A DNA stretch of 64,000 nt from Gloeomargaritales cyanobacterium VI4D9 (GTDB taxonomy: Bacteria; Cyanobacteriota; Cyanobacteriia; Gloeomargaritales; Gloeomargaritaceae). Made by a program: the position numbers and the translations under genes. The number at the start of each line of letters is the position of its first letter. Positions within the stretch are counted from its first letter, which is position 1. The notes below the pieces were generated by a model. That model had not been told where the DNA came from and searched no databases. It worked only from the letters and a program-made list of their open reading frames with translations. The DNA is taken from assembly GCA_927797885.1 (NCBI GenBank), contig OV696605.1:248001-312000 (forward strand). The letters run 5' to 3'. Of this stretch, positions 1 through 64,000 are shown in pieces.

Positions 1-180
1 AAGCGCCCCCACCAAGCTCACCGTACCCACCATCACCAGGGTCATGGGAATCGCCGTCTGCGGATCAATCCCCATTACATAGACCAACACCGGCAAAGCC
101 AGCACCGACCCCCCACCCCCCAACAGCCCCAAACTCAGCCCGATCAGCACCGCCAGGGCATAACCCACCGCTACTGCCAT
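1..180 (-). CDS. TauE/SafE (TSUP) family permease, N-terminal part
   Basis: The gene runs off the left edge; only the first 60 codons are present. The ATG is at 180 and overlaps the end of the rhodanese gene by 10 nt, so the two are translationally linked. The visible protein is very hydrophobic, with a glycine run (LLGGGGSVLALP) followed by a second hydrophobic segment (IPMTLVMVGT), typical of the first repeat of sulfite exporter TauE/SafE (DUF81) permeases. TSUP proteins move small sulfur or organic anions across the inner membrane, and fusions or neighbours with rhodanese and persulfide dioxygenase are common. By context it probably exports sulfite or thiosulfate made by the upstream enzymes. 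The substrate is inferred. Confidence 0.8.
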   Translation of the reverse strand, partial: MAVAVGYALAVLIGLSLGLLGGGGSVLALPVLVYVMGIDPQTAIPMTLVMVGTVSLVGAL

Positions 181-722
181 GACTGCCCCGCCCGGCGATT
201 GTAGGGCAACCGCGCCAACAGCATCCCCAGCGCACAGGTATTGGTCACCCCGGCAAACACCAGACCCGCCCCCACGAACCCACTCAGGAGCAAAAACCAG
301 GGAGAAACCGTCGCCCCCAACACCGTTCCGAGCAGAACCAGGGAACCCGCCACGATCTGCACCTGCCGAAACAGACTGATGGGTGCTTTGGGGTCACGCG
401 CCACCGGATAACCCGCCCGTTTCCAAGCGGTAATCCCCCCATCCAAATGCACCACCTGCGACCAACCCGCCGCCAACAACCGCTGTGCCGCCTGCTGGGA
501 ACGTCGCCCGGATTGACAATACAACACCACCCGTTGCTCTGGGGATAAACCCTCCCCGCTGAACTGGGACAAAGGCTGGGAAATCGCCCCCGGAATCCGT
601 TCCCCCGCATACTCCACCGGTTCCCGCACATCTACTAAAACAATCTCCCCAGCCGCCAACCGTTCCCGCACCGTCGTCGCATCCCAGGTTTGTACCCCTG
701 CGCTGGTTTGTAGAGATTCCAT
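171..722 (-). CDS. Membrane-anchored rhodanese (YgaP-like sulfurtransferase)
   Basis: About 183 aa. An N-terminal rhodanese domain (residues 15-110) carries the active-site loop CQSGRRS with Cys69. It is followed by two hydrophobic helices (about 125-165) of the DUF2892 type, as in E. coli YgaP. The enzyme would transfer sulfane sulfur through a cysteine persulfide at the cytoplasmic face of the membrane. I chose the ATG at 722 because an AGGAGG Shine-Dalgarno lies 8 nt before it; a GTG at 731 overlaps that site. It is the second gene of a minus-strand operon, 56 nt after the persulfide dioxygenase and overlapping the TSUP permease. Confidence 0.9.
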   Translation of the reverse strand: MESLQTSAGVQTWDATTVRERLAAGEIVLVDVREPVEYAGERIPGAISQPLSQFSGEGLSPEQRVVLYCQSGRRSQQAAQRLLAAGWSQVVHLDGGITAWKRAGYPVARDPKAPISLFRQVQIVAGSLVLLGTVLGATVSPWFLLLSGFVGAGLVFAGVTNTCALGMLLARLPYNRRAGQSWQ

Positions 723-778
723 CTTTCTCACCTCCTAAATGTAAGGTAAATATGATGCAGAAATAATTACCCGTGCTT

Positions 779-1474
779 CTAAACCACCGCCACTTGCCCA
801 CACTGCTGATTGGCAGGCACCGCTTCCGCAATTTTTTGTGGGTCGGGCAACTTCAACCCCTGCATAAAGGCAATAAATTCCTCCCGGGAACGTCCCGCCA
901 AACGAGGATTCCAGCGTTTTTCCTCCCCAATCGTGGACACCGTATGCCCCCGGTAATCATGCCCCGGATACACCCAGACCCCATCATCCAGGGTAAACAG
1001 CCTTTGGGTAATCGCATCGTACAGCTTCCCCGCATCCCCGCTCTGGAAATCCGTCCGCCCACAGCCCCGAATGAACAGGGAATCCCCGGTCAACAAATGG
1101 GTATGATTCACCAAGTACGCCAGATGGCTGTCCGTGTGCCCCAGTGTGGCAATCGCCTGAATGGGAATCGCCCCCACCTGCACCACCTCCCCATCCTGGA
1201 GCAACCGGTCCGCACAGGTCACCTGGGCACCCGCCGGGACGATGCCCAAACACCCCGTCAACTCCCGCAATTTCCCCGTCCCCGTGATGTGATCCGCATG
1301 GACATGGGTATCCAAGGCATAACGGAGCGTCAAGCCCAACTCCCGCAACAACTGCATATCCCGCTCCACCTGCTCCAACACTGGGTCCACCAACGCCGCC
1401 TCCCGGGTGTCCGGGTCAGCCACTAAATAGGTGTACGTCCAGGTCTCCCGGTCAAACAACTGCCGAAATAGCAT
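779..1474 (-). CDS. Persulfide dioxygenase-like MBL-fold protein (ETHE1/Blh type)
   Basis: 231 aa. The metallo-beta-lactamase motif THVHADH is at residues 56-62, followed by GHTDSH (second metal region), GDSLF and YPGHDY. Length, the short C-terminal region and the motif pattern fit ETHE1-type persulfide dioxygenases, which oxidise glutathione persulfide to sulfite with one Fe(II), better than glyoxalase II. The start is supported by a strong GGAGGGG Shine-Dalgarno 5 nt upstream. First gene of the sulfur operon, divergent from an ArsR-type regulator across a 124-bp AT-rich region. Substrate specificity is inferred from family and context. Confidence 0.9.
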   Translation of the reverse strand: MLFRQLFDRETWTYTYLVADPDTREAALVDPVLEQVERDMQLLRELGLTLRYALDTHVHADHITGTGKLRELTGCLGIVPAGAQVTCADRLLQDGEVVQVGAIPIQAIATLGHTDSHLAYLVNHTHLLTGDSLFIRGCGRTDFQSGDAGKLYDAITQRLFTLDDGVWVYPGHDYRGHTVSTIGEEKRWNPRLAGRSREEFIAFMQGLKLPDPQKIAEAVPANQQCGQVAVV

Positions 1475-1510
1475 TCTGCCCCTCCTGTAATCAACCTTCC
1501 TTGATAATGG

Positions 1511-1560
1511 ACTAATTATATTATTATATAGTAATTTAACTAACGAGAGCTATAATATGA
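1511..1560. promoter_or_regulatory. Divergent AT-rich promoter/operator between sulfur operon and ArsR gene
   Basis: An island rich in A+T in otherwise GC-rich DNA. A perfect TATAAT at 1551-1556 suits the rightward regulator gene. On the minus strand another TATAAT (1528-1523) suits the sulfur operon. The minus -10 lies inside an imperfect palindrome whose arms AATTA (1514-1518) and TAATT (1532-1536) flank it. ArsR-family repressors bind such AT-rich palindromes over the promoter. The operator role is inference. Confidence 0.5.
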
Positions 1561-1598
1561 CAAGGTGAGCAAGAGATGGCAGGGGGCTTACGGGTGCG

Positions 1599-1964
1599 AT
1601 GGTCGTGATGAGCAAAGCGGTACTCCACCAGGTGGCCGAGTACTTCAAAGTGCTGTCGGAGGTCAGCCGGTTGGAGGTGTTATGTAGTCTCAAGGACGGG
1701 GCGAAAAACGTGACCCAGATCATGGCCGAGACGGGGTTAGGGCAAGCCAATGTCTCCAAGCATCTGAAAATCCTTACCCAAGCCGGGATGGTCAAGCGGC
1801 GACCCCAGGGCATCCAGGTGTATTACGAAATCAGTGACCCCAGGATTTTACCCATGTGTGAATTGGTCTGTCAGGGGTTACAAAACCGCTTGCAATTTCA
1901 GTTACAAGAGTTTCATCCCACCCCTCGGTCGCAGGGGCAAAGCGACAACTTATTTGCTAATTAA
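1599..1964 (+). CDS. ArsR-family repressor, candidate persulfide sensor (SqrR/BigR-like)
   Basis: 121 aa winged-helix protein. The recognition helix region reads TGLGQANVSKHLKIL (residues 45-59) and the wing RRPQGIQVYYEI follows. The arsenic motif (CVC in alpha-3) is absent. Cys29 sits at the end of the second helix in the pattern RLEVLCSL, and Cys87 and Cys91 lie in the C-terminal helix. This matches the placement of the two cysteines that form a tetrasulfide link in SqrR and BigR. It is divergent from persulfide dioxygenase, rhodanese and TSUP genes, the usual regulon of such sensors. Start: ATG 1599, with another in-frame ATG at 1608. An AGGGGG sequence at 1581-1586 may be the ribosome site. 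Confidence 0.85.
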   Translation: MVVMSKAVLHQVAEYFKVLSEVSRLEVLCSLKDGAKNVTQIMAETGLGQANVSKHLKILTQAGMVKRRPQGIQVYYEISDPRILPMCELVCQGLQNRLQFQLQEFHPTPRSQGQSDNLFAN

Positions 1965-1975
1965 AGGGCGCTTTT

Positions 1976-2095
1976 AGGGCACCTCTATTTATTGATTTTT
2001 ACACTTACACGGTAGGCTCGGAAGCCCCATTCTGTTGACAATTATCAATAATGCAGGGTTCATTCCCAATAGCCGTGAATTAATCGAGGTGCCCT
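1976..2095. repeat. Repeat family C, copy 1 (complete)
   Basis: 120-bp element with inverted ends AGGGCACCTCT and AGGTGCCCT. Near-identical copies are found at 9122-9244, 53339-53435 and 59859-60080, with right-end relics near 10108-10125, 35282-35293 and 38990-39004. The interior has no ORF. MITE-like. It is followed 5 bp later by a family B copy, so the 1965-2436 gap is mostly repeat DNA. Confidence 0.85.
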
Positions 2096-2099
2096 GAAA

Positions 2100-2220
2100 T
2101 TACAGTCTATTTATCAATTAAAGGATACAAAAAAGCCTTGATTATCCTAAAGGCTTAGCATGATTGATCTACGGCAACTGGGGTTCAACTGTATCCCATA
2201 ACCGCTCAAAAGACTGTAAT
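2100..2220. repeat. Repeat family B, copy 1
   Basis: About 120 bp with ends TACAGTCT and AGACTGTA and an internal direct/inverted pairing (AAGGATAC near the left end, GTATCCCATAAC near the right end). Other copies: 9654-9770 (diverged), 9817-9935, 9947-10063 (inverted, diverged), 35164-35282 and 38745-38863. The remaining sequence to 2436 shows nothing recognisable apart from the thiS upstream region. Confidence 0.85.
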
Positions 2221-2436
2221 TAAGAGACAAGCTCATGGCTTTTTAAGTTTTGATAACTTTCGGGCGAGAACCTTAGCCGCATTCTCTGATTAGAAAAAAT
2301 TATCACCCTAAATCTAGGAGAGCCTAAAAAAGAAATAACTTTGCAGTCATGTCCCCTAGGGTTTAGCGCAACAAATTCCCCGCCCTAATGCGATAAAATT
2401 TACGCAAATGGGTGAAATCAGCACTTTACATCAGAC

Positions 2437-2649
2437 ATGATGACGACTGTCGCCTTTTGGCTCAACGGCACCGCCCATCCCCATCGCCCCGGTCTCTCGG
2501 TAGCGGAGTTACTGGCGGAATGCGGGTGGCATCAAAAACCCGTTGTGATTGAGTACAACGGGGAAATTTTGCACCGCCCTTGGTGGGCAACAACCCCGAT
2601 CCAACCGGGGGATAAAATCGAGGTGGTGACGATTGTGGGCGGCGGATGA
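2437..2649 (+). CDS. thiS: ThiS, sulfur carrier protein for thiazole synthesis
   Basis: 70 aa beta-grasp protein ending in VTIVGGG, the C-terminal Gly-Gly that is adenylated and thiocarboxylated to donate sulfur to the thiamine thiazole. The N-terminal segment FWLNG and the SVAELL helix fit ThiS. Starts at ATG 2437 (another ATG follows directly). The stop codon overlaps the ruvC start in an ATGA, so the two genes are co-translated. A thiS gene ahead of ruvC rather than beside thiG or thiE is unusual. Confidence 0.88.
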
Positions 2650-3128
2650 CCCGCATCCTTGGCTTTGACCCCGGCCTGGCCACCCTGGGGTACGGGGTGA
2701 TTGATATTGAACAAAAACGCCCGGTCATGCGGGATTTTGGCGTGATCCACACCCCCGCCCACCAATCCCTGGGGGAACGCCTGTGTACGATTTACGAAGA
2801 TGTGCATACGTTGTTAGAACAATGGCAACCGGCACAGGTAGCGGCTGAGAAGTTATTTTTTTACCGGATGGCGAATACGATTACGGTGGCGCAGGCGCGG
2901 GGGGTGCTGTTGTTGGTTTTGGCGCAGCGGGGACTGTCCCTGGTGGAATTTGCCCCGCCGGTGGTTAAGCAAACCCTAACGGGCTATGGCAAGGCGGATA
3001 AACAGGCGGTGCAACAGGCGGTGGCGCAGGAATTGACCCTGGAGCGGATTCCCCGCCCGGATGATGCCGCCGATGCCCTGGCGGTGGCTCTGACCGCTTG
3101 GCTACAGATGGGGGTGCCGGAGTCTTAA
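2646..3128 (+). CDS. ruvC: RuvC, Holliday junction resolvase
   Basis: 160 aa, normal length for the family. Catalytic acidic residues are visible: Asp in [12 protein letters not shown] near the N-terminus, Glu in VAAEKLFF, and the C-terminal pair in [14 protein letters not shown]. RuvC is a dimeric Mg2+-dependent nuclease that cuts four-way junctions made during recombination and fork repair. It overlaps thiS by 4 nt and precedes glgP by about 80 nt. Confidence 0.95.
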
Positions 3129-3211
3129 ACAAAACCTGAAAAAATGACACCCTGGGAGGGACTCCGCCCATAATTGGGGTGTCTGTTGATACCGATTCTC
3201 CAGGTGCTTGT

Positions 3212-5731
3212 ATGACGACTGCGATGCCCGTAGCTCCCCAGTATGAGGATGACCGGACTGGGTTGAGTGTGGAAACGCTGAAACGAGCTTTTATGGACAA
3301 CTTGTTTTATATCCAGGGCAAGTTTCCCCAAATTGCGTCCCAAAATGATTATTATATGGCGCTGGCTTATACGGTGCGGGATCGGATGTTGCAACGGTGG
3401 ATCAGCACGGCGCAGACCTACACCACCCAGCAATCCCGGACGGTGTGTTATCTCTCGGCGGAATTTCTCATGGGGCCGCACCTGGGAAATAATTTGATCA
3501 ATTTGGGGATTTACGACCAGGTCAAACAGGCGATTACGGAACTGGGGTTGGATTTTGAGACCCTGCTGTACCAGGAGGAGGAACCGGGGCTGGGCAACGG
3601 GGGGTTGGGGCGGTTGGCGGCCTGTTTTTTGGACTCCCTGGCGACCCTACAAATTCCGGCGATTGGCTATGGGATTCGCTATGAATTTGGCATTTTTGAC
3701 CAGGAAATCCGGGACGGCTGGCAGGTGGAAATTACGGATAAGTGGTTGCGCTTCGGCAATCCCTGGGAATTGCCCCGACCGGAATGGGCGGTAGAGGTGA
3801 AATTGGGCGGGCATACGGAAGCCTACACGGATGAACAGGGGCAGTACCGGGTGCGCTGGCATCCCTACCAGGTGATCAAGGGGGTGCCCTACGACACGCC
3901 GATTTTGGGTTATCTGGTGAATACGGCGAATACCCTGCGCCTATGGAAGGCGGAAGCCCCGGAGTCCTTTGATTTCACTGCCTTTAACCGGGGGGATTAC
4001 TACGGGGCGGTGGATGAAAAAATCATTTCCGAAAACGTCACCAAGGTGCTTTACCCCAACGATGAACCCCTCCAGGGCAAGCGCCTGCGCCTGATTCAAC
4101 AAATTTTCTTCGTTTCCTGTTCCTTGCAGGATATGTTCCGCATCCTCCGGGGGCAGGGGTTGCCGGTGACCCGCTTTCATGAAAAATTCGCTATCCAACT
4201 GAATGACACCCACCCGGCAGTGGCGGTGGCGGAATTGATGCGGTTGTTGCTGGATGAATACGGGGTGGATTGGGATACGGCTTGGGACATCACCACCCGC
4301 AGTTGCGCCTACACCAACCATACCCTCCTGCCGGAAGCCCTGGAGCGTTGGCCGTTGAGTTTGTTTGGTTCCCTGTTGCCCCGGCATTTGGAAATTATTT
4401 ATGAAATCAACCGGCGGTTTTTGGATTTGGTGCGGGAGCGGTTCCCGGGGGATGCGGGCAAAATTCAGCGGATGTCCTTGATTGATGAAAGTGGCGAACG
4501 CTACGTCCGCATGGCGAATCTGGCGACGGTGGGCAGTAGGGCGGTGAATGGGGTGGCGGCGCTGCACACGGACCTGCTGAAACAAACGGTGCTGAAGGAT
4601 TTTTACGACCTGTGGCCGGACAAGTTCCAAAATAAAACCAATGGGGTCACCCCCCGGCGCTGGATGCTATTGAGCAATTTGCGGTTGAGCAAGCTGATCG
4701 CCAGCCGCATTGGCAAAACCTGGGTCACCCACTACGACGAATTGCAACGGTTGGAAGAGCATATCCATGACCCGGAATTTCGGCAGGAATGGCGGGACAT
4801 CAAACAGGCGATCAAGCAAGACCTGATGGGCTACATCCAGGAGCGCACGGGCATTCTGGTCAACCCAGATTCGATTTTTGATGTGCAAATCAAGCGCATC
4901 CACGAGTACAAACGGCAACATTTGCAAGCCCTGCATATTATTGCCCTGTACAACCGGCTCAAACGTGACCCCAACCTGAATATCCCCGCCCGCACCTTCC
5001 TGTTTGGGGGTAAAGCGGCACCGGGGTATTTCATGGCGAAATTGATCATCAAACTGATTAATTCCATCGGGGAAGTGGTCAATAACGACCCGGATATTCA
5101 GGGGAAAATCAAGGTGGTGTTTTTGCCGGATTACAATGTCAAATTTGCCCAACGGGTGTTTCCTGCCGCCGACCTCTCGGAGCAAATTTCCACCGCTGGG
5201 AAGGAAGCCTCCGGGACCGGGAACATGAAGTTTGCCATGAACGGAGCCTTGACCATCGGCACCCTGGACGGGGCGAATGTGGAAATCCGGGAGAAGGTGG
5301 GGGCGGAAAATTTCTTCCTATTTGGCTTAAATGCCCAGGAAGTCATGGCACTGCGGGCGCACGGCTACCGACCTTGGGAATATTACAACAACAACCCGGT
5401 GCTGAAAGAGGTGATTGACCAGATCGCCGGGGGGATGTTCTCCCGGGGGGATAGCTCCCTGTTCCGCCCGATTGTGGACTCCCTGCTCAACCACGACCCG
5501 TTTTTCCTGATGGCGGATTTTCAATCCTTTATTGACTGCCAGGAGCAGGTCAGCCAAGCCTACCAGGATACGGAGCGGTGGACGCGGATGTCGATTCTGA
5601 ACACGGCTCGCACCGGGTTTTTCTCCTCGGACCGGAGTATGCAGGAGTATTGCCAAGACATTTGGCACGTCTCGCCGGTACCCATCGAGGTCAAACCCTA
5701 CGACCACAACCAAGCCGGTCAGCACATCTAG
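3212..5731 (+). CDS. glgP: Glycogen phosphorylase
   Basis: 839 aa from ATG 3212. It releases glucose-1-phosphate from glycogen using pyridoxal phosphate. The PLP site is seen as EASGTGNMKFAMNGALTIG; NGGLGRLAACFLDSLA and the QLNDTHPAVAVAELMR block are other family signatures. A GTG at 3179 would add 11 residues, but it lies in the arm of a hairpin (3145-3181, GACACCC with GGGGTGTC), so the ATG is preferred and matches the usual MTT-type N-terminus. The histidine phosphatase follows at 9 nt, and gap1 next; this groups carbon-storage and glycolytic functions. Confidence 0.95.
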   Translation: MTTAMPVAPQYEDDRTGLSVETLKRAFMDNLFYIQGKFPQIASQNDYYMALAYTVRDRMLQRWISTAQTYTTQQSRTVCYLSAEFLMGPHLGNNLINLGIYDQVKQAITELGLDFETLLYQEEEPGLGNGGLGRLAACFLDSLATLQIPAIGYGIRYEFGIFDQEIRDGWQVEITDKWLRFGNPWELPRPEWAVEVKLGGHTEAYTDEQGQYRVRWHPYQVIKGVPYDTPILGYLVNTANTLRLWKAEAPESFDFTAFNRGDYYGAVDEKIISENVTKVLYPNDEPLQGKRLRLIQQIFFVSCSLQDMFRILRGQGLPVTRFHEKFAIQLNDTHPAVAVAELMRLLLDEYGVDWDTAWDITTRSCAYTNHTLLPEALERWPLSLFGSLLPRHLEIIYEINRRFLDLVRERFPGDAGKIQRMSLIDESGERYVRMANLATVGSRAVNGVAALHTDLLKQTVLKDFYDLWPDKFQNKTNGVTPRRWMLLSNLRLSKLIASRIGKTWVTHYDELQRLEEHIHDPEFRQEWRDIKQAIKQDLMGYIQERTGILVNPDSIFDVQIKRIHEYKRQHLQALHIIALYNRLKRDPNLNIPARTFLFGGKAAPGYFMAKLIIKLINSIGEVVNNDPDIQGKIKVVFLPDYNVKFAQRVFPAADLSEQISTAGKEASGTGNMKFAMNGALTIGTLDGANVEIREKVGAENFFLFGLNAQEVMALRAHGYRPWEYYNNNPVLKEVIDQIAGGMFSRGDSSLFRPIVDSLLNHDPFFLMADFQSFIDCQEQVSQAYQDTERWTRMSILNTARTGFFSSDRSMQEYCQDIWHVSPVPIEVKPYDHNQAGQHI

Positions 5732-5739
5732 GGGGTTTT

Positions 5740-6378
5740 ATGGGACTGCATTTGTATTTGCTGCGGCATGGGGAAACCACCTTTAGCCAAACCGGCGGCT
5801 ACTGCGGCCATCTCGACCCGGAGTTGACCAGCGAGGGGCAGAAAATGGCGGTGGAATTTGCCCAGGCGTACCAACATTTACCCTGGCAGGCAATCTTTGC
5901 CAGTCCCATGCGGCGGGCGGTGGCGACGGCGGAACCCTTGGCAAAAGCGGTGGGGCTGTCTTTGCAACTGCGGGACGGGTTGAAGGAGGGGTACTACGGC
6001 GTTTGGGAGGGGCAAACCCCGGAGTGGGTTAAAGAGCATCATCTGGAGGACTACATCCGCTGGATGACCGAACCCGCTTGGAACAGTCCCACGGGGGGCG
6101 AAACGGCGGTACAAATTGCGACCCGGGCGATGGCGGTCATTGCCGAAATCGAAGCCAACTATACGGAGGGGTCGGTGCTGGTGGTGTCCCACAAGGCCAC
6201 CCTGCGGATTATTTTGTGTAGTCTGCTGGGGATTGACCTGGGACGGTATCGGGACCGGATTAATATCTTGGTAGCCTCAGTCAGCCTGGTGCGGTTTACC
6301 CAGTACGGTCCCCTGTTGGAATTCATGGGGGATCGGAACCACCTCAATCCCGAATTGCGCTCCCGCCCTGGCACCTAA
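5740..6378 (+). CDS. Histidine phosphatase (phosphoglycerate mutase-like)
   Basis: 212 aa. The N-terminal catalytic motif YLLRHGETTFS contains the phosphorylated His; the second His is in VVSHKATLR near residue 148. The Glu of the EGYYGVWEG block completes the active site. It belongs to the dPGM/broad phosphatase branch, so the substrate could be phosphoglycerate, a sugar phosphate or another phosphoester. The start is set by ATG 5740, just after the glgP stop; upstream in-frame sequence only shadows glgP. Confidence 0.9.
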   Translation: MGLHLYLLRHGETTFSQTGGYCGHLDPELTSEGQKMAVEFAQAYQHLPWQAIFASPMRRAVATAEPLAKAVGLSLQLRDGLKEGYYGVWEGQTPEWVKEHHLEDYIRWMTEPAWNSPTGGETAVQIATRAMAVIAEIEANYTEGSVLVVSHKATLRIILCSLLGIDLGRYRDRINILVASVSLVRFTQYGPLLEFMGDRNHLNPELRSRPGT

Positions 6379-6423
6379 GCGAGTGCTAATCGTGAATGGG
6401 TTTTTGTCCTGATTTTGGAGTGA

Positions 6424-7455
<1,032 letters not shown>

Positions 7456-7458
7456 CCG

Positions 7459-8298
7459 ATGGGTGCAAATTCCTGGTATGAATGGCTCTTCCGGGGTTTG
7501 CGCCTATTCGGAGGGATTTATGTGGGTTTATTGTTGGTGTTGCTATTTGGTCAAACCCGGCTGATGTATTTTCCCAGTCGCCAAATTATTAACACCCCCA
7601 AAGACACGGGGTTGGACTACGAAGACCTGCGCCTCATGACCAGCGATGGGGTGACGATTGCCGCCTGGTGGATTCCCGGAGAAGATCCTCATGCCCCGGT
7701 GATTTTATTTGCCCACGGGAATGGGGGAAATATCAGCTATCGTCTGCCCTACATTCGGATTTTTCAGCAAATGGGCTTGGCCAGCCTGTTTTTTGACTAC
7801 CGGGGTTATGGGGAAAGTGAGGGGGAACCGAGCGAACAGGGTACTTATTTAGACGGCGAAGCCAGTTGGCAATATCTCACCCAAACCCGGGGCATTGCTC
7901 CCCAACAAATTATTATTTACGGAGAATCCTTGGGCGGGGGAATTGCTACCTATTTAGCGGCGAAATATCAACCGGCGGGGTTAATTTTAGGGTCAACCTT
8001 TACCAGCGTTCCTGACCGGGCGAAAGAGCTTTTTCCGTTCATGCCCGTTGATCTCCTTGCCCAATTTCAGTACAACAATTTGGAACGTTTAGGACAAATT
8101 CATGTGCCGGTTTTAATTATTCACAGCCCCCAGGATGAAATTATTCCGCTTCACCACGGGCGCAGGTTGTATGAAGCGGCGAATGAACCCAAATTTTTCC
8201 TAGAAATTCAAGGCAGTCACAACGAAGGTTTTTTGGATTCACTCCCCATTTATCAAGCGGGAATTGAGCAATTTGTCCGGGGAATTATGCAAAAATAA
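7459..8298 (+). CDS. Alpha/beta hydrolase with N-terminal membrane anchor (Bem46-like)
   Basis: 279 aa. A hydrophobic helix spans about residues 10-30. The oxyanion region FAHGNGGN, the nucleophile elbow YGESLGGG with Ser, the Asp in IHSPQDEIIP and the His in GSHNEGF form the expected triad. This is the Bem46/YtmA-like branch of membrane-tethered hydrolases; the substrate is unknown. It starts 3 nt after the gap1 stop and is probably co-transcribed. Confidence 0.87.
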   Translation: MGANSWYEWLFRGLRLFGGIYVGLLLVLLFGQTRLMYFPSRQIINTPKDTGLDYEDLRLMTSDGVTIAAWWIPGEDPHAPVILFAHGNGGNISYRLPYIRIFQQMGLASLFFDYRGYGESEGEPSEQGTYLDGEASWQYLTQTRGIAPQQIIIYGESLGGGIATYLAAKYQPAGLILGSTFTSVPDRAKELFPFMPVDLLAQFQYNNLERLGQIHVPVLIIHSPQDEIIPLHHGRRLYEAANEPKFFLEIQGSHNEGFLDSLPIYQAGIEQFVRGIMQK

Positions 8299-8390
8299 TG
8301 ATTAGTGACGAATAGCTTGGGGATGGCTTATCACTCCCGGAACCTATACAATTCTATTGCGTTCAAAAAACTATCTCGGAATGGGCAACT

Positions 8391-8626
8391 ATGGATTAGA
8401 AAATTTTTTTAGCCGTATTCAGTACAGTTTTTTTTGCTGAATTAGGGGATAAAACCCAATTGGCAACCGTACTGTTTGCCTCGGAACGGACGTAAATGGC
8501 TAGTATTGGGTGCCGCCTCCCTAGCTTTGGTGTCAACTTCCGCCGTTGGTGCATCCCAAATTCCTCCACTACCTTGCAGGCGCAGGCTTCATCGTCATTG
8601 GCATATTCACACTGGTCAAGGCATAA
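8391..8626 (+). pseudogene. Decayed GDT1/UPF0016 family transporter gene
   Basis: The frame from ATG 8391 reads M-D-stop and then, after the early TAG, AVFSTVFFAELGDKTQLATV, the first E-x-GDKT cation motif of UPF0016/TMEM165 (Mnx-type Mn/Ca exporters). A TAA follows at the FASERT position. The +1 frame then gives WLVLGAASLALVSTSAVG, and a further shift gives AGFIVIGIFTLVKA ending in TAA at 8624-8626. So one half-repeat of the family can be read through one nonsense codon, a stop and at least two frameshifts. It does not appear functional. The 3' end overlaps the MAPEG gene on the other strand by 11 nt. Confidence 0.85.
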
Positions 8627-9035
8627 GGCTGATTTTGGTAATGGCCGTTCCATAGAGACTGGCAATGCAACCCAAACTGACGATCCAGGCCAGACCCCGT
8701 AATGGAAATATCTTGATAATGTAAAACAAACTATGAGCCAACCGGCTAAGCAGATAGGTAATTACCACCGCATTGGTATAGAGGGAGCCAGCTTGGGCAA
8801 AAACCACCAAAATCACCGCCGGGGCAAACAGGGTAAAACTTTCAAAGGCATTTTGGTGCGCCCAAGTCGCCCGTTGGGCATAGGGGGGCAATTTGTCAAA
8901 AATCGCCCGGGGAGCGTTGGGGTCAAACCCGCTTGTGACTCGTCCGTAGGCCACCAATAGGTAGGGCAGGTAAATCAGTCCAGCGGCGATGGCAATTCCC
9001 CAATACAAAACCTGTTGGGGTGGAATCGGTAGGGA
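8616..9035 (-). CDS. MAPEG-family membrane protein
   Basis: 139 aa from ATG 9035; a GTG at 9068 would add 11 residues. Four hydrophobic helices are visible, with the loop containing RATWAHQNAFESFTLFAPAV between helices 1 and 2, characteristic of the MAPEG superfamily (membrane-associated eicosanoid/glutathione metabolism). Bacterial MAPEG members may have glutathione transferase or peroxidase activity, but most are uncharacterised. Confidence 0.85.
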   Translation of the reverse strand, partial: SLPIPPQQVLYWGIAIAAGLIYLPYLLVAYGRVTSGFDPNAPRAIFDKLPPYAQRATWAHQNAFESFTLFAPAVILVVFAQAGSLYTNAVVITYLLSRLAHSLFYIIKIFPLRGLAWIVSLGCIASLYGTAITKISLMP

Positions 9036-9121
9036 CATCAGTAAAATCAGGGCGGAACGACTGAGCACTTAACTTATATCATATGACAATCTTAGATGAC
9101 TCATGTAAATACAGCCTATTA

Positions 9122-9244
9122 AGGGTACCTCTATTTATTGATTTTTGTACTTACACGGCAGGCTTGGAAGCCCCATTCTCTCATTGGCAATTATCAATAA
9201 CGTAGGGGTCATTCTCAATAGCCATGAATTAATATGAGGTGCCC
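9122..9244. repeat. Repeat family C, copy 2
   Basis: Left end AGGGTACCTC, right end GAGGTGCCC; about 123 bp and closely similar to 1976-2095. Its right end directly abuts the IS5-type transposase fragment. Confidence 0.85.
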
Positions 9245-9518
9245 ATTGGAACGAATTGGGTTGACCAGTCAAATCCATGAACAAGGCTACCGAAATCAGC
9301 CCCTAACCGCCGAGCAAAATGAAAAGAATCGCATCAAATCTCAAGTGAGAGCCAAGGTGGAACAGGTATTTGGGCAGTGGGTGATGGGTCTTGGGGGTAA
9401 GTTCATGCGTCTGATTGGTAAAACCAGAGTACCAGCGGCAATTGGTTTGAAAAATCTCACTTATAATTTCCGCCGTTATGCGTTTTGGGAGCGGCAGTCT
9501 CTTGCTGATAATCTGTGA
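9245..9518 (+). pseudogene. C-terminal fragment of an IS5-family transposase
   Basis: About 90 codons with no N-terminal part. The reading HEQGYRNQPLTAEQNEKNR, then VRAKVEQVFGQWVM and IGLKNLTYNFRRYAF, is the typical C-terminal end of IS5-group DDE transposases, including the Glu region (RAKVEQVFG). The catalytic aspartates are missing, so it is inactive. It is flanked by repeat C on the left and repeat A on the right. Confidence 0.85.
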
Positions 9519-9533
9519 GTTTTGACCCCATAC

Positions 9534-9655
9534 TATAGCAATACTAAATGAGAAGGAAATAGAGGTCGCAGGGGCACCGCCCCCGTCCTTGGTTCTGGGG
9601 AATTTCTGTATGCCTACGGCACGCAAGCTAACGTTAGTCAAGTAGGATTGCTATA
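9534..9655 (+). repeat. Repeat family A, copy 1
   Basis: 122 bp with inverted ends TATAGCAATAC and AGGATTGCTATA. The interior has a GC-rich hairpin (GGGGC ACC GCCCC) and the block TATGCCTACGGCACGCAAGC. It ends in the TA with which a diverged repeat B begins (9654). Confidence 0.88.
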
Positions 9656-9770
9656 CAGTCTGTTCACAAATTAAAGGATACAAAAAACCGTTTTTCCAAG
9701 GCTTGACCCCAATGAGGTTTAGACCAAACGGGTTTACAATCGTATCCCGTAACCCCTGAATAGGCTGTAA
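9654..9770. repeat. Repeat family B, diverged copy 2
   Basis: Ends TACAGTCT and GGCTGTAA with the shared AAAGGATACAAAAAA and GTATCCCGTAAC blocks, but a diverged centre. Confidence 0.7.
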
Positions 9771-9816
9771 GTCTCTTTTCAATCATATCTACAGCAATCT
9801 ATAAAACCCAGTCATC

Positions 9817-9935
9817 TTACAGTCTATTTATCAATTAAAGGATGCAAAAAGCCTCGATTATTCCAAAGGCTTACGATGATTGACCTACAGCAAGTGGGGT
9901 TCAACTGTATCCCATAACCACTCCAAAGACTGTAA
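9817..9935. repeat. Repeat family B, copy 3
   Basis: 119 bp, nearly the same as 2100-2220, ends TTACAGTCT and AAAGACTGTAA. Confidence 0.85.
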
Positions 9936-9946
9936 TACAAAAAAGT

Positions 9947-10063
9947 ACAGTCTTTTGCATTATTATAGGATACGGCTAAAATTCCACTTGTCACAGGTCA
10001 ATCACATTGAGTTTTTAGAATAATCAAGACTTCTTATATCCCTTAATTTATAAATAGACTGTA
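9947..10063. repeat. Repeat family B, inverted diverged copy
   Basis: Begins TACAGTCTTTTG and ends TAAATAGACTGTA; the interior matches the reverse complement of family B (TATAGGATACGG, CCACTTGTCACAGGTCAATCA). With the copy at 9817-9935 it forms a large imperfect inverted repeat. A short family C right end (AATAGAGGTGCCCT) follows at about 10112-10125. Confidence 0.7.
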
Positions 10064-10129
10064 CTGAGCAATGCTCTGCTGTTCTTGTGTTTCGTTCTCA
10101 TGTTTTGAATAAATAGAGGTGCCCTATAA

Positions 10130-10230
10130 TATAGCAATCCTAAACGAGAATAGAACAGGGTTCGTAGGGACACCGCCTCCCTACTTGATTCTGAGAAATT
10201 TCTGTTGGCTGATCAAGTAGGCTTGCTATA
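10130..10230 (+). repeat. Repeat family A, copy 2
   Basis: 101 bp, ends TATAGCAATCC and GGCTTGCTATA; short form lacking the TATGCCTACGGC block. The rest of the gap to 10271 shows nothing. Confidence 0.85.
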
Positions 10231-10271
10231 CATTTTGTTACTCATTTGCGGGGGGGTAATGCCCCAAGAAA

Positions 10272-10496
10272 TTACTGGGAATGGCGGGGTTGCCAGCCGG
10301 GTTGCCAAAGTTCCCGATCCGCCAGTTGCTGGGCATTGAGCCAAAAGCGTACCTTGGGGTCACACACCGCCACTAATTCCACAAAGGTAAATTGCGCCTG
10401 ACGTTTGATATTTTTGACCTGAAAGTGTCGCCACCCCCAGGTGGTTTGCCGTGCCGTCCACTGGGAACCCAGGCGAGGGATTAACCGCTTGGGCAT
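10272..10496 (-). CDS. Trp-rich conserved protein, TIGR02450 family
   Basis: 74 aa from ATG 10496 (10508 is an alternative). The pattern LGSQWTARQTTWGWRHF, then FVELVAVCDP and RFWLNAQQLADRELWQPGW, matches the small tryptophan-rich TIGR02450 family of cyanobacteria and some proteobacteria. Function is unknown. It overlaps the 3' end of the DRTGG ATPase gene by 16 nt and is probably the last gene of a three-gene unit. Confidence 0.8.
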   Translation of the reverse strand: MPKRLIPRLGSQWTARQTTWGWRHFQVKNIKRQAQFTFVELVAVCDPKVRFWLNAQQLADRELWQPGWQPRHSQ

Positions 10497-11551
10497 GGGG
10501 AACCCCAACGGCTGAGCAACCGTTCCATATCCAGGTATTGCGCCATCATCTGTTGCACGTATTGAATTTTCACCGGCTCCCGCAGTCGTACCTGCTCAAA
10601 GGTGCGTTCAATAATTTCCACCGCCGTCAACGTATCCATGTCCACCATCAGGATGGGAATTTCCATCTCCTCGGCGCGGCTCAAAACCATGGGATTCGGG
10701 GGATTCGGACCGGTTAACACCAGGCATTGGGTCGAGGCTTCCAGGGCGGCGAGTTGAATGTCCGTGCGCCCACTGCCGGTGATCACCACCATGTTTACCC
10801 CCTGGCGGAAGTAGTCCAGGGCGGCATTCACGCTCATGGCACCGATGGAGAGATGTTCGACCAGTAAATCCATCCGTTCGGGACAACAGACCACCTGCGC
10901 CTGCAAATGGTGCGCCAATTCCCCCACCGGCACACTGCGTAATAGGCGACTGCGGGGCAAAATCCCCAGCACCGGTATCCCCCGTTGCTCCAGCATGGGC
11001 ACCAAAATTTCCCGCACCGGTTGATCCGCCGGAACCGCATTCAGCAAAACCCCCAGCAACCGTTCCCCCAAATGAGCTTGCGCCATGAGCAATTCATCCA
11101 ACACCAGCAGGGACTGGCACCGCACCACCAGGACAACACCCGCATCCAGAACCGCCGCCATGTGCGCCAACCCCAAACCAAACAAATGCCCTTCGGAGAG
11201 ATTGGCGGGGGCTTCCAAAAGCATCAGGTCGGGAATGGTGAGATTTTTATACGACTCTAATGCCGCCGTCAGGGGGGTCGCCTGGGGCAATAAATCCGGT
11301 TGTTTCAGCCAATCTTCCCAAAAAACCAGGGTGGGGGCGAGGCAGTCTGGCGGTAATTTCAATACCTGCGCCGCCAATTGCCCATCCGCATCCAGGGGCA
11401 CGGGGTCGTTGGTCACCCGCTCGGTGCCTACGGGTTTGCCATAACCGATGCGAAACTGGCGGGCTTGGAGTTGTTGGGCAATCCCGAGGGTGGCGGTGGA
11501 CTTGCCACTATACGCCTGGGTGGAACCGATCAACAAAAAACGGCTGGTCAC
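10481..11551 (-). CDS. BioD-like P-loop/DRTGG domain protein (phosphotransacetylase N-terminal-like)
   Basis: 356 aa. The N-terminal P-loop GSTQAYSGKST (residues 8-18) belongs to the dethiobiotin-synthetase-like fold. A DRTGG domain follows at about 210-320 (LSIGAMSVNAALDYF, VVITGSGRTDIQ). This architecture equals the N-terminal part of long phosphate acetyltransferases but lacks the catalytic PTA domain. A regulatory nucleotide-binding role is likely; the true function is not known. The ATG overlaps the stop of the upstream MBL gene in an ATGA. Confidence 0.8.
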   Translation of the reverse strand: MTSRFLLIGSTQAYSGKSTATLGIAQQLQARQFRIGYGKPVGTERVTNDPVPLDADGQLAAQVLKLPPDCLAPTLVFWEDWLKQPDLLPQATPLTAALESYKNLTIPDLMLLEAPANLSEGHLFGLGLAHMAAVLDAGVVLVVRCQSLLVLDELLMAQAHLGERLLGVLLNAVPADQPVREILVPMLEQRGIPVLGILPRSRLLRSVPVGELAHHLQAQVVCCPERMDLLVEHLSIGAMSVNAALDYFRQGVNMVVITGSGRTDIQLAALEASTQCLVLTGPNPPNPMVLSRAEEMEIPILMVDMDTLTAVEIIERTFEQVRLREPVKIQYVQQMMAQYLDMERLLSRWGSPCPSG

Positions 11552-12222
11552 TGCCTCACCTGTTGGACGTGGGAAGAAATCCGTCCCATAACTTCATCAT
11601 ACCAGTCCTCCCCTGGCTCTGGACGCACCCACCCCTGTCCCCGCAGAAAACCCGTATTGGCGCCGGGGCAAAAATAGGTGACCGGGCGTTTCCCTAGCCA
11701 GGTTTTGAGCCATTCACAACTGCGCTGTTGCCGGAGCCAATGGAAGGTCTTGCGGGTGGCGAGTAGGCTGAGTTTCCCTTGGGGGTTGGGGAGCAAATGC
11801 CGTCCGGTGAACAGCACCCCTCCCGACCGTTCCAGGTAGATGCAACTACTGCCGGGGCTGTACCCCGGTGTCCAAATCATGGTCACGCCCGGCATGACGG
11901 TCAGGGTTTGGGCGAAGGGATGCACCCATACCCCCGGATAGAGGTAGGCTTCCTGTTGTTGGGTGACGATGGGGCAGTGAAATTCCTGTTGCCATTGGGG
12001 AATGCGGTCGGCACCGTCCCGGTGGGTCAGGAGTAAATGCTGGATACCCCCTTGACTCCGACACCAGGGGTGAAAGTCCCAGGCGGGGCAGTCAATCAAA
12101 AGATTCCCCGCCAGCCCCAGGGTCTCCCCTACAATGAAATAGCTGGTACCGCCCAGGGTGTGCCGTTGGGGGGGAAAGGCAAAAATTCCGTCCAGTATGG
12201 GTTTCGGGGCTAGGGATGACAT
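11548..12222 (-). CDS. MBL-fold protein lacking the usual metal ligands
   Basis: 224 aa from ATG 12222. The fold is recognisable from FAFPPQRHTLGGTSYFIV, LLIDCPAWD, the second-strand motif LLLTHRDGAD and WTPGYSPGSSCIYL, but the ligands are altered: HxHxDH reads HRDGAD, the His of TPGHSPG is Tyr, the GD(H/S)LL Asp is Arg (GRHLLP), and the last His region reads CPGANTGFLRG. It is therefore predicted not to bind the usual dinuclear metal. Related cyanobacterial proteins, as I recall them, share several of these changes, so this may be a conserved non-enzymatic branch. The start overlaps that of the S2P homologue by 7 nt head-to-head. It heads the unit leading to the DRTGG ATPase. Confidence 0.8.
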   Translation of the reverse strand: MSSLAPKPILDGIFAFPPQRHTLGGTSYFIVGETLGLAGNLLIDCPAWDFHPWCRSQGGIQHLLLTHRDGADRIPQWQQEFHCPIVTQQQEAYLYPGVWVHPFAQTLTVMPGVTMIWTPGYSPGSSCIYLERSGGVLFTGRHLLPNPQGKLSLLATRKTFHWLRQQRSCEWLKTWLGKRPVTYFCPGANTGFLRGQGWVRPEPGEDWYDEVMGRISSHVQQVRQ

Positions 12223-13556
12223 GGGTGACGTTGGGGGTATTGGCGTTAACCACCTTTCTTCTAGTGTGGCACCATGCCCGCTATCTGAGCCGCACCCCCT
12301 GGTGGTTGCTGTGGTTGGTGCTGATGTTGCCGGGGTTGGTGGTGGGGGTATGGGTGTGGTTCCACGGGGAACAACAGGCGATGCCAGCGATCCTGGTGGT
12401 GATGCCCTTCCTGTTGAGTGGCGTGTTTTATTTCCTGCTGGTACGGCAAGGGGGGGGCGTGCCCCGGCTGTTGACCGAAACCACGGCGGCGCCCCTGACC
12501 CCGGCGGAAGTGACCCACCTGCGCCAATGCTTTCCCTGGGAACTTTATGCCCTGCAAAGGATTGACCAACGGGAGGGGGTGGTGGTCTGCGCGGGTCGGT
12601 TGCGGGGGAATGCCGCGACAGCCTACCGGGTGGTGGCGCAAAACATCCATGCCCAATTGGGGCAACGGTTTTGGCTGATCCTGGCACCGAACCCTGACCA
12701 AAAACCCTATTTTGCCCTGGTGCCCCGGCGGCGACCTGCCCCCCGTCCCGATGGCTGGGTGATTGGGGTTACCAGTCTGGGGCTGGGGTTGTGGATCACC
12801 CGGACGGTCACGGCACCCTACCTGGGCATTGCCCAACCCCTGGGCTGGGGGTATGGGGTGGGGGTGTTGGCGATTTTGCTGGCGCGGGAGGTGGGACAAC
12901 GGTGGGGTCTGCATCCCCATGGGGTCAAAAGCGGCTGGCCGTGGTTGATTCCGTTCCCTTTGTGGCCGGGGGTCTTGGGCACCTACAGCGGCATGATGGA
13001 ACCCTTACCGGATCGGCGGGCGTTGGTGGATCGCACCTGGCTGGGCGTGGCGTTGGGGTTGGTGGTTACTCTCTGCCTGTTGCTGTGGGGGTTGGGGCAT
13101 TCCCAGCTCACCCCTGGGGGATTTTTACCCCACCATTCCTACCTGCTGTGGGTGGTCAGCCGTTGGGTGTGGGGGGATGCGTTGACGGCAGGCATGGGGT
13201 TGCACCTGCATCCGGTGGCTTGGGCAGGGGTCGTGGGTTTGGGACTGCTGGGGATACAGTTGACCCCGGTGGGGCGGTTGGATGGCGGATGCCTATTGCA
13301 CGCCCTGGTGGGACGGCGGGGGGCGCAACGATGGGGGTGGGTGACCAAAGCCCTGGTGCTCCTGCTGGGTTGGCAGGTACAACCCTGGTTGCGGGGGTGG
13401 GGCGTTTTGCTGTTGTTCATCCCTACTATGCCGCCGCTGGTGCTGAATGAGGTGACGGAACTGGACCCCCAACGGGATGGGTTGGGACTGTTGGGGTTGG
13501 GATTGTTCCTGGCAATTATCCTGCCCGCACCTGGTTTTTTGCCCAGGGTTGGGTAG
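12216..13556 (+). CDS. Site-2 protease (M50/EGY-like) homologue with degenerate active site
   Basis: 446 aa, with hydrophobic helices at the N-terminus (two) and about six in the C-terminal half. The order of blocks follows cyanobacterial EGY-type S2P: a soluble domain (about 85-170) with GRLRG in place of GNLRG, the M50 motif region, PDRRALVD, and LDGG. The HExxH motif reads REVGQ (residues 224-228), so both His ligands are gone although the Glu remains; the third ligand Asp356 in GRLDGG is kept. This suggests a pseudoprotease comparable to plant EGY3. The start overlaps the divergent MBL gene, and the 3' end overlaps the Fe-ADH gene by 41 nt. Confidence 0.82.
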   Translation: MTWVTLGVLALTTFLLVWHHARYLSRTPWWLLWLVLMLPGLVVGVWVWFHGEQQAMPAILVVMPFLLSGVFYFLLVRQGGGVPRLLTETTAAPLTPAEVTHLRQCFPWELYALQRIDQREGVVVCAGRLRGNAATAYRVVAQNIHAQLGQRFWLILAPNPDQKPYFALVPRRRPAPRPDGWVIGVTSLGLGLWITRTVTAPYLGIAQPLGWGYGVGVLAILLAREVGQRWGLHPHGVKSGWPWLIPFPLWPGVLGTYSGMMEPLPDRRALVDRTWLGVALGLVVTLCLLLWGLGHSQLTPGGFLPHHSYLLWVVSRWVWGDALTAGMGLHLHPVAWAGVVGLGLLGIQLTPVGRLDGGCLLHALVGRRGAQRWGWVTKALVLLLGWQVQPWLRGWGVLLLFIPTMPPLVLNEVTELDPQRDGLGLLGLGLFLAIILPAPGFLPRVG

Positions 13557-14607
13557 TGGTTTGCATGGCCGCTAGGACTGCGGTGGGGGTCACCGGAAAG
13601 GGCAAACGGTGAATGTCACTCCCAGGGCGGCAGATCACCTCCGCCAGTTGGGCTAATTCTGCGGTGGGCAATCCCCCTAACCCCAAATCAGCTAGGGTGC
13701 AAGGCAAATGAATCTGTTGATACAACGTGAGTAACTGCGCCCGGGCGACCCCCGCCAAGGGATACCCCTGGGCTTCCTCTAGGCGCAACTGCACCAAAAT
13801 CCCAAACGCCACCTTTTCCCCGTGGAGCCAAGCATGGGTCTGGGGCCAATGGGTCAAACCGTTGTGCACCGCATGGGCGGCCACCGTCCGGCATTGGGCA
13901 CCCCCCACTCCACCAATCAACCCCGCCATCAAGACCGTGGCATCCACCACCTCCTGCCAAGTCGGACTCCCCGGTGTCGCCAGGGCTGGTACCGCTTTTT
14001 GCAGTAAAATATCCCGCAAAATTCTGGCCTGTTGCACCGCCATCACCACGGACGTGTCCTCGGATTGGCCGCTACTGACGGCGGCTTCGTACCATTTGGC
14101 CAAGGCATCCCCAATCCCTGAGGCGAGGGTGCGGGGGGGAGCGGTTTGCAGCAGGTCATAGTCCAACAGCAACAGTTCCGGGCAGTGGCGCAGGGGCACA
14201 TCGTACTGAAAGGCTCCCGCCGGGGAATAGATATTGCTCAAGGCCGTCCAAGCGGCACAGGTCGCTCCCGTGGTGGGAATGGTGATCACCGGCAGTTGGG
14301 CATCATGGGCGGCGAGTTTTCCCGCATCCAGGGCTTTGCCCCCCCCACAGGCCAGCACCCCGCCGACCCGGTGGGTACGAATCGCCTCGCTAAGTTCCTG
14401 GCGCAGGGTTTCCGTACATTCCCGCAGGGTCACCACCTGCACCGGGGCAAGCCCCACCGCCCGCAGTCGGGGCCATACCAAATCAATACTCGTCTGCCCC
14501 CCCACCAACAGCCAACGTTGGGTGATGGCGGTAAACCGTTCCGGGTACTGGGAAATTAAATCCCGCCCCCGCAGTACCGACTGGGGGCTAATCACCAACT
14601 CGGACAT
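13516..14607 (-). CDS. Iron-containing alcohol/glycerol dehydrogenase family protein
   Basis: 363 aa from ATG 14607; GTG 14619 is possible. NAD-binding glycine region GGGKALDAGKLAA, TIPTTGATCAAWTALS, the metal Asp in ASGIGDALAKWYEA, and His residues in AAHAVHNGLTH and the WLHGEKVAFG motif place it in the GldA branch of group III dehydrogenases. It likely reduces or oxidises a small polyol or hydroxyketone; the substrate is unknown. It lies 22 nt after ycf51. Confidence 0.88.
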   Translation of the reverse strand: MSELVISPQSVLRGRDLISQYPERFTAITQRWLLVGGQTSIDLVWPRLRAVGLAPVQVVTLRECTETLRQELSEAIRTHRVGGVLACGGGKALDAGKLAAHDAQLPVITIPTTGATCAAWTALSNIYSPAGAFQYDVPLRHCPELLLLDYDLLQTAPPRTLASGIGDALAKWYEAAVSSGQSEDTSVVMAVQQARILRDILLQKAVPALATPGSPTWQEVVDATVLMAGLIGGVGGAQCRTVAAHAVHNGLTHWPQTHAWLHGEKVAFGILVQLRLEEAQGYPLAGVARAQLLTLYQQIHLPCTLADLGLGGLPTAELAQLAEVICRPGSDIHRLPFPVTPTAVLAAMQTTTQPWAKNQVRAG

Positions 14608-14629
14608 GAACCAGATCACAGGGTTAAGG

Positions 14630-15205
14630 TTACGAACCAGGAAACGCCCGTTCTAGGCGAGCCAACGCCTGGGTATCTAATTCTACCACCATCCCAGGGT
14701 CTTGCCGTTGGCGCAGAGAACGCCGCACCTGTCCCAGATAGAGGGGTTCTGTCACCCCCGGTTCCGGGTGGAGCAACGTGCGAGCCCGTACCGTCAACAC
14801 CCCATCCCCCGTCGCCAAACGACCATAGGAAAATAAATCATTCGCCGCCTGTTGCAGGGTAGCGGTCAGTTGTTCTGGGGTGAGATGCCCCGCCACCGCA
14901 ATCACCGCCTGGGTGCCCCCCCCATCGTACACGGTGGTATAACGACTGGCATTGGGCAGAACCGTGCGGGTCACGGGGGTCAATCCCAGGGCAAACAAGC
15001 CCCCGGTGAGAACCGCCATAAAGCCGGTAATCCCCACCAACCGGAAGCGGATGCCCCAGCGCCAGCCAAAGCCCACCAGCGTCACCAGGGCACACAGGAG
15101 CGTCAAGCCCCCCATGACCTTAGCTGCCTGGGCAAATTCCGCCAGAGTGGGAATGGCTAGTAACACAACTTGGGTCGTAAATAAATCGGGAAGGCTCATG
15201 CTCAT
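14630..15205 (-). CDS. ycf51: Ycf51-family protein
   Basis: 191 aa. Two hydrophobic helices lie in the first 75 residues (around GLTLLCALVTLVGF and GFMAVLTGGLFALG). They are followed by a soluble domain containing YDGGGTQAVIAVAGHL, NDLFSYGRLATGDG, RARTLLHPEPGV and PLYLGQVRRSL, all typical of Ycf51 (DUF2518), conserved in cyanobacteria and some plastids. Function is unknown. Its ATG overlaps the receiver-gene stop in an ATGA. Confidence 0.9.
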   Translation of the reverse strand: MSMSLPDLFTTQVVLLAIPTLAEFAQAAKVMGGLTLLCALVTLVGFGWRWGIRFRLVGITGFMAVLTGGLFALGLTPVTRTVLPNASRYTTVYDGGGTQAVIAVAGHLTPEQLTATLQQAANDLFSYGRLATGDGVLTVRARTLLHPEPGVTEPLYLGQVRRSLRQRQDPGMVVELDTQALARLERAFPGS

Positions 15206-15582
15206 TTTACAAACTGTTGCACCACGGCCACCAATTCCTTAGGGGCAAAGGGCTTGGTGATGTAGGCATTTCCCCCCTGGCGCATCGCCCAAAACCGGTC
15301 AAATTCCTGATTTTTGGAGGTGCAAAACACAATCGGTATCTGGCTAAATTCCGGGCGGGCACGGATCATCCGGCATAAATCCAACCCACTTTGCCCCGAC
15401 ATGACAATATCTAACAGCACCAACGCCGGGGTATGCTCCAGCAACCATGCCCAAGCCGGTTCCACCCCGTCAAAGGCCACCACATCAAACCCCGCCTGGG
15501 AGAGCAAACCAGCGATCAACTTTTGTTCCGCTCGCCCATCTTCCACCAAGAGAATCGTCTTCGTGGCGGTCAATTCAGCCAT
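15202..15582 (-). CDS. CheY-like single-domain response regulator (PilH/PixH type)
   Basis: 126 aa receiver domain: acidic pocket after ILLVEDG, phospho-acceptor Asp in LVLLDIVMSGQSGLD, Thr/Ser in VFCTSKNQ, and Lys in AYITKPFAP. The start is ATG 15582 (MAELTAT). It sits 23 nt after the PatA/PilG-like regulator, the usual PilG-PilH order in cyanobacterial pilus and phototaxis clusters. It should be phosphorylated by a CheA-type kinase, possibly the one at 26192-30757. Confidence 0.87.
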   Translation of the reverse strand: MAELTATKTILLVEDGRAEQKLIAGLLSQAGFDVVAFDGVEPAWAWLLEHTPALVLLDIVMSGQSGLDLCRMIRARPEFSQIPIVFCTSKNQEFDRFWAMRQGGNAYITKPFAPKELVAVVQQFVK

Positions 15583-15605
15583 TCCTTGCCCTTTGAAAAT
15601 CTCCA

Positions 15606-16763
15606 CTACGAGCTTATCCCATTTGCTGAGGGAGAGTGGCGCAATTTTTGCACCGCCTGGGTCAATTGCTCCGGGGCAAAAGGTTTCGTCAGATAGGAAC
15701 TCGCCCCCACCAATTGCGCCCGCAGACGGTCAATTAACCCATCCCGTCCGGTGAGCATCACAATGGGCACATCCTTCAACTGGCGGGACTGGCGCAACAT
15801 CCGGCACAACTCATACCCATCAATGTCCGGCATATTAATATCCATCAAAATCACCTCCGGGCGGCGGCGTACCAGGGTGGTCAATGCCCGTGCCGGTTCC
15901 GTAATCGCCACAATGTCATAACCCTCCAATTCCAGGGTCATCTGCACCTGCCGCTGTACCGCCTTGCTGTCGTCAATACAGGCAATCACTGGCCTCGGTT
16001 GCACCGGCGGAGCCGCCGTGGTGGGAGCCACATTCTGAAAGGGTAAACTCACCACCGTCCCCACCCCCACCAAGCCCCGCACCCGGGTGGCTAACTCCAA
16101 GGGGGCAACCTGTACAAGAGACGAACATTCATAAACACAAAGTTTTTGCCCAAACATCTGAATCCAGGTTGCCAAGGTTTGCCGTCCCCAGAATTTCTCG
16201 TACTCCGGCGTGCCCTGAATCTGCTCCCAAAAATCGCAAAACGCCCCCACCTGCGCCATATCCAGGTACAGGCGACTCAGGGGGGACAAACCTTGCCCCC
16301 GCACCAACTGCCACCCATACACCTGTTGCCGCACCGCCGCCAGCAAATCCTGCCAAGGGGGCGTGATCAAAATGGGGTTGGGTTGCACATTGCGCTGAAA
16401 ATCAATCGGAGCCTTGAGAATCGCCACCGCCTGCACCAGCGCTTCCTGGCTCAACTGGGTCACCACCTGCCGCAATTCCGCCAGGGGCAACGCCTGTTTC
16501 TGCCACCACTCCCGCAACCAAGCCGGTTCCGACTCCAAAGCCGCCAGAGAAGGCCATTCCAAATCCGGGCGCAGACGGGACAAAATGTTGGTAAGCCGCT
16601 CTTTCTGCCCCACAATGCTACTGGCGTAATACAGCCGCTGACCGCCCAAATACAGACACCAGCCCGCCCCCTCCACTTGGGGGTCGTAGATGGTCAAACA
16701 ACCGGTCAAATCCCGGGCGGCTAATTCTCGGAGTGCCTTGTAGGGAGAGGCGACTGTTTTCAT
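15606..16763 (-). CDS. PatA/PixG/PilG-like response regulator (DUF4388-type N-terminal region plus receiver)
   Basis: 385 aa from ATG 16763. The N-terminal region (about 1-255; LRELAARDLTGCLTIYD, then GQRLYYASSIVGQ) is the PATAN-type domain. After a Pro/Ala linker, the receiver (about 262-378) has VIACIDDSK, the Asp in VILMDINMPDIDG, and SSYLTKPF. In cyanobacteria such proteins (PilG, PixG, PatA) control pilus motility, phototaxis or cell differentiation. It is first in a unit with the single receiver, ycf51 and Fe-ADH. Confidence 0.87.
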   Translation of the reverse strand: MKTVASPYKALRELAARDLTGCLTIYDPQVEGAGWCLYLGGQRLYYASSIVGQKERLTNILSRLRPDLEWPSLAALESEPAWLREWWQKQALPLAELRQVVTQLSQEALVQAVAILKAPIDFQRNVQPNPILITPPWQDLLAAVRQQVYGWQLVRGQGLSPLSRLYLDMAQVGAFCDFWEQIQGTPEYEKFWGRQTLATWIQMFGQKLCVYECSSLVQVAPLELATRVRGLVGVGTVVSLPFQNVAPTTAAPPVQPRPVIACIDDSKAVQRQVQMTLELEGYDIVAITEPARALTTLVRRRPEVILMDINMPDIDGYELCRMLRQSRQLKDVPIVMLTGRDGLIDRLRAQLVGASSYLTKPFAPEQLTQAVQKLRHSPSANGISS

Positions 16764-16862
16764 CACCACGTTTTAACCACAAATTAAATTATGCCCATAA
16801 TCTACACAGGGACAGATGTAGCCTATGTAACCAAAATCCCTCCCTTGGGCATCCTTTTGGGG

Positions 16863-17555
16863 CTAATAGCGGATTTCCAGTCTCACCTGGGCTTGGACGG
16901 TCTGGTCGCCGCCCACAATGGGAGTACTGGCACGGACTTCCGCCAACTCAAAACTGCGGGGCATCGGGGTACTGCTTCCTAAAATTGTGATCCCCACCAC
17001 TTCCTTGGGGGTGAGTTGCAGGGTTTGGAGAACCGTTTGGGCTTGTTTTTGGGCATCCTGCACCGCCGCTTGCAACGCTTGCATCCGCCCTTGCTCTATG
17101 GCAGACTCACTGGCAACAAAACTCAGGCGGTTGATCTGATTGGCTCCTAGGCGCACCAATTCATCTAACACCGCCCCGGTTTGGGGAATGGGTAAACGAA
17201 ACCGCACCGTATTCCGCCCGATGAACCCCAGCACTTGTTGCCGTTCGCCATAAATGGGGAAAAGCTGTACCCCAGTGGTGGTCAATTTTTCAGCGGATTT
17301 TTGCCGCAGGGTGCTGATGATTTTATCCAGCCGTTGGGCAATTTCCATCTGTACTTGGTTGGCGTTGTTGCCCCGGATTTCCACCCCGACTTCCACCTCA
17401 GCCAGTTGAGCCGGTAGGGTAATGATGCCCTGACCGGTGACCTGGAGTACCCGTTCTGAACCCCGTTCCTGGGCAAGGGCAACCGGCATGACTGACCAAC
17501 AACTGACGACCACCAATACCCCAACCCACCCACGGGCTTTTCTGATTTGACCCAT
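16863..17555 (-). CDS. SIMPL-domain (DUF541) periplasmic protein
   Basis: 230 aa with an N-terminal signal peptide (VGVLVVVSCWSVMPVALAQ, cleavage after AQ). The body VLQVTGQGIITLPAQLAEVEVGV, VGVEIRGN and the C-terminal VGGDQTVQAQVRLEI are the SIMPL/YggE pattern. E. coli YggE relates to oxidative-stress tolerance, but the molecular role is unclear. It stands alone, downstream of a short repeat-free gap. Confidence 0.85.
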   Translation of the reverse strand: MGQIRKARGWVGVLVVVSCWSVMPVALAQERGSERVLQVTGQGIITLPAQLAEVEVGVEIRGNNANQVQMEIAQRLDKIISTLRQKSAEKLTTTGVQLFPIYGERQQVLGFIGRNTVRFRLPIPQTGAVLDELVRLGANQINRLSFVASESAIEQGRMQALQAAVQDAQKQAQTVLQTLQLTPKEVVGITILGSSTPMPRSFELAEVRASTPIVGGDQTVQAQVRLEIRY

Positions 17556-17584
17556 ACCGCCTCACACATCAGTTCCCCAATAAG

Positions 17585-17745
17585 TTGACATCCTCCCCCC
17601 GCTAAAGCAGGGGGATTCCTAAGACTCACGACTTAGGTTTCTGTTTCTTTCCATTACTGGTTTTTCGCAGTTGCCCTTTAGACTGATGCCTATCAGGTCT
17701 TACACTCGCTCCACAGACTGTAACCGTGTGTCCCACTCCCAATCA
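17585..17745 (-). pseudogene. IS200/IS605 relic: TnpB C-terminus and right-end hairpin
   Basis: On the minus strand the frame ending with TGA at 17626-17628 reads GHTVTVCGASVRPDRHQ then SKGQLRKTSNGKKQKPKS, the standard last residues of many cyanobacterial TnpB proteins. Next comes the palindromic IS605 right end (CCCCCTGC TTTA GCGGGGGG, 17591-17613). Only about 38 codons of tnpB remain; the left side is cut off near 17745. Confidence 0.88.
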
Positions 17746-17758
17746 GTGATCTTAGCAC

Positions 17759-17859
17759 TATAGCAATCCTAAATGAAAATGGAATAGAGGTCGCAGGGGC
17801 ATCGTCCCCGTCCTTGGTTCTGGGAAATTTGCGTTCGTTAATCAAATAGGATTGCTATA
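17759..17859 (+). repeat. Repeat family A, copy 3
   Basis: 101 bp, ends TATAGCAATCCT and AGGATTGCTATA, short form. It abuts the IS630-type transposase relic. Confidence 0.85.
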
Positions 17860-18024
17860 GTTCTGTTTCGGGCGATAATCACCACTTTCTGACCACATTT
17901 TTAACCATCTTTGTACGGTTCTGATGCTAATACCAAATAACTCACTAACCTCAACTAGTTTTGCCCCATTTAAGACTGCTTTGACTGCTTTTTGACGCAA
18001 ATCCTAACTGTATGGTCTTGCCAT
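17860..18024 (-). pseudogene. IS630-type transposase N-terminal relic with nonsense codon
   Basis: From ATG 18024 on the minus strand the frame reads MARPYS-stop-DLRQKAVKAVLNGAKLVEVS and then LFGISIRTVQRWLKMW. This is the N-terminal helix-turn-helix of IS630-family transposases, where the seventh residue is normally Tyr (MARPYSYDLR). It ends after about 55 codons where repeat A begins. Inactive. Confidence 0.87.
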
Positions 18025-18076
18025 CGCTTTTCTCCAAGACATCTATTCTACAATAGGACGACCTTACCCTGCTTGA

Positions 18077-18188
18077 CTATAAAATTTCTACTTAGAAAAT
18101 CAAGGGTTGCAGGGGCACCCCCCGTCGGTGGGAAATTTCTGTATGCCTCCGGCACGCCAGCGAACGTTAATCAAGTAGGATTGCCATA
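18077..18188 (+). repeat. Repeat family A, degenerate copy
   Basis: The left half is diverged (TATAAAATTTCTAC), but the right half is clear: GGGAAATTTCTGTATGCCTC, CGGCACGCCAGC and AGTAGGATTGCCATA. From here to the por gene at 18408 I see nothing else recognisable. Confidence 0.7.
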
Positions 18189-18401
18189 TTGGCGAACAAA
18201 TGTTTACAAGAATCAAAGCCGCAGACAATGCCCCTGCGACCGCCGTACTGAATTAGGAGCAGGGCATCGCCACTCCTCTGCCTGTCCCCATAGTCCCACA
18301 TTCTGCTAAGTTTTTCTTCGCTTATCTAACAATTCATAACGGTTTATCACCGGGGCAAAATCACCCTTTAGAATTTTTAAGTGCAGCACTTTTTTGGGTA
18401 A

Positions 18402-19781
<1,380 letters not shown>

Positions 19782-20119
19782 CCATTTGCCCCCATCTCCC
19801 AGTTGGTTTCAGTATAATCGCTGAAACTTAAAAATGTATAGTACCAATTTACCGAAGAATTGGGGATTGAGGGGCATTAATATAAACTTTTGTAAAATTT
19901 GTAAATCCTAATGCTATTTTTGTAATGATCAAGAAAGGGTAATCGGATGGGAATGAACGCCCCTGGTTAGAGAGCCTACCGTCGGCAATGGTATCGGCTC
20001 CGTTCGCAAAGATTATGTCATTTATAATAACACTGTAATAATAAAAATTACTCGGATAGCACTACCGATTTTCCTATGGTAGGGACGGGTGGAGGGCAAT
20101 CCCTAAAATTGGCTCTATT
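19782..20119. other. Intergenic region without recognised feature
   Basis: About 340 bp, AT-rich. It serves as the upstream region of the leftward 19781 gene and downstream region of the amidase. No repeat A, B or C copy, RNA gene or convincing promoter was seen. Confidence 0.5.
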
Positions 20120-20965
20120 TCATTCATTATGAAACCCAAAAAAAACTTCCCGCCGTCGGGGATAGCGGTTCAAATAGCGGTGAAATTTTTGCCAATCAAA
20201 ACTGCGGGGGTCGGAGCGAGAACCGGAAGTATCTACCGCCTTGTGGGTGGTAATCCGTTCCCAGGGCACACAGGTTTTGGCGATCACCCAGGCCAAGGAC
20301 TGGTACTGGGCATCCGTATAACCGCTGTGGACGAGGGGATTCACCGGGCTGGGCGCAGGGGTGGGGGTGGCATGAGGCGCAGGAGTGGGTTGGGGAGCAT
20401 CGGGAGGCCGGTAGTAGCCATCCACTGGGGATTCCAAAGAAATATGGTAAGCAAAATTATTCACCGAAAACACCCCTTTTGGATTGGTCTTCACCGCCTG
20501 CCCCCGAAAAGCGGAAGGCGCTGCCCCGTAAGCTCGAAATTCCGGCGGCACAAGCCAGACCACCGTGCCATCCCGACGAATCAAGACATGATAACTCACC
20601 TGTCGGTCATCCCGCCCCGTGTGGTCTTTTTGGAACATCCCAATTGCCACATCCGCCGAGCCAGCGGTTTCATGTAAAACGATCAACGGAGGGTATTCCG
20701 CCGGTTGCCCCCACACGTCCAAACGGTGACGCAGACCGTAATTACTGGGATGGGCGGGAGCCACCTCTTGGGGGGGGTGATACCGAGGCCAGGACTTGGC
20801 GGGGGATAAGTTAGGGGGGCATAACCCCGGGCCAGCCGGGAGGGGAGAAAGTTGACTCAATAGGGTCGGTGCCGGTGATGGTTGCCACCAGCCGACCGCC
20901 TGGCTAACTAGGAAACCGAGCAGAATCAGCACCACTCCGGCCAGCCATCGCCCAATGCGTGCCAT
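20120..20965 (-). CDS. N-acetylmuramoyl-L-alanine amidase (Amidase_2/PGRP fold)
   Basis: 281 aa. An N-terminal hydrophobic segment (residues 8-26) acts as signal or anchor. The Zn ligands are recognisable in PLIVLHETAG (His), NFAYHISLES (second region) and ERITTHKAVDTSGSRSDP (third His and the catalytic region near the end). A Pro/Thr/Ala-rich insert (PTPAPHATPTPAPSP) interrupts the domain. It would cut the amide bond between MurNAc and the peptide stem in the periplasm. Confidence 0.88.
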   Translation of the reverse strand: MARIGRWLAGVVLILLGFLVSQAVGWWQPSPAPTLLSQLSPLPAGPGLCPPNLSPAKSWPRYHPPQEVAPAHPSNYGLRHRLDVWGQPAEYPPLIVLHETAGSADVAIGMFQKDHTGRDDRQVSYHVLIRRDGTVVWLVPPEFRAYGAAPSAFRGQAVKTNPKGVFSVNNFAYHISLESPVDGYYRPPDAPQPTPAPHATPTPAPSPVNPLVHSGYTDAQYQSLAWVIAKTCVPWERITTHKAVDTSGSRSDPRSFDWQKFHRYLNRYPRRREVFFGFHNE

Positions 20966-21082
20966 ACAAACCCCTCACACCCATCCCATTTGGGCTAACA
21001 TTTTTATAACATTTTGTAGCGTTTACCCCGGCTGTAACCCGCTTCTCCTAAAATGGCTGATGTTCATCTGGGAGAATGTCCT

Positions 21083-21199
21083 ATGTCCGCACTGCTGGAT
21101 AACTGGGAATTGTTGGTACAGTTGGTCTTAATTGCGTTGGTGGTGCTGGCCGGGCCAGCGGTGATCTTTCTACTGGTGGCCCGCAACGGCAACCTGTGA
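21083..21199 (+). CDS. psb30: Psb30 (Ycf12), small photosystem II subunit
   Basis: 38 aa, one transmembrane helix. The C-terminal motif GPAVIFLLVARNGNL matches the Psb30 signature (GP-x-IIFLL-x-x-R-x-GNL). A GGGAG ribosome site lies 8 nt upstream of the ATG. Psb30 binds at the periphery of photosystem II near PsbJ and cytochrome b559 and stabilises the complex. The 3' end overlaps the convergent SDR gene by 30 nt. Confidence 0.9.
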   Translation: MSALLDNWELLVQLVLIALVVLAGPAVIFLLVARNGNL

Positions 21200-21853
21200 A
21201 AACCAGGACTCCGGCGGAGATTCCGGTTGTTCCGGGCGGGTGATCACCTCCACAATTTTGTGCCGAGCCGCCGGTTGCAACAATGCCTCTACACACACTT
21301 GGGCGACCCGTTGCCGGGGAATCCGTCCCTCAAAGAGGGTATCGGCACCTTGGATCACTAGCCCGCCGGGGATATTCTCATTCAGCAATCCCCCTGGCCG
21401 TACAATTGTATAGTTCAAACCACTATTTTGTAAATATAATTCTGCTTGCTTTTTCCAGTACAAAATAAACCAAAATAAATTCAAGGGGTGGAAAAATTGG
21501 GAGACACACAGGGAGGACACCAGGACAAAATGCCCCACGCCCTGGATTTTGGCCACATCCACCAGGTTTTGCGTCCCGCAACAGTCCACCGCCCAGGGTT
21601 CCGTGACATTAAAGGAAGGACGGGCACCCGTGGCACAAAGCACGACGGTACAGCCTGCCATCGCCGCCGTCAGGGTATGGGGTTGGGTGACATCGGCATA
21701 AACCACCTCCACCTGGGGAGGCAACATCCGGCGACCCCGTTCCACATCCCGCACTCCCGCCCGCACCGGGATGTCCCGACGTACTAATTCTTCCACAATC
21801 CTGCGCCCGGTTGCCCCAGTCGCCCCCGCCACCAATGCCCGCATGGATTCCAT
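21170..21853 (-). CDS. NAD(P)-binding SDR-like protein (atypical, Ycf39/Tic62-like)
   Basis: 227 aa. The N-terminal Rossmann motif GATGATGRRIVEEL, the ADVTQP strand, CATGARPS and the VRPGGLL block fit the NmrA/atypical SDR_a5 group that includes Tic62 and Ycf39. It lacks the classic YxxxK pair (YWKKQAE occupies the site). Related cyanobacterial proteins act as redox sensors or in photosystem II assembly, but this one is not assigned. Start: M1 or ATG at residue 4. Confidence 0.82.
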   Translation of the reverse strand: MESMRALVAGATGATGRRIVEELVRRDIPVRAGVRDVERGRRMLPPQVEVVYADVTQPHTLTAAMAGCTVVLCATGARPSFNVTEPWAVDCCGTQNLVDVAKIQGVGHFVLVSSLCVSQFFHPLNLFWFILYWKKQAELYLQNSGLNYTIVRPGGLLNENIPGGLVIQGADTLFEGRIPRQRVAQVCVEALLQPAARHKIVEVITRPEQPESPPESWFSQVAVAGHQ

Positions 21854-21875
21854 TTGTTTAACGTTGTAACCTAAC

Positions 21876-22016
21876 TATAGCAATCCTACTTAATTGGCAT
21901 TAGCTTGCGTGCCGTAGGCATACAAAAATTTTTCAGAACCATACACCGCAGGTGCTTCTTTTACGGGGGCGGTGCCCCTGCGACCCCCTGTTCCATTCTC
22001 ATTTAGGATTGCCATA
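21876..22016 (-). repeat. Repeat family A, long copy (reverse orientation)
   Basis: 141 bp. It starts TATAGCAATCCTAC and ends AGGATTGCCATA. It has the extra segment CACCGCAGGTGCTTCTTTTA that is also found in the copy at 35296-35435, defining a longer subtype. Confidence 0.85.
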
Positions 22017-22053
22017 TTAAATTACCGTAACATTCCCCTGATTGCCCCAGCGG

Positions 22054-22386
22054 TTAAAAATTGCGGCTCAGGGCATCCCGCATCACTCGGGCTTCTTCGG
22101 GGGTGGGGGCGGCGACCACGATAAAAACCAGGGTAGATTTGCTCCCCCCAAAACAGGCAATGCTAACGCTCACCCGGTTGGTTTCCCCATCAATGTGAAT
22201 GGATTGAATTTGTACATTGAATAAACCCTGCTGGCGTAACATTTGCTGGGAGCGGCGGACGCATTGCTCCTCGGTGATGTCCAAAACCCCATTCCAGGTG
22301 AAAATGACTGGTGGTTGTGCCCAAGCACGCCCCATCCAACCCCAACCCAAGGCAAAAGCGCAGACCGCTAGGAGTAGTTTTTGCAC
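22054..22386 (-). CDS. Small secreted protein of unknown function
   Basis: 110 aa with a clear signal peptide (LLLAVCAFALGWGWMGRAWAQ; cleavage after AQ). The mature part has two cysteines (EEQCVRRS, VSIACFGG) that could pair in the periplasm. I do not recognise a domain. The gene is isolated between repeat A copies. Confidence 0.65.
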   Translation of the reverse strand: MQKLLLAVCAFALGWGWMGRAWAQPPVIFTWNGVLDITEEQCVRRSQQMLRQQGLFNVQIQSIHIDGETNRVSVSIACFGGSKSTLVFIVVAAPTPEEARVMRDALSRNF

Positions 22387-22581
22387 AGGGATACCTCATC
22401 AATTTAATATGCTTGATTAAATCAGGCTTAAGGGACATAAGGCAATCTCACACAACAATCCCAGAAGATTTTTGTGAACCATAAGGTGACTGAGAAATAG
22501 GAGCGCAACGGTGCCCTGCAACCCTCAATTTTCTAAGTATAAAATTTTGAGGGGTTCAAGGAAATAATGATGTTGTATTAT

Positions 22582-22853
22582 GGGCATTTCTAAAAATAGG
22601 TCGCAGGGGGGTAGCTCCCGCCCCAGAAGTGTTGAATCTTAAGATTTTGAGGGTTTGTGCCAAAATGTGCATCTAACCTGATGATACAAAACATTGTCAT
22701 TTGGGAGCCAAATTCTCATTTATAACGAAAAATCTTCTCATTAAGTGTTTTGCCTGACTCGAATTTATGAACTTTTATTCCAGGGTTCAACACTACTGCT
22801 CCCGCCCTTGGTTCTGGAAAATTTCTGTTTGTTAATCGAATAGGATTGCTATA
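22582..22853 (+). repeat. Repeat family A copy interrupted by a MITE
   Basis: The left part (to 22623) holds GGTCGCAGGGGGG-like sequence and the right part (22799-22853) holds CTTGGTTCTGG and ATAGGATTGCTATA. The two parts are separated by a 175-bp insertion and the 9-bp duplication CTCCCGCCC. Confidence 0.82.
22624..22798. mobile_element. Non-autonomous IS4-like element (MITE), 175 bp
   Basis: Ends CAGAAGTGTTGAATC and GGTTCAACACTACTG form inverted repeats that match the ends of the complete element at 60531-61638. It is flanked on both sides by CTCCCGCCC (22615-22623 and 22799-22807), a 9-bp duplication of the same length as at the full element. It has no transposase gene and would depend on one supplied in trans. 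Confidence 0.88.
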
Positions 22854-22930
22854 AACTAAATTTGAGCAATTCCCTGGACGTTGCCCTTTGCCGTTATACT
22901 AAAAAGAAATTTTTTGGTGGAACTGATGCC

Positions 22931-23335
22931 ATGAACCTGTGCATCCTCCAAGCGGAAATCATGCAGGAACCCCAACTGCGTTACACCCAGGATAACCAAC
23001 TGGCGGTGACGGATATGCTGGTGCAGGTTCCGGGTTTGCGCCCCGATGACCCCCAGGGACGGCTGAAGGTGGTGGTCTGGGGTGGGTTAGCGGAACAGAC
23101 GGTCAAACAGTTCAAAGTTGGCGACCAGGTGCTGATCGAAGGGCGATTGGGCATGGTCAAGGTGGATTTACCCAACGGCGGTCGCACCACCCGCCCGGAA
23201 TTGACCGCCTCGCGCCTCTTTCCGGTGCACGTGGGGGATGCTTTGGTGGCAGAGGACTCCCCCCCCCGCCGCACGCCTGCCCCTGCGGATCAGCCGGACA
23301 CTGATAACCAAGATGACCCTTCTACCCCCTTTTGA
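22931..23335 (+). CDS. Single-stranded DNA-binding protein (Ssb-like)
   Basis: 134 aa from ATG 22931. An OB-fold core covers about residues 1-100 (LQAEIMQEPQLRYTQDNQLA, LKVVVWGGLAEQ, GDQVLIEGRLG), followed by a Pro/Asp-rich tail ending DDPSTPF, where the usual DDDIPF-type partner-binding tip is modified. It binds ssDNA in replication and repair. It overlaps rdgB by 23 nt. Confidence 0.88.
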   Translation: MNLCILQAEIMQEPQLRYTQDNQLAVTDMLVQVPGLRPDDPQGRLKVVVWGGLAEQTVKQFKVGDQVLIEGRLGMVKVDLPNGGRTTRPELTASRLFPVHVGDALVAEDSPPRRTPAPADQPDTDNQDDPSTPF

Positions 23336-23894
23336 CCTGGTGGTTGCCACCACAAACCCCGGCAAGGTACGGGAAATTCGGGCTTATTTACCGGACTGGA
23401 ATTGCCTTATTCCCCCGGTGGATTTGCTGTTGGAGGAAACCGGGGATACCTTTGCCGCCAATGCCCAGATGAAGGCGACCCAGGCGGCTCTGGCTCTGGA
23501 TGCGTGGGCGATTGCCGATGATTCCGGGTTGGAGGTGGACAGTTTGGACGGGGCACCGGGGGTGTTTTCCGCCCGCTATGGTCGCACGGATAGGGAACGG
23601 ATTGAACGGTTGTTATTTGAATTGGGGGACGAGCGGGAACGGGGGGCGCGGTTTGTCTGTGTGGTGGCGGTGGCGAATCCCCAGGGGGAAATTGTCGCCC
23701 AGGCGGAGGGGGTGTGTCGGGGGGAAATTTTGTTGGCACCCCGGGGTACGGGCGGGTTTGGCTATGACCCGATTTTTTACGTCCCGCAGCAGGGGTTGAC
23801 CTTTGCCCAGATGACCCCGGCGCAGAAACAGCAGGTCAGCCATCGGGGGCAGGCATTGCAGGCTCTGGTTCCCCAATTGCGGCAGTTGCGGTGA
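23313..23894 (+). CDS. rdgB: XTP/dITP diphosphatase (RdgB/HAM1)
   Basis: 193 aa from ATG 23313. It hydrolyses non-canonical purine triphosphates to monophosphates. Motifs: VVATTNPGKVREI at the N-terminus, ADDSGLEVDSLDGAPGVFSA in the middle and GTGGFGYDPIF with SHRGQAL toward the end, all typical. The start within ssb and the overlap of its stop with the next GTG start suggest one operon. Confidence 0.95.
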   Translation: MTLLPPFDLVVATTNPGKVREIRAYLPDWNCLIPPVDLLLEETGDTFAANAQMKATQAALALDAWAIADDSGLEVDSLDGAPGVFSARYGRTDRERIERLLFELGDERERGARFVCVVAVANPQGEIVAQAEGVCRGEILLAPRGTGGFGYDPIFYVPQQGLTFAQMTPAQKQQVSHRGQALQALVPQLRQLR

Positions 23895-24775
23895 AGCCCT
23901 GGCGTTGGCTGGTTTGGCTATTGGTCTTGGGTTTTTTGGGGCGAAAACTGGGGCAATCCTGGGGGGAAGTCCAGCACCTGCCTTGGCAACAGCAGATTCT
24001 GGTCTGGTGGTTGGGGGCGGGGGTGGTCACCACCGGGGCGCACCTGTGGGCGGGGTGGTTGTGGGGGCGGACGCTGGGGTTTTTGGGGTATCCCGTTGCC
24101 AGTCGCTGGGCGGTGCCCCTCTATGTGCGGACCAATTTAGCCAAATACATTCCGGGCAATGTCTGGCATTTCTATGGACGCATTCAAGCCGCCCAGACCC
24201 AGGCGATTCCCGTGCCGGTCACGGTGCTGAGCATTCTGCTGGAAGCCCTATTGCTGGTGGCGACGGCGTTGATTGTGGGGGCAACCCGGTGGGAGCAGTG
24301 GTGGTGGCCGCTGTTGGCGCTGCTGGCCGTCTTGGGGGGGATTCATCCCCTGCTCTTGAATCGGGTGTTGGCCTGGGCGGGGCGGCGCAAGGGACAGGGA
24401 ATGACGTTCCCCCCGATTCGGCGTTATCCTTTGCCCCTACTGCTCGGTGCCCTGGGGTTTCTGGGACTGCGGGGGCTGGGTTTTTTGCTGGTGCTGGGGG
24501 CGTGGGTGCCCTTCACCTGGGAGACCGTGCCCCCGGGGTTGGGAGCGTTTGGGTTGGCCTGGTTAATGGGGTTTATCGTGCCCCTGGCGCCGGGGGGGTT
24601 GGGGGTGTTTGAAGCCACCTTGACCGCCAGCCTGAGCGGCTTGGTTCCCACCGGAATTGTTTTAGCCGCCGCCGTTGGGTATCGCCTCGTCAGTATCTTG
24701 GCGGAGTTGGCCGCCGCTGGCGTAGGGGTTTGGGTAGGATGGGGGCGGAGGGACTTGAACCCTCACGACCTTTAG
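23891..24775 (+). CDS. Membrane protein of the LPG synthase/UPF0104 (AglD) family
   Basis: 294 aa, about eight hydrophobic helices. The segment YVRTNLAKYIPGNVWHF and the later VPLAPGGLGVFEATL are the two conserved loops of the lysylphosphatidylglycerol-synthase transmembrane family. Members without the catalytic domain are often called flippase-like. It starts at a GTG that overlaps the rdgB stop. The last 12 codons (ending RRDLNPHDL) are antisense to the 3' exon of tRNA-Leu, so stop and tRNA overlap by 36 nt. Confidence 0.8.
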   Translation: MKPWRWLVWLLVLGFLGRKLGQSWGEVQHLPWQQQILVWWLGAGVVTTGAHLWAGWLWGRTLGFLGYPVASRWAVPLYVRTNLAKYIPGNVWHFYGRIQAAQTQAIPVPVTVLSILLEALLLVATALIVGATRWEQWWWPLLALLAVLGGIHPLLLNRVLAWAGRRKGQGMTFPPIRRYPLPLLLGALGFLGLRGLGFLLVLGAWVPFTWETVPPGLGAFGLAWLMGFIVPLAPGGLGVFEATLTASLSGLVPTGIVLAAAVGYRLVSILAELAAAGVGVWVGWGRRDLNPHDL

Positions 24776-25060
24776 GGTCAACGGATTTTCATCCTCCACC
24801 GACTTTCGCCGGAGGGCACATACCCCTGGAGAATCGGACTCTCCCTTTACCCACGAAGTTGACCGGACGCACCGGCTTCGCTAGGGTAGCTCCCGTCGAG
24901 TCTCTGCACCTTCCGGGCAAATCCCCGGCTTGGCTCAGGATTGCCATATCTACCGCAGTAGGGTTAGGTTTCCCTGAATTTGAGAGCATTCACTTGTGGG
25001 ATTTCTCCCCCAAGGCTCAATAGCTTAAGTCCGTAGCGTCTACCATTCCGCCACGCCCCC
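24740..25060 (-). tRNA. trnL-UAA: tRNA-Leu(UAA) with group I intron
   Basis: The 5' exon (25060-25027, 34 nt) begins GGGGGCGTGGCGGAATGG and ends GGACTT. The 3' exon (24789-24740, 50 nt) begins AAAATCCGTTGACC and ends CCGCCCCCA. The ends pair as a seven-base acceptor stem. The intron falls inside the anticodon loop after the U of UAA, the ancestral cyanobacterial and plastid position. No CCA is encoded beyond the discriminator A. Confidence 0.96.
24790..25026 (-). ncRNA. Group I intron in tRNA-Leu(UAA)
   Basis: 237-nt intron. The conserved core is readable: AACTCAGGGAAACCTAA-type P/Q region (here ATTCAGGGAAACCTAACCC), then AATCCTGAGCCAAGCC, then AAGGTGCAGAGACTCGACGG (R/S core) and GAGAGTCCGATTCTC. 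It ends in G before the exon, as required for the second splicing step. No endonuclease ORF is inside. Confidence 0.95.
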
Positions 25061-25114
25061 AAGTGAATTAATAGAATAGCACATTGGCTAAGAACACCGA
25101 TCCTCCGGGTGAAG

Positions 25115-26146
25115 TTAAGATTTGTTCCCATCCACCAAACAGGCTTCTAAGTCTCGTAATAGGGATTTTTGATCCAAATTTTGCCCAATAAAAACCAATT
25201 GATTTTGGGGCGGCACCGGTCGGTCATCCACATCCAAACTATAGCGTTTCCCGCTCAGTTGAAAAACATAACGGAGACTACTGCGGTCAAACCACAAAAC
25301 CCCCTTCGCTCGGAATACATTGGTCGGCAATTGATCCGTCAAAAAGAATTGAAATTTCTCCAGATGCAAAGGCCGTTCACTGGTAAACGAAATCGCCATA
25401 AAGCCATCATTTTCCAAGTGGTGGGAATGGTGATGATGGTGGTGATGATCCGGTTCTTCATGATTGTGATGGGAGTGCGCCTGATGCTCTTGGGCAATTA
25501 GTTCTGAGTGGGGCGCTTCCACCCCCAAAATCAAGGGGAGCGATACCTGTCCCTTAATTGTGGTTAAAATCCGGGCACCCGCTTTCATTTCACTGATCCG
25601 CCGGGTCAATTCCTGCACCCGTTCCGGGGAGACCAAATCCACCTTATTAAGCAAAATAATATCCCCGTAGGTAAGCTGACTCAAAGCCGCTTCGCTATTA
25701 AATAAATCCGGGGCAAACGCCGAGGCATCCACCACCGTTAAAATCGAATCCAACTGGGTCAAATCCCGCAGTTCTGTCCCCAAAAAAGTAAGGGCTACGG
25801 GCAGGGGATCAGCCACCCCCGTGGTTTCCACCACCAAATAGTCAATCCGTTCCTGCCGCTCCAACACACTATAGACCGCATCCACTAAACTGTCATTGAT
25901 GGTGCAACAAATACAGCCATTGCTCAGTTCCAGCATCCCTTCCTCTACGGATACCAAAAGTTGGCTGTCAATGTTAATATCCCCAAATTCATTCACCAGC
26001 ACCGCCACCTTCAAATCCTGTCGGTTTTGCAAAATATGGTTGAGCAAAGTGGTTTTGCCACTGCCCAAAAAACCCGTGATAATCGTCACCGGCAAACCCC
26101 GCTTCGGCAAGTCCAATTTAATTGGCGCAGAGATAGATTGAGTCAT
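25115..26146 (-). CDS. COG0523 (CobW/ZagA-like) GTPase, His-rich, zinc-related
   Basis: 343 aa G3E GTPase. The Walker A motif is GFLGSGKTTLL, the metal motif is GCICCTIND (CxCC), Walker B-like EGMLEL and ETTGVADP follow, and NKVD recognises guanine. A His-rich stretch (HSHHNHEEPDHHHHHHHSHH, about residues 222-241) could bind Zn or Ni. The C-terminal CobW_C domain follows. A Zur-type box lies 14 bp before the ATG, so it is probably a zinc-limitation-induced metallochaperone. Confidence 0.9.
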   Translation of the reverse strand: MTQSISAPIKLDLPKRGLPVTIITGFLGSGKTTLLNHILQNRQDLKVAVLVNEFGDINIDSQLLVSVEEGMLELSNGCICCTINDSLVDAVYSVLERQERIDYLVVETTGVADPLPVALTFLGTELRDLTQLDSILTVVDASAFAPDLFNSEAALSQLTYGDIILLNKVDLVSPERVQELTRRISEMKAGARILTTIKGQVSLPLILGVEAPHSELIAQEHQAHSHHNHEEPDHHHHHHHSHHLENDGFMAISFTSERPLHLEKFQFFLTDQLPTNVFRAKGVLWFDRSSLRYVFQLSGKRYSLDVDDRPVPPQNQLVFIGQNLDQKSLLRDLEACLVDGNKS

Positions 26147-26159
26147 AATCCCTCGTCAA

Positions 26160-26174
26160 TGATAATGATTCTCA
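26160..26174 (-). promoter_or_regulatory. Zur box upstream of the COG0523 GTPase
   Basis: TGATAATGATTCTCA is a 7-1-7 palindrome with one mismatch to TGATAATnATTATCA, the cyanobacterial Zur (zinc uptake regulator) consensus. It lies 14 bp before the start codon, where binding of Zn-loaded Zur would block transcription. Confidence 0.8.
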
Positions 26175-26191
26175 TTGTAGCCCCTTGGGGT

Positions 26192-29100
26192 TCAATTGTT
26201 GGACGCAACCAGGCTTTCCCCTTCCAGGAGTCGGCGGGCCGCATCCAGCAGGGTTTCTTCCAGGTAGGGCTTGGTAAAGTAGGCATTGGCTCCCAGTTGG
26301 ATCGCCATTTGCCGGTGCCGTTCTGCCCCCCGGGAGGTGAGCATGGCAATGGGCAATCCTTTCAACGTTGCATCCCGGCGCACCTTGGACAGGAGTTCCA
26401 GGCCGTCCATGCGGGGCATTTCAATATCGCAGAACATCAGGTCGCAGGGCAAGCCATCCCGCAGTTTTTCCCAGGCTTCCTGCCCATCCCGAGCCTGCTC
26501 CACCCGATAGCCCTTGTTGCTAAAGGTCATGGTGAGCATTTCCCGCACCACAATCGAGTCATCCACGATCAGCACGGTGGGTTCATCGGTGGTTTCCACT
26601 TCCGCTGGCATAGTCCCCTGCCACCGGGGCGCACTCGGGGGCGGCATTTGCCCCAGCGCCAAATCCACCAACTCCAGGATGTCGGCGATCATCATGATCC
26701 GCCCATCCCCCAAAATGGTCGCCCCGGCAATCCCCAGGGGTTTCTGCACTGGCCCGGAAAGCTGTTTGATCACCACCTCCTGCTCATTCAGCACCTGATC
26801 CACCTGAAACGCCACATACCGTCCCAGGCTTTGCACCACGACCACCGACACCCCCTCCTGGGTATTGGTGCCGAAAATACTGCCCCGCCCAATCATCCGC
26901 CCGTAGCGCAGGAGTTCGTTCAACGGTCGCAGGGGAATCCGTTGTCCCTGCCAATCCAAGGTCAATTTCCCATCCACCCCCGTGTGAATCATTTCCTGGG
27001 TCACATCTACCGGCACATCCGCCACCCCATCCATCGGGAACGCCACCTGGGCATGGCTGACCACGCAGGGCAAGGACTTGGAAATGCTCAGGGTTAGGGG
27101 CAAGCGGATGGTAAAGGTCGTGCCTTTGCCCAACTCCGAATCCACCACCACTGTCCCCCGAATCTCCGCCAAATTCTGGCGCACCACATCCAGACCAACC
27201 CCCCGACCGGCAAATTCATCCGCCTGATCCTTGGTACTAAATCCAGGCATAAACAGCAGTTGGTAAATGTCCTGCTTGCTCATGGTCGCCGCCTGCTCTG
27301 GCGCAATCACCCCCCGCTCAATCGCCTTGGCTTTCACCCGGTCAGGATTGATCCCCACCCCATCATCGCTGACCGTGATCACCGTTTGGTTCCCCTGGTA
27401 CGCCGCCCGAATCACGATCCGTCCCGCTGGGGGTTGTCCAGCCGCCACACGTTGAGCCGGGAGTCCGATCCCATGCACGATGGCATTGTTCACCAGATGG
27501 GTCATGGGGTCGGTGAGCTTTTCCAGGATCATCTTGTCCACCAGGGTTTCCCGCCCTTCGATTTCTAGGGTTACCTGTTTGCCGCACTTGAGTGCCACAT
27601 TGCGTACCGCCCGGGGGAGCCGATCCGTCACCCGGGAAAAGGGTTCCATGCGGGCGTTGTTGATCCCTTCCTGCAAACCCTGGGTAATCCGTTGGAAACT
27701 GCGTACCACCTCATCAAAGGCTTCCACCATGAAGCCAATGTCCTGGGCAGACTCCCGCACCCGCAATACCCGCTCCGCAATCTCCTGGGAAAGGGTGTGA
27801 AACCCGGTAAATCTGTCCATTTCCAGGGCATCAAATTCCGCCCCCGTGCTGTGCTGTGACCCCCCATTCCCCGGATTCAAAAAGTTGCCTACCCCCCCGC
27901 CCCGACTGGCATTCAAGGCTCCTTCCAACAGAGAACGTTCATACAAATCCTGCATCCGTTGGCTGAGGTCATTCAGTTGGTGCGCCTGGTGCAAAAGATT
28001 TTCCAAAAATTGCCGCAGTTGATTTTGATCCTCCTGCAAAGTGTTCCGGGAAACCACCAATTCCCCAATCAAATTGCTCAGGTTATCCAACTGCCGGATG
28101 GGCACCCGCATGGTCTGATCCATCACCGGGGCACTGGTTGACCCACTGGCTCGGGGCTCCGCCGCCGCTGGACTGGATTCTGCCGCCTTCGCTGGGGGAG
28201 TGGTTGTCCCAGGGGTCACAGCCAAAGTCTCCTCCAGGCTGGTCAAATCGGTTGGTGCCGCCGCCAACAACTGCTCCAGGTCGCCGAAATCATTGCTATC
28301 TAGGGCAAATGCTTCCCCTGAAACGGGCAACTCCAAGTCTCCCAAATCCGGCAGTTGTAAATCCCCGGTTAAGTCGGGCAGGGCAGACTCGGAGAAATCC
28401 AGGTCATCCCCCAAGTCTGTTTCCAATGCCGTTAAATCAGCCAAATCCGTCAATTCTAGGGATTCATCCAAGGATTCAAGGCTCGTTTCTAGCGCATTTG
28501 AGGCAACCAAGTCATCAGCTTCCGGCTGAGGCAAAGGTTCTTCCTGTTCTGACCCGACAAATGAAGAAAGGGCGGCTTCCAAATCGCTTCCCACATCACC
28601 GATCAGTCCTGAACTTGTTAATGTCAATTCTTCAGGAATTGGCGGCACATCTTCAAAAGTTAATTCTCCCAATGTTTCGGTATCCAGGGTGACATCATCA
28701 AAGCTCAATTCACCCAAACTCCCTTCTGTTCCCTCGCTGAAATCTAAAGTGGGAATATCGGCTAAAGTCTCCTCAAAGTCAAACTCGCTAGCGGTTTCTA
28801 GTTGTTGCTCTTCTGCTAACTCTGATTGAGGGGTAAAGGATTCAAAATCAAATTCACTCAAATTTCCCTCAGTTTCCCCATCGAAATCTAAAGCGGGAAC
28901 ATCTCCTAGAGTTTCTTCAAAATCAAATTCACTACTGGCAGTTTCTAATTCTTGTTCTGCTTCTAACTCTGCTCCCGGGGTAAACGATTCAAAATCAAAT
29001 TCACCCAAACTCCCTTCTGTCCCCTCACTGAAATCTAAAGCGGGAACATCTCCTAGACTTTCCTCAAAATCAAATTCACCACTAGCGGTTTCTAATTCTT

Positions 29101-30757
29101 GTTCTGCTTCCAACTCTGATTGAGGGGTAAACGATTCAAAATCAAATTCACCCAAACTCCCTTCTGTCCCCTCACTGAAATCTAAAGCGGGAATATCCCC
29201 TAGGCTTTCCTCAAAATCAAATTCACCACTAGCGGTTTCTAATTCTTGTTCTGCTTCCAACTCTGATGGAGGGGTAAAGGATTCAAAACTAAATTCACCC
29301 AAATCGCCACCCGATTCATCACCAAAATCTAAAGTGGGAATATCGGTTAAATTTTCCTCAAAGTCAAATTGATTAACAGTTTCTAATTGTGGTTCTGCTT
29401 CCAACTCTGCTTCCGGGGTAAACGATTCAAAATCAAATTCACCTAAAGTCTCTTGTGTTCCCTCGCTGAAATCTAAAGCGGGAATATCCCCTAGACTTTC
29501 CTCAAAATCAAACTCACTACTAGCAGTTTCTAATTCTTGTTCTGCTTCCAACTCTGATGGAGGGGTAAAGGATTCAAAACTAAATTCACCCAAATCGCCA
29601 CCCGATTCATCCCCAAAATCTAAAGTGGGAATATCCCCTAGGCTTTCCTCAAAATCAAACTCACTACTAGCAGTTTCTAATTCTTGTTCTGCTTCCAACT
29701 CTGATGGAGGGGTAAAGGATTCAAAACTAAATTCACCCAAATCGCCACCCGATTCATCCCCAAAATCTAAAGTGGGAATATCGGTTAGGCTTTCCTCAAA
29801 ATCAAATTCACTACTGGTAGTTTCTAATTGTTGTTCTGCTTCAGGACTAAAAGATGCAAAGTTAAACTCACTTTCATCCGACTCTGGGAGTGGTTCCAAT
29901 TGGGACAAAGATTCCAAAGCCATCGCTTCCGCACTCGCCCCAGTATCCAAAAAGCTCAAATCTTCCTGCTCAGCCGTTGCTTCCCCTTCCTCCTCCAATG
30001 TGAACAATTCCGCCAGGGCACCCAAATCCTCAACCGTTTGCTCTCCCTCAATGGCAACCCCCTCATTCCCTGAAAACGCCGTACCTCCCTCCTCGGGAGC
30101 TAGGGAGAACAATTCCGCTAGGGAAGCCAACTCCTGGGTTGTATTGGCAAGTGCGACAGGTGCTTCTGCGGCTACCACTTCACCAGCCGTTGCCTGAGCA
30201 TCCAAACTGGCAAATAGTTCCACCAAATCCAACTCTTCGCTCTCCGTTGCCTCCGGCTCGGAGGGAATTTCCGGCACCGATTCATCGGCAGGCGTTGCCT
30301 CCCATCCCGCCATGACCCCTTCCCCTTGCACCAAAATTTGCAACAGGGCTTCCAATTGGATAAAGACCGGCTGGTATTCCCGCACCACCTGCAAACCCAT
30401 CTCTGAAGGAAGACTCCCCTCCTGCTCTAGGTGGCTGACCAACCCCGTCAACGCCGCCACCCCTTGTTGGAACAACGCTACCATCTCAGGACTGAGGCAC
30501 ACCTGCCGCCCCACGCCCTCATCCCGCAGGATTTTCAGACAGTTCTCCAAGCCCAATGCCATCTCCTGTAGGGCATCCAACCCCAACATGGCGGCTCCCC
30601 CCTTGATCGAATGGGCGGCTCGAAACCAATCACTGACCTGTTCCGGGTCGGTCAGGGGTTGCCCCATCGCCGGGATCGCCTGATAGAGGGTCGCCAAGTG
30701 TTCCTGGGCTTCCTGTAGAAAATACCCCAGAATCCGTTGTTGTTGGGCGGCATCCAT
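26192..30757 (-). CDS. CheA-type hybrid histidine kinase (PilL/PixL-like) with acidic repeats
   Basis: 1521 aa. Order: Hpt domain with AAHSIKGG (phospho-His49); a very acidic low-complexity region of about 750 residues; within it eight tandem units of about 49 aa (consensus EFDFEESLGDIPALDFSEG, then GEFDFESFTP; about residues 315-705); dimerisation and HATPase (about 860-1240; VNNAIVHGIGLP, DDGVGINPDRV, GRGVGLDVVR); CheW-like domain; and a C-terminal receiver (VLIVDDSIVVREML, Asp in MFCDIEMPRMDGLEL). It phosphorylates PilG/PilH-like regulators to control type IV pilus motility or phototaxis. It lies 18 nt after the PilJ-like gene. Confidence 0.9.
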   Translation of the reverse strand: MDAAQQQRILGYFLQEAQEHLATLYQAIPAMGQPLTDPEQVSDWFRAAHSIKGGAAMLGLDALQEMALGLENCLKILRDEGVGRQVCLSPEMVALFQQGVAALTGLVSHLEQEGSLPSEMGLQVVREYQPVFIQLEALLQILVQGEGVMAGWEATPADESVPEIPSEPEATESEELDLVELFASLDAQATAGEVVAAEAPVALANTTQELASLAELFSLAPEEGGTAFSGNEGVAIEGEQTVEDLGALAELFTLEEEGEATAEQEDLSFLDTGASAEAMALESLSQLEPLPESDESEFNFASFSPEAEQQLETTSSEFDFEESLTDIPTLDFGDESGGDLGEFSFESFTPPSELEAEQELETASSEFDFEESLGDIPTLDFGDESGGDLGEFSFESFTPPSELEAEQELETASSEFDFEESLGDIPALDFSEGTQETLGEFDFESFTPEAELEAEPQLETVNQFDFEENLTDIPTLDFGDESGGDLGEFSFESFTPPSELEAEQELETASGEFDFEESLGDIPALDFSEGTEGSLGEFDFESFTPQSELEAEQELETASGEFDFEESLGDVPALDFSEGTEGSLGEFDFESFTPGAELEAEQELETASSEFDFEETLGDVPALDFDGETEGNLSEFDFESFTPQSELAEEQQLETASEFDFEETLADIPTLDFSEGTEGSLGELSFDDVTLDTETLGELTFEDVPPIPEELTLTSSGLIGDVGSDLEAALSSFVGSEQEEPLPQPEADDLVASNALETSLESLDESLELTDLADLTALETDLGDDLDFSESALPDLTGDLQLPDLGDLELPVSGEAFALDSNDFGDLEQLLAAAPTDLTSLEETLAVTPGTTTPPAKAAESSPAAAEPRASGSTSAPVMDQTMRVPIRQLDNLSNLIGELVVSRNTLQEDQNQLRQFLENLLHQAHQLNDLSQRMQDLYERSLLEGALNASRGGGVGNFLNPGNGGSQHSTGAEFDALEMDRFTGFHTLSQEIAERVLRVRESAQDIGFMVEAFDEVVRSFQRITQGLQEGINNARMEPFSRVTDRLPRAVRNVALKCGKQVTLEIEGRETLVDKMILEKLTDPMTHLVNNAIVHGIGLPAQRVAAGQPPAGRIVIRAAYQGNQTVITVSDDGVGINPDRVKAKAIERGVIAPEQAATMSKQDIYQLLFMPGFSTKDQADEFAGRGVGLDVVRQNLAEIRGTVVVDSELGKGTTFTIRLPLTLSISKSLPCVVSHAQVAFPMDGVADVPVDVTQEMIHTGVDGKLTLDWQGQRIPLRPLNELLRYGRMIGRGSIFGTNTQEGVSVVVVQSLGRYVAFQVDQVLNEQEVVIKQLSGPVQKPLGIAGATILGDGRIMMIADILELVDLALGQMPPPSAPRWQGTMPAEVETTDEPTVLIVDDSIVVREMLTMTFSNKGYRVEQARDGQEAWEKLRDGLPCDLMFCDIEMPRMDGLELLSKVRRDATLKGLPIAMLTSRGAERHRQMAIQLGANAYFTKPYLEETLLDAARRLLEGESLVASNN

Positions 30758-30775
30758 GGCTTCACTCCTATCGGT

Positions 30776-33070
30776 TTAGAGGGGTTCGGTCGTACCTAAA
30801 CGGAACCGTTCCACCGAGGCTTGTAACCCTCGGGATACTTCCGCCAGATTCTGGAGGGCAACAGAAACCCGTTGGGATTCCTGGGAGGTTTCCTGGGCGG
30901 TCAACTCCACCGACTGCATCACCTGGGTGACGTTCCGGGATACCTCGGTTTGTCGCACCGTGTCCGCTGTAATGGACTGCACCAGGGCATCAATTTGTTG
31001 GGACACTTGAATGATTTCCTCCAAGGCTCGCTTCGCCTGCTCCGCCACCCTCGTCCCCCGGATCACCTCCTGGGTGCCTTCTTCCATGGCGGTCATCACC
31101 AGCCCGGTTTCCCCCTGAATCTGGAGCACGATCTGTTCGATTTCTTTAGATGCTCGACTAGTCCGATCCGCCAACTGCCGCACCTCGTCCGCCACGATGG
31201 CAAACCCCCGCCCCGCTTCCCCCGCTTTGGCCGCCTCAATACTGGCATTCAAGGCCAATAGGTTGGTGCGTTGGGCAATTTGACCAATCGAGTTCACAAT
31301 CTTGTTGATCTCCTGGGTGGACTCCGCCAGCCGTTTCACCTTGCGGGTGGTTTCCGCCACCGATTCCCGGATGCTCTGAATCCCCGCCACGGTCTGATCC
31401 ACCGCCTCCCCACCCCGTTGGGCGGTTTCCGAGGCGGTACGAGCCACCTCAGCGGCTTCCCGGGCACTTTCCGCCACCCGTTGGATGGAATCGGTCATCA
31501 TCTGCACCGAGTTCAACGTACCCGCCAATTCCTGGGCTTGCCGCAGGGCATTGGAGGAGAGTTCCCGGGCGAAAAATTCACTGTCCGTCGCCGCTCGACC
31601 CACTTGCAAGGTGGAGGTTTTCACCTGTTGCACAATCTGGCGAATGTTTTGAATGATCAAGTTAAACGAGTCGGCAACGGCTCCCAAAATGTCCGCTGAA
31701 ACCTCCGCCTGTACCGTCAAATCCCCCCGGGCGGCTCCCTCCACATCATCCAACAGCCGAATCACCTGCCGTTGCAAATCCTCCCGGGAACGCTCCACTT
31801 CCTCCGCCTTATCCTGCAATTCCTTGAACCGCTCCCAAATTTGGGTGAGCATTTGGTTAAAAGCTAAAGCCGCTTCCGCAAAGTCATCCTGACCCACCAC
31901 GCTTAGGGAGGACTGGAATTCCCCCCGCCCTAGGGCTTCGCAACTCAAACGCAATTCCTCGGAAAATTGGCGCACCCGTTGGGACTTCACCCCACCCCCG
32001 CCACCTCCTAGGGCAACGGCGGCTCCCCCACCCAGCACGGCGGCCAAGACCGCTCCCCAGGGTTTGGGCACGGCGAAAGCGGCTCCCCCCGCCAACACTG
32101 CCACCACGGCTCCGGTAGCCAGGGACTTGGTGAACCCTCCCCCCGCCGGTTTCCGCATCGGTGCCATGGGTACCACCACGTTGGGGGTGGGGGCTGGGGT
32201 ATTTTTCAAACCCGGACGGGTAACTTGGGTTTGGGCTGGGGATACCACGCTCAACGCATCCGTATTGTCCACCTGGGAACGGGAGCTACCCCCAGTCAAC
32301 GGGTCATCGTCGTAGGCAGTGGGGGTGGTTTGAAAGCTAAATAAACCAGGTTCCGCCGCCGGTTCTGCCCAATTAGGACTGCGCCGATTCCCCAAATCCA
32401 TCAAAAGGGTGTCCCCCTGGTCAGCCGCCTCCTGATGGGGGTCATCCTCAGCAAAGTCATCCGTAAAGTCATCCATCCCCTGGGCAAACATCCCAGGCGA
32501 ACCGGGGAGCGCCACATCCATAATCAGAGTGTGGTCGCCGCCATGTCCCCCTTCCTCCGGCATCTCAGCCGGGGTGTCCTCGGCAAAGGGGTTCAACCCA
32601 CCCACCGGGGTGAGGGGTTCCGCAAAAGGGTTGGCATCCGTCCTAAAAGGGTTCTCCGCCGCCGGTTGCTCAGGGAAGACCCATGTTTCCGGCGGGGAAC
32701 CCTGCTCCGCATCCAAATCCGCCACCGCAAAGGGATTATCCCCCCCATCCCCATTCATCCTAACTGGAACCGTCAAGTCCTCCTGAACCGGCTGGTTGGC
32801 CAAATACTGATTGACATCACTAATGCCATTGCGGGCGTATTCCACTAATTCCGGGTCATCGGTCAAGGCCATCACCCGTTGATAATGCTCCCGTGCCTGG
32901 GCGTAATTCTGGGTACACAGATAAATATGTCCCCGCAGGAGGTGCAGGTTGGGCATTTCATCATATTGTTTCAGCAGACTGTCGGCAATCGCACCCGCCT
33001 CAGCATAATCACCCGTGACATAGGCACTGGTGGCACGTTCATAATCACTGAGATAATTGCTGGTTGCCAT
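30776..33070 (-). CDS. Methyl-accepting chemotaxis protein, PilJ-like
   Basis: 764 aa. The N-terminus (1-95) looks like a TPR repeat region ([35 protein letters not shown]), then a long Pro/Asp-rich linker, two hydrophobic helices near 310-355, HAMP-type helices ([25 protein letters not shown]) and the signalling domain. The tip [34 protein letters not shown] is highly conserved (positions about 610-645). It has no periplasmic sensor of note, so it likely senses cytoplasmic or protein inputs. In the operon PilH-CheW-PilJ-CheA. Confidence 0.9.
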
Positions 33071-33243
33071 TGACCCTGACTCCTTATCGGCTGTCCATGA
33101 CGGCTAGTTGGTCGGTGACGCAGTAGGTGAGACGACAATTGGGAGCAATTTTGGATTACCTACCTGGCATCCATTTTAGTTATAACCTGTCAACTTGGAT
33201 TTTCTCAATTGTTTCTAGCTTTTTTTCGAGCTTGTTACCCCCC

Positions 33244-33765
33244 TCATGCGACCGAATGCCATAGGTGGGAATCCACCAAGGCTTTAGGTTCTAGCAACCG
33301 CACCACCGCCCCATCGGCAAGGAGCCATTCCCCCTGCACCAGCAATTTGCCCTGGGCGAAGTCTTCCCCACTCAAGGGGGGACGCAACTGCCGGGGGTCA
33401 AGAAACTCCGCCCCCACCACCCGGTCAATCGCCAACCCACAGGTCACCCCCTGATCCGCCACCACAATCACCGAAAGTTCGGGGCGGTTGGTATTCAATG
33501 GCGGTAGCCCTAGAAACTGCCCCAAATCTCCCACCCAAATCACTTGACCCCGCCAGTTGTAGGCACCCATCACCACCGGCGGCACATTCGGCACACTACT
33601 GATCCGGTCAGGACTCATCCCCGCCACCTCCTGCACCCCCATCGCCGGGAGGGCAAATTCGGCTCCAGAGGACAACACAAACCGTAGGTACAGTTCCCCC
33701 TGCACCCCCTGATCCGCGGCACGCTCCCCCGACCCATCCAAAAAACCAGCGGCGGCATCCACCAT
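33244..33765 (-). CDS. CheW-like coupling protein (PilI/PixI type)
   Basis: 173 aa from ATG 33765. CheW fold signals: FVLSSGAEFALPAMGVQEV, VMGAYNWRGQVIWVGDLGQFLG and the C-terminal ILVQGEWLLADGA-type strand. It links the receptor to the CheA kinase. It starts 4 nt after the receiver-gene stop and is followed after 173 nt by the PilJ-like receptor. Confidence 0.87.
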   Translation of the reverse strand: MVDAAAGFLDGSGERAADQGVQGELYLRFVLSSGAEFALPAMGVQEVAGMSPDRISSVPNVPPVVMGAYNWRGQVIWVGDLGQFLGLPPLNTNRPELSVIVVADQGVTCGLAIDRVVGAEFLDPRQLRPPLSGEDFAQGKLLVQGEWLLADGAVVRLLEPKALVDSHLWHSVA

Positions 33766-33769
33766 AAAC

Positions 33770-34147
33770 CTATCCTTTGGGGGTTCGCAAAAGATGACGG
33801 ACGGTACCCAAGAGGTCTTGAGGTTCAAAGGGTTTAACAATATAGGCATCCGCCCCCTGTTTCAAACCCCAATGCTTATCAAAGGTTTCGCCCTTGGAGG
33901 AACACATCAACACCGGCACCTGTTTCGTCTGGGGATACTCCCGCAACTGCCGCACCAATTGGTAGCCATTCATGCGGGGCATGACCACATCCATCACCAC
34001 CACATCGGGAATTTGCCCCCCCTGTACCATTGCCAGGGCTTCATCCCCATCCCCGGCGGCCAGAACCTCCCAACCATCCTGTTCCAGCAGGGAAACCATC
34101 ATCTCCCGCTGAGCCTTTTGGTCTTCTACCACTAACACGGTTGCCAT
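33770..34147 (-). CDS. CheY-like response regulator (PilH type)
   Basis: 125 aa receiver: VLVVEDQKAQREMM, phospho-Asp in VVMDVVMPRMNGYQL, VLMCSSKGE and YIVKPFEPQDLL. It is the first gene of the chemotaxis operon and a likely target of the CheA hybrid kinase. Confidence 0.9.
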   Translation of the reverse strand: MATVLVVEDQKAQREMMVSLLEQDGWEVLAAGDGDEALAMVQGGQIPDVVVMDVVMPRMNGYQLVRQLREYPQTKQVPVLMCSSKGETFDKHWGLKQGADAYIVKPFEPQDLLGTVRHLLRTPKG

Positions 34148-34196
34148 AATACCACCGCCCGTGAATGCCTCAATTGTACACCCTTACCCAGAAATC

Positions 34197-34955
34197 TCAA
34201 CCCTCCCGGGCAACCACCTCCACCAATTCCCCCACCCGCTGGGTCATGGCTAAAGGCAATTGCAGGGGTTGCAATTCCTGGAGGGGGCTGGCGGTCTGGG
34301 GCAAGGTATGCACCAAATCCTCCAGGGGACGGGGGATGACCATAATGGCGTGCAATTCCCCAATTCGGCTGGCCGCATCCATCCCCGCATCAATGGCAAG
34401 GGTCACATCCGCCACCCGCCCCCGCAGAATAATCGTACACAGCCCCGCCCCAATTTGGTCATAGCCCACCAAATGCACATCGGCGGCCTTGAGCATGGCA
34501 TCAGCGGCACCCACCAAAGCGGGAAAACCCCGGGTTTCCAACAACCCCACCGCCTGTCCTCCCTCCGGGTCAGGGGTTCCCAGCCGTGCCAAAACCGCCA
34601 TACTCGGGCTGATGGGCAAAACCAGTTCCAAGTTATCCAGGGGGCGGGGCAATACCAAACTGGAAACGTACTGGCCAAAGGCTTCCGCCGTCTCCACCCC
34701 CGCTTGCACCGCCAAACGCACCGAGGCAATGTCCCCCCGCACCACCGCTGTACAGTAACCGCCGCCGGTTTTTTCGTAGCCCACCAAGTGCACCCCGGCG
34801 GATTTGAGCATCATGTCCGCTGTACCCACCAGGGCGGGAAAACTTTGGGTCGCCACCAACCCCAGCGCCATGGATTGATAGGGGTGGGCAGGCCGACTGC
34901 TACCCAAATTCATTTGGGTCAAGGGTTGGGTCACGGTCGGGGCAGAATTTAACAT
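34197..34955 (-). CDS. ccmO: CcmO, tandem-BMC beta-carboxysome shell protein
   Basis: 252 aa from ATG 34955. Two BMC domains in tandem: ALGLVATQSFPALVGTADMM with KSAGVHLVGYEKTGGG, then AVGLLETRGFPALVGAADAM with KAADVHLVGYDQIGAG. Each carries RGDIASV/RGRVADV for the pore face. Tandem BMC proteins of this size in cyanobacteria are CcmO, which is needed for the carboxysome facets. It is away from a ccmKLMN operon in this window, a common arrangement. Upstream ORF sequence before 34955 is AT-rich and not similar, so it was excluded. Confidence 0.92.
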   Translation of the reverse strand: MLNSAPTVTQPLTQMNLGSSRPAHPYQSMALGLVATQSFPALVGTADMMLKSAGVHLVGYEKTGGGYCTAVVRGDIASVRLAVQAGVETAEAFGQYVSSLVLPRPLDNLELVLPISPSMAVLARLGTPDPEGGQAVGLLETRGFPALVGAADAMLKAADVHLVGYDQIGAGLCTIILRGRVADVTLAIDAGMDAASRIGELHAIMVIPRPLEDLVHTLPQTASPLQELQPLQLPLAMTQRVGELVEVVAREG

Positions 34956-35079
34956 ATACAATCGCAGGGTAATTACTTCCACTGTAGCGACAAAAGGGGG
35001 AAATCGTCCCCAGGGAACCCTAAAAATTAGCAGGATCGTTGCTACAGCATACTTTCCACTGATCAAGAATCAGCGGTGA

Positions 35080-35165
35080 TAGGGGGGCAACCCCGTACTT
35101 GGTTCTGGGAAATTTCTGTATGCCTACGGCACGCAGGCTAGCGTTAATCCAATAGGATTGCTATA
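35080..35165 (+). repeat. Repeat family A, left-truncated copy
   Basis: From GGCAACCCCGTACTTGGTTC to ATAGGATTGCTATA; the left end is missing. It runs directly into repeat B. Confidence 0.75.
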
Positions 35166-35282
35166 CAGTCTATTTATCAATCAAAGGATACAAAAAGCCT
35201 CGATTATCCTATAGGCTTATCATGATTGACCTACGGCAAGTGGGGTTCAACTGTATCCCATAACCACTCAAAAGACTGTAAT
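35164..35282. repeat. Repeat family B, copy 4
   Basis: 119 bp, ends TACAGTCTATTTATC and AAAAGACTGTAA. A family C right end relic (TAGAGGTGTCCTA) follows at once. Confidence 0.85.
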
Positions 35283-35295
35283 AGAGGTGTCCTAA

Positions 35296-35435
35296 TATAG
35301 CAATCCTAAATGAGAATAGAACAGGGGTCGCAGGGGCACCGCCCCCGTAAAAGAAGCACCTGCGGTGTATGGTTCTGAAAAATTTTTGTATGCCTACGGC
35401 ACGCAAGCTAATGCCAATCAAGTAGGATTGCTATA
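35296..35435 (+). repeat. Repeat family A, long copy
   Basis: 140 bp, ends TATAGCAATCCT and AGGATTGCTATA; it has the AAGAAGCACCTGCGGTGTAT insert of the long subtype seen at 21876-22016. Confidence 0.87.
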
Positions 35436-35477
35436 TCAGTCGCTTATCGGTCAGAAAAGCCTGGAGGTTGGGCACCA

Positions 35478-36269
35478 TCATCGGGAAATCATGCGGACAA
35501 GTGCCGATTCATCCCATTCAAGGCGGTTGCCGGTTGTCCCCAGCCACAGCAGATACTCGCAATTTCCCGCCGGGCCTTTGAGGGGGGAGGGGGTCAACCC
35601 CTGCACCTGCCAACCCAGAGCTTCGGCACTCGTTGCCACTTGCCTAATCGCCTGCACCTGCGCCTGGGCATGCTTGACCACCCCGCCTTTGGCAATCTGC
35701 GCCCGACCCACCTCAAATTGGGGCTTGACCAAAATCACCGCTTCCCGGGGCGGAGCCAACAACTGCCATAGGGCTGGTAAAACCTTCGTCACCGAAATAA
35801 ACGACACATCCACCACCCCCAAATCCGCCCAGGGGTCATCGGGCTGGTAGAGTTGTGGGGGTTGCAGATGCCGGAGATTCGTGCGTTCCCACAGCCGCAC
35901 CCGGGGGTCTTGGCGCAATTCCCAGGCCACCTGCCCGTAGCCCACATCCACCCCATACACCCGGCGGGCACCATGCTTTAATAAACAATCGGTAAAACCC
36001 CCGGTGGAAATACCCCCATCCAACGCCACCCGGTCAGCCACCCCTAGCCCAAAGGTGTGAAGGGCATGGGCGAGTTTTTCCCCACCCCGGGACACGTAGG
36101 GCGGTCGGGCGTACAGGGTAATGCAACTGTCAATCGGCACCAGGGTACCCGGTTTATCCACCACCCGTTGATTGACCTGCACCCAACCCGCTTGGATGGC
36201 TCGTTGCGCCTGTTGGCGGCTGGGGCAATGTCCCAAGGTAACCAGCAGGGTATCCAGACGTTCTTTCAA
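35478..36269 (-). CDS. tlyA: TlyA-family rRNA 2'-O-methyltransferase (hemolysin-like)
   Basis: 263 aa. An S4 RNA-binding domain at residues 1-62 (RLDTLLVTLGHCPSRQQAQ, AGWVQVNQRVVDKPG) is followed by the FtsJ-like domain with DGGISTGGFTDCLL (SAM motif; the second residue is usually V, giving DVG or DxG) and VVDVSFIS. The TlyA family methylates 16S/23S rRNA; hemolysis is a historical label. It lies 17 nt after apcF, on the same strand. Confidence 0.9.
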   Translation of the reverse strand: MKERLDTLLVTLGHCPSRQQAQRAIQAGWVQVNQRVVDKPGTLVPIDSCITLYARPPYVSRGGEKLAHALHTFGLGVADRVALDGGISTGGFTDCLLKHGARRVYGVDVGYGQVAWELRQDPRVRLWERTNLRHLQPPQLYQPDDPWADLGVVDVSFISVTKVLPALWQLLAPPREAVILVKPQFEVGRAQIAKGGVVKHAQAQVQAIRQVATSAEALGWQVQGLTPSPLKGPAGNCEYLLWLGTTGNRLEWDESALVRMISR

Positions 36270-36286
36270 GGGTGATGTTCAGTCGG

Positions 36287-36793
36287 CTAAATGTCCTGTT
36301 CGCTCAAACCCTGGCTGAGATGGTCAAAGGGTTCGCTGATAAAATCTCCGGTGATCCCCGCCTGGGCGGCCAGTGCCTGCACCTGCTCTTTGAGGATTTG
36401 AATTCCCCGCACCGAAGGCCCCAGGGGCACCCCCAGGGAATTATAGGTTTCCCGCAGACCCTCCAGCACCCGCTCATCCAGGACATCCGTACTCCCCGCC
36501 ACCAAAGCGTAGGTCGCATAGCGCAGGAAATAGTCCATATCCCGCAGACAGGTGGCATAGCGGCGGGTGGTGTAGGCATTGCCCCCGGGTCGGATCAACT
36601 CCGGCTGTTCGGTAAACAGCTGGGAAGCCGCCGTCCGTACCAAATTGGCCGCCTCCCCATTGATCAGGCGTGCCACCTGAATCCGAGCCAGACCCGTATC
36701 AAAATAGCTTTGTAAACGGTCAATTCCATTCCGGTCAAAGTAACGTCCGGCCACATCATAACGGGCGATCAAACTGGTAATGGCATCTTGCAT
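36287..36793 (-). CDS. apcF: Allophycocyanin beta-18 subunit of the phycobilisome core
   Basis: 168 aa. The phycocyanobilin Cys82 sits in RRYATCLRDMDYFLRYATYAL; Asn72 (GGNAYTTRR), the methylated Asn of beta subunits, is present. RVLEGLRETYNSLGVPLGP and the ending FDHLSQGLSEQDI match ApcF more than ApcB. ApcF takes one beta position in the terminal-emitter trimer with the linker ApcE and helps pass energy to photosystem II. Confidence 0.93.
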   Translation of the reverse strand: MQDAITSLIARYDVAGRYFDRNGIDRLQSYFDTGLARIQVARLINGEAANLVRTAASQLFTEQPELIRPGGNAYTTRRYATCLRDMDYFLRYATYALVAGSTDVLDERVLEGLRETYNSLGVPLGPSVRGIQILKEQVQALAAQAGITGDFISEPFDHLSQGLSEQDI

Positions 36794-36914
36794 GGCAGTA
36801 CCCTGATGACGAAAAGCGGTTTTTACAGCAGTCCTTAGCTTACCACGCTAATTCCCCCGCACCCACTTTCGTTGCGCTCCGTAACGATTTTGGTGGGGTT
36901 CCGCTGGGAAAATG

Positions 36915-36956
36915 GTATCTCAAGATACAAACCCTTGCCCCAGAGGTCTTTAAGAT
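36915..36956 (+). promoter_or_regulatory. NtcA-activated promoter of glnA
   Basis: GTATCTCAAGATAC (36915-36928) is a perfect GTA-N8-TAC NtcA site. TAAGAT (36951-36956) follows after exactly 22 bp and fits TAN3T. This is the canonical class II NtcA promoter, so glnA should be induced by 2-oxoglutarate under nitrogen limitation. Confidence 0.92.
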
Positions 36957-36998
36957 TGGCGCATTGTGGACGGAATCTGTTTTTAGGAGCGTAAGTTC

Positions 36999-38420
36999 AT
37001 GGCGAAAACCGCGCAAGAAGTCTTGCAGATGATCCGGGATCAGAATATTGAAGTGGTGGATTTGAAGTTCGTGGATATGCTGGGGACGTGGCAACACTGT
37101 ACCTACGCCAGTAGCCTGATTGATGAGGATACATTTACGACGGGGATGCCCTTTGATGGTTCCAGTATCCGGGGCTGGAAGGCGATCAACGAATCCGATA
37201 TGCTCAAGTGTGCCGACCCGGCGACGGCCTGGATTGACCCATTTATGAGCACCCCGACCCTGAGTATGATCTGTACGATTAAGGATCCCCGCACCGGCAA
37301 TCTCTATGGCCGTTGTCCCCGGGCGATTGCCCAGCGGGCGTTGGATTATCTCTACAGCACGGGCATTGGGGATGTGGCCTTTTTTGGTCCCGAAGCGGAA
37401 TTCTTTATCTTCGATGATGTGCGGTTTGACCAGAAGGAATACGAGAGTTTTTATCATGTGGATTCCAGCGAAGGCCGTTGGAACACCGGGAAAAAGGAAG
37501 AAGGGGGCAACCTAGGCTACAAACCCCGTTACAAGGAGGGTTATTTCCCGGTGCCGCCGATTGACTCCCTACAGGACATCCGCACGGAAATGCTGTTGAC
37601 CATGGGCAAACTGGGGGTGCCGATTGAAAAACACCACCACGAAGTTGCCACGGGCGGTCAGAATGAACTGGGGATCAAGTTTGAAAAACTCATCCAAGCG
37701 GCGGACAACCTAATGACCTACAAGTATGTGGTCAAAAATGTCGCCCGCAAGTGGGGGAAAACCGCCACCTTCATGCCCAAACCCCTGTTCAACGACAACG
37801 GTTCCGGGATGCACACCCACCAGTCCCTCTGGAAGGACGGGCAACCCCTATTTGCCGGGGATAAATACGCCGGTTTGAGCCAGTTGGCCCTGTGGTACAT
37901 TGGCGGGCTGTTGAAACACGCCCCGGCGGTTCTGGCCTTCACCAACCCCACCACCAATTCCTACAAACGGCTGGTGCCTGGATTTGAAGCCCCGGTGAAC
38001 CTGGCCTACTCCCAGGGCAACCGCTCCGCTTCGATTCGGATTCCCCTGTCGGGTTCCAATCCCAAAACCAGACGCTTGGAGTTCCGCTGTCCCGATGCCA
38101 TGAGCAACCCCTACTTGGCATTTTCCGCCATGTTGATGGCCGGATTGGATGGGATCAAAAACCAAATTGACCCCGGCGAGCCGCTGGATAAAAACATCTA
38201 CGAACTCACCCCAGAGGAATTGGCGAAGGTACCTTCCACCCCCGGTTCCCTGGAAGATGCCCTGGCCGCCCTGGAAAAAGACCATGAGTTCCTGTTAGCG
38301 GGCGGGGTGTTCTCCGAGGACTTTATCGAAAATTGGATCGCCTGGAAGCTGGACAACGAAGTTAACCCCATGCGTTTGCGGCCCCACCCCTACGAATTTG
38401 CGCTCTACTACGACGGTTGA
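36999..38420 (+). CDS. glnA: Glutamine synthetase type I
   Basis: 473 aa, the usual GSI length. Motifs: [11 protein letters not shown] near the N-terminus, [10 protein letters not shown], the ATP region [31 protein letters not shown] and [12 protein letters not shown]. It forms a dodecamer that assimilates ammonia into glutamine. In cyanobacteria it is inhibited by small factors IF7/IF17 instead of adenylylation. No such gene was seen nearby. A good intrinsic terminator follows. Confidence 0.97.
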
Positions 38421-38455
38421 TGCGGTCGTGATGGAAACCTCCTAAGTTGCGATCA

Positions 38456-38484
38456 GCCTCCACTCTCCAGTGGGGGCTTTTTTT
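38456..38484 (+). terminator. Intrinsic terminator of glnA
   Basis: GCCTCCACT and AGTGGGGGC form a stem with loop CTCC, followed by seven T. Confidence 0.9.
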
Positions 38485-38530
38485 ATGGCTTGGGTAGTCC
38501 TACTCCGCTCCCGGGGCAGGGATCAACAGA

Positions 38531-38630
38531 TATGGCAATCTTAATTGAGTTTAGAACAGCAGTAGCAGGGGCAACGTCCCCGTCCCTGCTTCTGGGGAAT
38601 TTCTCTGTGCCTACAGCACGCAAGCTACAG
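38531..38630 (+). repeat. Repeat family A, degenerate copy
   Basis: TATGGCAATCTTAATTGAG at the left and CAACGTCCCCGTCCCTGC, then GCCTACAGCACGCAAGC; the right end is replaced by a B-like start (ACAGCCTGTTCAC). Confidence 0.65.
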
Positions 38631-38639
38631 CCTGTTCAC

Positions 38640-38742
38640 CAGAAGTGGTGAATCCTGCAACAAAACTTTACATATTCAGATGTGGGACGACCCGGTTGAG
38701 CCAATGGACAAAATTCCACTCCTGCCCCATTAAAATTTTTTG
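38640..38742 (-). mobile_element. Relic of an IS4-like element (right-end fragment)
   Basis: Starts CAGAAGTGGTGAATCCTGC and continues with GTGGGACGACCC, GAGCCAATGGACAAAATTCC and ACTCCTGCC. This follows the reverse complement of the last about 100 bp of the complete element at 60531-61638, including the end of its transposase gene. Only this end is left. Confidence 0.87.
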
Positions 38743-38744
38743 TA

Positions 38745-38863
38745 TACAGTCTATTTATCAATTAAAGGATACAAAAAAGCCTTGATTATCCTAGAGGCTT
38801 AGCATGATTGACCTACGGCAAGTGGGGTTCAACTGTATCCCATAAACGCTCAAAAGACTGTAA
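38745..38863. repeat. Repeat family B, copy 5
   Basis: 119 bp, ends TACAGTCTATTTATC and AAAAGACTGTAA. After it, up to 39064, only a family C right-end relic (AATTAATAGAGGTGCCCT, ending about 39004) is seen. Confidence 0.85.
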
Positions 38864-39064
38864 CTTCACTTGCCGATAGCCTTGGAGCCAGAATAATTTA
38901 CTCATCAGCGGTATTACGGTTACATAAGATCAACACGACCTAATGAACTCACAAAGCCATCCGATAGCCTGGCGTTAGCCATGAGTCAATTAATAGAGGT
39001 GCCCTAAAATTATTTGCAATAACTGTATCAATTCATGTCTCATCCTAATCTGAAATGACCATAA

Positions 39065-39562
39065 CTATGGACGGGTCAGTTGCCTAATTAGCTCCTGTTG
39101 CTCGGGAAATGCTTGGATTAGCTGCGCCCGTTCCCCCAGGTCAAACCGGCTGAAGCTAAATCCTGGACTCACCGTACAGCCGCACCAGACCCACTCGCCC
39201 CCGGCGACCAAGCGAGCCGCCTGCCATACCCCCGCTGGTACCACTGCACAGGGTTGTTCTCCGCTCAAAACTTGGCAGTGATGTTGTGGCTGTCTTTCCG
39301 GCTCCAGGGTGTGCAATTCCAGAGCGTCGCCCCCGTACCAATGCCAAATTTCATCCCCCTGCCGCACTCGATGCCAGGCAGAAAAATCCCCTTGGCTCAG
39401 TACCCAGTAGATATGTGTACAGGCATTGTATGAATCTTGATAATCTTGACATACATCTTGTCCCAGGGAAACCTTGAGGGGAGAGCGGTAAAGTTCCCGG
39501 TAGTAGCCGCCTTCCGGGTGAGGTTGCAGTTGCCAGCGGCTAATCACCTCCTGGGGGTTCAT
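39065..39562 (-). CDS. Cupin-fold protein of the DUF985 family
   Basis: 165 aa from ATG 39562, which overlaps the pyrF stop in an [53 protein letters not shown] and [13 protein letters not shown] are the DUF985 (cupin_5) pattern. Possibly a sugar-nucleotide epimerase/isomerase-like or small-molecule binding protein; function is not established. Confidence 0.87.
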
Positions 39563-40254
39563 AGGGTCAGTTCCATGAGTTCTTGCCACACCTGCTCCGG
39601 GTCGGGAGCCTGCAAAATCGGGCGGCCAATCACCAAATAATCCGCCCCGGCGGCTAATGCGCTTTGGGGGGTACAGGTGCGTTGCTGGTCATCGGCACTT
39701 GCTTGCCAACGAATGCCGGGGCAAACGCATAAAAAATCCGCTCCCAGGTGTTTTTTCAAACGTGCAACTTCCCAAGGGGAACAGATGACCCCTGCTAAGC
39801 CCGCCTGTTGTGCCACCGCTGCCCAGTGCTGGATGTAAGCATCCATGTCTAAGCGGCTGGCAAATTCCTGGGTAAATTGCTCCCGCCCCGTGCTGGTCAA
39901 GAGCGTCACCGCCAACAATCGCAGAGAACTGCGGGCAACCGTGGCCTGGGCTTGGGCGAGTGCTAGGGAACCGCCAGTGGCGTGCAGGCTCAAAAAATCT
40001 ACCCCGTATTCCACTGCTACCTGACAGGCTCGAGCCACCGTTTGGGGAATGTCATGATACTTCAGGTCTAAAAAAATAGATTTTTCCCGCCGTTTGAGTT
40101 GGGTCAGGATGGCAGGTCCAGCGGCGGTGAATAATTCTAACCCCACTTTCCACCACCGTACCGCGGGCAGTCGTTCCACCCAACTTAAGGCCGTGTCCGC
40201 ATCCGGCACATCCAAAGCCACAATGATCCGGTCAGCGAGGCCGGTCGGGTTCAT
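39559..40254 (-). CDS. pyrF: Orotidine 5'-phosphate decarboxylase
   Basis: 231 aa from ATG 40254. It converts OMP to UMP, the last step of pyrimidine synthesis. The catalytic motif [13 protein letters not shown] holds the Asp-x-Lys-x-x-Asp set; [17 protein letters not shown] and [11 protein letters not shown] are also seen. The start codon overlaps the stop of the upstream DUF4189 gene in an ATGA. Confidence 0.95.
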
Positions 40255-40604
40255 CGGGAATTGCAGGCCCAAACGGTGACTTTACAACTTGGATCATTGC
40301 AGAGTTGCAGGGCGGCCTGTTCGGCTAAATTGCGGGTTTTGCCGGTACCAAATCCACTGCGGTTGACACCTTCCGCCACCGCGCCACAGCCCCGATTAAA
40401 TGTCAAAACCACCCGGCAGTCCGGGCTACCACATTCCTGGAGTGCCTTTTGGCTGGCTTGAGAGGGACTTTGCCAGTCATAGCTATAGCCAAAGCGACTG
40501 GTTTGTTGGCTGAGGGCAATCGCCCCAAAGGATTCTTGGGCATGGGCGGGCAGGGACCAGAGGCTCAGGGGGAGCACTATCCAAAACCAACGGCGGCGCA
40601 ACAT
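40251..40604 (-). CDS. Secreted DUF4189-like protein
   Basis: 117 aa with signal peptide ([17 protein letters not shown]). The mature part has [25 protein letters not shown] and [21 protein letters not shown], the DUF4189 pattern with three cysteine pairs. A periplasmic or extracellular protein of unknown role. First gene of the unit with pyrF and the cupin gene. Confidence 0.82.
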
Positions 40605-40708
40605 AGGTCGTGGAGGTGAATCGTATAGTCGGCAAGACGGGTGGGAAAAACCCCATGTTCCTGAACCAGGATAGATAAAATAAGCCTAGGTTTTCCATCG
40701 GTAACCTC

Positions 40709-41605
40709 ATGGTACTCCGGGTCGGTGCCCCACCGCTGAATGTCGGTAATATTTTGACCTTCAGTTTGCAGGTCTATCGCTGGCACTTTTGGCGGTATCT
40801 GTGGTTGTCCCTCCGAGCCTATGCCTGGGTGTTGGTGCCGGTGTACGGTTGGGCGAAATACAGTGCCTTGATGGGCGCCTTATCCCGGTTGGTGGTGCAA
40901 CAATTGCGGGGGGTGCCGGAAACTCCCGAACAGGCCATCACCATTGCGGATCAAAAAAAGTGGGGTCTATTGGGGGCGGGGATTTTGTATGGTCTAGTTT
41001 CTGCCCTACTGCTACTGGTTCTGGGTGGGGTGGGACTGCTGTTGACCGTGCCGCTGGCTCTGTGGGGGGAAGGTCAGGGTGCCTGGGAAAACCCCTGGAT
41101 CGTCCTGGGATTTGCGCTTTGGGTACTGGTGGTGGCGGTGGGGGTGCTGGTGGCCTGGACGTGGTTAGTATTTCGCTGGCTGTTGTATCCCCTGCCGTTG
41201 GTGATGGAAGCGGGGGTCGGGTGGCTCCGCAGTTTGCCCCGCAGTTGGCAGCTCACCCAGGGGTCGGTGGTGAAGATTCAATTGGTGACGTTGATAGGCG
41301 GTTTATTGCTTCTGCCGTTCCAATTTCCGGTGCAAATGGTGATGAATATGGTACAGATGATATTGCTCTTTTTTGCTACCTTAATTGGTACCATCATCAT
41401 GATTATTTTAGGGGCAATTGTGGATGAACCTGCGGTGGCGGGTGTTGCTTTTTTCGTGCCAATGGTGTTTGCATTTTTAATTCCCTCCCTACTGGTGGGG
41501 GCGATGTTTGCCCCTTACTGGCAGGCGGTATTGGCGGCCCTATATCACGAATCCCAATGTCAACGGGAAGGTTGGGGTCTGGTCTTACCCTCCCTTGACC
41601 CATGA
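40709..41605 (+). CDS. Multispanning membrane protein of unknown function
   Basis: 298 aa with about six hydrophobic helices, including long ones near 85-120, 135-165 and 205-250. The segment PLPLVMEAGVGWLRSLPRSWQLT resembles the DUF975/YciC-like glycerophosphodiester-type membrane domains (repeat with S-W-x-L-T). It is followed by an RDD protein with ATGA overlap, so the two probably form a membrane complex. Confidence 0.65.
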   Translation: MVLRVGAPPLNVGNILTFSLQVYRWHFWRYLWLSLRAYAWVLVPVYGWAKYSALMGALSRLVVQQLRGVPETPEQAITIADQKKWGLLGAGILYGLVSALLLLVLGGVGLLLTVPLALWGEGQGAWENPWIVLGFALWVLVVAVGVLVAWTWLVFRWLLYPLPLVMEAGVGWLRSLPRSWQLTQGSVVKIQLVTLIGGLLLLPFQFPVQMVMNMVQMILLFFATLIGTIIMIILGAIVDEPAVAGVAFFVPMVFAFLIPSLLVGAMFAPYWQAVLAALYHESQCQREGWGLVLPSLDP

Positions 41606-42384
41606 GCAAACCATTTTGGCGCAGTCTGAAAATTGCCACGCCGGAGCATACGGAACTGGAATTAGTGTTAGCGGGACCAGGGAATCGGGTGTATGCGTTG
41701 GTGGTGGATTACGTCTGTTTGGGGTTGGCTTTATTAGGGGAAGCAATTTTAATCTATGCGATTGTCGTCAGTGGATTTTTAGATAATTTTGCTGACGAAA
41801 ATGGGGATGTGGGCGGGGCGTTGCTCTGGTTGGCGGCGTTGAGTTTTCTGACAGCTTTTTTAATTTATACGGGCTATTTTGTGTTTTTTGAAACCCTATG
41901 GCAAGGGCAAACGCCGGGGAAAAGACTGGCGCGTATTCGGGTGATTTGTGACGATGGCCGACCGGTGGGTTTACAGCAGGCAACATTACGAACCTTACTG
42001 CGGATTGTCGATGATCTGCTACTCATTGGAGCCTATTTTGTTATTTTCGGTAAGCGGGAAAAACGGTTGGGGGATTTTGTCGCCGGGACGGTAGTGATTC
42101 AAGAAGCGGTGGCGCAAACCCAAAGCATCCGATGGCCGCCTGGGGTGCAGGAAATGGGGCAGGATTTACTGCCGATTGCAGGGCAACTTTCCCCCGATGA
42201 ATTTGTGATTTTGCGGGAATATGTCCAGCGATGCGGGCGATTTCGTCCCGCTGTGCGGCAACAGTTGGCGCAAGAACTCGCCCAGCAATTTCAGGAGCGA
42301 TTGGACGTTTGGGATAACGGGGCTGACCCAGATCGTTTTCTCCATGCTTTGTACTGGGCGTATCAACAAGGGTCAGTGTTTTGA
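41602..42384 (+). CDS. RDD-family membrane protein
   Basis: 260 aa. The RDD pattern is seen in VYALVVDYVCLGLALLGE, FETLWQGQTPGKRLARIRV and LGDFVAGTVVIQE, with three to four helices in residues 30-150. The C-terminal 100 residues are soluble and helical (SPDEFVILREYVQRCGRF), as in many cyanobacterial RDD proteins. Some RDD proteins are linked to ion exchange; the function here is unknown. Confidence 0.83.
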   Translation: MSKPFWRSLKIATPEHTELELVLAGPGNRVYALVVDYVCLGLALLGEAILIYAIVVSGFLDNFADENGDVGGALLWLAALSFLTAFLIYTGYFVFFETLWQGQTPGKRLARIRVICDDGRPVGLQQATLRTLLRIVDDLLLIGAYFVIFGKREKRLGDFVAGTVVIQEAVAQTQSIRWPPGVQEMGQDLLPIAGQLSPDEFVILREYVQRCGRFRPAVRQQLAQELAQQFQERLDVWDNGADPDRFLHALYWAYQQGSVF

Positions 42385-42436
42385 ATTGAGGGTTCTACGG
42401 CAGGTTACTGGTTCACCATAACGATTCCAGAAGACC

Positions 42437-42548
42437 TATAGCAATCCTATAGCAATCCTACTTAATTTAGAAATAAAAATTTTCCAGAACCAAAGACGGG
42501 GGCGGTGCCCCTGCGACCCTTGTTCTAAACTCATTTGGGATTGCTATA
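42437..42548 (-). repeat. Repeat family A, copy with duplicated left end
   Basis: TATAGCAATCC occurs twice (42437 and 42448), as if a start was duplicated. It ends GGGATTGCTATA at 42548, and a second reverse-oriented partial copy continues at once. Confidence 0.8.
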
Positions 42549-42642
42549 TTTGATTGGCATTAGCTTGCTTGCTGTAGGCATACAAAAATTTCCTAGAACC
42601 AAGGACGGGACCCCTATTCCATTTTCATTTAGGATTGCTATG
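42549..42642 (-). repeat. Repeat family A, partial copy in tandem
   Basis: Contains TTGATTGGCATTAGC, TGTAGGCATACAAAAATTTC, then ATTTAGGATTGCTATG. It lacks the GC-rich hairpin arm. The remaining bases up to 42773 show no feature. Confidence 0.75.
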
Positions 42643-42773
42643 TCACCGGTTGCATTACTCTCTTGGTTCATTTGTTTCTAGGACAGGAATGCCCTGACTC
42701 CAAAGTAAGTACTTGTGGTGTACAAACCTATTCCCCTATGCTAAGAGCGCAACCGAATCCAGGTAGGGAATCT

Positions 42774-43370
42774 ATGGCACGGGTGGCGGTCGTTTATTTT
42801 TCCGGTAGTGGGCATACCCATTTGATGGCTGAGGCGGTGGCGCAGGGGGCGGCATCGGTGGGGGAGACAACGGTGGATTTGTTGCGAATTACCGGCGAAC
42901 AGATCACCAACGGGCGGTGGCGGGATGATGGGGTGATGGATGTCCTCAACCGGGCAGATGCGATTGTTTTTGGTTCTCCCACCTACATGGGCGGGGTGGC
43001 GGCGCAGTTCAAGGCGTTTGTGGATGCGGCTAGCGGGATTTGGTTCCAACAGGGTTGGAAGGATAAGTTGGCCGGGGGCTTTACCCATTCCGGTTCCCCT
43101 AGTGGCGATAAGCAGGGGACGTTGCTTTATTTAGCCATCAATGCCGCCCAACACGGGATGGTCTGGGTGGGGTCAGCGGAAATGCCCGATGCAACGGGGG
43201 TCAACCGCCTGGGTTCCTTTCTGGGGGTAATGGGGCAAAGTCCCTTGGATACGAGTGGTGCCCCGCCCACCCTGGATGCGGGAGATAGGGAAACTGCCAG
43301 ACGATACGGTCAACTGATTGCCCAAATAGCGCAACGGTGGCGGCAAGTAGCAGATCAGCCCGAACGTTAA
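42774..43370 (+). CDS. Flavodoxin-fold NAD(P)H-dependent FMN oxidoreductase (WrbA-like)
   Basis: 198 aa from ATG 42774. The FMN phosphate loop VVYFSGSGHTHLMAEAV is at the N-terminus; AIVFGSPTYMGGVAAQFKAFVDA and AGGFTHSGSPSGDKQGT are typical flavin-contacting loops. It likely reduces quinones or supplies FMNH2. Upstream in-frame sequence lies in an intergenic region, so the ATG was chosen. Confidence 0.88.
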   Translation: MARVAVVYFSGSGHTHLMAEAVAQGAASVGETTVDLLRITGEQITNGRWRDDGVMDVLNRADAIVFGSPTYMGGVAAQFKAFVDAASGIWFQQGWKDKLAGGFTHSGSPSGDKQGTLLYLAINAAQHGMVWVGSAEMPDATGVNRLGSFLGVMGQSPLDTSGAPPTLDAGDRETARRYGQLIAQIAQRWRQVADQPER

Positions 43371-43405
43371 TTAGGGCAATCACACTTGAATTTTTGGTTC
43401 TTAGG

Positions 43406-43993
43406 TTAAGGAATTTCATGGGCGAAACTTTGCACCCGCACAAACTGAAATGGTCCGGCAATTGCACCCCAAACTTGTGCATCGGTTTCCGGGTCTCGCC
43501 CCCGGTCTAAACTGATAAATTCCTGGGCATTAATCGTAAATTCGCTATCCAAATAGGTTTTTTTGCCCCGCCGTTCCACAAAACATTGTTTGCCAGGGGC
43601 GACCCGTCCGTGAAAACTTTGACCATCCCAGGTGACGATCATATTACATCCCGGCAGGGGCGTAAGTTGCTCAGCCGTCAGGGAAGCCAGCCGTTCTTGG
43701 TCACGGGAAGCACCGTAGAATTGGGCTTCATTTTGGACGTAATAATTTTCAATTTCCAGGTGATCATTTACCGTGATCAGCTTCAGAACTCTGACCCGAT
43801 AGGGGCTATGGAGTTCATAATCATAGGCTTGTTCCACATATAAACTAAGTCCATTCAAAAGTGACCAGGGTAAGGGGCGCATACAGACCCGAATATGGGC
43901 AAAAAAAGGCGGATTTTCGAGGGCTTGTGCCTGATTGCTAAAGTCGGCGGCTAACCAACGGGCTAGGGTTTTTTGATCGGTGGCGTGGGTCAT
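43406..43993 (-). CDS. cpcT: CpcT-type phycobiliprotein lyase
   Basis: 195 aa from ATG 43993. ARWLAADFSNQAQALENPPFFAH (split across residues 11-33), IRVCMRPLP, QFYGASRDQERL, DSEFTINAQEFISLDRGRDPETD and VWGAIAGPFQFVR are the CpcT/CpeT signatures. CpcT attaches phycocyanobilin to Cys153/155 of the phycocyanin beta subunit, so phycocyanin should be present elsewhere in the genome. Confidence 0.93.
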   Translation of the reverse strand: MTHATDQKTLARWLAADFSNQAQALENPPFFAHIRVCMRPLPWSLLNGLSLYVEQAYDYELHSPYRVRVLKLITVNDHLEIENYYVQNEAQFYGASRDQERLASLTAEQLTPLPGCNMIVTWDGQSFHGRVAPGKQCFVERRGKKTYLDSEFTINAQEFISLDRGRDPETDAQVWGAIAGPFQFVRVQSFAHEIP

Positions 43994-44064
43994 AGCCTCA
44001 CATGAATTAACATGGTAAATAAAATGCCATTTTACTAATTTTACGGTCTGGGGGCACGAAGCGA

Positions 44065-44412
44065 GTGATTCAAAGCGATGGTTGGCGGTTTTGGTTGGGC
44101 TGGTTGGCAATTCTACTGGTGTTGAGCAGTCTGGGCTTGGGCTGGTTGGTGCGGGGGTTGTCCCTGCTCCTGCTTCTGGTGATTCTCACCCCGACCCTGT
44201 TGACCCTGGGAATACGCTGGTGGTTGGGGCGTAACATCGTCACGGGGGCTTGCCCGGTGTGTGGCTTCGGCTTGCAAGGGCTAGCCAACAGCCAAACCCA
44301 ATGCCCCAACTGTGGGGAACGCCTCCAGGTCACGGGGGGGAAATTTACCCGCCTCACGCCGCCCGGAATCGTAGATGTGGAAGCCGTAGAAGTGCCCGAA
44401 TCCAAAAATTAA
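44065..44412 (+). CDS. Small membrane protein with a zinc ribbon
   Basis: 115 aa, GTG start. Two hydrophobic helices (about 9-28 and 31-50) are followed by CPVCGFGLQG and CPNCGERLQV, a four-cysteine zinc ribbon. The rest is a short charged tail. I do not recognise a named family. Divergent from cpcT and 38 nt before ygfZ. Confidence 0.6.
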   Translation: MIQSDGWRFWLGWLAILLVLSSLGLGWLVRGLSLLLLLVILTPTLLTLGIRWWLGRNIVTGACPVCGFGLQGLANSQTQCPNCGERLQVTGGKFTRLTPPGIVDVEAVEVPESKN

Positions 44413-44450
44413 ATAAAATTTATTACAACTTGTTACAACCAGCCGCAATC

Positions 44451-45530
44451 ATGTCCCTCACTGCCCTCCGTACCGCCCAACTGCAAGCCGGTGCCCAGTT
44501 CCATCCCGACGGCTATCCCCTCCGCTTTGGTCAGGAACCGCCCACGCCAGCCCTGCTGGACACGGGAGTAATCCTTTTTGACCGCACCCACTGGGGTCGC
44601 CTGCGTTTACAAGGAGCGGATCGGATACGTTATCTGCACAACCAAAGTACAAACGATATACAATCCCTGCGGGTGGGGCAAGGGTGTGACACGGTGCTGG
44701 TCAATTCCACCGGGCGTACCTTGGATTTAACCACTGTGTATGTGGAACCGGAATGGCTGACGTTGATTACCTCGCCCGCGTCCCATAGTTCGATTCACCA
44801 ATGGTTAGAAAAATACATTTTCTTTGCGGATCAAGTCACGATTCAAGACCAACGGGAAACCACTGCCATGTTTACTCTGATGGGGGCGACAAGTCATGGA
44901 TTAATTGCTCAATTAGGGGCAGGTCATTTGGCAACGCAACCAATAGGAACCCATGCCTATATTCCTTGGCAAGAAACGTCTATTTTAATTGCTCATGGCA
45001 CGGGTTTGTTGAACCCTGGTTATACATTCATTGTACCGATAGAATCGGCGGTGAGTCTGTGGCAATGGTTGGTAGCGCAAGGGGCAATGCCTTGGGGGGA
45101 TCAGGCTTGGGAATGGTTACGGGTTCAGCAGGGACGACCGGCAGTAGGAGCAGAATTGACCACGGATTATAACCCTTTGGAAGCGGGATTATGGCACGAT
45201 ATTTCCTTTAATAAAGGCTGTTATATTGGTCAAGAAACCATCGCCCGCTTGAATACTTATCAAGGGGTCAAACAACAATTATGGGGCTTAAAATTAACTG
45301 CTCCTGCTATTCCGGGAACTCCCCTTCACATTGGCGAAGAAAAAGTGGGGGTGCTGACCAGTTATACCTATTATTTTGAACAGGCACATTTGGGTTTAGG
45401 CTACATCCGCACCAGGGCTGGGGGAGCGGGACTTAGGGTACAAATTGCCGGAGAAATTGCTGAGGTGGTGGACATTCCCTTGGCGCACCGGGGGTATTTG
45501 TCACACACTGAGTCAAAAGCTGAGGGGTAA
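44451..45530 (+). CDS. ygfZ: YgfZ/GcvT-domain folate-binding protein (IbaG57-type)
   Basis: 359 aa from ATG 44451. The family motif NKGCYIGQETIARLN with the conserved Cys near residue 260 is present, plus LHNQSTNDIQSL and VYVEPEWLTL at the N-terminal folate region. YgfZ proteins help assemble or repair Fe-S proteins with tetrahydrofolate. The 3' end overlaps the convergent SbcD-like gene by 18 nt. Confidence 0.9.
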   Translation: MSLTALRTAQLQAGAQFHPDGYPLRFGQEPPTPALLDTGVILFDRTHWGRLRLQGADRIRYLHNQSTNDIQSLRVGQGCDTVLVNSTGRTLDLTTVYVEPEWLTLITSPASHSSIHQWLEKYIFFADQVTIQDQRETTAMFTLMGATSHGLIAQLGAGHLATQPIGTHAYIPWQETSILIAHGTGLLNPGYTFIVPIESAVSLWQWLVAQGAMPWGDQAWEWLRVQQGRPAVGAELTTDYNPLEAGLWHDISFNKGCYIGQETIARLNTYQGVKQQLWGLKLTAPAIPGTPLHIGEEKVGVLTSYTYYFEQAHLGLGYIRTRAGGAGLRVQIAGEIAEVVDIPLAHRGYLSHTESKAEG

Positions 45531-46799
45531 TTGCGCCGTTTCCGGGGTAGGGATGGCTGGGGGTGCCTCTGTCCATTCCGGTTCTACGCCTGCTAACAAC
45601 GCCTGTGCCGCCGCCAGTAAATCCGTTTTGAGGGGGTGCAAATGTTCATGTTCCCGCACATATTGTTCCAGCACCGTCATCGGGTCAAGCACCTGACTCA
45701 AATCCACCTGCGTCACCCGTTGTCTGGGCTGTTCGTTGACCAATTCCGGCTGCAGGGTGTAGCTATGGGCGGTTGCCAAGGCGGAGCGAATTTGGGCTTC
45801 ATTAATTTTGGGCAATTGTTCCGCTTGGAGGCGATAAATGAGCCGAATAATTCCATCAGCAATGGGTGTGTTTTGAATCCGGGTTAACAGTTCCGTTTGT
45901 GGGTCAGCGGATTGGGTCACATCTACCCGAATGGTTCGCATCAAACGGGTGGGCAAAGGACAAAATTCAAAGTAAGTTTCCGTCGGGTTAATGTCAATCA
46001 AAACATACCCTTTTTGTTCCTCTTCTTCACTGAAATCTACCCGTTCAATACTGCCAGCATAAACCACCGGCGGCTTTTCACACAACACCTGATGGCGATG
46101 CACATGACCCAAAGCCACATAGCGAAAACAGGGTTGGGCTAAGAGGGACAACGGTACGGTTAAATTTTTCCCCGCCGAGAGGAGTCGTTCCGCCCCAAAT
46201 ACCGCTTTATCCGCCATCACATGCGCCGCTAAAATAGCAGGAATATTCTCATCTAAATTCAGAATTTCTCCCGCTAAAACCTCCCGCAATCGAGTGAGTA
46301 ATAGCTCGTTAATTTCAGTCATGGATAGCCCTTGGGTTTCCGGTTTGGTTAACAGCATCGAGCGGGTAATCCAGGGCAAAGTGACAATTTGTATGGCTCC
46401 ATTACGGGTTTCCAGGGTATTGGTGGTCAGGGATTCCCCCACCAGCACCCCCGGCACTTGCAGGGCACGATAAATGGACAGGGACGCACCCCCCTCCCCT
46501 TGCGTGTGTTGGTCGTGATTGCCGACTAACAAAAGTACCGGAATCTGCGCCGCCACCAACCGGAGAAACTGTTGGGCAAATAGCTCCTGAATCCAAGGGG
46601 CAGGGGTAGCATCGGGAAAGGCATCGCCGGTGAATAAAACCACATCCACCGGTAGGTTCAACGCCTGATCCACCGCCGTTTGCAACGCCCGATGAAAATC
46701 CTCCACCCGGGTATTTAAGCCCGTCAGGGGGTTGGTACGCCCATGATTTTGACCGCTTCCTAAATGAATATCGGAAATATGCAGAATCTTAATCCCCAT
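45513..46799 (-). CDS. SbcD/Mre11-like DNA repair nuclease subunit
   Basis: 428 aa from ATG 46799. Calcineurin-type phosphoesterase motifs: ILHISDIHLG, VLFTGDAFPD, LLVGNHDQH, AHVMAD and VALGHVHRHQ. These give the two-metal site of SbcD/Mre11 exonucleases. A capping region follows. The partner ATPase SbcC is not in this window, so it could also be a stand-alone metallophosphoesterase. Confidence 0.88.
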   Translation of the reverse strand: MGIKILHISDIHLGSGQNHGRTNPLTGLNTRVEDFHRALQTAVDQALNLPVDVVLFTGDAFPDATPAPWIQELFAQQFLRLVAAQIPVLLLVGNHDQHTQGEGGASLSIYRALQVPGVLVGESLTTNTLETRNGAIQIVTLPWITRSMLLTKPETQGLSMTEINELLLTRLREVLAGEILNLDENIPAILAAHVMADKAVFGAERLLSAGKNLTVPLSLLAQPCFRYVALGHVHRHQVLCEKPPVVYAGSIERVDFSEEEEQKGYVLIDINPTETYFEFCPLPTRLMRTIRVDVTQSADPQTELLTRIQNTPIADGIIRLIYRLQAEQLPKINEAQIRSALATAHSYTLQPELVNEQPRQRVTQVDLSQVLDPMTVLEQYVREHEHLHPLKTDLLAAAQALLAGVEPEWTEAPPAIPTPETAQLPLSF

Positions 46800-46918
46800 A
46801 ACCCTGCCTGGAATGGTGTCTGATTTCATTATCACTGATTGGTAACCCATGAGTCATCCAATCTGATACCGGCGCTAGCTGGCATCTTAAATTTTGGGAT
46901 TAAATTTTCAGACAGATG

Positions 46919-47386
46919 TTAGGGCATCCTCTTGAGCGGCGATGCGGCAACGGAAACCTGTAACTCACCCTTCACTATACCCACCTTAAAATCAAGAATC
47001 ATTAACTTATGTTCCGGGAATAATGCCATCTTAGCCTGCATCAAGTCTTCCAGAAATTCTTGGATTTCCGCTTGGGATGCAGGGGGGAATATATTAACGC
47101 TTTTCTGCAAAAGTGCCGCTTGCTCTTCTGGCGGCTGAACAGTGACGTTCCAAGCCATCATCCCTAACAGGAATAACTTTTCAATCTCATCTAAATCTTC
47201 TAAATCTTCCGTCTCTTCAAGGTAAGGGGATAACAGTTCTAAGAGCATTGCCGAAACTTTAGGTTGCTGTTTGGGGGTCGAGACAAAGCGGGTCTGATCA
47301 CCCAGGCGTTCTTGCAACTCCGCTTCTAACATCTCCGCCAGAGAAGTTTTTTTGCGCCGCCCTTGGCGTTTTTTGGGTGAACTCAT
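46919..47386 (-). CDS. Conserved hypothetical protein with acidic segment
   Basis: 155 aa. The basic N-terminus (KKRQGRRKKT) is followed by an amphipathic helix, an acidic patch (EETEDLEDLDEIEKL) and a helical C-terminal half. No signal peptide or membrane helix. I do not recognise it. It may be nucleic-acid associated given the basic start, but this is a guess. Stand-alone gene. Confidence 0.6.
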   Translation of the reverse strand: MSSPKKRQGRRKKTSLAEMLEAELQERLGDQTRFVSTPKQQPKVSAMLLELLSPYLEETEDLEDLDEIEKLFLLGMMAWNVTVQPPEEQAALLQKSVNIFPPASQAEIQEFLEDLMQAKMALFPEHKLMILDFKVGIVKGELQVSVAASPLKRMP

Positions 47387-47482
47387 GGTAAAAACCCCGC
47401 AATGGTTGACTTTTTCAAAAGATACCCGAACGCCAGAGCAACCCGGCTCATTTCGTCATATCATTTTATCTTTTAGCTTAAC

Positions 47483-47604
47483 TATAGCAGTCCTACTTGA
47501 TTAACGTTAGCTTGCGTGCCCTGGGCATACAGAAATTCCCCAGAACCAAGGACGGGGGCGGTGCCCCTGCGACCCCTGTTCCATTCTCATTGAGGATTGC
47601 TATG
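47483..47604 (-). repeat. Repeat family A, copy (reverse orientation)
   Basis: 122 bp, TATAGCAGTCCTAC to AGGATTGCTAT, full interior with the CGTGCCCTGGGCATAC block. It ends 6 bp before the amt stop codon. Confidence 0.87.
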
Positions 47605-47609
47605 TATCA

Positions 47610-49133
47610 TCACTCCTTGGCAAAACCCGTGTACGCCTCCATCCCATGTTCCCCCAAATCCAACCCCCGCAACTCCTCCTCCGGGGGCACCCGCAGACCC
47701 ACCGCCGTCGCCCGGATCATCCCCCAGGCGAGGACACTAAAAATCACTGTGTAAATGCCCACCGCCACCACCCCAGTCACTTGGTGAAACAGTTGGGTCG
47801 CATCACCGGTCAGCAAAAACCCACTGCCAATCTCCACTTCCTCGAGCCAGGGGTAGCCCCCCTTCCCAACACTAAATAAGCCCAACGCCAGAGTGCCCCA
47901 AATCCCGCACACAAGATGCACCGACACCGCCCCCACCGGGTCATCAATTTTCAGATTGTCAATAAAACTCACGGAAAACACCACCAAAACCCCTGCCACC
48001 AAACCGATCACCACCGCACTGGTAAAATTCACAAAATCGCACGGAGCCGTAATCGCCACCAACCCCGCCAAAATCCCATTAATTACCATTGATAAATCCG
48101 GCTTGCCGAAATAAACCCACGAGGTCAGAGCCGCCGCAATCCCCCCCAGCGACCCCGCCAAATTGGTCGTGAGCGTAACATGGGCGATTTGTGCCGCATC
48201 CGCCGCCAAGGTGGAACCGGGGTTAAATCCAAACCAGCCCAACCAGAGGATCAACCCCCCCAAAGTGGAAATTGCCAGATTGTGCCCCGGCATCGCCACA
48301 CTTTTGCCCTGCTGATAGCGACCAATCCGAGGACCCAGCATGATTGCCCCCACCAAAGCCGCCCAGCCCCCCACAGAATGGACAACGGTGGAACCCGCGA
48401 AATCAAAAAATCCCACTTCACTCAGCCAGCCCCCGCCCCAAATCCAATGCCCCGTCACCGGGTAGGCTAACCCCACCAACAGCAAACTAAACAGGAAAAA
48501 TGCCCCGAATTTAATCCGCTCCGCCACCGCCCCAGACACAATCGTCGCCGCCGTCCCCGCAAACACCAACTGGAAAAAGAATTTCGCTACCAGGGGCACC
48601 CCTGCCCAACTCAAAGATGTAAAAATTCCCTGATACGCATCCCCCGTCGCCGGGCTATTGTCCGCCCCCTGCAAAAACCAACCATTGCCCCCAAAAAAGG
48701 GCGACCCATCCCCAAACATAATCCCAAACCCAATCGCCCAAAAGGACACCGTTGAAAGGGCAAACACAATTAAATTTTTTGACAGGATATTCACCGCATT
48801 TTTCTGACGGCAAAACCCCGTTTCCAACATACAGAAACCCGCATTCATAAAAAATACCAATACCCCAGTGTACAAAACCCACAAAGTGTCCAAATTCACC
48901 TTCTGGGCTTGCTCTTTTTCCTCCAGGGCGGCAATTTTTTCTTGTAACGACTCCAGGCTCAATGCCTCCGGGCTGGCTGGTTTTGGAACTACTGTTTCCA
49001 TTGGCTTAGGTGTGGCTTCAGGACTGGGCGTTTGGGCGACCGTCGGGGCAAAATTCAATGCGGACAAACCCATCAACAGGACAACCAAGAACACCGTTGC
49101 CCACCACCGCCGCATCCACCCTTTTCCCGCCAT
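47610..49133 (-). CDS. amt: Ammonium transporter Amt
   Basis: 507 aa. An N-terminal signal-like helix and a Pro-rich and coiled-coil extension (about 28-75) come before eleven hydrophobic helices. Amt signatures: DTLWVLYTGVLVFFMNAGFCMLE (about residues 82-104, split), AERIKFGAFF, VVHSVGGWAALVGA and NGILAGLVAITAPC. It forms trimers for ammonium uptake. The NtcA box upstream agrees with nitrogen control. A glnB-type partner gene is not in this window. Confidence 0.95.
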   Translation of the reverse strand: MAGKGWMRRWWATVFLVVLLMGLSALNFAPTVAQTPSPEATPKPMETVVPKPASPEALSLESLQEKIAALEEKEQAQKVNLDTLWVLYTGVLVFFMNAGFCMLETGFCRQKNAVNILSKNLIVFALSTVSFWAIGFGIMFGDGSPFFGGNGWFLQGADNSPATGDAYQGIFTSLSWAGVPLVAKFFFQLVFAGTAATIVSGAVAERIKFGAFFLFSLLLVGLAYPVTGHWIWGGGWLSEVGFFDFAGSTVVHSVGGWAALVGAIMLGPRIGRYQQGKSVAMPGHNLAISTLGGLILWLGWFGFNPGSTLAADAAQIAHVTLTTNLAGSLGGIAAALTSWVYFGKPDLSMVINGILAGLVAITAPCDFVNFTSAVVIGLVAGVLVVFSVSFIDNLKIDDPVGAVSVHLVCGIWGTLALGLFSVGKGGYPWLEEVEIGSGFLLTGDATQLFHQVTGVVAVGIYTVIFSVLAWGMIRATAVGLRVPPEEELRGLDLGEHGMEAYTGFAKE

Positions 49134-49184
49134 GCCTTTACCTCACCGCTCAATGGGTCAATTGTTTACACATTTTTCTATCAT

Positions 49185-49227
49185 TTCTTAACCCTGGGTG
49201 ACCTGTAGGTATTGTATTTCAGACTAC
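49185..49227 (-). promoter_or_regulatory. NtcA-type promoter of amt
   Basis: On the minus strand GTAGTCTGAAATAC (49227-49214) is a perfect GTA-N8-TAC site. TAAGAA (49190-49185) follows 23 bp later and is a near match to TAN3T. This fits NtcA activation of amt under nitrogen limitation. Confidence 0.82.
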
Positions 49228-49291
49228 CAAACCGCTCCCTATTTCCACCCCTACAACCCACGACCGGAATCCCAAGGGGTACCCCAAGCCT

Positions 49292-49378
49292 ATGCCCACA
49301 GAATTTCAGCGAGAGCAACAACGGCGAGCGGGTTATGCCAAAATACCCACCAAAAAAAAACCATCAGCCAAACCATGA
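49292..49378 (+). CDS. Possible small basic protein of 28 aa
   Basis: ATG 49292 to TGA 49376-49378. The product begins MPTEFQREQQRRAGYAK and ends KKKPSAKP: no membrane segment, strongly basic. An AAGGGGT sequence 11-17 nt before the ATG could be a ribosome site. The palindromic NtcA site at 49214-49227 lies 65 bp upstream. No known family recognised, so coding status is uncertain. Confidence 0.3.
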   Translation: MPTEFQREQQRRAGYAKIPTKKKPSAKP

Positions 49379-49505
49379 CTGACGGGTTTACCTGTCCTCA
49401 AGGATCATCGGAACATTTTTATATTAGCACAACTTGCCCAGGCGCAAGTGAAGAAGATCACTTTTTTGTGATTAATTTTTATGATTGATGCGACTTTTTG
49501 GGGAT

Positions 49506-49979
49506 TTAGGGTGCCTGTGCCAGGAGTTGGAACAACTGCGGGTCAAGCTGATACCCCAATACCTCCGCCATTTGCTGGAGTTTCCCCTGCCGTTCCTGCC
49601 CCTGACTGCGTAACCAATGGTGCAGATAAAAAATTTTCCCCATGATGAAAATATCCAGCGCCTCCGGGTTGAACTGAATCCCGTCCTGGGGGCTGAACTG
49701 GTGGGGCACCAACATCGCCACATAGCGAGCCAATTCCGCCTGCCAGTCCAAAAACAGGGGCAACCAGGGGTAATGGGCATCCAAACGGATAAACCACAGG
49801 CGCACCTCCGGCACCTCGGACAACTCCCGCGGGTCACTGGGGTCACGAGGATAGTCAATGGCAAACTGCACCACCAGATCGGCAGGGGGCACCGCACCGG
49901 GCAGGACAACCGCCTGTACCGGGCTTAAATCCAATCGCTCAATCACCTCTCGGGATAGGGAAATCTGCACCGCCGCCAT
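49506..49979 (-). CDS. CRR6-family NDH-1 (NdhI) maturation factor
   Basis: 157 aa. The block FAIDYPRDPSDPRELSEVPE, then VRLWFIRLDAHYPWLPLFLDW and MLVPHQFSPQDGIQFNPEAL, matches CRR6 of plants and cyanobacteria. CRR6 assists NdhI during assembly of the hydrophilic arm of the photosynthetic NDH-1 complex. Stand-alone, opposite to no clear partner. Confidence 0.87.
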   Translation of the reverse strand: MAAVQISLSREVIERLDLSPVQAVVLPGAVPPADLVVQFAIDYPRDPSDPRELSEVPEVRLWFIRLDAHYPWLPLFLDWQAELARYVAMLVPHQFSPQDGIQFNPEALDIFIMGKIFYLHHWLRSQGQERQGKLQQMAEVLGYQLDPQLFQLLAQAP

Positions 49980-50179
49980 CCATTACCTCCTAGCATTTAC
50001 CCACTCCTCACTATAGGGTCTGAAGTTCGCCAAAAGCTAAAAATTTGGCAGCATCTACGCCCCCGCAACCGCTAATTTAACTTATGGGAATAATAAGATT
50101 ACATGGCTACACCAGGCAGATTGTGAGAACCAGAACCGGGTTAAACCTTGCCAATCTGTGCGCTCTAATTATTTTTAAC

Positions 50180-50280
50180 TATAGCAATCCTCAAGGAAAA
50201 TGGAATAGGGGTCGCAGGGGCACCGACCCCACCTTTGGTTCTGGAAACTTTCTGTTTGTAAATCAAGTAGGATTGCTATA
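50180..50280 (+). repeat. Repeat family A, short copy
   Basis: 101 bp, TATAGCAATCCTCAAGG to AGTAGGATTGCTATA. The gap 49980-50308 shows nothing else. Confidence 0.87.
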
Positions 50281-50308
50281 TGTTGCCATATTATTCCCTA
50301 AAAATGTC

Positions 50309-51139
50309 CTAAAAATTGCGATCCGTGAGAATCTCATACCCCGTCGCTGTCACCAACACCGTATGTTCATACTGAGCCGATAGTTTATTATCCACCGTCA
50401 CCGCGGTCCACCGATCCCGGAGAATTTTCGTTTTCGCCGAACCCTGATTCACAATCGGTTCAATCGCCAAGGTCATCCCCGCCCGCAATTTCACATTCGG
50501 CAATTGATTGGTGCGATAGTTAAACACTGACGGTTCCTCGTGCAGATACCGCCCCACCCCATGCCCCGTAAAATCCTCCACCACCCGAAACCCCTGCGCC
50601 CGCACATGATCCTCAATCGCCCCAGCAATGTCGAGTAGGGTATTCCCCGCCTTGACCTGTTCAATTCCCTTGTATAAAGCCGCTTCCGCACACTGCATCA
50701 ACCGTTGAGCTTCCGGGCTGACCTGCTGTACTGCGATTGTTATACAAGAATCCCCGTGAAATCCCTGGTAGTACGCCCCGGTATCCACCTTCAAGACATC
50801 CCCTGCCTTCAGCACTTTTTTGGCACTGGGGATGCCATGCACCACCTCCTGGTTCACGCTGGCGCAAATCGAAGCCGGAAACCCGTGATACCCCTTAAAA
50901 CTCGGCGTGGCTCCCATCTCCCGAATCCGCTGTTCAGCGTAGCGGTCCAAATCCAAAGTGGTCATCCCCGGTTTGACCAACTCGCTGATTTCCCGCAAAA
51001 CCGTTGCCACAATCCGGGAAGCCACCCGCATGATCTCAATTTCCCGGGCAGACTTGATTGTAATCGGACGTTGTTGGGGACGGGCAGGTTCAACCGCCGG
51101 ACGGCGCAGGGGAACACTCAACGAGCCAAATACATTCAT
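50309..51139 (-). CDS. map: Methionine aminopeptidase type I
   Basis: 276 aa. The metal-binding residues are seen in [17 protein letters not shown] (Asp, Asp), [14 protein letters not shown] (His) and AIEPIVNQG (Glu), with the final Glu in [11 protein letters not shown]. The first about 25 residues are an extension before [13 protein letters not shown]. It removes the N-terminal Met from new proteins. Divergent from groEL. Confidence 0.95.
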
Positions 51140-51192
51140 GGATTACCCAGAAATAAGCCCAGTCTATCTTAGCGTATCCCTCTCTGGCAAAT

Positions 51193-52891
<1,699 letters not shown>

Positions 52892-52931
52892 TTGGATTTA
52901 TGCCCCTTCGATACAATTTATCGGGGGGTTT

Positions 52932-53003
52932 GGGTGACTGGCGCAACGGTAGCGCATCGGACTCTTAATCCGCTGGCTCAGGGTTCGAATCCCTGGTCAC
53001 CCA
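52932..53003 (+). tRNA. trnK-CUU: tRNA-Lys(CUU)
   Basis: 72 nt. The acceptor GGGTGAC pairs with GTCACCC, the D arm is GCGC-AACGGTA-GCGC, the anticodon loop CTCTTAA gives CUU, and the T arm CAGGG-TTCGAAT-CCCTG is complete. The first base pair of the anticodon stem is weak (T-C). No CCA is encoded. Confidence 0.92.
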
Positions 53004-53214
53004 TCCCAATTATCAAGCCAAAAAGACCGCTAATACAGGATATTTCACCCCTACCGTGTAATAACATTCCCTAGGGCAATCCCTTGTAATCCCCTACATT
53101 TTGGGTCTAAAATTGGGTCAGAAGTCGGGAGCTCATAGCAAAGCTACAAATTACTGGAACTATAGTAATTTCAAACAAGTTTGCGACATTCGCCTTTAGC
53201 TACAAACCCTGTAC

Positions 53215-53316
53215 TATAGCAATCCTAAGTGAGAATGGAACAGAGGGTCGCAGGGGCACCGCCCCCGTATTTGGTTCTGGGAAATTTCTGTTCGTTAATC
53301 AAATAGGATAGCCATA
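53215..53316 (+). repeat. Repeat family A, short copy
   Basis: 102 bp, TATAGCAATCCTAAG to ATAGGATAGCCATA. The right end is somewhat diverged. The 53004-53214 interval before it has no recognised feature. Confidence 0.83.
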
Positions 53317-53338
53317 TAAAATCTAGGATTACGACTAA

Positions 53339-53435
53339 AGGGCACCTCTACTTGTTGTTTTTTGTACTGACACAGGCAGTCTGGAAGCTCCATTCCTTCG
53401 TTAGCAATTATCAATGAACTCAGGGGTATTCTTAA
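53339..53435. repeat. Repeat family C, copy 3, right side lost
   Basis: AGGGCACCTCTACTTG, then GAAGCTCCATTCC and GCAATTATCAATGAAC up to GGGGTATTCTTAA, where a family A copy starts. The right end of C is not found beyond it. Confidence 0.82.
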
Positions 53436-53537
53436 TATAGCAATCCTAAATGAGAATGGAACAGAGGGTCGCAGGGGCACCGTCCCCGTCCTTGGTTCTG
53501 GGGAATCTCTGTTCACTAATCAAGTAGGATTGCTATA
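53436..53537 (+). repeat. Repeat family A, short copy inserted in repeat C
   Basis: 102 bp, TATAGCAATCCTAAATG to AGTAGGATTGCTATA. It interrupts repeat C at a TA (CTTAATA), as at 59869-59969. The rest up to 53700 is the upstream region of the photoreceptor gene, with no clear promoter. Confidence 0.87.
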
Positions 53538-53700
53538 TAAGATTTTCATAATTTCATAAATTGTTTGTGATGATTATGCTTTGTGCTACCTAAAGTGATG
53601 GGCGGCGGGTAGGTTCAACCGACCGATCGACAGATTAAGGAGTAATACGGCATCATAGAATGGGAACACTTAACCCATCACTTTTTTGCCCCGACCCCCC

Positions 53701-56700
53701 ATGACTCGCACCTCCACCAAACCCACAGTTGCCGCCCCTACGGACACGCTCAGCCTCAACGGTTCTCGCTCTGACACGGTACCGATTTTGCCCAACGAAC
53801 CCGCTGTGCCGGTGCGTTCCCTGGGCAGTCGTCTTGCGATTTTAGCCATGATGACCGGCTTGTGCGGGGCGGTGGCGGGGGTGGCAACCTATGCGGCTCT
53901 GTCTCCCCAAACCCCGAATACGCAGATGGAGCAAAAGACCCTAGCGGGTGGGGCGGCGGCGGCAGTTGGACTCCTGATTGGCTTGGCGGCGGCGTTGCTA
54001 GGGCAGGGCTTGACCAAACCGGCATTTCTACTTATGCAAATGGCGCAGCGGTTGCGGCGGGGGGATTGGCAGGCACGGCTGTCCTTGCCGGGAGAGGACG
54101 AATTGAGTTATGCGGGGCAGGAATTAAACGCTTTGGCGACGACCCTGCAAACCCTCCAGGAGCAACAGCAGGCGGAACAACAGCGCACCCAGAAATTTCG
54201 AGAATTGGTGCGGCAATTGCGCCAGACCCAAGACCCCCAAGCCATTATGGATACGGCGGTGCGGGAAGTGCGGCAGGTATTGGCTTGCGACCGGGTGGTG
54301 GTCTATCGGTTTGATGCCCAGTGGGTGGGGACGGTGGTGGCGGAGTCGGTCGGTCGGGGCTGGGTAGCCGCTTTGAGTGAAAAAATTGACGACCCCTGTT
54401 TCCGGGGGCAGTACGTAACCCAGTACCAGGCGGGGCGGGTGCAGGCAACGGCGGATATTTACCAGGCGGGGTTGAAAGATTGCCATATTAAAATCCTGGA
54501 ACGGTTCCAGGTGAAGGCGAATTTGGTCACGCCCATTTTGGTGGAGGGGCAGTTGCTGGGGTTGCTGATCGCCCACCAGTGCAGTGAACCCAGGGAGTGG
54601 CGTGCCGGGGAACAGGAATTTTTGGCGCAGGTGGCGGTGCAAGTTGGGTTTGCTTTGGATCAGGCGCAGTTGTGGCAGACGCAACAGACCCAGATGACCC
54701 AGGCGAATTTGTTGAACCAAATCATCGCCAAAATGCGGGAATCCCTCAACCGCCAGACCATTTACCAGACCACCGTGCGGGAACTGCGGCAGGCACTCAA
54801 ATCCGACCGTTGCGTGGTTTATTTATTTGACGAAAAATGGCAGGGGACGATTGTGGCGGAATCGGTTTTGCCCAGTTTTCCCAAGGCTTTGGGGGCGCAG
54901 ATTCTTGACCCCTGTTTTGCGGATAAATATGTGGAACAGTACCGCTCCGGGCGGGTCAAACCCACGGCGGATATTCACAATGCGGGTTTAACGGAATGCC
55001 ATTTGCAACAACTGGAACCCTTTCAAGTAAAAGCCAATTTAGTCGCCCCGATTTTGGCAGAAGGAAAATTATTAGGGTTGCTCATTAATCATCAGTGCAG
55101 TGCCCCCCGGGAATGGCAACCGGCTGAGATTGAACTCGCCCGGCAAGTCGCTTTGCAAATGGGGTTTGCGCTGGATCAGGCGATTGCCTTGGAACGGCAG
55201 GAAGAACTGCGCCGGGAACAGGAAACTAAAGCGAATTTGGCGCAACTCTTAAACGACATTACCCTGCGGATTCGGCAATCTTTGGATCGGGAAGCCATTT
55301 TCCAAACGACGGTGCAACAGATGCGGGAAGCCCTGGAAAGTGACCGCTGTGTGGTGTATTTGTTTGATGAAAAATGGCAGGGCACGGTGGTGGCAGAATC
55401 GGTGGCTCCCGGCTGGCCGAGGGCGTTAGGGGCAAGGATTGCTGACCCCTGTTTTGCGGATAAATATGTGGAAAAATACCAACGGGGACGGGTGCAGGCG
55501 ACCCCGGATATTTACCGGGCGGGGTTGACGGAATGCCATTTGCAACAACTCGAACCCTTTGCGGTGAAGGCTAATTTAGTAGCACCAATCCTATTAGGAA
55601 ATAAACTGTTCGGGTTACTAATCGCTCACCAATGTAGCGGTGTTCGGCAGTGGCAAAGTGGGGAAATTGAATTAATGAAACAGGTGGCAGTCCAGGTGGG
55701 ATTTGCTCTGGATCAGGCGAATTTACTTGCCCAACAAAAAGCCAAAGCGGAACAGGAGCAATTACTCAACCGGATTACCTCAAAAATTCGGGAATCCCTG
55801 CAACGTGCCACCATCTACGAAACGACGATTTGGGAAGTCAAAACAGCCCTGAAATGCGACCGTTGTGTGGTGTATTTGTTTGACGAAAAATGGCAGGGCA
55901 CGGTGGTGGCGGAAGCCTTGACTCCTGGCTATCCCCCGGCGTTGGGGGCGTTGATTGCCGACCCCTGTTTTGCCGATAAATATGTGGAACAGTACCGGGC
56001 GGGGCGGGTGAAAGCGACCCCGGATATTTACCATGCGGGATTAACGCCCTGCCATTTGCAACAGTTGGAACCCTTTGCGGTCAAAGCCAATTTAGTTGCC
56101 CCGATTTTATTAGGAAATAAACTGTTTGGGTTACTCATTGCCCACCAGTGCGATGCCCCCCGCCAATGGACGGAATTGGAAATTGATTTCCTGGGCAAAG
56201 TGGCGGTGCAGGTGGGGTTTGCCCTGGATCAGGCAGTGGCATTGGAAGAGCAGGAAGCCCTGCGGCGGCAACAGGAATTGGCGGCGACCCAAGCCCAATT
56301 GGTGAATGATATTACCTCGAAAATTCGCCAAACTTTGCAACGTACCGCCATCTACAACACCACCGTGCAAGAGGTACGCAAAGCCCTGCAATCCGACCGC
56401 TGTGTGGTGTATTTGTTTGACGAAAACTGGAAAGGCACGGTGATGGCGGAAGCGGTCACAGGAGCGTGGCCTCGGGCATTGGGGGTGCAAATTCTTGACC
56501 CCTGTTTTGCGGATAAATATGTGGAAAAATACCAGCGGGGACGGGTGCAGGCGACCCCGGATATTTACAATGCCGGTTTGACCGAGTGCCATTTGCAACA
56601 ACTCGAACCCTTTGCGGTCAAAGCCAATTTGGTCGCCCCCATTCTTGCCGAAGGAAAACTCCTGGGGTTACTCATCGCCCACCAGTGCAGTGGCCCGAGG

Positions 56701-57837
56701 CAGTGGCAAAATGGGGAAATTGAATTGATGAAACAGGTGGCCTTACAGGTCGGGTTTGCCCTGGATCAGGCGATTTTGCTGGAACAGGTGGAGCAGTCCC
56801 GGCAAAAAGCCGAAGCGGTTTCCGAAGAACAAAAACGCCAGCGGGAGGAAATTCAAGGCCAGTTGGCGCAATTCCTAGGCGACATTGAGGGGGCATTCAA
56901 AGGGGATTTGACGGTGCGAGCCCGGGTGACCTCTGGGGAGATGGGCACGGTGGCGGACTTTTTCAATGCGATTGTGGAGAGTTTGCAACAGATTGTGCAA
57001 CAGGTGCAAACGGCGGCGCAGGCGGTGGCGGATACGGCGCAGAGGAGTGCCCCACCCGTGAATGCCCTATCTTCCGAGGCGGCCCGGCAAGCCCAGGTGA
57101 TTGGGGTGGCCTTGGATCAAATTCAGCAGATGGTACAGTCCATCCAGCAGGTGGCGGCTAATGCCCACAGCGCGGAATTGCAAGTCCAGCAGGCGAACCA
57201 AACGGTGCAGGAGGGGGATGAGGCCATGAACCGGACAGTGGCGGGGATTTCGGCGATTCGGGACACGGTGGCCGCCACGGCCAAAAAGGTGAAACGCCTG
57301 GGGGAAGCGTCGCAAAAAATCTCCCGGGTGGTGAATCTGATCAGCAATTTTGCCGCCCAAACCAATTTGCTGGCGTTGAATGCCGCCATTGAAGCCGCCC
57401 GGGCGGGGGAAGAGGGCCGGGGGTTTGCGGTGGTGGCGGAGGAGGTGCGTTCCTTAGCCCAACAGTCCGCCAGTGCCACCGGGGAAATCGAGCAGCTGGT
57501 GGAGGAAATTCAAGCGGAGACCAACGAGGTGGTGGCGGCGATGGAAGCGGGGACCGAGCAGGTGGTGGTGGGTACCCAGTTGGTGGCGGAGGCCCGCCAG
57601 CGGTTGAGCCAGATTGCCGCTGTGACCAGCCAAATTAGCACCCTGGTGGGGGAAATTGCCCAGGCCGCCCAAGCCCAGTCCCAGACCTCAGCAACCGTGA
57701 GCCGCACCATGCAGGAAGTGGCAGGGATTGCCAACCAAACCTCTCAGCAATCCGTGGGGGTGGCGGACTCCTTTACCCATCTGCTGGGGGTGGCCGCCGA
57801 ACTGCAGGAAAACGTGGCGCAATTCAAGGTGAGTTAG
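53701..57837 (+). CDS. Chemoreceptor with five tandem DXCF-type cyanobacteriochrome GAF domains
   Basis: 1378 aa from ATG 53701. A membrane segment pair lies near residues 45-108 ([20 protein letters not shown] and [17 protein letters not shown]), followed by HAMP, then five GAF domains. Each has a DPCF motif and, exactly 28 residues later, a Cys-His pair: Cys233/261, 405/433, 584/612, 756/784 and 935/963. This is the dual-cysteine arrangement of DXCF cyanobacteriochromes (TePixJ Cys494/522 is also 28 apart). A second HAMP-like stretch ([17 protein letters not shown]) and the MCP domain ([31 protein letters not shown]) follow. It likely senses blue/green light and feeds CheA for phototaxis. 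Chromophore binding is inferred. Confidence 0.87.
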
Positions 57838-57889
57838 CCGCACCTACCGCAAATCGCCTACATTAGTCGGGGTGACATAATTGGTGGCT

Positions 57890-58738
57890 ATGCCCTGGGT
57901 TCGGATTGTCAGTGGTGCCGTGGCGCTGGTGGTGGCACTTGGTTGGGTCACGTTGGGGGGATGGGTGTTCACGGCGGGCGTGTCCCTGATGGTATTTCTG
58001 GGGCAGAGGGAATATTTTGAATTGGCACGCATCAAGGGCATTTTACCAGCAACCAAAACCACCCTAGTCGTCAGTCAAATTTTAGTAATTGTCGCCACGG
58101 TTGCCCCCCAACTTGCAGACCCGGTGTTGGCGGTGGGCGGTAGTTGGATTTGTTTTTATCTATTATTCCAACCAAAATTGGCGACGATTGCCGATATTGC
58201 TACGTCAATTTTAGGGTTATTTTATGGGGGCTATTTGCCCAGTTTTTGGGTGCGGTTGCGGGGGATCGAACAAGCGGATTTTAGCAATTTACCCCTGTTG
58301 GGGTTTTGGCCGCAGGGGGGGGCATGGCCGTTGGGGTTAAAAGTGACACTATTAACCTTTGGTTGTATTTGGGCATCGGATATTGGGGCTTATTTTTTTG
58401 GGCGTGCTTTTGGGAAAACCAAACTATCGGAAATCAGTCCGAAAAAAACCGTAGAAGGTGCCGTGTTTGGGGTCAGTGCCAGTGTGGTTGTGGGGGCATT
58501 GGGAGCCTTCCAATTGGCTTGGCCGTTTTGGTTAGGCATCGGCTTGGGGCTGATGACCGGCATTGCTAGTTTACTAGGGGATTTAACGGAATCTATGATG
58601 AAACGGGATGCGGGGGTGAAAGATTCTGGGCATTTAATCCCCGGACATGGGGGCATTTTAGACCGGGCGGATAGCTATGTGTTTACCGCACCTTTGGCCT
58701 ATTATTTTGTCACCCTGTTGGTGCCGCTGGTCGGATGA
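57890..58738 (+). CDS. cdsA: Phosphatidate cytidylyltransferase CdsA
   Basis: 282 aa from ATG 57890. About seven hydrophobic helices and the signature near the C-terminus, MMKRDAGVKDSGHLIPGHGG followed by LDRADS. It makes CDP-diacylglycerol for phosphatidylglycerol, in the inner membrane. Convergent with the DUF2993 gene, with 29 nt overlap. Confidence 0.95.
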   Translation: MPWVRIVSGAVALVVALGWVTLGGWVFTAGVSLMVFLGQREYFELARIKGILPATKTTLVVSQILVIVATVAPQLADPVLAVGGSWICFYLLFQPKLATIADIATSILGLFYGGYLPSFWVRLRGIEQADFSNLPLLGFWPQGGAWPLGLKVTLLTFGCIWASDIGAYFFGRAFGKTKLSEISPKKTVEGAVFGVSASVVVGALGAFQLAWPFWLGIGLGLMTGIASLLGDLTESMMKRDAGVKDSGHLIPGHGGILDRADSYVFTAPLAYYFVTLLVPLVG

Positions 58739-59360
58739 TCAAATCCCCGGATAAATGGATCGAACCGGGCTGTAATTTTAACTCCTGAATCTGCACATCA
58801 GTACCAAGATAAACTATAATTTGCTTGTCATCGGAATGTAGCATTAATTCATTGGGAGTAACCAGATTAATTTGGGTGAGTAATTGGGTTTGGTCATCTA
58901 GTAACCAACGAATCTCATCCGGGTAAATTTTTATCGCTTGAATTTGGGTAATTTCTGAGTAAAATTCCCGGAGATAAGAACTTAGAGTTTCCTGAATATA
59001 GGGCAGGGAAGCATTCACATTCTGTTCGGTGATCGTAGCTTGTATTTTTACGGTAATCGGTTCTACAAATGGCTGTCCCTTCTTTTGTAAAAATGGCAAA
59101 TGGAACCGGATTGCTTGGGCGGTTAAAGCCACCTCTTGCAGGTGCATCTTTTGGTAAATAATGTTTTGGGCGCTGACCTGAATATAGGGCAAACAGCCGG
59201 ATAGCCAGACTTGGGATGCGTCCTGGAGTGAAACCTCAAGTGCCTGAACCTGGGTCACCTGCCGTTGTAGCCACCAGCGCAGGAGGGTGGCCAGGGGACG
59301 GCTGAACCCCTGATTAGCGGGCAAAGGCACCCACCCCGTAGAGACATTCTGGGGCGGCAC
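58710..59360 (-). CDS. DUF2993 (LmeA-like) protein
   Basis: 216 aa. ALEVSLQDASQVWLSGCLPYIQ (split), VSAQNIIYQKMHLQEVAL and NELMLHSDDKQIIVYLG are like the DUF2993 family, which includes LmeA lipid-binding proteins. The N-terminus lacks a signal peptide in the longest form and overlaps the upstream gene by 47 nt, so a later start (for example GTG 59327) is possible. Confidence 0.75.
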   Translation of the reverse strand: MPPQNVSTGWVPLPANQGFSRPLATLLRWWLQRQVTQVQALEVSLQDASQVWLSGCLPYIQVSAQNIIYQKMHLQEVALTAQAIRFHLPFLQKKGQPFVEPITVKIQATITEQNVNASLPYIQETLSSYLREFYSEITQIQAIKIYPDEIRWLLDDQTQLLTQINLVTPNELMLHSDDKQIIVYLGTDVQIQELKLQPGSIHLSGDLIIRPAAPTG

Positions 59361-59766
59361 AATGGCTCATAATCGCCTGTATCCGAAAGGTGGCGGTGCG
59401 CCGTGGGGTGACAGAAACCACCGGAATTGCATCAGGGCGCATATCTTCATCAATGAAATTGCGGTTTTCATCAAACAAACGCAAATCCATATCCCGGCAA
59501 TCCTGGTCACACACGGCAACAATAATGTAGTTTACCCCCGCCCGCAGGGTAATGGTAATAAATTCCGCATCCCGGGGACGCAATTTACCCGTAAATGGGT
59601 CGTGGGACAACCGATAGCCCTCCCGTTCCGCCGCCCGTCCTGCTTCCCGCAACTGTTGCCGCACACTGGCGAGAAATGGATTGGGCTGGGCTTGAGCAAC
59701 CCCCACTCCGCCAATTAGCAAACACAAACCCACCAGCAACCGCCCCCACCGTCCCGCCATGACCAT
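59314..59766 (-). CDS. Secreted hypothetical protein
   Basis: About 150 aa from ATG 59766 (or 59760). A signal peptide (WGRLLVGLCLLIGGVGVAQAQ) precedes a small domain with AGVNYIIVAVCDQDCRDMDLRLFDE (split; two Cys) and FRIQAIMSHCAAPECLYGVG. The pattern resembles periplasmic beta-sandwich proteins in cyanobacteria that lack an assigned function. Confidence 0.7.
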   Translation of the reverse strand: MVMAGRWGRLLVGLCLLIGGVGVAQAQPNPFLASVRQQLREAGRAAEREGYRLSHDPFTGKLRPRDAEFITITLRAGVNYIIVAVCDQDCRDMDLRLFDENRNFIDEDMRPDAIPVVSVTPRRTATFRIQAIMSHCAAPECLYGVGAFAR

Positions 59767-59858
59767 ACCCCTTTTGAGACTTGAAGATATATTTACCTTA
59801 ACCAAACCTATCAATTGTTTCCCCATTAGTAACAGAATATTTTTAGAGTTTGTTATGA

Positions 59859-60080
59859 AGGGTAGCTCTATAGCAATCCTATTTGATTAACCAACAAAAA
59901 TTTCCCAGAACCAAGGACGGGGGCGGTGCCCCTGCGACCCCTGTTCCATTCTCATTTAGGATTGCTATATGTATTGATTTTTGTACCTATACGGCAGGCT
60001 CGGAAGCCCCATTCTTTCGTCGGCAATTATCAATAACGCAGGGGTCATTCTCAATAGCTGTGAATTAATAGAGGTGCCCT
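59859..60080. repeat. Repeat family C, copy 4, split by a family A copy
   Basis: Left end AGGGTAGCTCTA (59859-59870), right part from 59970 (GTATTGATTTTTG to TAGAGGTGCCCT at 60080). Joining them restores the C consensus CTCTATTTATTG around a single TA. Confidence 0.87.
59869..59969 (-). repeat. Repeat family A, short copy with TA target duplication
   Basis: The element proper is TAGCAATCC...GGATTGCTA (59871-59967, 97 bp), flanked by TA on both sides, while the intact C copies have one TA here. Confidence 0.9.
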
Positions 60081-60530
60081 ATATACACCACAAGTGTGTT
60101 TGTTAGGAGATAAACTCCTGCGACCTATATTTCAAGAATTGTTGGCAAATCGTTCCCGCAGTTGCCGACCAACTTCTCTGGCAATTTCGGGACTAACCTT
60201 GAAGCGGTTGAGTTCTTCCTGGGTGATGTAGCCAATGCGCTGTCTGTGGGAATTTTTCGCCTGTTGCATACGTTTCTGCATCGCTAAAACATCTTCTAAA
60301 CTATGTAAATTAGTGGGGAATAGACCCCAATTCGACATAGCTCTTTGTAATCTTTGGTAATGGGTTTTCAGGACATTTTTATAGCTCGTATTGCCGGGTA
60401 GGTGAACGACATCAAAACCCGGTGGAGCATCAAAAGGCGTTTTACTTGAGTTTGTAGTCACCAAATACTTCTCTGGACTAAATTCTGTTTCGCAATCTAT
60501 GGCTTTTATTTGCGCCAAAAATCCCAGGGG

Positions 60531-61638
60531 CAGAAGTGTTGAAAGGTAGGTAAAGGCAGAAAAAGAGGGGTCAAAATATGGTATTCTAATTCATATAAAC
60601 CAAAACATGAAACAACTATGAAATTCAATTCTTTTCCCGGGATTGTCAAATTTTTACTCAAAGACCTGCCAACTAATGATTATCCAGTTCTAAATTCTCG
60701 CTTATTTTGTTCAATCTGGTTTGCTGGCATTTTAGACAAAGGAATCAACAGTTTACGGGACTTATTTTACCAATTAAATCATGCGGGCATTAAGGTTGAC
60801 TTATCCACGTTTTCTAAGGCGAACAAGACAAGAGACCCACAAATTTTTATGCATCTTTATCATAAATTATTGCATTATATTGAGGAAGCTCATCCTGAAA
60901 AGAGGTTGGTTTTATGTCCTTTTGATGCTACCGTAATACCGCTGATGAGTAAGTTATTTTGGCTCCAAGGCTATCGCCAAGTAAAGTTAATAACCACTTT
61001 GAATCAAGATACGAAATCTACTGGTCATTTAATTGTTAGTCCTGGACAGGCACATGAGATTAATTTTGGTGAAGATATTGTGAAAATGCTACCGGAAAAT
61101 GGAGTCGCAGTCGGGGATAGAGGGTTTTGCAGTCACAAAGTATTTGAACAATTTATCGAAAATGATGCCCTTTTTATTATCCGTATTAAGTCGAATTGGA
61201 AATGGGATGAAAACTATCATATCACCACAGAACGAGGTAAGGCGAGAGTAGTTTGTTTTGGCAATGTTCAACAGAAAGTAGACTATTATTTAGCTACCAA
61301 TATTCCTGAGGATGTAATGAGTAATGAAGAGATAGGGGAAGCCTATAGACAACGCTGGGCGATAGAGGTACTATGGAAATTTCTAAAGATGAACTTAAAG
61401 CTCGATAAAATGATGAGTAAAAATTTGAATGGAATTACCATTCAAATTTATGTAATTTTAATAGTTTACTTGATATTGCAACTGTTAAAAGTTCCACGGA
61501 TGTACGGAAGTAAATTGGCAGATAAGTTCCGATATATACAAATCTTAATACGGCAGGAGTGGAATTTTGTCCATTGGCTCAATCGGGTCGTCCCACGCCT
61601 AAATATGTAAAGTTTTATTGCAGGATTCAACACTTGTG
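60531..61638 (+). mobile_element. Complete IS4-like insertion sequence
   Basis: 1108 bp. Ends CAGAAGTGTTGAA and (reverse) CACAAGTGTTGAA differ at one position. Both sides carry TCCCAGGGG (60522-60530 and 61639-61647), a 9-bp target duplication. It contains one transposase gene and no passenger gene. A 175-bp derivative (22624-22798) and a relic (38640-38742) occur elsewhere in the window. Confidence 0.94.
60618..61610 (+). CDS. IS4-family transposase
   Basis: 330 aa, intact. DDE residues: Asp in PFDATVIPL (about residue 103), Asp in AVGDRGFCSH (about 174), and Glu in YRQRWAIEVLWKFLKMNL (about 248), the YREK-like motif of IS4. It is AT-rich compared with resident genes. Because the ends, duplication and ORF are intact, it is likely active or recently so. 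Confidence 0.93.
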   Translation: MKFNSFPGIVKFLLKDLPTNDYPVLNSRLFCSIWFAGILDKGINSLRDLFYQLNHAGIKVDLSTFSKANKTRDPQIFMHLYHKLLHYIEEAHPEKRLVLCPFDATVIPLMSKLFWLQGYRQVKLITTLNQDTKSTGHLIVSPGQAHEINFGEDIVKMLPENGVAVGDRGFCSHKVFEQFIENDALFIIRIKSNWKWDENYHITTERGKARVVCFGNVQQKVDYYLATNIPEDVMSNEEIGEAYRQRWAIEVLWKFLKMNLKLDKMMSKNLNGITIQIYVILIVYLILQLLKVPRMYGSKLADKFRYIQILIRQEWNFVHWLNRVVPRLNM

Positions 61639-62909
61639 TCCCAGGGGTATTTTGGGATTCACATGGTAAAAGGCGATGCTCGTATTATGGGTAGAGTTGA
61701 TCATGATGCGAATAAAGGTTCGACTATTATATTCTCGTAATTCTTCAGCAACGGTCATATCCTCAATATCTCCTGCCCAAGTGTATCCCTGTTCTACGAG
61801 GGCAGATTGCAGGCGATGGTAGTATGCTAAATCAACATAACCCCGAAAGTCTTCTGAGTTGACGATGCGGTATTCATGGGTATTACCAAAGCTAGATTTC
61901 AGGGTTTTGTAGATTTTTTCGACAGCAGTTTCAATTTCGTCTTTAGACCCTGTAGAGATTCTAGCATTGCTAGAATTAGATGAATTTCTATCAGTTTTGG
62001 CCGCTTTATTTGCATCAATATCTAAAACCATAGGAACCTGTAAAAAATCTGCTAACTGACGACCTAAATTCTCAAGTTCATGTAACTTCTGGCGACTTGA
62101 TTTATATAATTCATTTGTCGAAGAAAAGCGGGCTGAGCAGTCTATTTCAAAATAAATATCTGGGGAATCACTGTTGATTTTTAGGGAGTAGCAGTACCAC
62201 CTATCATTATCACTATCCACCTCGGAATCAACTCGTAAGGAAACCTTAGAATACTCAGATAGATGCAACCTTTTTTTTATAGAACCTTGCCGTTTTAATA
62301 ATTTGTCGAAACGAGATTGGACAAGGTATTTTAAAGTTCCTTCATCTAAATCAAAAATTAACTCATCATCTGGTACAAATAGCCATAATATCATAAAGAT
62401 GATAATGAAAATGATGCAAAAAAGTATAAGTGGTAACTGCTCTATCAAGGTCTTAGGTACAGGCTCACCATGCAACAGATTGAATTGAATGAATTGGATT
62501 AGTAGATTGATTAGTAGATTAAACAAAAGTACAAGAAATATATTAAAAAGTGCAAACAAAATACAGCCAAGTATTAAAGTGCCTATGCCTATGCTAATAG
62601 TGAATATTATAACGTTGTATTCTTCAACAACTCTAGCCTTAGAATGACTAATCTGTACCCATTTTTTTGTCATAATGATTTCTTAACCTTGGGGTGTGTT
62701 TTCTGTTTACTTCTGTGTTAATCTACCTTTCATTATTCGTCAAGTAGTTTCTATCCTTGAGCGTCGGGCTGTGTTTACCCGGATGGAATCATTTTTTGTA
62801 CAACATTGTAAACTTTTAATTCTCAGCAACGGTCGTCTCACCCATGTCTATTCCCAAGTTCCCGGCGGTTGCTCTATGATAAAAAGATGAATTTTTGTCC
62901 CTGTCTGCC

Positions 62910-64000
62910 ATGACCAGCGACCGGATTTTGATTTTTGACACCACCTTGCGGGATGGGGAGCAGTGCCCCGGTGCGAGTTTGAATACGGAGGAAAAGCTGG
63001 TGATTGCCCGCCAGTTGGCGCGTTTGGGGGTGGATGTTATTGAGGCGGGTTTTGCCTACGCCAGTCCGGGGGATTTTGAGGCGGTGCAAACGATTGCCCG
63101 GGAGGTGCGGGAATCCATCATTTGCTCCTTGGCACGGGCGATTCCGGCGGATATTGAGGCGGCGGCAAAGGCGTTGGAACCGGCGGCACATCCCCGCATT
63201 CACACGTTTATTTCCACCTCGGATATTCATCTACAGCATCAGTTACGCAAAAGCCGCAGTGAGGTGTTGGATATTGCAGTAGCGATGGTGCAAAAGGCAA
63301 AAAGCTATGTGGATGATGTGGAATTTTCGCCGATGGATGCGGCGCGCTCTGACCCGGCGTATCTGTACCAAGTCCTGACGGCGGTGATCGAAGCGGGGGC
63401 GACGACGGTGAATATCCCGGATACGGTGGGGTATCTGATGCCGGAAGAATTTGGTTTGTTAATTAAAGGTATCCGAGAAAATGTGCCGAACATTGACCGG
63501 GCGGTGATTTCGGTGCATGGGCATAATGATTTGGGGGTGGCAACGGCGAATTTTTTAGAGGCGATTAAACAGGGTGCCCGGCAGGTGGAGGTGACGATTA
63601 ATGGCATCGGGGAGCGGGCGGGGAATACGGCGTTGGAAGAATTGGTGATGGCTCTGCACGTGCGGCGCAGTTACTTTAATCCGTTTTTGGGGCGACCGGC
63701 GGAATCTACGGCTCCCTTAACCCGGATTGATACCACCCAGATTTACAAAACCTCGCGCCTGGTTTCCAGTTTGACGGGGATGGTGGTGCAACCCAATAAG
63801 GCGATTGTGGGGGCGAATGCCTTTGCCCACGAGTCGGGGATTCACCAGGACGGGGTGCTCAAGCATCGGCAGACCTATGAAATCATGGATGCCCGCACGA
63901 TTGGCTGGCAGGCGAATCAGATTGTGCTGGGCAAGCATTCCGGTCGTCATGCGTTCCGGGCACGGTTGCAGGAGTTGGGGTTTGACCTGCATGAACAGGA
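62910..64000 (+). CDS. leuA: 2-isopropylmalate synthase LeuA, N-terminal part
   Basis: At least 363 codons from ATG 62910; it runs off the right edge. Motifs: [17 protein letters not shown] at the N-terminus, [25 protein letters not shown] and the metal site [12 protein letters not shown], then [14 protein letters not shown]. It condenses acetyl-CoA and 2-oxoisovalerate in leucine synthesis. The C-terminal regulatory domain is outside the window. The 230 bp upstream show no clear leader peptide or attenuator. Confidence 0.95.

Follow-up and report, generated by a model that had tools for sequence, protein, structure and literature searches.

Plant EGY3 is the nearest functional analogue of the protein described here. 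In Arabidopsis it is a chloroplast site-2 protease (S2P) pseudoprotease without HExxH that is reported to stabilise chloroplast proteins and to act in stress (PMC10978774). Two further papers deal with EGY-like S2P homologues of Synechocystis such as Slr0643 and Slr1821 (PMC4284730, PMC10094980), and a third with the pseudo-orthocaspases, catalytically inactive variants that are kept across photosynthetic bacteria, including cyanobacteria (PMC6426788). Here we analyse a head-to-head gene pair within a 64,000-nucleotide stretch of cyanobacterial DNA (the window), which belongs to a genome made up of a single contig of 3,162,419 bases. The genus is presumably Gloeomargarita, the living lineage nearest to plastids, which makes the relation to plant EGY3 of interest. 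Like EGY3, the rightward gene of the pair encodes an EGY-like S2P homologue that has lost HExxH and has been kept; unlike it, EGY3 is a plant nuclear gene, and no head-to-head partner of the MBL fold is described for it in the accessible text (PMC10978774). Slr0643 and Slr1821 belong to the same superfamily as the window protein, which differs in having lost both zinc histidines. The pseudo-orthocaspases share with it the retention of inactive variants of a protease family but are soluble cysteine proteases in which HC has become YS, with no exchange of charge for metal in the accessible text (PMC6426788). Our searches of titles and abstract beginnings, which lie mostly outside subscription journals, returned no report of the pair among papers on cyanobacterial S2P pseudoproteases, and a search combining Gloeomargarita and protease returned nothing on it.

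The S2P homologue is encoded at 12216..13556 on the plus strand, an open reading frame of 446 amino acids with an ATG start. It was assigned with a family profile and is about 40% identical to intact cyanobacterial orthologues, which themselves carry HExxH and LDGG. At the zinc-binding position the window protein reads REVGQ (12885..12899, plus strand), so that both zinc histidines are gone and the catalytic Glu is kept; no HExxH was found elsewhere in the whole 446-residue frame. The third-ligand motif is retained as TPVGRLDGG, with the acid of LDGG at 13278..13289 (plus strand) and Gln in place of the preceding Asn of (N)xxPxxxLDG. The earlier note had read REVGQ as an altered HExxH, and this reading is borne out by alignment both to the HELGH of relatives and to a solved S2P: in a profile search the family profile matches mjS2P (3b4r) with an E value of 6e-4, and the family HELGH falls on the catalytic HELGH of that structure. 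The Pfam M50 match of the window protein (E 0.016) is below the cut-off, which makes it the sole exception among the 42 aligned family members, 41 of which match M50. Its AlphaFold model has a mean pLDDT of 77.4 and a pTM of 0.66, and a Foldseek search with this model, which is weak at LDGG (pLDDT < 50), gave no match at E <= 0.001; around LDGG the model is too poor to resolve an Arg-Asp bridge. Three further M50 genes of the genome all have HExxH, and an intact EGY-like paralogue is present, indicating that intramembrane proteolysis need not vanish from the cell.

The leftward gene (11548..12222, minus strand) encodes a 224-residue MBL-fold pseudo-hydrolase with an ATG start. The assignment is based on the open reading frame, a Pfam Lactamase_B score of 23.4 bits that lies just above the cut-off of 22.7, and an AlphaFold model (pLDDT 80.7, pTM 0.82) whose Foldseek matches have the MBL fold. 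The best solved match, PDB 2p97 (Ava_3068 of Anabaena variabilis; 20% identity, profile score 22.8 bits), shares the fold and belongs to another MBL family. As first noticed, all the ligand motifs are changed in the window protein: HxHxDH to THRDGAD (LTHRDGAD at 12007..12030, minus strand), His to Tyr in GYSPGS, the bridging Asp to Arg in GRH (Arg-His at 11797..11802, minus strand) and the last His within CPGAN. Pseudoenzymes of this fold are known, CPSF100 being one that has no metal ligands and is paired with another protein; it resembles the window protein in being a ligand-less MBL fold with a partner, and its context, RNA processing, is unrelated.

We recovered both frames at the same positions, long and intact, with starts that overlap by 7 nt (ATGACAT, 12216..12222) and comprise the ATG of each gene. 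Conserved N-termini in other species of the window genus support both starts against a placement further downstream, and the 7-nt spacing is identical in the genomes G003 and G006. The same strand as the MBL gene carries a DRTGG/AAA_26 gene (10481..11551, minus strand), a genus-level neighbour that at its start shares 4 nt with the stop of the MBL gene, and, upstream, a glycerol-dehydrogenase-like (gldA-like) gene (13516..14619, minus strand) whose 3' end overlaps the S2P gene by 41 nt. The overlap of the starts had been taken to leave neither gene a private promoter. This holds for the spacer, but promoters could sit inside the opposite gene, and transcription entering from the gldA-like gene upstream could serve the MBL gene. 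A promoter scan returned no site against 0.9 expected and carries little information.

To follow the pair beyond the window we used one paired S2P with a readable motif per genome, rows gapped in the motif being dropped, from genomes chosen for family and genus spread; the last batch added some relatives of genomes already known to be broken at HExxH. Paired and paralogous S2Ps were separated at 200 bits, and three f23 rows scored as paralogue cluster with the paired clade in the gene tree. The search for conserved pairs proposed in the earlier note showed that S2P and MBL genes stand head to head in 123 of the 145 genomes, far beyond the window genome, and no other orientation was found among the 145. 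The arrangement in the window is therefore not due to chance. The remaining 22 had no MBL gene in the locus, a count from a test that is blind to partners beyond the 1.5-kb flank of most loci, and in 6 of them too little upstream sequence was present to tell. An S2P match was found in 55 and an MBL match in 49 of 59 relatives, and among 80 named loci from one collection scan, mostly of Nostocales, 76 are head to head and all 80 keep HExxH. Across 173 measured pairs the anchor-to-anchor distance relative to the window ranged from 0 to 1,533 nt; spacing is tight (within about 30 nt of that in the window) in families f1, f19, f22 and most of f26, and in most relatives the two genes lie some 50-600 nt further apart than in the window. 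This variability implies that the start overlap is not essential to the pair, and the overlapping starts mark the most compact extreme of a spacer that varies in length.

The two genes are not bound to occur together. In G002, a species of the window genus, and on one contig of G001 (G001:C6), the MBL gene is kept and the S2P gene is absent, which indicates that S2P is dispensable there; in both, the gldA-like frame runs in the same direction as the MBL frame and overlaps it. Seen in this way, the S2P gene of the window lies antisense within a stretch that can turn into a simple series of genes pointing one way. Conversely, the broken S2Ps of families f5 and f23 have no MBL gene in the loci read.

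Conserved pairing might reflect no more than a frozen bidirectional promoter together with genome compactness, the two proteins acting in different pathways. Divergent neighbours can persist without a functional link, the MBL gene outlives the S2P gene in G002, and Gloeobacter-like genomes carry an MBL homologue and an EGY-like S2P that are unlinked. We nevertheless regard this as somewhat doubtful: the pair recurs across a sample of 38 families although its spacing runs from overlap to more than 1 kb, and always in the same orientation. The alternative that we prefer, tentatively and on the basis of the sequences, is that the S2P homologue is a membrane pseudoprotease of the EGY-like type whose role, maintained by selection, is other than cleavage and possibly redox-sensitive, and that it is paired with the pseudo-MBL protein. 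The one observation that points to a "membrane pathway" common to the two, as the earlier note suggested, is the gene pairing, and such a pathway may or may not exist.

The two proteins lost their ligands at different times. HxHxDH occurs in none of 207 cyanobacterial MBL homologues, the Arg of LTHR is present in all 207, the bridging Asp position is Arg in all 206 readable rows, and the next residue is His in 204. At the third-motif position 173 of the 207 have His, 28 have Tyr and 4 have Phe; the Tyr of the window genus is also found in the genus G007, whose S2P is intact. What had looked like a peculiarity of this genome is common to the whole family, and since the ligands are also missing in the Gloeobacter-like homologues, the loss of metal ligands by the MBL protein is ancient and family-wide. 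The state of this third-motif position was not clearly linked to that of the S2P (19 His and 6 Tyr with broken copies; 76 His, 18 Tyr and 4 Phe with intact ones).

HExxH is, by comparison, mostly kept in the paired S2Ps: 112 of the 145 genomes have it intact, and in the other 33, which come from 21 of 121 genera and 10 of 38 families, it is broken, a prevalence biased by the last batch of genomes, before which the count was 26 of 125. On a gene tree built without the motif columns and having some weak nodes, the motif states require at least 10 changes. The broken groups comprise the window genus, G197, two genomes of f22, G030, G010, two of f13, a deep clade of twelve in f16, G022, five of f5, and f23 with f20, the last weakly supported (37). 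Most have intact sisters; that of the window genus is G007 (node support 96). Because intact motifs dominate both the clade and the paralogues, the direction of change is probably loss of HExxH rather than gain. The tree would accordingly make the window S2P a comparatively recent pseudoprotease inside a mostly intact clade, in which the protease appears to have been disarmed at least 10 independent times, a young and recurrent event. The two losses, which had been told as one story, come apart here, the MBL loss being old and the S2P loss having occurred in the window genus and at least nine separate times elsewhere; a single event that killed both proteins is rejected, as the ages differ. 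An orthologue with intact HExxH does occur in the same family (G007), yet the frames in the window are undisrupted, so that of the two findings which the earlier note had jointly set against selected roles only the first was made.

What the paired clade has not given up is a pair of cysteines in the soluble domain. Cys105 (codon 12528..12530, plus strand) and Cys125 (12588..12590, plus strand) are present in all 112 intact and all 33 broken paired S2Ps, whereas among 30 paralogue rows Cys105 occurs in 3 and Cys125 in 4. The paired clade thus seems to need these cysteines more than the zinc histidines, and they could form a redox switch or a disulphide.

The replacements at the former zinc site are also patterned. 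In 41 of 42 broken S2Ps from both EGY-like clades, there is an Arg or Lys among the three catalytic residues and an acid, Asp or Glu, at the LDG position; the lone copy without Arg or Lys (YHFSQ, G010) has Asn at the LDG position. Within the broken paired copies the substituted residue is basic in 37 of 60 catalytic cells, compared with 22 of 365 at conserved non-basic columns elsewhere, though cells of related genomes and residues within one event are not independent. Counted by event, 11 of 12 losses are basic, with simulated P values between 0 and 0.0035 across five mutation settings; two of the 12 events lie in paralogues and the union of f20 and f23 is weakly supported. These patterns suggest that the charge of Arg or Lys stands in for zinc at the S2P site. 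A literature search for pseudoenzymes in which Arg takes the place of a metal gave PMC10377022, the accessible part of which does not describe such an exchange. Should this charge rule hold, a single mutation supplying the charge of the lost ion could be enough to retire a metal site, a route from enzyme to pseudoenzyme.

Could the S2P simply be drifting? Its catalysis would then be redundant with that of the second EGY-like protease, the motif would have decayed and the gene would be heading for loss. The intact paralogue, the missing gene in G002 and G001:C6 and the dN/dS of the window genus, which at 0.20-0.22 is slightly raised and the highest among the broken pairs, would fit. However, all values are far below 1: the eight broken pairs measured (NG86) gave 0.216, 0.198, 0.094, 0.077, 0.045, 0.124, 0.080 and 0.091, compared with 0.050-0.147 for nine intact pairs, a ninth broken pair (G004-G005) not being computed owing to a stop codon. 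Internal stops are absent from 32 of the 33 broken genes, the exception being a single TGA near the C-terminus in G005. Together with the invariant cysteines, the non-random basic replacements and the deep f16 clade, this makes drift unlikely, and an ordinary pseudogene is ruled out by the intact frames and dN/dS. Of the columns on which at least 90% of the intact copies agree, the broken S2Ps retain 88% in the soluble domain, 83% in the N-terminal TM region, 80% in the core and 39% in HExxH. Some other conserved core positions (e.g. G222, P278 and H359) shift as well in the broken copies, as if the site had been locally rebuilt. Selected non-catalytic roles for both proteins, as put forward in the earlier note, are likely in view of the intact frames, the purifying selection and the wide conservation of the pair.

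The S2P gene could also act through its RNA. Noncontiguous operons of S. aureus have an opposite-strand gene inserted in a co-directional gene set, as the accessible text sets out (PMC7154746), and the window has this layout, with the S2P gene opposite to a leftward set. The gldA-like, MBL and DRTGG genes would form one leftward transcript, and the chief effect of the antisense S2P gene in this genus would be to regulate by overlapping RNA. The overlaps of the S2P gene with both leftward neighbours, and the overlapping co-directional frames in the two cases without S2P, would suit such an operon. It is very unlikely all the same, as the flanking genes are genus-specific, flanking the pair wherever other species of the genus retain it, with neither of them located close to it in the sister genus G007, and as a terminator scan was at chance level (4 found, 4.3 expected). 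Least probable of all is a rebuilt metal site made up of Asp356 and other residues in the S2P and of His67, Arg141-His142, His161 and Cys185 in the MBL protein: the latter does have a different group of polar residues that hardly vary, and some broken S2Ps keep one His (e.g. RELGH, REGGH), but both histidines are missing from the window S2P, some members of the genus have Gln or Asn instead of His67, and Arg in a zinc site disfavours zinc.

A non-cleaving membrane pseudoprotease, the reading we prefer, may have arisen as follows. The pair is an old cyanobacterial head-to-head couple of an EGY-like S2P homologue and a pseudo-MBL protein, in which the core function of the S2P would be to bind or hold a membrane partner as a scaffold or chaperone (compare plant EGY3) rather than to cleave peptides, this holding possibly being switched through the two cysteines. 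Where catalysis is dispensable, a basic residue would replace zinc and its charge would be paired with the acid of LDG, often also with the Glu of HExxH, locking the transmembrane helices with no need of metal. The soluble half of the couple would be the MBL protein, whose former metal site holds Arg, and the shared start region would serve to express the two together. The stronger version, that this S2P clade repeatedly trades its catalytic zinc for an Arg or Lys that neutralises the acid and so becomes, with its fold preserved, a metal-free, possibly redox-switched membrane scaffold paired with the MBL protein, is speculative and somewhat improbable. If true, it would constitute a natural replicated experiment in which the essential role of the S2P is non-proteolytic. 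Most pseudoproteases stand as isolated cases; in this single set of orthologues the catalytic motif has been lost at least 10 times in parallel beside intact sisters, which allows the non-catalytic function to be located by what does not change, that is the cysteine pair, the soluble domain and the LDG acid. A phenotype of a cyanobacterial "S2P" need not imply proteolysis.

With respect to Synechocystis, the published slr1821 primer matched none of 388 genomes, and the remaining matches of published primers in the loci read were near chance. The eight best matches of the slr0643-L primer, from five distinct genomes, all fall in paired-S2P loci; as most of the loci read are of this type, the similarity is given no weight here and is at most a hint that Slr0643 may belong to the paired clade.

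The window's own genome holds a second EGY-like site-2 protease gene about 6 kb to the left of the window (positions 5491-6879 of locus L061, on contig C1 of G000), with an intact HEAGH zinc motif. Its product, a diverged paralogue of the window protease, shares 37% identity with it. In genomes of family f23 the HExxH motif of this second type is also broken, and reads RELGW, RELAQ, REYAQ, REGGL and RELAL at loci L268, L269, L270, L302 and L303. The type paired with the MBL-fold gene is broken in these genomes as well, wherever it was found, so they may be left with no active EGY-like protease.

In genome G020, which is probably Gloeobacter, an MBL homologue and an EGY-like protease gene are unpaired and lie about 18 kb apart (loci L151 and L152), so that the pairing may be later than the split from this lineage. 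Locus L209 of G353 carries an intact protease gene adjoining an MBL gene that seems spread across several frames, possibly a decaying or frameshifted copy. In the many-contig assembly G001 the locus occurs in two forms (L159 and L160), only one of which has the protease gene; this reflects either two strains within one assembly or a duplication. In the window, the gldA-like gene is adjoined by a DUF2518 gene (PF10726, presumably Ycf51-like) at 14630-15205 on the minus strand.

Follow-up and report, generated by a model that had tools for sequence, protein, structure and literature searches.

The window analysed here is a 64,000-nucleotide stretch of DNA (G000:C1:248001-312000) from a 3.16-Mb genome that consists of a single contig. 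At 59856-60079 on the forward strand, it carries a copy of repeat C that is interrupted by a 101-bp element, repeat A, located at 59869-59969 on the reverse strand (flanking TAs included). The junctions within 59850-60080 read ...GGGTAGCTC-TA-TAGCAATCC...GGATTGCTA-TA-TGTATTG..., with the two ends of A, TAGCAATCC...GGATTGCTA, each flanked by a TA, and the uninterrupted copy of repeat C at 9113-9252 (forward strand), which provides the empty site, has one TA at the point matching the insertion, as a sequence-only reading of this locus had described. Repeat C is itself MITE-like, being about 130 bp long with inverted ends near GGGCACCTCTATTTATT...AATTAATAGAGGTGCCC (window positions 9113-9252, 59856-60079, and 1973-2094), and approximately ten near-complete copies of it are present in 464 kb.

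Repeat A is short and non-coding (101-141 bp), and its best copies have perfect outer inverted repeats of 13 bp. The end sequence TAGCAATCC occurs 46 times in the window at no more than one mismatch, compared with 13.6 expected occurrences, and no shuffle reached this number. A profile built from 46 copies of A gave 17 matches in the window, of which 11 are full length (101-141 bp including the two flanking TAs) and six are partial, and 0 matches on the reversed window sequence. In addition to the copy within repeat C, full-length copies reside on the forward strand at 9534-9655, 10130-10230, 17759-17859, 35296-35435, 50180-50280, 53215-53316, and 53436-53537, and on the reverse strand at 21876-22016, 42448-42548, and 47483-47603; the copy at 42448-42548 sits in the end of a second A copy, which is partial. 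The partial profile matches are found at 18099-18188, 22795-22853, 35060-35165, and 38531-38607 on the forward strand and at 18188-18257 and 42577-42641 on the reverse strand. The longer variants (21876-22016, 35296-35435, 9534-9655, and 47483-47603) contain, at fixed inner places, one or two additional short inverted repeats, such as TGCCTACGGCA and CACCTGCGGTG, and the variant at 21876-22016 carries extra inner hairpins.

The insertion of A is directed to TA. Copies with perfect 9-bp ends number 71, and TA flanks 67 of them on both sides; the remaining four have it on one side, with some other dinucleotide opposite. The background frequency of TA is 0.041 (4.1% of the dinucleotides sampled). 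The consensus of the target sites reads (C/A)TA(T/G), in which only the neighbouring bases are informative because the copies were chosen for their TA flanks. Eight insertion sites have uninterrupted counterparts that carry just one TA. These comprise the C copy at 59869 and a second C copy; site 1 of the parental insertion sequence described below, with comparators in the same genome and in the congeneric genomes G003 and G004; site 2 of the parental element, which was hit twice in opposite orientations; position 1860395, in another repeated, probably mobile, sequence; position 2788339; and position 531795, where the TA is kept in one of two comparators. The TA duplication proposed for the family thus recurs at other copies, in the flanks as well as in the empty sites.

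Genome-wide, the pattern TAGCAATCCTA-N60-90-TAGGATTGCTA retrieves 99 copies with perfect 11-bp ends, and the reversed-control pattern retrieves none. In an even sample of the genome (20 evenly spaced stretches of 20 kb, 400 kb in total), 65 A matches, 30 of them near full length, occupy 1.4% of the sampled DNA; with a counting error of about 12% on the 65 matches, this extrapolates to approximately 510 matches in the genome, of which about 240 would be near full length. The family is therefore a genome-wide one, and its copy number lies at the high end for bacteria, given that ERIC in Photorhabdus, a high example, reaches 711 (PMC10969869). Three copies are 100% identical, which points to a fairly recent spread.

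An abundant hairpin-forming repeat might also be a selected regulatory or structural RNA or DNA element, such as a REP-like palindrome or a terminator, whose palindromic ends merely give it the look of a MITE. Copies of A fold strongly on both strands (z of -3.7 to -6.1), the inner GC-rich hairpin is kept across three genomes, and none of 82 A midpoints falls within ORFs of at least 150 aa, although such ORFs make up 78% of the sample. However, an intergenic location is expected from selection against gene disruption, and the insertion itself also breaks ORFs. In the inner stem, only one of 14 pairs shows a two-sided change (covariation term of -0.96 kcal/mol), and Rfam has no match at the locus; with almost no compensatory change, a conserved RNA was rejected as the explanation of the hairpin. 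A role as a terminator was likewise dismissed, since the preference for convergent gene ends that it entails is not seen: 22 of 78 copies lie in convergent gaps, which account for 24% of gap length. Together with the TA duplications and the empty sites, which already demonstrate that A inserts, these observations make a regulatory element very improbable.

The copy at 17759-17859 adjoins a transposase relic, which the sequence-only reading had taken to be of IS630 type and had cited in support of an IS630 affiliation of A. The first part holds: the relic, at 17857-18082 on the reverse strand and resuming at 17736-17761 beyond A, encodes the N-terminal HTH of an IS630 transposase. The second part does not, because the relic belongs to a different element (IS-B, with ends TATAGTCAAGCAGGG) that was hit by an A insertion and is not the parent of A. 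The intact version of the target is GCACTATGACCCTTTTGATAGTTC, compared with GCAC-TA-[A]-TA-GTTC in the window, and 12 bp are missing; this copy is therefore not flanked by a clean TA duplication but by two different TAs, with the 12 bp between them lost. Such a loss would be accounted for by removal of the segment between two neighbouring insertions or by deletion of target DNA. A genome search for the DDE_3 transposase domain identified 23 places, most of which represent two other IS630 elements with ends TATAGTCAAGCAGGG or TACAGTCTTTT, and the IS630 relics near A copies were accordingly ruled out as the parent, as they derive from two other IS630 elements with different ends. The TACAGTCTTTT element (L055-L061) is of IS630 type, about 1.03 kb long, and present in approximately seven copies, most of which are 99% alike; it has apparently been active recently.

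A full IS630-family element with the ends of A, TATAGCAATCC, of the kind predicted by the sequence-only reading, is present elsewhere in the same genome, at G000:C1:959166-960415 (L071 795-2044), where its ends are TATAGCAATCCTAG...TCATTTAGGATTGCTATA. The pieces of its transposase match the Pfam domains HTH_23, HTH_33, and DDE_3; with the NCBIfam IS630 model NF033545, the DDE part reaches 100.4 bits, just above the cut-off of 100. A DDE transposase with N-terminal HTH domains, TA duplication, and inverted ends, the last seen in L071, L128, and L129, place the parent in the IS630 family. L071 is the only full parental copy in the genome, four further places being fragments, and an A copy at L071 1121-1222 divides its transposase gene. 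The insertion site is intact in G003, in G004, and in a relic in the same genome; the parental elements without A at that site are L128 in G003 (DDE part 93% identical) and L129 in G004 (79%). The left end of the A consensus matches the right end of the parent at 26 of 27 bases, and the other end has in common with the parent 13 bases along with the spaced motif TAGCAATCCTA-nn-TGA-AAC, while nothing in the parent corresponds to the GC-rich interior of A. A simple internal deletion of the parental copy found here was thus rejected as the origin of A, since homology stops about 27 bp into one end and, at the other, after about 13 bp plus the spaced motif. Beyond the genus, TATAGCAATCC is located at both ends of elements coding for related transposases in Nostoc, other Nostocales, Iningainema, and Chamaesiphon.

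Within the genus, the parental transposase frame is broken at an A-run of 8, 9, or 11 bases (L071 1423, L128 1469, and L129 1463, the last two on the reverse complement), and the break may reflect either slippage or decay. The homologue in L081, a Nostocales copy, is a single 358-aa frame.

As a short, non-coding repeat with inverted ends that match those of an IS630-family element, and with TA duplicated at its insertions, A is almost certainly an IS630-type MITE, and the transposase of the same-ended IS630-family element most likely acts on its ends in trans; the assignment of the family to TA-targeting IS630/Tc1-mariner MITEs, first suggested from the window, is borne out. Its ends, the TA duplication, the empty sites, the matching-ended parent, and the insertions of A into parental copies are evident at the level of sequence; that a parent-type transposase moves A would follow by analogy with ISY100. 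According to this model, A, which lacks coding capacity, would present its ends (TAGCAATCCTAnnTGA...) to the transposase of the IS630-family element, and the enzyme would cut A out and paste it at a TA, preferably (C/A)TA(T/G), duplicating the TA in the process. Two observations count against this explanation, namely that resemblance to the parent is limited to the outer ends of A (27 bp at one end and, at the other, about 13 bp plus the spaced motif) and that the sole full parental copy in the genome is broken. As that copy is split by A itself, the family has probably stalled here and is probably immobile in this genome at present, unless a transposase is supplied from another source.

Alternatively, A could be mobilised, in place of the parent, by one of two further IS630 elements of this genome that seem to have been active recently, namely the TACAGTCTTTT element, with its approximately seven near-identical copies, or the TATAGTCAAGCAGGG element. 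Several copies of these elements are 98-99% alike, and active transposases may therefore be encoded by them; the parent with matching ends, by contrast, is broken. However, the ends of both elements are unlike those of A beyond the TA, and transposases of the IS630 type show specific binding to their own inverted repeats (PMC2170065), which leaves mobilisation by either element extremely improbable.

A further proposal, which would supplement trans-mobilisation by the parent, is that A acts as a brake on its own parent, with repeated insertion into the transposase gene limiting transposition, as has been suggested for RUP in pneumococcus. Three A insertions in parental copies are clear: one at site 1 of L071, one at site 2 of L125, and one at site 2 of G003 L131/L133 in the opposite orientation; a fourth is likely in the parental relic L137 of G003. 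This amounts to three or more independent events, spread over two genomes, and two of them hit the same TA in opposite orientations. However, A occurs at about 160 matches per Mb, nearly all of which lie in the 20-odd percent of the genome outside long ORFs, and from this we infer a density of approximately 0.75 per kb of unconstrained DNA, at which several insertions would be expected in about 5 kb of parental element without any special targeting. A braking role is for this reason considered unlikely, and so is the fuller account in which insertion into the parental transposase is a selected form of self-limitation, by which a family among the densest of bacterial MITEs would then have shut itself down.

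A is a new high-copy MITE of a well-understood sort, comparable to RUP and Nezha, and is unusual mainly for its copy number; a literature search for its end sequence returned chance matches only. By description, RUP is a similar element, a 107-bp non-coding repeat whose inverted ends resemble those of a resident IS630 element, which duplicates TA and inserts into the transposase genes of insertion sequences; it is present in about 110 copies and mobilised by IS630-Spn1 (PMC2229807, PMC3049150). Unlike RUP, A resides in a host of a different phylum, has about five times more matches, has a single, split parent, and contains an inner GC-rich hairpin. Nezha, a cyanobacterial MITE, is likely a relative of A in kind, and its proposed mover is the transposase of an insertion sequence with similar ends (ISNpu3-like), according to the passages that deal with it in PMC3049150 and PMC10969869. 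ISY100 (ISTcSa) of Synechocystis, an IS630/Tc1-mariner element, likewise targets and duplicates TA as described, and imperfect inverted repeats of about 24 bp are enough for it to transpose, with about 30 bp of each end allowing TA-specific transposition; in contrast to A, it is autonomous, with a single transposase gene (PMC2170065). The MITEs of Anabaena sp. 90 resemble A in being high-copy, cyanobacterial, and mostly intergenic, but they total 147 complete or partial copies and are described as type II, without a resident insertion sequence that shares their ends, whereas A has one (PMC3542288).

The system thus offers a clean pair of a MITE and its parent in a small cyanobacterial genome, with target sites preserved and with the parental element caught after its breakage by its own parasite. 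It also carries a warning for annotation, in that hundreds of short GC-rich hairpins in this genome are copies of a mobile element and not regulators.

In the searches run, A is confined to four of the seven genomes of the genus. It is abundant in the congeners G003 (about 230 matches per Mb) and G004 (about 180 per Mb), as estimated from 200-kb samples, and G005 has it too; searches of G001 and G002 found none, and G006 gave one marginal match. As the genus includes genomes with and without A, it could serve to trace how a bacterial MITE rises and stalls. Outside the genus, the strict same-ends pattern was matched in 4 of the 291 genomes searched in the class, in each case only by a single copy with a different interior, which indicates that A is local and that its ends are widespread with their insertion-sequence family. 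A comparison of the window with a stretch of G003 for the presence or absence of A copies gave no empty site in unique sequence, as just 6.2 kb of the fetched stretch is collinear (window 53640-59858 with G003:C1:1142681-1148900). A copies lie no more than a few hundred bases from either end of this shared block, which suggests repeat-linked rearrangement. Copies of A also occur in tandem, with five in a row in G003 (L185 2093-2524) and three in G000 (G000:C1:1591147-1591497), the latter separated by a 24-25-bp direct repeat, TATCAGTAATTGGAATCACCTCACC.
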